Positions 1 through 37,071 of a stretch of DNA of 37,071 nucleotides are shown here, piece after piece. Location: positions 1 to 37,071 of the forward strand of contig JACPYA010000072.1 of the NCBI GenBank assembly GCA_016196295.1. Direction: 5' to 3'. The position numbers and the translations under genes are program-made. The notes beneath the pieces are model-generated. The model did not search any database. It was not told the DNA's origin and worked only from the letters and a program-made list of their open reading frames with translations. Origin of the DNA: Candidatus Peregrinibacteria bacterium. Its GTDB lineage: Bacteria > Patescibacteriota > Gracilibacteria > Peribacterales > Peribacteraceae. Numbering within the stretch: the stretch's first letter is position 1; every line of letters starts with the position of its first letter.

Positions 1-19
1 ATTACAAGGAACCAAGCTC

Positions 20-421
20 ATGTTACGAGCAAAGAATGATGCTGCGCTTGCCATTTCGCTGGTGGCACTCATTATCTCGTTGGGAGTTTTCCTCCGTACT
101 CCCACGGCAGAAGAAGTTGCAGATGAGATTTTGAAACGGAGTACTCTACAACTTCAGCCCAAGCCCATAGAGTTGGGTGAGATTCCAAAGCAGCCCGACA
201 TCCCCTATCTTACCGTTGAGAGTGCCGAACATAAGGCGCTCGCTCGGGAAGGGTCGGTGGAGGTGGTCACCAAGTATGGTGAGAAGCAGGTGCTGAAGAT
301 CCCCTTCACGGGGCAAGTCAGTTCCCTGATCTTCGGCCCCGACGGCAAGTCGATTGCCATTGTCACCAAGGGAACTGCAGAAATGCAGATGTGGTCTCTC
401 GAGACCAAACAGCGTTTGTAA
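20..421 (+). CDS. Membrane-anchored hypothetical protein with one WD40-like C-terminal motif
   Basis: N-terminal hydrophobic segment (ALAISLVALIISLGVFL); C-term 'VSSLIFGPDGKSIAIVTKGTAEMQMWSLET' resembles one WD40 blade. Confidence 0.5.
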   Translation: MLRAKNDAALAISLVALIISLGVFLRTPTAEEVADEILKRSTLQLQPKPIELGEIPKQPDIPYLTVESAEHKALAREGSVEVVTKYGEKQVLKIPFTGQVSSLIFGPDGKSIAIVTKGTAEMQMWSLETKQRL

Positions 422-621
422 AACTAGCAGGCTTCGGCTTGCATCGGATTCGCAACCAAACCTCCAGGCCCAATGGCTTGGAGGTTCGGCATGCCTGAAT
501 TTTGGATGAGACATCCCCTCTCCCTATTTAGGGAGAGGGTAAGGTGAGGGTTCTTCAGGCAATATTTTCTTCCGCCAGCCGAAGGAAAGGTCGTTCAATT
601 GCATGCTACAGTACAGTACAA

Positions 622-1338
622 ATGCCTATTCCCACTCACACCATTCGGTGCACGAAAAATGAACGCATCGCGAAGGATGTCTACGATGTGCGCTTCACGA
701 AGCCGGAAGGCTTTACCTTCAAGGCCGGGCAATTTGTACTCTTCGATGTCGCATTAATCGAAAAACCGACCGACATGCAGACCCGCGCGCTTTCGATCGC
801 GTCTCTTCCCGACGAACACGAATTGGGGTTCATCGTGAAGCTCAAGCCCGGCGGACGCATGAGCAGATGGATCGCGGAAGTATTAAAAGCGGGGATGGAG
901 GCAAAGATGAAGGGGCCCTTTGGGAACTTTGTTCTCGATCGCACGACGGACAAGGAATACTTCTTCATCGCAACGAGCGCGGGAGTCGCACCTTTTCGGC
1001 CGATGATCGTCGAAGCCTTGAAAGCAGGAGAAATGCGGAAGATCGACCTCGTCTTTGGCGTGCGCAGCGAAGAAGATCTCTTCTGGGAACAAGAACTTGC
1101 CGTACTCGCGAAAGAGCACAAGAATTTTTCCCTGCACATCGGACTCAGTCAGCCCAATGAATCATGGAAAGGACACAGGGGTCGCGTGCAGACACTGGCA
1201 CCGGCCATAGCAAAAGATTTTTCAAAGAAGAATGTCTACATTTGCGGGAGTCCGGATATGACAAATGAATTGAAAAAGATCTCACTCGAGGAGTGGGGGA
1301 TAGAGAAAAAAGATTTACATGTAGAGGGGTATATTTAA
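622..1338 (+). CDS. FAD/NAD(P)-binding ferredoxin reductase-like oxidoreductase
   Basis: FNR-type motifs TRALSIASLP, GPFGNFVL, ATSAGVAPFRPMI, VYICGSPDM; ORF opens at 544 but ATG 622 (MPIPTHTIRC) fits the family start better. Confidence 0.8.
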   Translation: MPIPTHTIRCTKNERIAKDVYDVRFTKPEGFTFKAGQFVLFDVALIEKPTDMQTRALSIASLPDEHELGFIVKLKPGGRMSRWIAEVLKAGMEAKMKGPFGNFVLDRTTDKEYFFIATSAGVAPFRPMIVEALKAGEMRKIDLVFGVRSEEDLFWEQELAVLAKEHKNFSLHIGLSQPNESWKGHRGRVQTLAPAIAKDFSKKNVYICGSPDMTNELKKISLEEWGIEKKDLHVEGYI

Positions 1339-1456
1339 ATGAATTTGAATGCCTCCACCCCCAACCCCTCCTCCGGTGGAGGAGGGGAGCAATTTTCCGT
1401 TTTGATAAAGCAATTCCCTTCCTCCCTCGGAGGAAGGGCAAGGGATGGAGGCGTTC

Positions 1457-2089
1457 TCAGGGTAATTTCATCTCCCCCGTGTGCAGCATCTGCAACACCC
1501 TTGGATACCATTCTTTTTCGAGTTCTTGCACTTTTGCCTTGAGAGTTTCAGGTGTATCCGTCTGCGAAACCGTACACTTTTTTTGTACAAGTATTGGTCC
1601 TGTATCTAGCCCTTCATCGATGACGTGGATCGTCATGCCAGACTCACGCTCGCCTGCTTGGATCACCTCCTCATGGGCGTGGAGGCCGGGATGTTTGGGA
1701 AGAAGTGACGGGTGAACATTGAGGATCCGATTTTTCCATGTTGAAACAAACCATGGCGAGAGCATGTAGAGCCATCCGATACCGGCGATGACGGTCGAGC
1801 TTGTAGCTTGCCCGCCCGGACGCGGTCGGACGGGTAGCTTGTAGCTTTTAGGAACTAACTCAAGAATTGCTTCGTGCAATCGTCGATCATAATCTTCCCG
1901 ATCCTCATTTTTTTTCTTCGTCACGATTCTTACGGGAAGGCCGGCAGCCTTTGCTTTTGTAACGCAGCCGCGATCGTCACGATCGGAAATTAATCCCAAG
2001 CAGCGTGCCTCGAGTGATGTATTTTTCAGTGCATCGATGATGGCTTGGAACGTTGTGCCGCGCGAGGAACTGAGGACGACGAAATTCAT
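1457..2089 (-). CDS. purN: Phosphoribosylglycinamide formyltransferase (PurN)
   Basis: VVLSSSRGTTFQAIIDAL, ILNVHPSLLPKHPGLHAHEEVIQAGERESGMTIHVIDEGLDTGPIL; carries an unusual ~17-aa insertion (SYKLPVRPRPGGQATSS). Confidence 0.88.
   Translation of the reverse strand: MNFVVLSSSRGTTFQAIIDALKNTSLEARCLGLISDRDDRGCVTKAKAAGLPVRIVTKKKNEDREDYDRRLHEAILELVPKSYKLPVRPRPGGQATSSTVIAGIGWLYMLSPWFVSTWKNRILNVHPSLLPKHPGLHAHEEVIQAGERESGMTIHVIDEGLDTGPILVQKKCTVSQTDTPETLKAKVQELEKEWYPRVLQMLHTGEMKLP
1797..1849. repeat. Palindromic REP-like insertion inside purN
   Basis: Imperfect palindrome cccgcccggacgcggtcggacggg between direct copies of agcttgtagct; replaces no obvious conserved PurN residues. Confidence 0.6.
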
Positions 2090-2490
2090 TTGAAAGTGAC
2101 CGAAGTTGCCGAGGGGACCGAAGTGACCGATGTAGAACGCAATGAACCACGCAGTTTGGTGAGAAGGTAGCTGACTCTCTGGATCAAATCGTCAGCGAAA
2201 GCAAATTCTTCACTTGTTAGATACTTGAGATCACTTGCAAGGAGGCATTGGTAATAGAGTTCCTCCAATGAGCACGCTGCTATTTCATAAAAATGCTCTC
2301 TCTCCTTGACTGACCTTTTTGAACTTCCTTCTGCAATGTTTGTTGGCACACTTGAGGACGATTTACACATTTGATTAACCAATCGAAATCGTTCGTCCTT
2401 CGGAAATTTTCTTGTCATTTCATATGTCCAAAGACAAAGCTTGTGGGCTTCTTGCCAGACAACGAGTCGTTGGAATGGACGTATGTGCAT
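2086..2490 (-). CDS. Four-helix-bundle protein (23S rRNA intervening-sequence protein / TIGR02436-like)
   Basis: FQRLVVWQEAHKLCLWTYEMTRKFPKDERFRLVNQMCKSSSSVPTNIAEGSSKRS...SLEELYYQCLLA is the family signature; C-term reads into a 9-nt repeat arm. Confidence 0.85.
   Translation of the reverse strand: MHIRPFQRLVVWQEAHKLCLWTYEMTRKFPKDERFRLVNQMCKSSSSVPTNIAEGSSKRSVKEREHFYEIAACSLEELYYQCLLASDLKYLTSEEFAFADDLIQRVSYLLTKLRGSLRSTSVTSVPSATSVTFK
2094..2133. repeat. Left arm of inverted 9-nt degenerate tandem repeat (NNNGACCGA units)
   Basis: agtgaccga agttgccga ggggaccga agtgaccga tgtag. Confidence 0.7.
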
Positions 2491-2504
2491 ATTTGTAGCC
2501 TAGC

Positions 2505-2543
2505 ACATCGGTCCCTTCGGTCACATCGGTTCCCTCGGTGCCC
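2505..2543. repeat. Right arm (inverted) of 9-nt degenerate tandem repeat
   Basis: Reverse complement reads gggcaccga gggaaccga tgtgaccga agggaccga tgtg, matching the arm at 2094-2133. Confidence 0.7.
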
Positions 2544-2544
2544 T

Positions 2545-3297
2545 TCAAAGGATTCCCCTGAATAAATCTTCTGCGGGTTCGATCCCTGGCACCCATCCCG
2601 CGACATCCGAGAGTTCGATTCCGTGGTCTCGGACAATGACCGCCGGGACGGCCTGCGCTTCGTTTCCCATAAGCATGTTTGCGGCGGTTGCGAGCTGGTC
2701 TGCGACTGCTTCCGTTGTGATCCTCATTTTTTCCCCGTAGAGATCTTCTCTTCCTTTCAGGCTCACGAGCGGATCGACGCCTGCCGTCACGAGTGCGAAC
2801 GCGGTCACACCCAGTCGTCGCGGGCGGCAGCAAGAGTCCGTGATGAGAATGCCAATCTTTCCGCCGAGTGCGTCGCGCAATTTTTTTGCGGAGGTCATCG
2901 GGTCTCTCGGCCAGCCGATGGCTTTTCCCTTTTCCACATTGCTCTCATCAAGCCCCGCGTTCGCCGTGAGGATTGTTCCCACCGCTAACCCCTCCGGCTT
3001 CACTTCCGTCAGAATCGCGCCGGGGCAATGCCCGACTGCTTTCCCATGAAGCCGTTTGAGTTCATTCAAGACCGTTTCGCAAAATTCTGGGGAGCGTCCC
3101 GTTTTCTTATTCCACTCTTCTGCTTCCTCAGTTGCCTTCATTTTCGAGAGGTCGATGGCTGCTCCCTCCGTCGTCGCGACTGCTTTGGACGAGATGACGA
3201 CGATGTCTCCCGCTTGAATGGCTCCGTGCTTTTGAAGGATTGTGGCGAGATCATCGCCGGATCGCAGGAGTGGTGTTTGAATGGGAATGAGAAGCAC
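2545..3297 (-). CDS. cofE: Coenzyme F420-0:L-glutamate ligase-like protein (CofE family)
   Basis: IPIQTPLLRSGDDLATILQKHGAIQAGDIVVISSKAVATTEGA, LITDSCCRPRRLGVTAFAL; likely GTG start at 3297, because the ORF upstream of it is repeat sequence. Confidence 0.72.
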   Translation of the reverse strand: MLLIPIQTPLLRSGDDLATILQKHGAIQAGDIVVISSKAVATTEGAAIDLSKMKATEEAEEWNKKTGRSPEFCETVLNELKRLHGKAVGHCPGAILTEVKPEGLAVGTILTANAGLDESNVEKGKAIGWPRDPMTSAKKLRDALGGKIGILITDSCCRPRRLGVTAFALVTAGVDPLVSLKGREDLYGEKMRITTEAVADQLATAANMLMGNEAQAVPAVIVRDHGIELSDVAGWVPGIEPAEDLFRGIL

Positions 3298-3310
3298 GAG
3301 ACCAGAATAG

Positions 3311-3395
3311 GGCACCGAAGGGACCGAGGAAACCGAGGAAACCGAGGTATTCGTCGAACGTCGGTCCCATCGGTGCCTTCGGCCACCTCGGTCAC
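3311..3395. repeat. Inverted arms of 9-nt degenerate tandem repeats upstream of cofE
   Basis: Left ggcaccga agggaccga ggaaaccga ggaaaccga gg; right reverse complement ggtgaccga ggtggccga aggcaccga tgggaccga. Confidence 0.7.
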
Positions 3396-3913
3396 CAAAC
3401 ATTCACCGGCGCATTCTTTACGAGGATGACATTTCGTTCCACTGCTCCCGTCATCAGCTCCACTTTGACGAGGCGGATCTTCAAGGCGATGCCGGAGGGG
3501 TTATGCATGTCGAGATCGCGCGGCATCTCCGCCGTACGGAAGGAGAGGGTCGCGCCCTGCGGGATGTGCCAACGAACGAATCCAAACTCGGATTCCTCTC
3601 CTGGCGTGTCCTCCAGGGATCTCCCGCGTACTTCGCGGCGCTCCCACGTGTCCGGCAGACTCACGTACACGGTCTCGGTGCCGTCGTGCGTCACTTCGAT
3701 CAGGCCGCTCGGCGCATTCTGTTTCACCCCGAAGCGAAACTCGACGGTCAAAGGTTCGCTGTGCTCGATGCCAATATCCGTGCCCGGTCCCGTTGCGCTC
3801 CGCGAAAAGTTGGAACCACTGAGGCCTTTGACCAATGCAAACACCACCACCGCTGCCGCGAGCCCGGCGACGAGGTGGCCGGAGGAAGAGCTGCGAGGTC
3901 GTTTCTTTGCCAT
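3392..3913 (-). CDS. Hypothetical membrane-anchored protein
   Basis: ATG at 3913 (MAKKRPRSSSSGHLVAGLAAAVVVFALVKGL) with one TM segment; preceded by aaggaggt immediately at the ATG. Confidence 0.65.
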   Translation of the reverse strand: MAKKRPRSSSSGHLVAGLAAAVVVFALVKGLSGSNFSRSATGPGTDIGIEHSEPLTVEFRFGVKQNAPSGLIEVTHDGTETVYVSLPDTWERREVRGRSLEDTPGEESEFGFVRWHIPQGATLSFRTAEMPRDLDMHNPSGIALKIRLVKVELMTGAVERNVILVKNAPVNVW

Positions 3914-4003
3914 ACCTCCTTCTATAGTAGCCCCGCCCATAGGAGAGAAGAAAATGGAAATTTTGCTGAGTGACAGGGCTCCGCGTGGTACACTTATAGT
4001 CAG

Positions 4004-4387
4004 ATGGACCTCGACCCGCACACGCTGCAGCAAATCATCGAACGCATCGAGCAACAGATGCGCTGCCCGCAGTGCGGCAAGCGCATTCCCGTGGATATGA
4101 CGTCCGTCCGCTTGGCGGGTGACGACTTCATGCTCCTGCAGCTTCGTTGCGAGACGTGCGACGCATTCATCGTGCTCCATGCGTCTCTGCAGGGTGCGGA
4201 AAACTTGCTGCCGAAGTCCGAGAAAGACGGCATGGTGAACGCGAGCTCCACGCTCAACCTGAAAGATGATGAGGTGAAGATGCTGCGAAAAGCGTTGGAG
4301 GACAGCGATGGTTCATTCTCCGAGCTCTTCAAAAAGTTCGGAGAGGGGACGTCATCGAAAGGTACGAGGAAGACCGATATTGTGTAA
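4004..4387 (+). CDS. Zinc-ribbon hypothetical protein
   Basis: Two C-x2-C motifs (CPQCGK, CETCD). Confidence 0.65.
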   Translation: MDLDPHTLQQIIERIEQQMRCPQCGKRIPVDMTSVRLAGDDFMLLQLRCETCDAFIVLHASLQGAENLLPKSEKDGMVNASSTLNLKDDEVKMLRKALEDSDGSFSELFKKFGEGTSSKGTRKTDIV

Positions 4388-4469
4388 TAATGGGAGTGGA
4401 GATCTTAGAGGAAAATTCTCTCGATGTTTCGCCAAGGATTTTTTTGTTTTATGACTTCGGGCTGACACC

Positions 4470-4580
4470 CTCACCCCCAGCCCTCTTCCTCTAGAGAGGG
4501 AGAGGGGGGATGCCGCTCGCTAAACGGACAAGCTCTTCCCTCTCCCTTCAAAAAGGGAGAGCCTGCCTGCCGGCAGGCAG
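4470..4580. repeat. Pyrimidine-rich inverted repeat cluster plus cctgcctgccggcaggcagg palindrome
   Basis: accctcacccccagccctcttcctctagagagggagagggggg; ccctctcccttcaaaaagggagag; gcctgcctgccggcaggc. Confidence 0.55.
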
Positions 4581-4639
4581 GGGCGATTAGCCGCGAAATA
4601 TCAATCAATGAAATCGTTAAAACGAGACCGAAAAAACGC

Positions 4640-4668
4640 TTGCATCCGCTTTTTCACCTCTTTATAAT
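4640..4668 (+). promoter_or_regulatory. Sigma70-like promoter upstream of rpoC
   Basis: TTGCAT (4640-4645), 17-nt spacer, TATAAT (4663-4668). Confidence 0.65.
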
Positions 4669-4753
4669 GCACCTACATTTCCGGAGTTCCTCTTGCGATT
4701 CAGACGATCGCCTCGGAGGAGCTGCGGAGTTTCATGCGTGCGTTCGCACGCAA

Positions 4754-4825
4754 GGTAGCTGGGTAGCGTGGGTAGCTTTGGTAGCTCGTTGCCACGTCCA
4801 GAACCAGCTACCAAGCTACCAATCC
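4754..4825. repeat. GTAGCT-type 9-nt tandem repeats with inverted counter-arm in the rpoC leader
   Basis: gtagctgg gtagcgtgg gtagctttg gtagctcgt ... ccagctaccaagctacc. Confidence 0.65.
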
Positions 4826-4846
4826 TTCATTCTCTCCCTCACTTGT

Positions 4847-8713
<3,867 letters not shown>

Positions 8714-8721
8714 CTAAAAAA

Positions 8722-8749
8722 CGTAGGTCCGAAATATTTCGGACCTACG
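8722..8749 (+). terminator. Perfect 28-nt palindrome followed by T-rich tract
   Basis: cgtaggtccgaaatatttcggacctacg then attttttctt. Confidence 0.65.
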
Positions 8750-8797
8750 ATTTTTTCTTTACATCCCACCGCCTTCCCACTACCATTCCACTCCCAA

Positions 8798-9220
8798 ATG
8801 CCTACCATTTCTCAGCTCGTCCGGCACGGCCGCAGGAACAAGAGACGCAAGTCGAAGGTTCCGGCCCTGCGCACGACGTGGAACTCGCTCAACATGCGTG
8901 ACGTTCCGCTCCAAAAAGGCGCGCCCTTCAAGCGCGGCGTGTGCGTGAAGGTCACGACGATGACGCCGAAGAAGCCGAACTCCGCTCTGCGCAAGATCGC
9001 CCGCGTTAGGCTCACAAATGGTCACGAAGTGAAGGCTTACATCATGGGGGAGGGCCACAACCTGCAGGAACACAGCGTCGTGCTCGTGCGCGGAGGACGC
9101 GTGAAGGACCTGCCGGGTGTGCGCTACCACATCGTCCGCGGCATCCTCGATACGGAAGGCGTGCGAGATCGAAAACAAGGGAGGAGTCGATATGGTGCGA
9201 AAAAGCCCAAGTCTGCATAG
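8798..9220 (+). CDS. rpsL: 30S ribosomal protein S12
   Basis: [61 protein letters not shown]. Confidence 0.97.
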
Positions 9221-9221
9221 T

Positions 9222-9315
9222 TGTTTATCGTTTATTCGTTTTTCGTTTTTGGTTATGACGTCATTCACATCCCGAAGCGGCCGAACGAAAAACGAGCAAC
9301 GAGCAAACGAGCAAC
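9222..9315. repeat. Inverted arms of 7-nt CGTTTTT-type degenerate repeats between rpsL and rpsG
   Basis: gtttatcgtttattcgtttttcgttttt ... aacgaaaaacgagcaacgagcaaacgagcaac. Confidence 0.65.
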
Positions 9316-9342
9316 ATTTTCAACCACTCTCTTAATCTCATC

Positions 9343-9795
9343 ATGGCACGCCCCGTCAAATCCTACATTCCACAGGGTTCCGATCCGCTCCTCGAGAAGT
9401 TCATCAACTGTCTCATGAAGCGCGGCAAGAAGGCGACGGCCCGAAAGATTTTCACCGATGCACTCGAGATCATCAAGACGCGCACGAAGGATCCTCCCAT
9501 GGAGGTCTTCAGTAAGGCGCTCTTGAACGTCACGCCGCTCGTCGAGGTTCGCCCGAAGCGCGTCGCCGGTTCCGTGTACCAAGTTCCGGTGGAGGTGAAT
9601 CCCCGCCGCCAGCAAGCGCTCTCGATCCGCTGGATCCTCACCGCCGCGCGGGACCGCAAGGGGATCCCGATGGCGCAGAAGCTCGCGCTGGAATTGCTCG
9701 ATGCATCGACCGATCAAGGTTCCGCGATCAAGAAGAAGCAGGACGTGTTGAAGATGGCGCAGGCGAACAAGGCTTTCGCGCACTTGGCGCGGTGA
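9343..9795 (+). CDS. rpsG: 30S ribosomal protein S7
   Basis: LLEKFINCLMKRGKKATARKIFTDALEII, YQVPVEVNPRRQQALSIRWILTAAR. Confidence 0.96.
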   Translation: MARPVKSYIPQGSDPLLEKFINCLMKRGKKATARKIFTDALEIIKTRTKDPPMEVFSKALLNVTPLVEVRPKRVAGSVYQVPVEVNPRRQQALSIRWILTAARDRKGIPMAQKLALELLDASTDQGSAIKKKQDVLKMAQANKAFAHLAR

Positions 9796-9810
9796 TTTTT
9801 GCCACGGCCC

Positions 9811-9830
9811 GCGCCCAAGAACGGGCGCTC
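9811..9830. repeat. Hairpin gcgcccaagaacgggcgctc, copy 1
   Basis: Near-identical direct copy at 10400-10419 on the other side of the RAYT gene; followed by tggttttt, so it may also terminate rpsG. Confidence 0.6.
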
Positions 9831-9858
9831 TGGTTTTTCCATATTTTCATAAATGAGA

Positions 9859-9900
9859 GCGGCCATTCCTGGCCGCAGTCTTTGGCCATTCCTGGCCGCG
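9859..9900. repeat. Double REP hairpin (gcggccattcctggccgc)
   Basis: gcggccattcctggccgc and ggccattcctggccgcg in tandem beside the RAYT gene; related copy at 21655-21672. Confidence 0.65.
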
Positions 9901-9905
9901 GTTTA

Positions 9906-10343
9906 TCACCAATACCATGCTGTCTCCGCCACATCCCATTTTCCGCACGCAGAAGACCAGGGATAATCTTCGATGTTTTCCACCAATTTTTTTCGAACTG
10001 GATTCAAAGCGACATATCGAAGTGCTTCTTGGGGTTTTTTAGGAATAAGTACATGAAATCGCGGCTGCCAGATTGGGCCGAGACCGATATTTGAACTAAC
10101 AATGCCTTTATAAATGTTCATGATTTTGGAAATAGACCCCGGTTCAGGAACGCTCATGAGAAAATGACAATGGTCCGGCATGACGACAAAGCCGTAGGAA
10201 AATGGATATCGTTCTTGAACGCGATAGAGGGTTTCAATTGCTTCACGTGCGTATGCGGGATTTTGAAAGAGAGGCCGGCGACTTTTGATATTGGTCGTAA
10301 TCAGCATAATCGTCTCATTTTGCGTTGAATGTCTTTGCGACAT
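9906..10343 (-). CDS. REP-associated tyrosine transposase (RAYT / Y1_Tnp family)
   Basis: GFVVMPDHCHFLMSV HUH motif and ALNPVRKKLVENIEDYPWSSA C-terminal signature. Confidence 0.85.
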   Translation of the reverse strand: MSQRHSTQNETIMLITTNIKSRRPLFQNPAYAREAIETLYRVQERYPFSYGFVVMPDHCHFLMSVPEPGSISKIMNIYKGIVSSNIGLGPIWQPRFHVLIPKKPQEALRYVALNPVRKKLVENIEDYPWSSACGKWDVAETAWYW

Positions 10344-10399
10344 AGTGAATCATTGTAGCAATTTCTATGCTTTGACCGCGCCCAAAATGGTCTTCAACC

Positions 10400-10419
10400 G
10401 TGCCCAAGAATGGGCGCTC
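10400..10419. repeat. Hairpin gtgcccaagaatgggcgctc, copy 2
   Basis: Direct repeat of 9811-9830 with two mismatches. Confidence 0.55.
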
Positions 10420-10471
10420 TCGTGGGTGGTTTTTTCGGGCTTCGATGAGCGGTTTCTATCCAGAAAAGCCG

Positions 10472-10500
10472 TTGCTTTCGCAAATTCCGTTCCCTATACT
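10472..10500 (+). promoter_or_regulatory. Sigma70-like promoter upstream of fusA
   Basis: TTGCTT (10472-10477), 17-nt spacer, TATACT (10495-10500). Confidence 0.6.
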
Positions 10501-10514
10501 CTCCGCACGCTTTT

Positions 10515-10559
10515 TAGGGATGCATGAGCATCCGGATTGGGTATGCATCTTTTTCCCTA
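10515..10559 (+). promoter_or_regulatory. Structured fusA 5' leader with mutually exclusive hairpins
   Basis: GGATGC-atga-GCATCC versus GATGCAT...ATGCATC-TTTTT. Confidence 0.5.
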
Positions 10560-10583
10560 GCCCAAGCCCTAACCCGAGCCCTA
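10555..10583. repeat. AGCCCTA-type short tandem repeats upstream of fusA
   Basis: ccctagcccaagccctaacccgagcccta; inverse of tagggctagggctagg at 12685. Confidence 0.55.
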
Positions 10584-10587
10584 CATC

Positions 10588-12684
<2,097 letters not shown>

Positions 12685-12687
<3 letters not shown>

Positions 12688-12700
12688 GGCTAGGGCTAGG
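12685..12700. repeat. TAGGGC repeats overlapping the fusA stop codon
   Basis: tagggctagggctagg; the first TAG is the fusA stop. Confidence 0.55.
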
Positions 12701-12750
12701 TCGCCTATTTGGCTTCTAGCAGCGGAAAATGGTGTTAATGTATTATCACA

Positions 12751-12778
12751 TTGACACACAGAATTTTTTAGATAGAAT
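12751..12778 (+). promoter_or_regulatory. Promoter for the TrpR-like gene (apparently leaderless)
   Basis: TTGACA (12751-12756), 16-nt spacer, TAGAAT (12773-12778), ATG at 12786. Confidence 0.6.
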
Positions 12779-12785
12779 GCCCGAT

Positions 12786-13193
12786 ATGAAACGACGCTTC
12801 ACCGAGGAAACCTGGCGGCGTGAACCGTGGTTCAAGAGTCTCGCGGGAGCTCTTCGCTCCTGCAAAACCGACGAAGACATGGCCAATTTTCTACGTGACA
12901 TCGGAACGCTCAGCGAACTCCAGGCGTGGAGTGAGCGTCTGGAGGTTGCACGGATGCTCGCAAGGGGCATGAGCTATCGTGATGTCGCGCGTGTCACCGG
13001 AGCCAGCACGACGACCGTCACCAGAGTCGCGAAATTCATCGAGAATGGAGAAGGGGGCTACCGCAAATTTTTGAACGTGCATCGGCATCACCGTCTGATG
13101 CCTCAAGTGAAGCAAGCTCTTGCTCACTCGGAGGCACCTCGTCGTGACGAGAAGTCGGCGTCGGTGCTGCAGAAGTATCTGGATAAGAAATAA
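12786..13193 (+). CDS. TrpR/YerC/YecD-family regulator (possible HisR)
   Basis: EDMANFLRDIGTLSELQAWSERLEVARMLARGMSYRDVARVTGASTTTVTRVAKFIENGEGGYR is the family signature; adjacent to hisI/hisG. Confidence 0.85.
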   Translation: MKRRFTEETWRREPWFKSLAGALRSCKTDEDMANFLRDIGTLSELQAWSERLEVARMLARGMSYRDVARVTGASTTTVTRVAKFIENGEGGYRKFLNVHRHHRLMPQVKQALAHSEAPRRDEKSASVLQKYLDKK

Positions 13194-13211
13194 TCAGCCC
13201 GAAATCGCCTC

Positions 13212-13233
13212 CTCCTCACGGAAACGTGAGGAG
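13212..13233 (+). promoter_or_regulatory. Hairpin between the TrpR-like gene and hisI
   Basis: ctcctcacg-gaaa-cgtgaggag followed by cattttc. Confidence 0.5.
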
Positions 13234-13298
13234 CATTTTCTGCTGTGTAGGCAGGAAACTGGTGTGATCGGTCTTTGGAATCAATGGAGGAATGCAGC

Positions 13299-13682
13299 AT
13301 GTTTCGTCCCAACTTTGAAAAGGGTGGCGGACTCATCCGAGCTGTTGCTCAGGATGCAGTTTCGCTGACTGTTCTCATGGATGCCTACATGAATGAAGAG
13401 GCATTCAATGAGACTGTCCGCACAGGGCAGGTAGTCTACTTTTCCCGCAGCAAGGGAAAGTTGTGGCGAAAAGGAGAGGAGAGTGGCAATATGCAGATTG
13501 TGCGTGATATCCGTGTGAATTGTTATACGGACTCCACTCTTATCCTTGCTGAACAGGTGGGTGGCGCGGCATGCCATGAAGGCTATCCCACATGTTACTA
13601 TCGGCATCTGGCGAATGGCGAGTTGGTGCTGATCGAAGAGCGTGTCTTCGATCCGAGTCTGATCTACAAAAAAGGAGAGTAG
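13299..13682 (+). CDS. hisI: Phosphoribosyl-AMP cyclohydrolase
   Basis: VLMDAYMNEEAFNETVRTGQVVYFSRSKGKLWRKGEESGN, CHEGYPTCYYR; SD ggagg upstream. Confidence 0.92.
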   Translation: MFRPNFEKGGGLIRAVAQDAVSLTVLMDAYMNEEAFNETVRTGQVVYFSRSKGKLWRKGEESGNMQIVRDIRVNCYTDSTLILAEQVGGAACHEGYPTCYYRHLANGELVLIEERVFDPSLIYKKGE

Positions 13683-13684
13683 TC

Positions 13685-14560
13685 ATGAAGATTGAAGGTT
13701 CACTACCCGTCGGCAGTCTACAGAATCCATGTCTCGATTTGTGGAGAAGTGCCAACTACCAGATCAATCTGGCAGAACGAAGCCTCTTCCCTGTAATCGA
13801 TGATTCCGAAATCAGTCTCATGCTGCTTCGGCCACAGGAAATTCCGAGGTACATGGCGGAGGGAAAGTTGGACTTCGGGATCTGCGGATACGACTGTCTC
13901 GTGGAATGCGAATGCGAGGAGCGCATTGTGGAGATGGCGGAACTTGTATTCAGCAAGCAGAGCCGCAAGCCGACCATCTGGGTCCTCGCAGTTTCCGCTT
14001 CGTCACCAATCCGCTGCCGGAGTGAGCTTTCCGGCAAGTCCATTCAGACTGAATTCGTCACAATGACGCGTCGATGGCTCGCGAAGAATTCCATCGAAGC
14101 GAATGTGCAGTTCAGTTGGGGTGCGACCGAGGTCAAGGCGGGACGCTTCTGCGATGCCATTGTTGAAGCAACGGAGACTGGAAATTCTCTCCGGAGAAAC
14201 GGTCTCATAATTCTCGACGAGGTACTCAGAAGTACTCCACGATTCATCGCGAATCCAGAGGCATATGCAGACCCGTGGAAACGCGAGAAGATGGAGGACA
14301 TTGTGTTCAACTTGCGAGGTGTCCTGGATGCCGAAGGGAAGTCCTGGATATCACTGAATGTCACTCAGGAGGATTTGCAAAAGGTAGTCCAGATTCTTCC
14401 TGCGCTTTGTTCTCCGACTGAAGCCCGATTGAATAAGGAAGGCTGGTCTTCATTGACGGCTGTCGTCGATGAAGCGGTGATCCGCGCCATCCTTCCAAAA
14501 CTCAAGCGTGCCGGTGCTGCAGATATTGTCGTCAGTCCCATCTCCAGGGTGATCCGATAA
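13685..14560 (+). CDS. hisG: ATP phosphoribosyltransferase (long form)
   Basis: LRPQEIPRYMAEGKLDFGICGYD, FSWGATEVKAGRFCDAIVEATETGNSLRRNGLIILDE; SD aaaggaga. Confidence 0.88.
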   Translation: MKIEGSLPVGSLQNPCLDLWRSANYQINLAERSLFPVIDDSEISLMLLRPQEIPRYMAEGKLDFGICGYDCLVECECEERIVEMAELVFSKQSRKPTIWVLAVSASSPIRCRSELSGKSIQTEFVTMTRRWLAKNSIEANVQFSWGATEVKAGRFCDAIVEATETGNSLRRNGLIILDEVLRSTPRFIANPEAYADPWKREKMEDIVFNLRGVLDAEGKSWISLNVTQEDLQKVVQILPALCSPTEARLNKEGWSSLTAVVDEAVIRAILPKLKRAGAADIVVSPISRVIR

Positions 14561-14578
14561 GGAGATCGATCACACCTG

Positions 14579-14606
14579 CCCCGAATTCCATGGATGGAGT
14601 TCGGGG
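14579..14606 (+). terminator. Rho-independent terminator after hisG
   Basis: ccccgaattcca-tgga-tggagttcgggg followed by cttttt. Confidence 0.75.
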
Positions 14607-14640
14607 CTTTTTATGCTTCTGATTCAATTCAATCCGCCTT

Positions 14641-14828
14641 CGCCCCTCTCGGGGCTTCCCACGTCGCCCTACGGGCTTTGAGGGACAGGTCGGCGGACAG
14701 GCCGACCTGGATGCTATCATTCTGCTTTCGAAGGCGATGGTCTGACCCGCCCGAACGATCTGATCGTTCGGATCGGGCGGGTTCCCCGGAGCTTGCTCCG
14801 GAAAAAAAGAGTCCAGAGCTTGCTCTGG
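14641..14828. repeat. Cluster of distinct palindromic repeats
   Basis: caggtcggcggacaggccgacctg (14686-14709); acccgcccgaacgatctgatcgttcggatcgggcgggt (14745-14782); ccggagcttgctccgg (14786-14801); ccagagcttgctctgg (14813-14828). Confidence 0.7.
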
Positions 14829-15029
14829 GGTTCATACCAATGATTATTGAAGGTACAATTTTCTCCATTTAACATAAATTTTTGTGCGCTCTTTTGAAAT
14901 AAAACTCCACATTCTCATGTAGTTAATAATTTCATCAGTCATTTTTTCCATGTGGTATTTGCATGGCTCTCGATTGCCAGGTGTAATCTTTTTGCGTGAC
15001 ATAGGATCTTATTATAAGCCAGTACTTGT

Positions 15030-15320
15030 TTATGCGACACCAGTGGCATGTTCAAGTCTGACGATGCGTCTCTGATGGTCTTGATCATGATCTTTCAGCA
15101 CTTCAATTTGATCTTTATTTGCACCTTTGAGGTCGTGTCGGATTTCTTCAAGTCTCACATCGAAGTGTCTCATGACTTCATCGCTTCTGTCATTCTTCTG
15201 CAGTTCGCTCTTAATGATCTGATGCATTCTTTCTTCTGATTTCTTAAGGTCGTCCTTTGTGGAAAACTTTTTCAAGTCACCCTTTGTTGCCGGTTTTGAG
15301 TCGTCCTTTTTCTTGCGCAT
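15030..15320 (-). CDS. Small charged coiled-coil hypothetical protein
   Basis: MRKKKDDSKPATKGDLKKFSTKDDLKKSEERMHQIIKSELQ... heptad-like, lysine-rich. Confidence 0.55.
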   Translation of the reverse strand: MRKKKDDSKPATKGDLKKFSTKDDLKKSEERMHQIIKSELQKNDRSDEVMRHFDVRLEEIRHDLKGANKDQIEVLKDHDQDHQRRIVRLEHATGVA

Positions 15321-15377
15321 TGGAAAGTCAGAATAGTATTGCCATGGCAACCGGTCAATGATTCTATTTCATACATA

Positions 15378-16400
15378 ATGAACCATTACCTATTCATGCG
15401 CCGGTGTTTGGAGCTCGCTGAGCGCGGACGGGGGTCTATAGGAAACGGAGCTCTCGTCGGTTCGTTACTCGTTCGTGAGGGAAAGATCATTGCTGAAGAT
15501 CACTATTCTGGATTTGGCAATTTCCATGCAGAGCGAGCATTAGTGGAAAAATTTGACCCCACTCCGTCCGCCTCCGGCGGACTACGAGGGGCAAGTCAAA
15601 AAATTGCTCAAGAGGATGTGCTCTATGTGAATCTGGAACCGTGCTGTCACGAGGGGAAGACCCCTCCTTGTACAAATTATTTGATCGAAAAAGGAGTGAA
15701 GCACGTCGTTTTTGGGATGATTGATCCCGATCCGCGAGTGTCAGGGAAGGGCATCATGCAGTTGAGGGAGGCAGGAGTGGAGGTCATCGGTCCGGTCGTT
15801 CGTGCCCAGTGTGAATGGCTGAATAGGGGATTCATCTCCCTCAGAAAAAAGAACCGGCCGTGGATCACTCTGAAGATGGCACGAACGCTCTCCGGAGAGA
15901 TTGCCTCTCCGGATGGATCCCCCAAGAAGATCACGTCGAAAGATCAGGATGTGTGGGTGCATGAACGCGTGCGCGGCGAGAGTGATGCCGTACTCGTTGG
16001 AGTGGGCACCGTGATCGCAGATAATCCCTTCCTGACGATCAGAAATACGATCAAAAAATTTGTACGACCGTACAGGATTATCTTGGATGCGCAGCTGAAT
16101 ACGCCGGTGACATCGCATGTTGTGACGGACGAACATACGAGTCGGACGATCCTTGTGGCGGATCCAAAAAATGCGTCTGGACCAAAAGCGCGGGATCTCG
16201 CTCAGAAGGGTGCCCATATATTTCCCGTGGCTATGAAAGACGGGCAATTCGTGTGGAGTGAACTTTGGAAAATGCTCACGGAGCCGAAAGGTGATTTTCA
16301 CGGCATCGCATCGATCCTTGTTGAGGGTGGCCGCAGGACGTGGGATATATTTAAAGAGGCGGGGATGGTGGATGAGGAAATAATCCTCATAGGATCCTAA
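15378..16400 (+). CDS. ribD: Bifunctional riboflavin deaminase/reductase (RibD), apparently C-terminally truncated
   Basis: HAERALVEKF, VNLEPCCHEGKTPPCTNYLIEKGVKHVVFGMIDPDPRVSGKG, RPWITLKMARTLSGEIA, ILVEGG; ends VDEEIILIGS at a palindrome. Confidence 0.87.
   Translation: MNHYLFMRRCLELAERGRGSIGNGALVGSLLVREGKIIAEDHYSGFGNFHAERALVEKFDPTPSASGGLRGASQKIAQEDVLYVNLEPCCHEGKTPPCTNYLIEKGVKHVVFGMIDPDPRVSGKGIMQLREAGVEVIGPVVRAQCEWLNRGFISLRKKNRPWITLKMARTLSGEIASPDGSPKKITSKDQDVWVHERVRGESDAVLVGVGTVIADNPFLTIRNTIKKFVRPYRIILDAQLNTPVTSHVVTDEHTSRTILVADPKNASGPKARDLAQKGAHIFPVAMKDGQFVWSELWKMLTEPKGDFHGIASILVEGGRRTWDIFKEAGMVDEEIILIGS
15552..15600. repeat. Palindromic REP-like insertion inside ribD
   Basis: tttgaccccactccgtccgcctccggcggactacgaggggcaagtcaaa; core gtccgcctccggcggac at 15566-15582. 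Confidence 0.6.
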
Positions 16401-16435
16401 ATGTGGGTCAGGAATATTCCTGACCCACATTTAGG
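16396..16435. repeat. Perfect 40-nt palindrome supplying the ribD stop codon
   Basis: cctaaatgtgggtcaggaatattcctgacccacatttagg; may act as a bidirectional terminator between convergent genes. Confidence 0.8.
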
Positions 16436-16439
16436 TCTG

Positions 16440-17141
16440 TCATTGCTTTGTACTGATCGGATACATGATCCGATTCCCGACGCGGTAGACGAAGCTGAAG
16501 AATTGGTACGAGAGACGGATGCGCAGCGGCAGCGTTCCCGTTTCCGCGTATGTCTTCACGATCTTTGCGAATTTCTTCCCCGCATTCTTCACGCGTTCGA
16601 GACTTTTTGGTCGCTGATCGACGACCAAGCCAAATTTGCCCTTGCCGAGCATCGCTCGAGGTTCGAAGTACTTCCCCACGACGACGCCTCCGTAATACTT
16701 GATCGCCTCCGAGACGTGCATCGTCGTGAGATACATGAGCGCTTTCCATGCAAGCAGTGGAGCGCCACCCGTAAAGATAATGTAGAACGGCTTGGCTTTC
16801 ATTTGACCTCTCGATCGCGTTTCTTCATCGAGAGCCACTGCGCCAATCCGATCAATGACGTTCTTCAGGTGCGCGGGCACGCTGAAGTTCCAGATGGGGG
16901 AGGCGATGACGACGCCCTTGGAGTCCAGGAGGGCGTCTTGGATATTGCAGAAATCATCGTCTCGCGGGCAGGCCGGGATGTAACGCTCGAGGGTGAAGTG
17001 CTTGATGTTCAAGTCTTTCAGTCGATATTTGATGACCTCGATCTCGGGATATGTCTCTTTGATCCCTTCGATGAACGCATCAGCCAGGGTATTGCTGTTG
17101 CTCTGTTCATTCGTTCCGGCGACGAGGACGAGAATCTTCAT
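16440..17141 (-). CDS. Flavodoxin-like NAD(P)H-dependent FMN reductase
   Basis: MKILVLVAGTNEQSNSNTLADAFIEGI, VVIASPIWNFSVPAHLKNVIDRI. Confidence 0.8.
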   Translation of the reverse strand: MKILVLVAGTNEQSNSNTLADAFIEGIKETYPEIEVIKYRLKDLNIKHFTLERYIPACPRDDDFCNIQDALLDSKGVVIASPIWNFSVPAHLKNVIDRIGAVALDEETRSRGQMKAKPFYIIFTGGAPLLAWKALMYLTTMHVSEAIKYYGGVVVGKYFEPRAMLGKGKFGLVVDQRPKSLERVKNAGKKFAKIVKTYAETGTLPLRIRLSYQFFSFVYRVGNRIMYPISTKQ

Positions 17142-17163
17142 GAAGGGATGATAGCATTGAAAA

Positions 17164-17252
17164 GAAACCAAGGAGACCAATGAGACCAAAGAGACCGAGG
17201 AAAAATCAAAAAATCCTCGGTCTCATTGGTTTCTCTGGTTTCATCGGTCTCC
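17164..17252. repeat. Inverted arms of 9-nt GARACCRAN degenerate tandem repeats
   Basis: gaaaccaag gagaccaat gagaccaaa gagaccgag ga / reverse complement gagaccgat gaaaccaga gaaaccaat gagaccgag ga. Confidence 0.75.
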
Positions 17253-17531
17253 ACTTCACTCCACAAAAATTTCATAGGCCGTTGGTGTGGCCTTTCCTTG
17301 CCTCATTGTCACACTTTTTTCCTTTGCCCCAGCAAAGATTTGTGTCGCGGCAGTAGATTTTTTCAGGAGAAAAATTCCGACTTTTTCTCTCACGGCTGCA
17401 TGGATTTGCCCTATCATTTTTCCATCGCTCGAAAACTTGACCCTTCGAACGTCGATCAATATCTTGTGTGATTGTTGCACGGATGGATCTATATATAGTG
17501 TTTCTTCCCATTTTCGTTTCCTTTCCCGTTT

Positions 17532-20500
17532 ATGAACCCGCACGCCGTTTCTTCTAGTTCCAGCTCCTCGAAAGGGGCTTCTTCGGTGAAGGGACGGGTG
17601 CGCGAAAAAGGCCTCTCCATCCATCGCATGTTCACGACCCCGGGAAGCGATCCGCTCGAAATGGTCACCTATGAGAAGCGCACGAGCCGCATCGCGAACA
17701 CGGACGGTTCGGTCGTTTTCGAGATGCAGGGGGCGGAGGTGCCGGCGAGCTGGAGCCAGGTCGCGACGGACATCGTCGTCAGCAAATACTTCCGCAAAGC
17801 GGGTGTTCCTCAGTTCGATGGGCAGGGAAACGTCATGACCGACCAGAAAGGAGAGGTGATCCGCGGTCCGGAGCGAAGCGTCAAACAGGTGGTCCGCCGC
17901 TTGGCCGGCTGCTGGCGGCACTGGGGCCAGCAGTACGGCTATTTCGAGACGCCGCAGGATGCGCAGACCTTCGAGGATGAGCTCAGCTACATGCTCGTTC
18001 ATCAGATGGCGGCGCCGAACAGTCCGCAGTGGTTCAACACGGGTCTTCATTACGCCTACGGCATCACGGGACCGGCGCAGGGCCACTACTATTGCGAACC
18101 GGAGACCGGGGACATCAAGCGCAGCACCGATGCCTACACGCATCCGCAACCCCACGCGTGCTTCATTCAGTCCGTCGGCGACGACATGGTGAACGAAGGC
18201 GGCATCATGGACCTCTGGGTCCGCGAAGCGCGCCTCTTCAAGTTCGGCTCCGGCACCGGCACCAACTTCAGCAGTCTGCGCGGAGCGGGGGAGCCGCTCT
18301 CCGGCGGCGGGAAGAGCTCCGGTCTGATGAGCTTCCTCAAAATCGGCGATCGCGCCGCGGCCGCCATCAAGTCCGGCGGCACGACCCGCCGGGCGGCCAA
18401 GATGGTCTGCCTCGACGTCGATCATCCGGATATCGAGGAGTTCATCAATTGGAAAGTGAATGAGGAGAAGAAGGTGGCGGCACTTGCGAAGGCCGGCTAC
18501 GACACGGACTTCAACGGCGAGGCGTACCTGACGGTCTCCGGCCAGAACTCCAACAATTCCGTCCGCCTCTCCCACGAATTCCTCGAGACGGTCGAGAAGG
18601 ATGCCGACTGGCATCTCTTCTGGCGCACGGAGCTGCGCAAATCCGAAAAAGAATCCCGTGATCCCACGCCGAGCAAGACGATGAAGGCCCGGGACCTCTG
18701 GGACCAGGTGGGCTACGCCGCGTGGGCGTGCGCGGACCCCGGGGTGCAGTACGACACTACCATCAACGACTGGCACACGTGTCCCGAGGACGGCCGCATC
18801 AACGCCAGCAACCCCTGCAGCGAATACATGTTCCTGGATAACACCGCCTGCAACTTGGCGTCGCTCAATCTCATGACGTTCTACGACACCGAACACCCTT
18901 CGACTCGCCCTTCGGGCTCGCTCAGGGCGGGCGGCTTTCAGGTTGAGGCGTTCAAACATGCAGTGCGCCTCTGGACGATCGTCCTCGAAATTTCCGTCCT
19001 CATGGCGCAGTTCCCAAGCAAAGAGATCGCCGATCTCTCGTACCGGTTCCGCACGCTTGGCCTCGGCTACGCCAACCTCGGTGCCATGCTGATGCAGATG
19101 GGCATTCCTTATGACAGTCCCGAGGGCAGAGCCATCTGCGGCGCCATCACGGCGATCCTCACCGGCGAGAGTTACGCAACGTCCGCGGAGATGGCGGAGT
19201 GCCTCGGCGCCTTCCCCAATTACGAGAAGAACCGCGAGCACATGCTCAAGGTGATCCGCAATCACCGTCGCGCGGCCTACGATGCACCCGCTCGCGAGTA
19301 CGAAGGCCTCCATGTTCCGCCGGTTGGCATCCATCACAAAGATTGCCCCGGCGACCTCCTCGAGGCTGCCAAAGAGTGCTGGGATCGCGCGCTCGCCCGT
19401 GGCGAGAAGCACGGCTACAGAAACGCCCAGGTCACCGTCATCGCGCCGACGGGCACCATCGGCCTCCTCATGGACTGCGACACGACGGGGGTGGAACCGG
19501 ACTTCGCACTCGTGAAATTCAAGAAACTCGCGGGCGGCGGCTACATGAAGATCGCGAACCAATCGGTGGCTCCTGCGCTCGAACATCTCGGGTACAGCGA
19601 AGGGGAGATCAAAGACATCATGAAATACGTGATGGGCACGCTAAACTTGGAGGGGGCGCCCCACATCAACCGCAAGTCGCTCAAGGAGAAGGGATTCGAC
19701 GATGCCGATATCGCGAAGGTCGAGAAGAACCTGCCCTCGGTATTCGAAATTCCCTTCGCGTTCAACAAATGGACGCTCGGCGATGCGACCATGAAACGGC
19801 TCGGTTTCAGAGAAGAACAGTCCTCGGACTTTAACTTTAACCTCCTGAAGGCGCTCGGATTCACGTCAGACCAGATCGAAGAGGCGAACGTCCACATTTG
19901 CGGGCACATGACCGTGGAAGGAGCGCCTCTCCTCAAAGATGAACATCTTCCTGTCTTCGACTGTGCGAATAAGTGCGGCAAGATCGGCAGACGCTTCATC
20001 TCGGCCGAGGGGCATATCCGCATGATGGCGGCCTCGCAGCCGTTTATCTCCGGCGCCATCAGCAAGACCATCAACCTCCCGAACGAGGCGACGGTCGAGG
20101 ACATCAAGAATGCCTATCTCCTCAGCTGGAAATTGGGGCTCAAAGCGAACGCACTCTACCGCGACGGCAGCAAGCTCTCCCAAGCGCTCAGCAACAAGTC
20201 CGATGTGAAAGATGCCGCCGTCGAACCGACGATTGTGGAGAAGATCGTGATCAAAGAAGTGCCGCATCGCCGCAAGCTCCCGCAGGAACGCATGGCCATC
20301 GCGCACAAATTCGCGGTCGCAGGGCACGAGGGCTACATCCACGTCGGCATGTACGAGGACGGCACTCCGGGCGAGATCTTCATCAAGATGAACAAAGAGG
20401 GGACGACGCTCTCCGGCGTTATGGACACGCTTGCGCTTTCGCTCTCCATGAACTTGCAGTACGGCGTGCCGCTGGAGGTCCTCTGCGAGAAGCTCGTTCG

Positions 20501-20942
20501 CCAGCGCTTCGAGCCGATGGGCATGACGAACAACAAGGAGATTCCCATCGTCACGAGCATCATGGACTATATGGCGCGCTGGCTCGCGCTCAAGTTCATG
20601 CCGAAGGAAAAGGCGAAACACTTCCACAACGCGGAACTCGTCGAGAAGAGCTACAGCGAAGGGACGAAGAGCAAGGAAGCCTTCGCCATGCGTCTCCCGA
20701 TCGTCGATGAAGGAGCGACCGTCCACAACAGCATGAATATCGCTGCCGCGGTGGATCAGAAGACTGCCAAGGAGATCTCGAAGGCCGTCAGCGAGGTGGC
20801 CGAAGCGCCCTCCAAGTTGGAACAGGCAAAGCTCCAGGGTTTCACGGGTTCCGCGTGCAGTGGTTGTGGCAGTTTCAAGATGAAGCGCAATGGTTCGTGC
20901 GAAGTGTGTTTGGATTGTGGGGCGACGAGTGGTTGTAGTTAA
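17532..20942 (+). CDS. nrdJ: Vitamin B12-dependent (class II) ribonucleoside-diphosphate reductase
   Basis: NSPQWFNTGLHYAYGITGPAQGHYY, GSGTGTNFSSLRG, NPCSEYMFLDNTACNLASLNL, APTGTIGLLMDCDTTGVEPDFALVKFKKLAGGGYMKIAN, C-term Cys cluster. Confidence 0.95.
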   Translation: MNPHAVSSSSSSSKGASSVKGRVREKGLSIHRMFTTPGSDPLEMVTYEKRTSRIANTDGSVVFEMQGAEVPASWSQVATDIVVSKYFRKAGVPQFDGQGNVMTDQKGEVIRGPERSVKQVVRRLAGCWRHWGQQYGYFETPQDAQTFEDELSYMLVHQMAAPNSPQWFNTGLHYAYGITGPAQGHYYCEPETGDIKRSTDAYTHPQPHACFIQSVGDDMVNEGGIMDLWVREARLFKFGSGTGTNFSSLRGAGEPLSGGGKSSGLMSFLKIGDRAAAAIKSGGTTRRAAKMVCLDVDHPDIEEFINWKVNEEKKVAALAKAGYDTDFNGEAYLTVSGQNSNNSVRLSHEFLETVEKDADWHLFWRTELRKSEKESRDPTPSKTMKARDLWDQVGYAAWACADPGVQYDTTINDWHTCPEDGRINASNPCSEYMFLDNTACNLASLNLMTFYDTEHPSTRPSGSLRAGGFQVEAFKHAVRLWTIVLEISVLMAQFPSKEIADLSYRFRTLGLGYANLGAMLMQMGIPYDSPEGRAICGAITAILTGESYATSAEMAECLGAFPNYEKNREHMLKVIRNHRRAAYDAPAREYEGLHVPPVGIHHKDCPGDLLEAAKECWDRALARGEKHGYRNAQVTVIAPTGTIGLLMDCDTTGVEPDFALVKFKKLAGGGYMKIANQSVAPALEHLGYSEGEIKDIMKYVMGTLNLEGAPHINRKSLKEKGFDDADIAKVEKNLPSVFEIPFAFNKWTLGDATMKRLGFREEQSSDFNFNLLKALGFTSDQIEEANVHICGHMTVEGAPLLKDEHLPVFDCANKCGKIGRRFISAEGHIRMMAASQPFISGAISKTINLPNEATVEDIKNAYLLSWKLGLKANALYRDGSKLSQALSNKSDVKDAAVEPTIVEKIVIKEVPHRRKLPQERMAIAHKFAVAGHEGYIHVGMYEDGTPGEIFIKMNKEGTTLSGVMDTLALSLSMNLQYGVPLEVLCEKLVRQRFEPMGMTNNKEIPIVTSIMDYMARWLALKFMPKEKAKHFHNAELVEKSYSEGTKSKEAFAMRLPIVDEGATVHNSMNIAAAVDQKTAKEISKAVSEVAEAPSKLEQAKLQGFTGSACSGCGSFKMKRNGSCEVCLDCGATSGCS
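18893..18941. repeat. REP-like insertion inside nrdJ
   Basis: cacccttcgactcgcccttcgggctcgctcagggcgggcggctttc, giving HPSTRPSGSLRAGG; relative at 26520-26575. Confidence 0.6.
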
Positions 20943-20955
20943 TCCTTCCCCTTCT

Positions 20956-21147
20956 ATGTCAAAAAGCGAATTTGCTCCGATCCGCATTCGTGAAGATGGT
21001 CAGGTAGAGATTGTGGATGCACCAAATGACACGAGTACAATGGTGGGAGCAATTATTTCGGACACTGCTAAACGGGCGCAACCGTTTGATCTCTCTGAAG
21101 TAAGGTGGAGTTTCGACGCTCTCGATGGGAATGGACGACGCGATTAA
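20956..21147 (+). CDS. Small hypothetical protein
   Basis: 63-aa ORF from ATG 20956 immediately downstream of nrdJ. Confidence 0.4.
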   Translation: MSKSEFAPIRIREDGQVEIVDAPNDTSTMVGAIISDTAKRAQPFDLSEVRWSFDALDGNGRRD

Positions 21148-21174
21148 TGTCGCTTCCTCGCGTATACTTTCGCC

Positions 21175-21615
21175 ATGTCCGACTCCTGGCTCGATCTCAT
21201 TCCCAGTCGCGAGCGTGAAAAGATCCGCAAGCGTATGTGCAGCCCGGAGGCGTATGCAGCTCTTCGAGAGAAGGTGAAGGGTCCGGAGGACCTCGAACGC
21301 GAGATGGAACACAATGAAGCGATGGCGGAGCTGCGCTTTGAGATGGAAACGGAGCCGGCGCTGAAGGAGGCGCTTAAGAAACAAGTGGAGAAGGACGCTC
21401 GCGAGCAGGGGATCGATCATGTCCTTGAGTATCATCCGTCAAAAGAAGCGAAGGCATCATTTGATCGGGGTGCGTTTCATCTCTCAGTCGAATCGCACCC
21501 GGACACCCATCTCGATCAACTCATCGCGATCCCGGAGGGAAAGGTGCAGGAAAAATTGCCGATCCGGGTCAGCCTTTGCAATCGGTACCTCGCGCAGTTT
21601 GTGCGCGGGATGTGA
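21175..21615 (+). CDS. Hypothetical protein
   Basis: 146-aa charged ORF; TATACT 6 nt before the ATG. Confidence 0.6.
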   Translation: MSDSWLDLIPSREREKIRKRMCSPEAYAALREKVKGPEDLEREMEHNEAMAELRFEMETEPALKEALKKQVEKDAREQGIDHVLEYHPSKEAKASFDRGAFHLSVESHPDTHLDQLIAIPEGKVQEKLPIRVSLCNRYLAQFVRGM

Positions 21616-21654
21616 GATGCGGCAGGTATGCCCGCTCTCTATCCAAATTTTAGA

Positions 21655-21672
21655 GCGGCCATACGTGGCCGC
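21655..21672. repeat. REP hairpin gcggccatacgtggccgc
   Basis: Same family as 9859-9900. Confidence 0.6.
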
Positions 21673-21674
21673 GA

Positions 21675-22046
21675 TTACCGGAAGATCAGGAGCAAGCACG
21701 CCCCCGCAGCCGCCTCGGCATCAATCGTGTGTGTCAGGCGTCCTTGTTTGTAGCCCATGACGTCATAGCAGTCCGTTCCGTCTTGCAAGTATCCCGTCGC
21801 CTCTTCTCCTTCGATGAGGACAAGACCTTCCCGTTTGATCACTTGCCCCACGATCGCATCGGCAATGTCGCGGACCTCACGTCCCTCGACCGTTCCCACC
21901 TGGTTTCCCTCTGCATCCAGAATGACGGCAGTATCCGGCTCGGCTCGGACGGATCCCCGGAGATTGCCGAGCCTGTTATAGACGGACACGCTTCCTCCGC
22001 ACGAGGAAAGAGTGAGCACGAGGAAGGCGAGAACCATTTTTTGCAT
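21675..22046 (-). CDS. Putative lipoprotein
   Basis: MQKMVLAFLVLTLSSCGGS lipobox; Gly/Ser after Cys. Confidence 0.65.
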   Translation of the reverse strand: MQKMVLAFLVLTLSSCGGSVSVYNRLGNLRGSVRAEPDTAVILDAEGNQVGTVEGREVRDIADAIVGQVIKREGLVLIEGEEATGYLQDGTDCYDVMGYKQGRLTHTIDAEAAAGACLLLIFR

Positions 22047-22133
22047 GTGGAATCAGTATACTTGCGTAGAAACATCCATCAATAATTTCGCTCAGCCCTT
22101 GTGAAAGATAAAAAAGAAGAACAAAAATGTAGA

Positions 22134-22433
22134 TCAGTTGTGTTCCGCAAACGATGTGAGATCATCGTCGGGTGCAGCTCTATTGCTGATTTCTTTTCCG
22201 CATAGGAAACAACGATGCACGATCATCCATCCTTTCTTGCCGCTCTGGTCGAGGGAGACAGGTGTCATGAGTCCTCCGCAGTCCGAGGCCCGGTCCCCAG
22301 GACCCTCGGCATCAATGTGTTTGGAGTACAGGCAATGCGGACAATGATTGCGATACGTTCCACGTGGGAGTGGGGCTACGTCCTTGCCGCAATGTTCACA
22401 CGTGAATGATTCTTGGCGTGCGATGAACGTCAT
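22134..22433 (-). CDS. RNHCP domain protein
   Basis: FTCEHCGKDVAPLPRGTYRNHCPHCLYSKHIDAEGPGDRASDCGGLMTPV. Confidence 0.88.
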   Translation of the reverse strand: MTFIARQESFTCEHCGKDVAPLPRGTYRNHCPHCLYSKHIDAEGPGDRASDCGGLMTPVSLDQSGKKGWMIVHRCFLCGKEISNRAAPDDDLTSFAEHN

Positions 22434-23083
22434 TCGGTGAATGGACTGATATAAAGAAGATCGGGATGGTCCTTCCAACGTGAAACATTGCTTTTGATAT
22501 ATGTTCGAATGGCGTTCAATGCTCCTTCGGATCTCAAACATCTTTCATAGAAGCGCGTTTGCCAGTGAAAATCGTCGTATCCCATGGCATGAATTTTTTT
22601 GGTACATGTCATTTTAAATTGATTGATAACAGCTCCCAGAGATTTAGGTACGAGTCTTAGCCTCCGTTCGTTCGTAGAGACGCGCGAGTCGCGCATCTCG
22701 TTTGAAGAATTTCCATTGATTTTTGTTGTTTGTTGTTTTTTCGAGACGTGCCCATGGCACGTCTCTACCAACGAACGGTCAAAAATAAGAATCCCGTGTA
22801 AATGATCTGGCATCATTACAAATTGATCCAATCTCGCGTGAGGAAAATGATTGGGTATTTCTTTCCAATATGTTTCGACAATTTTTCCCACATCCGACAT
22901 CGTCATCTTTCCTTTCTCAATTTCTCCAAACCAATGCAGTTTTCCCTTCGTGCAGATCGTTACAAAATAACAGGCGGAGCTTGAATAATCCCAATTTTTC
23001 ATTCGATTCGTTCGTATCCGATATCTTCCTTTGAAGAGGAGAGATGTGCCAGTTGCAAGATCCATGACAAGCATTCTACACAT
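22430..23083 (-). CDS. REP-associated tyrosine transposase-like protein (RAYT)
   Basis: YFVTICTKGKLHWFGEI, FVMMPDHLHGILIF, FHWQTRFYERCLRSEGALNAIRTYIKSNVSRW; start uncertain. Confidence 0.82.
   Translation of the reverse strand: MCRMLVMDLATGTSLLFKGRYRIRTNRMKNWDYSSSACYFVTICTKGKLHWFGEIEKGKMTMSDVGKIVETYWKEIPNHFPHARLDQFVMMPDHLHGILIFDRSLVETCHGHVSKKQQTTKINGNSSNEMRDSRVSTNERRLRLVPKSLGAVINQFKMTCTKKIHAMGYDDFHWQTRFYERCLRSEGALNAIRTYIKSNVSRWKDHPDLLYISPFTE
22664..22778. repeat. REP pair in inverted orientation inside the RAYT linker
   Basis: ccgttcgttcgtagagacgcgcgagtcgcgcatctcg ... cgagacgtgcccatggcacgtctctaccaacgaacgg. Confidence 0.7.
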
Positions 23084-24170
23084 TGCATTTGAAGTGCATC
23101 ACGTCCCCGTCCTGCACGACGTAGTCTTTACCTTCCTGTCGGAGCTTTCCGGCATCTTTGGCTCCAGATTCGCCTTTAAACTGAACAAAATCTTTGTACG
23201 ATATCGTCTCTGCGCGGATGAATCCTTTCTCGAAATCCGTGTGGATGACGCCTGCCGCCTGCGGCGCCGTCATGCCGCGGGTGATCGTCCATGCGCGCAC
23301 TTCCTTCGGTCCCGCGGTGAAGTACGTGATGTAGCCGAGCGCCGCGTAGGCGGCGTGGATGAGCCGGTCGAGTCCGGACGATGTCACTTTGAGGTCTGCG
23401 AGGAAAACGGCTGCGTCCTCCGGCGACAGTTCCTGGAGGTCTTCTTCGATCTTCGCCGAGATGATGATCACCTGTGCGGACGGCTCCAGTTTCAGTTGCG
23501 ATCGCACGGCGTCCGGCGTCATCACACTCAGTTCGTGCTCCGCGACGTTCACGGCATAGATCATCGGTTTGGCCGTCAGCAATTGGAACGCATGGGCGAT
23601 CGGCCTCTGCTCCTTTTCGAGCGTCACGGTGGAGGCCAATTTCCCTTCTTGCAGCGCTGCTTCGATTTTTTTCGCGACGGCGAGCTCCGCGATCTTCTCT
23701 TTGTCCCCCGTGCGCGCCGCTCCTTCCATCTTTTCCATGCGCTTCTGCAGGTTCGAAAGATCCGCCAGCGCAAGCTCTGTTTCGATTGTTAGGCGGTCGC
23801 GCACCGGATCGACGGATCCTTCCACGTGGATGACGTCGCCACCCTGAAACGCGCGCACCACGTGGCAGATGGCATCTACTTCGCGGATATGACTGAGGAA
23901 GGCGTTCCCCAGCCCCTCGCCTTTGCTCGCGCCCTTCACGAGCCCGGCGATATCGACGAACTCGATCGCGGCGGGGATCACCTTCTCCGGCTTCACCATC
24001 TCCGTCAGGATTCGTAGCCGCTCATCGGGCACTTCCACGATGCCGACGTTCGGGTCGATGGTGCAAAACGGATAATTCGCCGCCATCGCGCCTTTGCTCT
24101 TGGTGAGTGCATTGAAGAGCGTCGATTTTCCAACATTCGGTAATCCAACTATTCCTATCTGGAGTGCCAT
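23076..24170 (-). CDS. ychF: Redox-regulated ATPase YchF
   Basis: MALQIGIVGLPNVGKSTLFNALTKS, NYPFCTIDPNVGIVEVPDERL. Confidence 0.95.
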   Translation of the reverse strand: MALQIGIVGLPNVGKSTLFNALTKSKGAMAANYPFCTIDPNVGIVEVPDERLRILTEMVKPEKVIPAAIEFVDIAGLVKGASKGEGLGNAFLSHIREVDAICHVVRAFQGGDVIHVEGSVDPVRDRLTIETELALADLSNLQKRMEKMEGAARTGDKEKIAELAVAKKIEAALQEGKLASTVTLEKEQRPIAHAFQLLTAKPMIYAVNVAEHELSVMTPDAVRSQLKLEPSAQVIIISAKIEEDLQELSPEDAAVFLADLKVTSSGLDRLIHAAYAALGYITYFTAGPKEVRAWTITRGMTAPQAAGVIHTDFEKGFIRAETISYKDFVQFKGESGAKDAGKLRQEGKDYVVQDGDVMHFKCNV

Positions 24171-24303
24171 GCATGAGTGGGGAAAGTTGAGAGTCCTACG
24201 ATTCCAATTTGGAGAGCCATGAGAATGGAGAAGAAAGCCGATTTACCCGCCGTAGCCCCGCGTATGCGGGGCGAAGGCGGGCGATACCGATCTGAAGAGC
24301 CAT
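24171..24303 (-). pseudogene. Two tandem damaged copies of the ychF 5' end
   Basis: ATGGCTCTTCAGATCGGTATC (start 24303) and ATGGCTCTCCAAATTGGAATCGTAGGACTC (start 24220), homologous to ATGGCACTCCAGATAGGAATAGTTGGATTA at 24170. Confidence 0.75.
24255..24283. repeat. REP palindrome in the distal ychF fragment
   Basis: cccgccgtagccccgcgtatgcggggcgaaggcggg. Confidence 0.6.
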
Positions 24304-24400
24304 GGAAACGTATACGGAAGGGGATTGCTGGAGACGGCATAATAGCCAAAAGCATGGAAAATTTCTCACCCAGGTACCCTTCAGAAACTCGTCATTGGGA

Positions 24401-24428
24401 TTGACAATTTTGTGGGTTCTACTATACT
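24401..24428 (+). promoter_or_regulatory. Promoter of the SLH-sortase gene
   Basis: TTGACA (24401-24406), 16-nt spacer, TATACT (24423-24428); ATG 24439. Confidence 0.7.
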
Positions 24429-24438
24429 ATTTTTTCTT

Positions 24439-25686
24439 ATGCACAAGCGATTGATCGCCCCCGTCCTTGTGGCCTTTATCCTAGCTGGAACCCGCTTTCC
24501 GGCCGTTTCCGCACGTTCCTTTGGAGACACTCTGGGGACGCGGTATAACGATTCTTTTTCGTACCTCTCCGACCGCTCCATTGTCCAGGGGTACAACGAC
24601 GGGACAGGGAGACCTCATGAACTCGTGAACAGAGCGGAGGCCTTGAAGATCGTCCTCGAAATGCAGGAGGCGTCCAAGGCGATGGTCGAATGGTTTTCCA
24701 AGCACATGCCGCCGATGGCGCTCTTCCTCGATGCCGATCAGAAAGCGTGGTACGGACCGTACCTGGAGGCGGGCTTTCAGGAGGGAGTGATCACGGGATA
24801 CGACGACCGCACGTTCCGTCCGGGGAATCCGCTGACGGTCGAAGAGGCAATCACGCTCCTCATGCGATCGCAGAAGGCGACGCCCGCGGAGCAGCCCTTC
24901 CACAGCAACAGCTCTCTCGCCAATCAAGACGGCCTCTGGTTCAGCAAGCACCTGAGCGCGGCGATCGCGAAGAACCTCGTGTCATCGCGGGAAGTCCTGC
25001 GGCTCAACCAGTACATCACGCGCGGGCAATTCTTCGACATCGCGTATCGCCTCGATGTCGTGAAGCGCGAGGGTCTCGCAGCCTTCAATCGTCCCGAACC
25101 GGTGGTTCAGGTCGCATCCGCACCGAGACCCGTCGCGGTCGTGGCGCCTCGCCCGGTTGCAGCGGCGAACACTGCTCCGCGTCCGGTCACTCCTCCGCCG
25201 TCTCCCGTGAACATCGCGGCCGCAGGCGACCTCGCGCAGTACGCGTCCGATCGATATTTTTCGATCACCATCCCCGCGCTCGGCATCAAAGACCTCCTCA
25301 TCACGCACCCGGCGGATCCCTTCACGAGTAATGGGATGCTCGCTCCTCTCAAGAGCGGCGTCGGACACCTCTTCAGCTACCCGGGCAACGGCGGCAAGAT
25401 CCTCATCTACGGACACAGCAGCGGTTACCCGTGGGACGTCTCCAAATTCACGAAGATCTTCCGCACCGTGAACAAACTCAACCGCGGCGACAAAGTCTAC
25501 GTCACGTACAACGGCAACCTCTACGTCTACGAAGTCTCGTATGAAAATGCGGTGCCTGCAAAGGACACAAGCGCCTTCAGCGGAGCGGGGGAGGAGCTGA
25601 TCCTCTACACCTGCTGGCCGCCCGACTCCATCTCCCAGCGCTACCTCATCCACGCGTTCCCGGTCAAAACCGTAGCTTTGCGATAG
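24439..25686 (+). CDS. Secreted SLH-domain protein fused to C-terminal sortase domain
   Basis: SLH-like SDRSIVQGYNDGTGRPHELVNRAEALKIVLEM and EGVITGYDDRTFRPGNPLTVEEAITLLM; sortase GHSSGYPWD, LYTCWPPDSISQRYLI. Confidence 0.88.
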   Translation: MHKRLIAPVLVAFILAGTRFPAVSARSFGDTLGTRYNDSFSYLSDRSIVQGYNDGTGRPHELVNRAEALKIVLEMQEASKAMVEWFSKHMPPMALFLDADQKAWYGPYLEAGFQEGVITGYDDRTFRPGNPLTVEEAITLLMRSQKATPAEQPFHSNSSLANQDGLWFSKHLSAAIAKNLVSSREVLRLNQYITRGQFFDIAYRLDVVKREGLAAFNRPEPVVQVASAPRPVAVVAPRPVAAANTAPRPVTPPPSPVNIAAAGDLAQYASDRYFSITIPALGIKDLLITHPADPFTSNGMLAPLKSGVGHLFSYPGNGGKILIYGHSSGYPWDVSKFTKIFRTVNKLNRGDKVYVTYNGNLYVYEVSYENAVPAKDTSAFSGAGEELILYTCWPPDSISQRYLIHAFPVKTVALR

Positions 25687-25824
25687 ACATATTATGAACG
25701 ATCTATTATTTCCACTTCTCGCCCTTCCGACTTGTCCCTCGAAGCTCAATGAGCGAAGTGGGAAGCTCCGAAGCGCAGCGGAGGAGCGAAGGAGGGTCAA
25801 AACCGTGGCTCTGCGGTGAGCTCG

Positions 25825-26481
25825 ATGCCGGTCGAACGCGAATCACCATCGGCACCGGAGCCCATCGAAGCATTGCACATCTTGGTCCATCCGGGGTTCA
25901 GATCGTTTTTTCGCAGGAGACATACGAAGTGGAACCATACCGAAGAACAATTGTTCGATCGATTCATCGAGCATGCACAGAGGATGACTGAGCACGAGAT
26001 CATGGCGCTTTTGACTTACGAGAGCCCGCACGGGTTCTCTCGAAGAGTGCGAGCGCATACGGAGACTGGCGAAGACCGTCTAATGCAGCGGATCGAGGAG
26101 TTACGGAACGTCCTGCAGCGGCGATTGATTATTCTTGCCGGCATGAAGATCCTCTCCGGCACCACGAAAGAGCGGCGCGATATTTTTCGCGTGCTGCAGA
26201 GAGTCGCGACGGGGCGAGGACAGCCTATCGATCCATCCGATATCGAGACCTACGTCTTTGGACAAGAGATCCACACGTGCGTACCGAAAGCAGCTCAGGC
26301 GTTGAACATTGCATACCGACTTCCTTTCGGCACGGTTGTCGATCTCGACCTCACGCACTTCGATTTCCATACCCAGGCACAGAAGAAATCGATCGTGGAC
26401 ACGGACATTCCCGCACTGGAAAAGAAGTACAACCGCGTTCTGTTCGCGCGGCTCAAGCTTCGCTTGCCGGAATCAAAGTGA
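25825..26481 (+). CDS. Hypothetical protein
   Basis: About 220-aa ORF with ordinary composition; no family recognised. Confidence 0.55.
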   Translation: MPVERESPSAPEPIEALHILVHPGFRSFFRRRHTKWNHTEEQLFDRFIEHAQRMTEHEIMALLTYESPHGFSRRVRAHTETGEDRLMQRIEELRNVLQRRLIILAGMKILSGTTKERRDIFRVLQRVATGRGQPIDPSDIETYVFGQEIHTCVPKAAQALNIAYRLPFGTVVDLDLTHFDFHTQAQKKSIVDTDIPALEKKYNRVLFARLKLRLPESK

Positions 26482-26519
26482 CCTCGCTCATGACCCAATC
26501 CGCCGGATGATCTCCCGAT

Positions 26520-26575
26520 TCACCCTTCGGCTCCACCTTGCTTCGCTCGGTGTCGCTCAGGGTCAATCGCATTCT
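26520..26575. repeat. REP-like element (cacccttcggctccaccttgcttcgctcggtgtcgctcagggtc)
   Basis: Same layout as the nrdJ insertion. Confidence 0.5.
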
Positions 26576-26591
26576 TCAGTTTAGTTTGATT

Positions 26592-29081
26592 TTAGGAACC
26601 GATTCTTCGAATAATCTCACGATTGACAAAATCCTTGGCTCTCCCGTACTTGAGGCGCGAGAGCTGCTTGAAGGCTTCCGCTGCGGACGCATCCTTGGTG
26701 TAGGTCGTGTCGAGCCACGGGCGGGGCACTTCGATGGAGAACGGACGCGACGGCTGGCCGTCGATGCTGAGCTTCATGGCACCCTTGAAGGCATCCATGT
26801 TCACGAGGTCTTGCTCGGAAAACACCGGCGCCATTTCCTTCGCGGCGACTTCGGCATCCTGCGGACCGATCTTGTAGAACATCATCGTGCCGACGTTGCC
26901 GAAGACGGCGCCTTTCAGCTTCACGGAGCCCGCGAGCTTGCTCTCTTTTTCCAGCTGGTCGAGGTACTGGTGCGCGAGGATCAAACCGAGGCGGTACTTG
27001 CGCGCTTCACTCAAGATCGATTCGATCGACGGCGTCACGAAGTTCTGGAACTCGTCGATGTAGAGGAAGAAATCCTTGCGCGATTTCGCGTCCTCGCGCT
27101 GGCGGCGCATGGCTGCGACCTGAATCTTATTCACCACGATCAAGCCGAGGAGTGTTGAGTTGATGTCGCCGATGAGACCTTTGGACAAGTTCATGAGCAG
27201 GATCTTGCCGCTGTTCATGCAGTCTGCGACGTCGAAGGCGCTCTTCGTCTGTCCCACGATGTTGCGGATGAGCGTGTTCGTCGTAAATTGTCCGAACTTC
27301 GCGGCGAAGTAGGGGATCATCTCCTGCTTTTCTCGCTGACCGGTCTGGGCCATCTGCTTTTCCCAGAACATGCGCACGATGGGGTTTTTCACCTTCGTGA
27401 CTTTGTACTTCTGCCACTCGTCATCGGTAAAGAGGCGCACGAGGTCCGTGATCGCGCCGCCTTCCTCTTCGTCCTCCATCAAGGTCAGACAGCCGTTGCG
27501 GAAGTAGTCTTGGATGCGCGGGCCGAAGATCTCCTCGCCGAACATCTTCACCATCATGTTCATCGCGTCGAGCGCGATGAGGTCCTTCTCCTCCGGCGTC
27601 TTGCCTTCGAGCAAGTTGAGGCCCATCGGGCGCTCCGTGTCGGCCGGGTTGAAGTAGATGACGTCGTCGGCGCGGGAGCGCGGAATGTACGGGAGCAAGT
27701 CTTCGATCAGCGAGCCGTGGGGATCGACGATGCAGACGCCTTTGCCGTCGTTGAAGTCCTGCCTGGCCATCAATTGGATGATCGAGGATTTACCCGTACC
27801 GGTCTGACCGATGATGTAGAAGTGACGGAAACGGTCTTCGTTCTTCATGAAGACTTTCTTCTTCTCGCCGCCGAACGTATTCGTGCCGAGGAAGAGTCCT
27901 TCGTCCGGCGCGTTCTTCGGCAGCGGCGCGAGTTTGAAATTCTGCCACTTGATGGTCTCCACTTTGTTGTACTTGATGTTCGGCAGGTGGAAGAAGCTCG
28001 AGAGTTCCGTGGTGCCGAGCAGCAGCTTATGCGACCGCAGCATTTGCTGCAGGGTGCGGCGCGGACTGCGGCGGATGAAGCGCTCGACGATCGCCCGGCG
28101 ATTGACCAGGCGCGGCTTGTGGAAGCTGTTTCCCCGCACGTCATCGAACTGCGCGAACGATGCGACAATGTCCTGCAAGATCGAGTGTGCTCTTCCTCGG
28201 GATTGGGCCGATGTCACGACGCGGATGACGGCCGTGAAGCCGGGGTTCGCCGCCTTCGCATCGACGGACTTGCTGTACTCCTCCACCATCGAGCTCACGC
28301 GCTCGCCCGTCGGTTTCTCCTCCTGGAGTTTCGCCGTTTCCTCCGCAGAGGACGTGAAGAGATCGAAGAGGCTCGCGATCCAGCTGACCGGGTTCCACCA
28401 CGAGCGACCGTGCTTCTTCGGGTTGATGAGCTCCTTCGCTTCGCGTTGCAACTTGTGCTGCCACCCTTGTCGCACGGGTCGCAGCACGAATTGCACGGCA
28501 GCACCCTCATCCAGCTTCAACTTCGAGAAGGCATTCGTGATGTTATTGAGCGGGTCGCTCTTGAGCTGTTCGTATGTCTTGAAGACGGAAGTCCACGGTT
28601 TATTCGGCTGGAGCATCTCCGAGGCCGCGACGGACTGATCCGTAAAAATGTTGTAGTCATCGACCATGTCGATGACGATGTCGGGGTAGAACGACGTGAT
28701 CTGCTTCTCGATGAGCTGCGCGATCTTGCGCGGACACACGACGAAGAAGAGGATCTCGCCCGCAAGCGCCGCGTATTCGACCGAGAGGAAATTCTGTCCG
28801 CGGAACAGGCGGTCTGCGAGATGCGGCTTGTACAAACTGTGCAGCGACTGGAAGAGGTGATCCATGACGCCGACGACGTCTTTGAAACTCTTGCCCGTCG
28901 AGTACTGCTCGGACTCCACCTCTTTATCCTGCTTGCTCTCCTTCTTCGGGACGAGCAGTTGCAGGAAGACGAGATCCTGCTCGCGACGCCGGTCCATCAT
29001 CCACCGGCTCAACGATACGAGCGCCGTAGCCCCTCCCGCGATGAGGAGGAGTAAGCCGAGTATGGTGAGAAGATCCATCAT
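26592..29081 (-). CDS. VirD4/TraG/HerA-like type IV coupling-type ATPase
   Basis: FYIIGQTGTGKSSIIQLMARQD Walker A, GVCIVDPHGSLIEDLL, FFLYIDEFQNFV Walker B; N-terminal TM. Confidence 0.85.
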   Translation of the reverse strand: MMDLLTILGLLLLIAGGATALVSLSRWMMDRRREQDLVFLQLLVPKKESKQDKEVESEQYSTGKSFKDVVGVMDHLFQSLHSLYKPHLADRLFRGQNFLSVEYAALAGEILFFVVCPRKIAQLIEKQITSFYPDIVIDMVDDYNIFTDQSVAASEMLQPNKPWTSVFKTYEQLKSDPLNNITNAFSKLKLDEGAAVQFVLRPVRQGWQHKLQREAKELINPKKHGRSWWNPVSWIASLFDLFTSSAEETAKLQEEKPTGERVSSMVEEYSKSVDAKAANPGFTAVIRVVTSAQSRGRAHSILQDIVASFAQFDDVRGNSFHKPRLVNRRAIVERFIRRSPRRTLQQMLRSHKLLLGTTELSSFFHLPNIKYNKVETIKWQNFKLAPLPKNAPDEGLFLGTNTFGGEKKKVFMKNEDRFRHFYIIGQTGTGKSSIIQLMARQDFNDGKGVCIVDPHGSLIEDLLPYIPRSRADDVIYFNPADTERPMGLNLLEGKTPEEKDLIALDAMNMMVKMFGEEIFGPRIQDYFRNGCLTLMEDEEEGGAITDLVRLFTDDEWQKYKVTKVKNPIVRMFWEKQMAQTGQREKQEMIPYFAAKFGQFTTNTLIRNIVGQTKSAFDVADCMNSGKILLMNLSKGLIGDINSTLLGLIVVNKIQVAAMRRQREDAKSRKDFFLYIDEFQNFVTPSIESILSEARKYRLGLILAHQYLDQLEKESKLAGSVKLKGAVFGNVGTMMFYKIGPQDAEVAAKEMAPVFSEQDLVNMDAFKGAMKLSIDGQPSRPFSIEVPRPWLDTTYTKDASAAEAFKQLSRLKYGRAKDFVNREIIRRIGS

Positions 29082-29324
29082 CGGGAGGAGTGGAGATGCA
29101 CGAAGTGTATCGTATCATTATACCATGAATGTTGAGCCAGAACACGCGTGTTTCCCCCCGACGGACCTCATGGACGATGATCCATTTTTTCGAGCCGACC
29201 TCGTCACAGGAAGAGAGAGGAGATATTGACTTTATGATAAAATAGTCTACTTTATACAAAGACCCATGTTAGGGTCATATTCCGAGTTTTTGGTCATTTA
29301 CTCCACAGAAAGGAAGCGGGTTCC

Positions 29325-30122
29325 ATGAAACGCAATGGTTTCACACTCGTCGAGTTGCTCGTCGTCGTCGCGATCATTGGAATCTTGATCGCCATCCTCC
29401 TGCCTGCCGTTCAGGCGGCGCGGGAGTCGGGCCGCAAGGCTCACTGCAAGAACAACCTCAAGCAGTTTGGCATCGCACACCACCTGTACCACGACGCTCG
29501 GAACGTCTTCCACAACTATCCTCAGTGGCAGGAACTCGAGCCGTTCATTGAAGAGTCGAAGAACATCCACTGGTGTCCCAGTGCGGTCTCGGAGCAGCAC
29601 GATACGTGGCTGAATGTAGGATTAATTCATTCGCAGTATCCCTATGCAGTTCACCCCGATCGTGGCATGTGCTGGGAAGGCCTGAACATGTGGTATTCAG
29701 CGATGGGGGGTCCGCCCCTCACCTCCGGTCCACGCAAAACCGTTTTCGCCTGGAATGCGCGTACCTCGCGGATGAATGAGATCCTCGATGGACTCTCAAA
29801 CACCATGACAAACAGCGAGACGCTCGGCGATGACAACCGGACACTGAGGAACTCCGGCTTCGTGGCCTTCAATGGCTTCCGGACCCCGAATGACCCACGG
29901 CCCGATGAGCTGTGCTTCATTCCATGCCGGAATGACGTTGCTCCATGCAACCTGGGAGCTTTCCAGCAAATGTGCGAAACCATCTGGACGGCGCGGTCGC
30001 GTCATCCCGGTGGCGTCCACACGTTGCATGCTGACGGTAGTGTCCACTTCGTCAAGAACAGCATCTCACACACCATCTGGCGAGCGCTGTTCACCATTCG
30101 TGGCGGCGAAGTCATCCCCTAA
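29325..30122 (+). CDS. Prepilin-type N-terminal methylation / DUF1559-like protein
   Basis: [53 protein letters not shown] ... [33 protein letters not shown] aaaggaag. Confidence 0.9.
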
Positions 30123-30162
30123 TCTTTCCTTTCACAGAGTAAACCCATGAAAAATTCGGAAG

Positions 30163-30184
30163 GGCTCCTCGTTCGCGAGGAGCC
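30163..30184 (+). terminator. Terminator after the DUF1559-like gene
   Basis: ggctcctcg-ttcg-cgaggagcc followed by tttt. Confidence 0.65.
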
Positions 30185-30236
30185 TTTTCCATGTATAGTC
30201 ATTGACTTATTATATAAATTAATTTTAAATGTTAGT

Positions 30237-30893
30237 ATGAAAGACGTTGCCATACATCTGCCTCTTCCTGCGGATTTCTCTACGATCTCACAGCAGCATT
30301 GGCAGCGCGCCGTCCTTCATCTGCAGCGGCAAGACATTCATTTTTCCCATGAGAAGACGAGTGAGCGAGTGAGAGCATTAGTCGAATGCATGGGGCGAAC
30401 GCGCCGGCATGTTGAATCTGTTCTCGCTCCGCATGTGCAAACGCGTGTTGGCATAACATGGAGTCCGATTCGGGAGGAGGCAATAGCGCAAGCACCTTGG
30501 ATAATATTGTCCGGGCCAGCCTTGGATGCCGCGGCTCAATACGATTCCACAAGCATCATTTCACTGTGGAAAAACCGACCCAATACGCAACTGCAAGATT
30601 GTATTGTCAGCGGTACGAAAAACGCGATATGTCAATTGATGTATGCGGAAGAGCATCATCATGTGTATCTGCAAACCGTGGATCCTATGCCTGAAGGAAG
30701 CATTGTAACGGAACGAATGGGCCCGGTTGCGTTGTGTGAAAAAGATGCGCATCCCGCTGAATTTGCAGCTCTCCAATTTCTCCTGAAAGTCAGTCATGAT
30801 TTTCACATGCCCCCTGCGACAGTCCGTGTCCTTACTGAGAGACTGGCGGCTGCACAGAAATTCCGTCATGCAGTAACAAACCTTCATTCCTGA
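30237..30893 (+). CDS. Hypothetical protein
   Basis: ORF opens at 30147 inside the terminator; ATG 30237 (MKDVAIHLPLP) more likely. Confidence 0.6.
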   Translation: MKDVAIHLPLPADFSTISQQHWQRAVLHLQRQDIHFSHEKTSERVRALVECMGRTRRHVESVLAPHVQTRVGITWSPIREEAIAQAPWIILSGPALDAAAQYDSTSIISLWKNRPNTQLQDCIVSGTKNAICQLMYAEEHHHVYLQTVDPMPEGSIVTERMGPVALCEKDAHPAEFAALQFLLKVSHDFHMPPATVRVLTERLAAAQKFRHAVTNLHS

Positions 30894-30956
30894 AAGCATC
30901 AGAGGGAGACCGCGTGGAGAAATAGTTTCCCGCAAGCTGCGGTATACTTCCTTTCC

Positions 30957-32129
30957 ATGTCCTCCTCGTACCGCCGCAGCCTCCGGACGATCCTCCGCGG
31001 AACTCTTCGCTACCTGTGGGGGAAGCGCGGCGAGCGGCGGGTGAAGGGATGGCGCATGCTCTATCGGCTGCGCGTCGAGGCGCTCCTGCGCGTGGAGGAA
31101 CCGTTTCAATCCCTCACGCGTCATGCCGAGGTGCGCCTGTGGGTAGACGGCGAAGAAGCCTTTGCGCGCCTCGAGAAATTATTCTCTCGCGCGCGGCACA
31201 CCATCGTCATTCAGATGTTCATTTGGAAAGATGATGCCGTCGGGCGCCGCATCGCCGCGGTCCTCGTCGAAGCCGCGGACCGTGGGGTGATGATTCACAT
31301 CGCCAAGGAAGCTGTGGGCGATTTCTTCGAAGTCACGGGGGATTTCATCACCACGAAACACGAGAAGGATCGCATCTGGCAACGGTTCTGGAACCACCCA
31401 CGCATCAAAATCACCCACTCGGCGCAACATGACCATGCGAAGGTCTACGTCATCGATGACCACACGCTCCTCCTCACGGGCATGAACATCGCGCAGGAGT
31501 ACCTGGAGTGGCACGATTACATGGTGGAACTGCGGGGGACGCGCTTCGTCGCGCAGTATCTGACCGATGGAGAATTTCCGGTCGCCCGGAAATCGGCGCC
31601 GCGATCCGAGCCGGTACAGCTCATCATGAACACGCCGATGCGCAAGGAAATCCGCCCCGCAGTGATGCAGCTCCTCCAATCTGCGCGTCGCTCGATTCTC
31701 ATCGAGCAATGTTATTTCTCCGACCCCGCTGTCGTTTCCCTCCTGAGTCAGCGGAGTCGCCACGGCGTCCGGATCATCATTGTGCTGCCGGAGACGCCCG
31801 ACCTGCATCGCAACGCCAATTACCAGGCGATCGGCAATCTTCTCGCGTCTGCCGCTCCCGGATCGGTGCGGGTGTTCCTCTACCCCGGCATCGTGCACGG
31901 AAAGGTGATCCTCGTGGATCGCAAGAAAATGCTGCTCGGATCCGCGAATCTGATCACCTCGTCGCTCGATGAGATGGGCGAAGTCTGCGTGCTCGTGGAG
32001 GGTCGGTACCGCATGGCGCTCCTGAAACTGCGCGAAGTGCTCCGTCGTGACATCTTCAAGAGCAAGCCGATGACGAGTCCGCCGCAGTTGCGATGGATAG
32101 GGAAGTGGTTGGCGGGGATGGGACTGTGA
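30957..32129 (+). CDS. Phospholipase D / cardiolipin synthase-like protein
   Basis: Two HKD motifs: HDHAKVYVIDDHTLLLTGMNI and HGKVILVDRKKMLLGSANL. Confidence 0.92.
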   Translation: MSSSYRRSLRTILRGTLRYLWGKRGERRVKGWRMLYRLRVEALLRVEEPFQSLTRHAEVRLWVDGEEAFARLEKLFSRARHTIVIQMFIWKDDAVGRRIAAVLVEAADRGVMIHIAKEAVGDFFEVTGDFITTKHEKDRIWQRFWNHPRIKITHSAQHDHAKVYVIDDHTLLLTGMNIAQEYLEWHDYMVELRGTRFVAQYLTDGEFPVARKSAPRSEPVQLIMNTPMRKEIRPAVMQLLQSARRSILIEQCYFSDPAVVSLLSQRSRHGVRIIIVLPETPDLHRNANYQAIGNLLASAAPGSVRVFLYPGIVHGKVILVDRKKMLLGSANLITSSLDEMGEVCVLVEGRYRMALLKLREVLRRDIFKSKPMTSPPQLRWIGKWLAGMGL

Positions 32130-32144
32130 TAGTCCTGAGGGGAT

Positions 32145-32233
32145 GTTTTTCGTTTGTTCGTTTTTGGTTTTTAGTTATAGAGCGCAGATCGTGCTTGCGA
32201 ACGAAAAACCAAAAACGAGAAACTAAAAACGGT
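32145..32233. repeat. Inverted arms of 7-nt CGTTTTT-type degenerate repeats
   Basis: gtttttcgtttgttcgtttttggtttttagtt ... aacgaaaaaccaaaaacgagaaactaaaaac. Confidence 0.65.
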
Positions 32234-32607
32234 TATCGTCTGGACGACAGTAACTTCTCCGTCATATCCAAAAGCGACCGTATCGTCATGTCTTTCTTGA
32301 TGAAGTACCCTTCGACGCCCAGCTCCTCGCCACGCTGCCGATATTTCTCATCTCCGAAATTCGTGAGGACGATCACCGGAAAACTCCGCGTTCCCTTCGG
32401 AAATTTTTCGAGGACGGCGAATCCGTCCACCTTCGGCATGTGAATGTCGAGGATGAGAAGGTCGGGCGGCTGTTCGGTGATGGCATTGATCGTTTCTTCC
32501 CCATTCGTCGCGGTGCGGATCGCAAATCCGCCCACTGTGAACTTCTTCACGTAGAGGTTGCGCAGCACCGGGTCGTCTTCGGCGATGAGGATATTTCCTC
32601 GAGCCAT
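32233..32607 (-). CDS. Single-domain response regulator (CheY-like)
   Basis: ILIAEDDPVLRNLYVKKF, DLLILDIHMPKVDGFAVL, VIVLTNFGD, GYFIKKDM. Confidence 0.93.
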   Translation of the reverse strand: MARGNILIAEDDPVLRNLYVKKFTVGGFAIRTATNGEETINAITEQPPDLLILDIHMPKVDGFAVLEKFPKGTRSFPVIVLTNFGDEKYRQRGEELGVEGYFIKKDMTIRSLLDMTEKLLSSRR

Positions 32608-32752
32608 AATAGATTATTATACCCTTTTTTGAGCTTCTTGAGAAGGTGCTTTCCGACTCTGCAGGGTCATCCCAAATCCTACTCTGCAAGAGGGTAACTG
32701 TCGGGAATTAAGGGTGCAAAAAGGCCGAATTTGTGCTATCATGAGAGGAAAC

Positions 32753-34489
32753 ATGAAACATACACAAAAGCCAGTCCAGGCCTTCGTGACCGCGAGTCTG
32801 TGCTTCGTGATTGCGATTTTTACGCTGCAATCACAGGGCGTGCTTGCCGTCGAGTGCGAAGGCAAGCCCTACGGCTACCCCGGCTGCCCGACCAAGTCGC
32901 CGTCGTCGGCGCCTGCGACGCCTCCCCCGAATTGCGGCAATAACGTCGTGGAGGATGATGAGGGCGAAGAGTGCGATATGGGTCGCTTCAACGGGACCAG
33001 GCAGTGTTCCGTGAACTGCACGCTGCTCTACTGCGGCGACGGCAAGGTGACGGCCAGCATCGGCGAAGAGTGCGAACCGGAATACGAAGAGGTCTACGTG
33101 AAAGATCCGCAAACCGGAGAACTGAAAGTGGAGAAACAGTTCAAGAGTCAGGAATGCGGCAATTACTGCACGCCGCCCTCGGACTGCGATGCATCGGGGA
33201 AAAATTGCCGGGGCGGCTGCAAGCAGAAGTTTCTCTCGGAGTGTGCCGGATCCGCAAGTTCGGAAGCTCTGAAAGCAGCCGCGCCGACGTCCTCGGCGCC
33301 CGGCTCCGCCGCTCCTCCCGCAGATGCGGGATCCTCATCCGTGAATCTGCTGCAAGCGCTGCGCTGCGGCAATGGCGTCATCGATCCAGGCGAGCAGTGT
33401 GATGACGGCAATCAAGTCCCGACCGATGGGTGCACGTCTTCGTGCCAGCTCAGTCGCTGCGGCGACGGCATCGTCCAGTACGGCGAGCAGTGCGATGACG
33501 GCAATCAGCTCCACGGCGATGCCTGCGGCAATACCTGTCAGGTCGCGCGGTGCGGCGACGGCATCGTGCAAGTGGGCGAGCAGTGCGACGACGGCAATCA
33601 GATCAATACCGATGGCTGCAGCATTTCCTGTCTGCTCGGCCGCTGCGGCGACGGTGTGGTGCAGGGCGGGGAGGCTTGCGATGACGGCAACCAAGTGAAC
33701 GGAGATAGTTGTACCAACGCGTGCCGCCCGCCGTCCTGCGGCGATGGCATCGTCCAGTATGGCGAGCAGTGCGACGACGGCAACCCCGTGAACACCGATG
33801 CCTGCTCCAACAATTGTCAGCACGCGATCTGCGGCGATCGCATCGTGCAGCTTGGCGAGCAGTGCGATGACGGCAACGAGATCAACACCGACAGCTGCAC
33901 CTCCGCGTGTCGCAAGTCGAGCTGCGGCGATGGCGTCGTCCAACTGGGTGAAGAGTGTGACGACGGCAACCAGATCAACACCGATACCTGCAGCAACGCA
34001 TGCAAGAACGCGCGGTGCGGCAACGGCGTGAAGGAAGCCAGCGAAGAGTGCGACGATGGCAATCAGCTGAACGCCGACGGCTGCACGAATTCCTGCCGGT
34101 TGCCCATCTGCGGCAACGGCGTTCGCGAAGAGGGCGAAGAGTGCGACGAAGGGTCGCGCAACTCCGCGACGAAGCCGGACTCCTGCCGCGACGATTGCCA
34201 GGTGGCGCACTGCGGCGACCATGTCGTCGATGAGGGCGAAGAGTGCGACGGCAGCGACGATTGTTCACAGGACTGCATCGTCGCCGGCACCGGCACCGTG
34301 CTCGCGCCCATCAGCCGTCACCCGGTGCTTGCGACGGCCATCGCGACCGTGCTCGGCCTCGCGACGATCTTCGGATTGCTCTTCCGCAAGCACATCAGCA
34401 ACAGCCTGGCGCATGCGCGCGGCCGGGAGCGCTCCATCGACGACATCCCGCTCGATGAGATAGAAATGCCCTGGCACAGCTGGTCCTGA
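32753..34489 (+). CDS. Secreted DUF4215 / cysteine-rich repeat protein with C-terminal TM
   Basis: Signal peptide; repeated CGDGIVQxGEQCDDGNQxNTDxCSxxC; C-terminal hydrophobic segment then RKH. Confidence 0.92.
   Translation: MKHTQKPVQAFVTASLCFVIAIFTLQSQGVLAVECEGKPYGYPGCPTKSPSSAPATPPPNCGNNVVEDDEGEECDMGRFNGTRQCSVNCTLLYCGDGKVTASIGEECEPEYEEVYVKDPQTGELKVEKQFKSQECGNYCTPPSDCDASGKNCRGGCKQKFLSECAGSASSEALKAAAPTSSAPGSAAPPADAGSSSVNLLQALRCGNGVIDPGEQCDDGNQVPTDGCTSSCQLSRCGDGIVQYGEQCDDGNQLHGDACGNTCQVARCGDGIVQVGEQCDDGNQINTDGCSISCLLGRCGDGVVQGGEACDDGNQVNGDSCTNACRPPSCGDGIVQYGEQCDDGNPVNTDACSNNCQHAICGDRIVQLGEQCDDGNEINTDSCTSACRKSSCGDGVVQLGEECDDGNQINTDTCSNACKNARCGNGVKEASEECDDGNQLNADGCTNSCRLPICGNGVREEGEECDEGSRNSATKPDSCRDDCQVAHCGDHVVDEGEECDGSDDCSQDCIVAGTGTVLAPISRHPVLATAIATVLGLATIFGLLFRKHISNSLAHARGRERSIDDIPLDEIEMPWHSWS
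33365..34108 (+). repeat. Eight contiguous 93-nt (31-aa) coding repeats
   Basis: CGNGVIDPGEQCDDGNQVPTDGCTSSCQLSR and seven following units of equal length. Confidence 0.85.
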
Positions 34490-34548
34490 GGCACCAGAAT
34501 GGACAACGGACAATTGAAAATTGACAATTCGGCAGCGGTTCAGATCAG

Positions 34549-36042
34549 CTACTTGGGCTTGTTGATCTTTTGAAGTGCCGCCTCAGCAGCTTTCGCTATC
34601 GGTGAAGGATCATTCCAGTTGATTTGTCCTGGTGAGCCCGAGGCTTCATTGAGGTACTTGCGTAGAACCGGAATTGCTTCTTTAGCCGACGGTCCTGTAA
34701 GTCCGAGATTAATAATACAAGTTTTAACATTTTCAAAATCCCATCCGTATCTATTTGAGAAAACAGGTTGTTCAGCAGAAGAGCCGCTTCTGTAGTAACT
34801 CAAATCACGTTCCAAATAGGCGACCATGCTTGGAACTAATTCACTCGCTTTGTCGCCCATCATCGGAACTTGCATCGTCGTAACTCGCCAGAAGTAAGGA
34901 AATGTACCCTCTACGAATTTAGTCGGGTATCTCATTTGAGGTTCAGGCTTGAGTTTCTCAATAATCTCCTTGAAGAATACAATCGTCCGGGGATCTGGGC
35001 CTATGTGTCCTAAACCCCACAGACCCTCGATGCGGTGGTCATCACTGTCTCGGACGATGGACATTAGGCTTGGAATGGCCTCGCTAGCATCGGGGCCAAT
35101 CTTTGCGAGAGCCCAAATGGCGGGGGTGCAATCTTGGCGGTTGGCGAGGCATAGGATCAAAGAAGGGCCGGCATCTTTGCTGCCGATATTTCCAAGTGCA
35201 TCGATAGCCGCTTTTCTTATCGCATCGTTTCGAATCGCAGTAAGCGGTAGCAAGTCGGCAACGCAATCTTCTTTCGCGATCTCGGCAAGTGCAGTTACGA
35301 CGGCTGGCTTAAGTGCATCTGAGCCAGTCGCAAGCAGCTCTTTAAGAGTTGGAATCGCTACCCTTCCTGCCGAGCTGTATAGACCAATTTCGTGAATTGC
35401 TTTCTCCTTCCGATCTGGCAGCAAATTAGCATCTTGGGCAACTGACAGTAAGTCATTAATGGATTGAGCGGGTCTATAGATCAGCACATTCCATATGCGA
35501 GCGTCACGCATCTGAATCGACCCAAGGCGTGAGCCTCCAGCGCGTACGATATCAACTACGTTTACTGTTCCCGATTCGTCAAGGTTGAACGTTCCATCGC
35601 TTTCGAGGCTCCAATGTCTCTGTCTACACCTGAACAATATGTCCTTGAGCTGCTGCTTTGTTAGTCCACTCGGTTCGACGTTTAGCAATGGTTCTTGTTC
35701 AATGACCTGTTCCGGCTCGGCTGGCTGTGAAGGTTCTTCTTGCTGAACTGGAGGCTCTTCCTTTGACTCGTCGTCTGAGGAGTCCATTGAGACTTCGTCT
35801 TCGGCGATAGGAAGCTGATCTTCAATAGCACGTTGAGGTTGCTCAGGCGCTGGCTCTGCTGGTGCCCAATCGGAATACCCATCCGGTCGCACAACACGAG
35901 GTTGGTTGTAGTAATGATTCGCGGTCAGTCCCGCCCCAGCTCCCAGCACTCCCACGATCGCTCCTCGAAAGAACCTCCGCAGCGGCTGCGCCTTCTCCGT
36001 TCGAGGCGGATACCACGCATTGAGAACGGGGTTCTCTTTCAT
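34549..36042 (-). CDS. Membrane-anchored HEAT-repeat protein
   Basis: TM near the N-term, acidic linker, then HEAT-like helices (AIHEIGLYSSAGRVAIPTLKELL, AVVTALAEIAKEDCVADLLPL, AAIDALGNIGSKDAGPSLILCL). Confidence 0.75.
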   Translation of the reverse strand: MKENPVLNAWYPPRTEKAQPLRRFFRGAIVGVLGAGAGLTANHYYNQPRVVRPDGYSDWAPAEPAPEQPQRAIEDQLPIAEDEVSMDSSDDESKEEPPVQQEEPSQPAEPEQVIEQEPLLNVEPSGLTKQQLKDILFRCRQRHWSLESDGTFNLDESGTVNVVDIVRAGGSRLGSIQMRDARIWNVLIYRPAQSINDLLSVAQDANLLPDRKEKAIHEIGLYSSAGRVAIPTLKELLATGSDALKPAVVTALAEIAKEDCVADLLPLTAIRNDAIRKAAIDALGNIGSKDAGPSLILCLANRQDCTPAIWALAKIGPDASEAIPSLMSIVRDSDDHRIEGLWGLGHIGPDPRTIVFFKEIIEKLKPEPQMRYPTKFVEGTFPYFWRVTTMQVPMMGDKASELVPSMVAYLERDLSYYRSGSSAEQPVFSNRYGWDFENVKTCIINLGLTGPSAKEAIPVLRKYLNEASGSPGQINWNDPSPIAKAAEAALQKINKPK

Positions 36043-36267
36043 GCAGACGTATAATAGCACAGGCTTACCATGCGCTGAAAGCGATTATCCGTCCTTTCCT
36101 TTCGCAAACATCCTCCATACGATTCCATTGAAATCTCGACCAAACAGAGAAATTCAGTGAAAAAAACCGTTCTATATCAAAAAGCTCGATGCGTGGTTCT
36201 GCTGAATCGATGGCAGTTAAGATCGACATCCTGAAGTGGATGATTCCGTTAGAAGCGCAGCGGAAAC

Positions 36268-36288
36268 CGCGGGGGCTCTGCCCCCGCG
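36268..36288. repeat. 21-nt hairpin flank of the IS200-like element, left copy
   Basis: cgcgggggctctgcccccgcg. Confidence 0.7.
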
Positions 36289-36330
36289 ATGGATAGTGCG
36301 GCGCCCGCAGGGCGCTAAACTGTCCATTGC

Positions 36331-36774
36331 ATGGAGTTGAACCGAGCAGAGCATCACCTCTACAGGCTGGAGTACCACCTGGTCTGGACACCCAAATACC
36401 GGTGCAAGGCCTTCAAAAAACCCTACACGGATACCCTCAAACAGATCCTCATCAAGATTGCATATGATTACGATATGGCAGTCCTCGAGATTGAAATTCC
36501 AATCGATCACGTGCACATGCTCGTTTCCATTCCTCCTCACACCTCGATCTCCGATGCCATTCGCACATTCAAGAGCATCAGTGCGAAGGAGATATTCAAG
36601 CGGCATCCTGAGTTCGAGCAAGAATACTTCTGGGGTGGCAAACTCTGGTCACCCAGCTACTACGCAGAGACGATTGGCAGGGTGAACGAGCTGGCCATCA
36701 AGAAGTACATCCGGGACCAACTGAAGAAGGAAGAACGTCTTAAGAAGCGCATCAAACAACTGAAGCTGTTCTAG
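36331..36774 (+). CDS. tnpA: IS200/IS605-family transposase TnpA
   Basis: YRLEYHLVWTPKYRCKAF, EIPIDHVHMLVSIPPHTSISDAIRTFKSISAKEIFKRHPEF, FWGGKLWSPSYYAETIG. Confidence 0.95.
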   Translation: MELNRAEHHLYRLEYHLVWTPKYRCKAFKKPYTDTLKQILIKIAYDYDMAVLEIEIPIDHVHMLVSIPPHTSISDAIRTFKSISAKEIFKRHPEFEQEYFWGGKLWSPSYYAETIGRVNELAIKKYIRDQLKKEERLKKRIKQLKLF

Positions 36775-36788
36775 ACCTCCGGCAGAAT

Positions 36789-36809
36789 CGCGGGGGCTCT
36801 GCCCCCGCG
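36789..36809. repeat. 21-nt hairpin flank of the IS200-like element, right copy
   Basis: cgcgggggctctgcccccgcg, identical to 36268-36288. Confidence 0.7.
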
Positions 36810-36923
36810 TAGTTCAACTCATTAACTTCTTAGCTTTTTAGGAATGTCATTATTCTCTTAAACAAGCTAATACCGCTAAAAAGCTTATCACATCTGTCTG
36901 AACCTTCCTCAGCCCTCTGTCAC

Positions 36924-36941
36924 CTCCTTATATATAAGGAG
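36924..36941. repeat. Perfect 18-nt palindrome
   Basis: ctccttatatataaggag. Confidence 0.5.
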
Positions 36942-37071
36942 TGATGGGGGCGGGACCCCTGCATCGGTCATTTTTTCAGTCTGTTTCGCCCATTCCTGCG
37001 AAGAATTCTTACCTGGATGTCCATTTCCGTGTACCTAAAAAATGTTTCACATCCGGAATTGCTCTTTTTTG

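Follow-up and report, generated by a model that had tools for sequence, protein, structure and literature searches.

The window, a 37,071-nucleotide stretch from the genome of an uncultured, ultra-small Candidatus Peregrinibacteria bacterium, carries an intact ychF gene, and upstream of it two broken copies of the ychF start, one of them split by a REP hairpin. The same layout recurs at other protein genes and in other genera of the Peribacteria. We tentatively read the two broken copies, A and B, as displaced ychF starts that may have been kept as coupled leader open reading frames (ORFs), and as members of a recurrent class in this group.

All features of the locus lie on the minus strand. 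The intact gene (copy C, 23076..24170) starts at 24170 and encodes 364 amino acids; it appears in the ORF list and is recognized by Pfam and by NCBIfam TIGR00092, scoring 482 bits with the latter, whose cut-off is 279. Copy A begins at an ATG at 24303 with codons 1-7, MALQIGI (atggctcttcagatcggtatc; 24283..24303), followed by a 36-nt REP hairpin (24246..24281; fold -28.7 kcal/mol) and, 3' of the REP, by the remainder GKSAFFSIL (ggtaaatcggctttcttctccattctc; 24221..24247). This tail shares 17 of 27 positions with ychF codons 14-22, a match equalled by 1 in 100,000 shuffles. Copy B (24171..24220; ATG 24220) reads MALQIGIVGL and then STF, without PNVGK (codons 11-15). Beyond codon 10, shuffle comparison found no significant likeness of copy B to ychF, so that the "deletion" rests on its first 10 codons and its position. 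Finding ALQIGI without a mismatch behind a given ATG has a probability of about 3e-8. The original prediction had thus described the sequence correctly, with three successive ychF 5' ends (24303, 24220 and 24170), a REP in copy A and PNVGK missing from copy B; it had also allowed that the upstream segments might come from another gene, which their peptide identity with ychF rules out.

Measured against copy C, copy A differs at 5 codons and copy B, over its first 10 codons, at 6, and every one of these differences is synonymous. Only about 130 nt separate copies A and C, and 5' of ychF lies a divergently oriented SLH/sortase gene. The frame of copy A stays open through the REP, giving a putative leader ORF of 35 amino acids (24196..24303) that reaches its stop 22 nt beyond the copy B start, while the frame of copy B gives a second putative leader ORF of 21 amino acids (24155..24220) that stops 13 nt past the ychF start.

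The hairpin belongs to a dispersed, GC-rich REP family with 16 forward and 15 reverse matches in its own genome (G000) and 7 in G030, the genome of the nearest relative (L004); a reversed-pattern control for this search gave 0 matches. Directly downstream of ychF is a gene for a RAYT-like REP-associated tyrosine transposase (22430..23083), whose protein matches NF047646 with E=1e-12 and 48 bits, under the curated cut-off of 80, and had no match in a Pfam search. It is the sole match to this protein in its own genome, and L004 likewise carries a RAYT-like gene downstream of ychF. Elsewhere, at L152 and L160 (G000:C58 and G030:C2), REPs sit inside the loops of other hairpins, perhaps because such loops are preferred sites. 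A longer second repeat family, starting TCAA followed by TCCGACTTCGTCCCGCAAGTGCGGGACTACGCCGGACAAGGGGC, was seen at many sites, several of them at contig ends, including G000 REP loci such as L142, L143, L146, L147, L149, L154 and L156; it is possibly an IS200/IS605-like element.

Aligning the ychF upstream region across relatives, as the original prediction had suggested, recovered copy A and its REP in L004 and another broken copy in a third genus. In L004, whose YchF is 79% identical, a single upstream copy begins MALKIG and runs into a homologous REP at the same place and then a tail, after which the intact ychF starts (MALKIGIVGLPNVGK). This tail aligns with that of copy B in the window (13 of 5000 shuffles were as good), and the two are probably shared. 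Since L004 has them as well, copy A and its REP, and probably copy B too, are older than the split of the two genera. Both hairpin and open frame have been retained between L004 and the window despite base changes, among them an exchange of C-G for T-A in the stem. The third genus (L005) has a broken copy, MALHIGIVGLPNVG, with a different hairpin, together with an intact start reading MALKLGIVG. In about 30 further ychF loci of Peribacteria, a strict scan turned up no stub. Together with the nearly exclusive synonymous differences, the sharing with L004 bears out the earlier suggestion that the copies are old or were separately acquired. As a separate observation, in G020 (L028:3001-4600) a second ychF 3' end (DVMHFRFNV), written in different codons, lies about 340 nt downstream of the first, and a small ORF, METGKIIFTG..., without a family match lies between the two.

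The layout, in which the first 20-42 nt of a gene are followed by a GC-rich hairpin and by the complete gene restarting 50-137 nt downstream, was also found at hisS, pgm, a glycosyltransferase gene, a gene of unknown product beginning MSEFGGP and, in another genus, rpsL. A hisS stub with its ATG is present in four genera (G000, G022, G028 and G002), and a degenerate one that has lost its ATG in a fifth (G035); the hisS orthologues of twelve other genomes have no stub. Since sister genomes such as G030 lack it, the hisS stub is dispensable. The pgm stub is present in three genera (G000, G022 and G002), and the distribution across hisS and pgm orthologues indicates that the stubs are partly old and patchily retained. 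The hisS leader ORF (MAELQFRTPIPLRSA...) and its hairpin (L293:8135-8233, L323, L325 and L328) are common to several genera, and in three of them the ORF terminates just ahead of the hisS start. The glycosyltransferase locus, which like the tRNA cases described below came from reading the flanks of other REP copies, pairs the stub MKLLMISGD with a restarted MRLLMISGD and contains three REP units. In the MSEFGGP gene, stub and restarted start differ by 1 nt in the first 21.

Because a peptide scan admitting GTG and TTG starts was swamped by repeat proteins, we scanned at the DNA level for stub similarity plus a hairpin, over stretches amounting to roughly half of the window's own genome. This gave 12 matches against 0-2 in permutations, although the 12 count one locus repeatedly and include a few probable chance matches; those at L006 and L030 look like chance or terminator matches. 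Recurrence at other genes and genera, together with the sharing by L004, rules out a one-off event at ychF. Of the original proposal, REP insertion followed by re-duplication of the 5' end, the REP within a displaced ychF start therefore stands, while the single event gives way to a recurrent and partly inherited class; its second version, repeated renewal of the start region, came close to the mark but did not anticipate recurrence beyond this gene or that the remnants appear to be used. The remark that the damage falls exactly at Walker A proved misleading. Hairpins lie about 7-42 nt from the start in hisS, pgm, the glycosyltransferase gene, rpsL and tRNAs as well, which rules out Walker A as a specific target; they meet its codons in ychF because the YchF P-loop lies near the gene start, inside this interval. 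Searches of the largely open-access journal literature turned up no account of such a layout.

Across stubs and intact starts, 28 of the differing codons are synonymous and 5 non-synonymous, where a neutral model expects about 26 non-synonymous, although most stubs were first found via peptide similarity, which biases towards synonymous differences. Between the hisS stubs of G000 and G022 there are 5 synonymous changes and 1 non-synonymous, the codons encoded by the hairpin included; in the comparisons of G022 with G002 and of G028 with G000, non-synonymous changes outnumber synonymous ones. The stop positions are a sign partly independent of this bias. In 13 of 14 stub ORFs the frame is open through the hairpin and stops within -35 to +25 nt of the downstream ATG, compared with 29% of 2862 control upstream ATGs that stop in this interval (binomial P of about 1e-6, for an interval set after the data were seen). 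The 14 stub ORFs represent 6 genes with non-independent orthologues, and all 6 fit when these are collapsed. The exception is the hisS stub of G002, and the pgm stub ORF of G022 overlaps its gene start by 4 nt (ATGA). A simple TANNNT scan for a leaderless -10 box, comparing stubs with genes, was uninformative.

These patterns suggest a sequence of events. A REP-like hairpin may have entered the first 20-42 nt of a gene, or accompanied their disruption, and the gene would have gained a complete start anew, about 50-140 nt downstream. Because the divergence is almost only synonymous, this second start would have come from a diverged homologue, probably by recombination, rather than from a fresh tandem duplication. 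The old start would remain as an upstream ORF that we infer to be translated: ribosomes would start at the stub ATG, translate across the hairpin, where the frame is open, terminate next to the second ATG and begin again on the full gene. At ychF such coupling would run in series, from A to B to C. Two agents are plausible, namely a RAYT that would insert the hairpin, with subsequent rescue of the damaged gene (a RAYT-like gene is adjacent), and homing cassettes resembling the GIY-YIG units linked to tRNAs. A broader version seems doubtful to us but is worth stating: that Peribacteria keep self-copying leaders, upstream ORFs that would carry the N-terminus of the downstream protein, a mobile hairpin and a ribosome hand-over, that these would be re-formed repeatedly at housekeeping genes whenever a mobile hairpin breaks a gene start and a second start is provided by recombination, and that the same process would break tRNA copies.

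The tRNA genes bear on the most serious rival. In the two best-sampled genomes, broken self-copies lie within 350 nt of at least 10 of 60 tRNA genes, and these copies carry GC-rich hairpins, mostly at D-, anticodon or T-loop positions. Examples flank the tRNA genes at L170/L246 (G000:C79:5292-5364) and L199/L243 (G030:C2:56366-56438), and further ones L181, L197, L166, L173, L168, L179, L172, L187, L201 and L209; in some broken copies the anticodon stem-loop is swapped for another hairpin. The tRNA stubs probably share the origin of the protein-gene stubs but cannot have a part in the translational role.

According to that rival, the stubs are scars of homing cassettes: an endonuclease would have cut near the gene end, repair would have brought in a synonymously diverged, uncut end, the old end and a hairpin would have been left behind, and the ychF endonuclease would since have been lost. 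This would directly account for the diverged second start, and a GIY-YIG gene does occur within the same layout at seven tRNA loci, lying between stub and intact tRNA at L247, L250 and L263 and between intact tRNA and a displaced 3' part at L246, L243, L232 and L244. Most GIY-YIG matches adjoin a tRNA (9 of 13 in G000 and 8 of 11 in G030). These small genes (about 75-140 codons), which sit beside single tRNA genes and often between the intact tRNA and a displaced fragment, are candidate tRNA-targeting homing elements. At L230 (G000:C24:13931-14131), a GIY-YIG gene is flanked by two copies of a 54-nt 5S rRNA end. However, none of the GIY-YIG matches listed for 59 genomes is close to ychF, and in about 30 loci none was seen to separate a protein-gene stub from its intact start. 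We therefore do not favour homing cassettes at ychF; neither do they predict stops beside the second start. As an explanation of the stubs we consider them unlikely, while as an agent they stay in contention because the layout is shared with the tRNA GIY-YIG units.

Another history, in which the gene start was duplicated in tandem, a REP was inserted and the surplus copy decayed neutrally, strikes us as improbable. It invokes simple events, and it suits the MSEFGGP gene, which looks recent given its single difference and the sequence just 5' of both starts, which appears somewhat alike by eye; the glycosyltransferase locus is likewise a tandem array of identical units. Neutral decay would not, however, be expected to leave almost only synonymous differences in older stubs, open frames that cross the hairpin and end at the next start, or stubs retained in several genera.

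We give similarly little credence to a regulatory leader whose stub peptide or hairpin would respond to how much downstream product is present, so that the resemblance to the N-terminus would be the sensor of an autoregulatory circuit. Stub peptides do match the start of their own gene in a lineage-specific way (MALQ with MALQ, MALK with MALK and SQP with SQP), and the hairpin and open frame kept by both the window and L004 through the C-G to T-A stem exchange are in line with such a role. On the other hand, an Rfam search for known structured RNA matched no family, it is difficult to imagine one sensor serving a GTPase, a synthetase, a mutase and a ribosomal protein, the tRNA cases involve no translation, and the stub is absent from many relatives. 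Finally, misassembly joining strain variants is very improbable even though every genome compared is a metagenome assembly, because separate assemblies of related genera show the layout: ychF stubs occur in three, of which two share the homologous REP in the same position, and the hisS and pgm stubs recur in others.

If displaced starts are indeed kept as coupled leaders, housekeeping genes of Patescibacteria would repeatedly have their starts hit by mobile palindromes, the host would survive, and the damaged start would become a coupled leader ORF. Selfish hairpins would then have a concrete and testable way to alter how translation begins in supposedly streamlined genomes. The findings also carry a warning for annotation, in that a look-alike start stands 50-140 nt upstream of the true one at ychF, hisS, pgm and rpsL, and many pseudo-tRNAs have a real tRNA gene as neighbour. 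The tRNA-GIY-YIG units may in turn represent a family of tiny mobile elements that replace gene ends.

Several known systems resemble parts of this layout. As in REP/REPIN systems with a RAYT, the palindrome is short, GC-rich and dispersed in about 30 copies, with a RAYT-like gene beside ychF. REPs within coding regions are known (PMC3733652), but here the REP sits in a displaced start with a complete second start after it, and REP-dependent re-creation of a start is not described in the part of the REP literature covered by that source. Rickettsia palindromic elements, which the same paper mentions (PMC3733652), lie inside protein-coding genes and keep the reading frame open, as the hairpins of the Peribacteria stubs do, but they reside in the working gene, whereas here the palindrome is in the stub and the working gene is the restarted copy. 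SegB of phages T4 and T6 is a free-standing GIY-YIG endonuclease encoded beside tRNA genes, which it cuts, driving changes in tRNA copies (PMC13096335). The small GIY-YIG ORFs beside Peribacteria tRNAs are similar, but these putative endonucleases are chromosomal, number one for each tRNA, come with displaced tRNA fragments that bear hairpins, and are not found at ychF. For initiation itself, E. coli offers precedents in 5'-terminal AUGs and SD-less coupling (PMC4965119, PMC9955659). As in translational coupling generally, the stop of the upstream ORF overlaps or abuts the next start, but the Peribacteria ORF differs in opening with the downstream protein's own N-terminus and in spanning a mobile hairpin.
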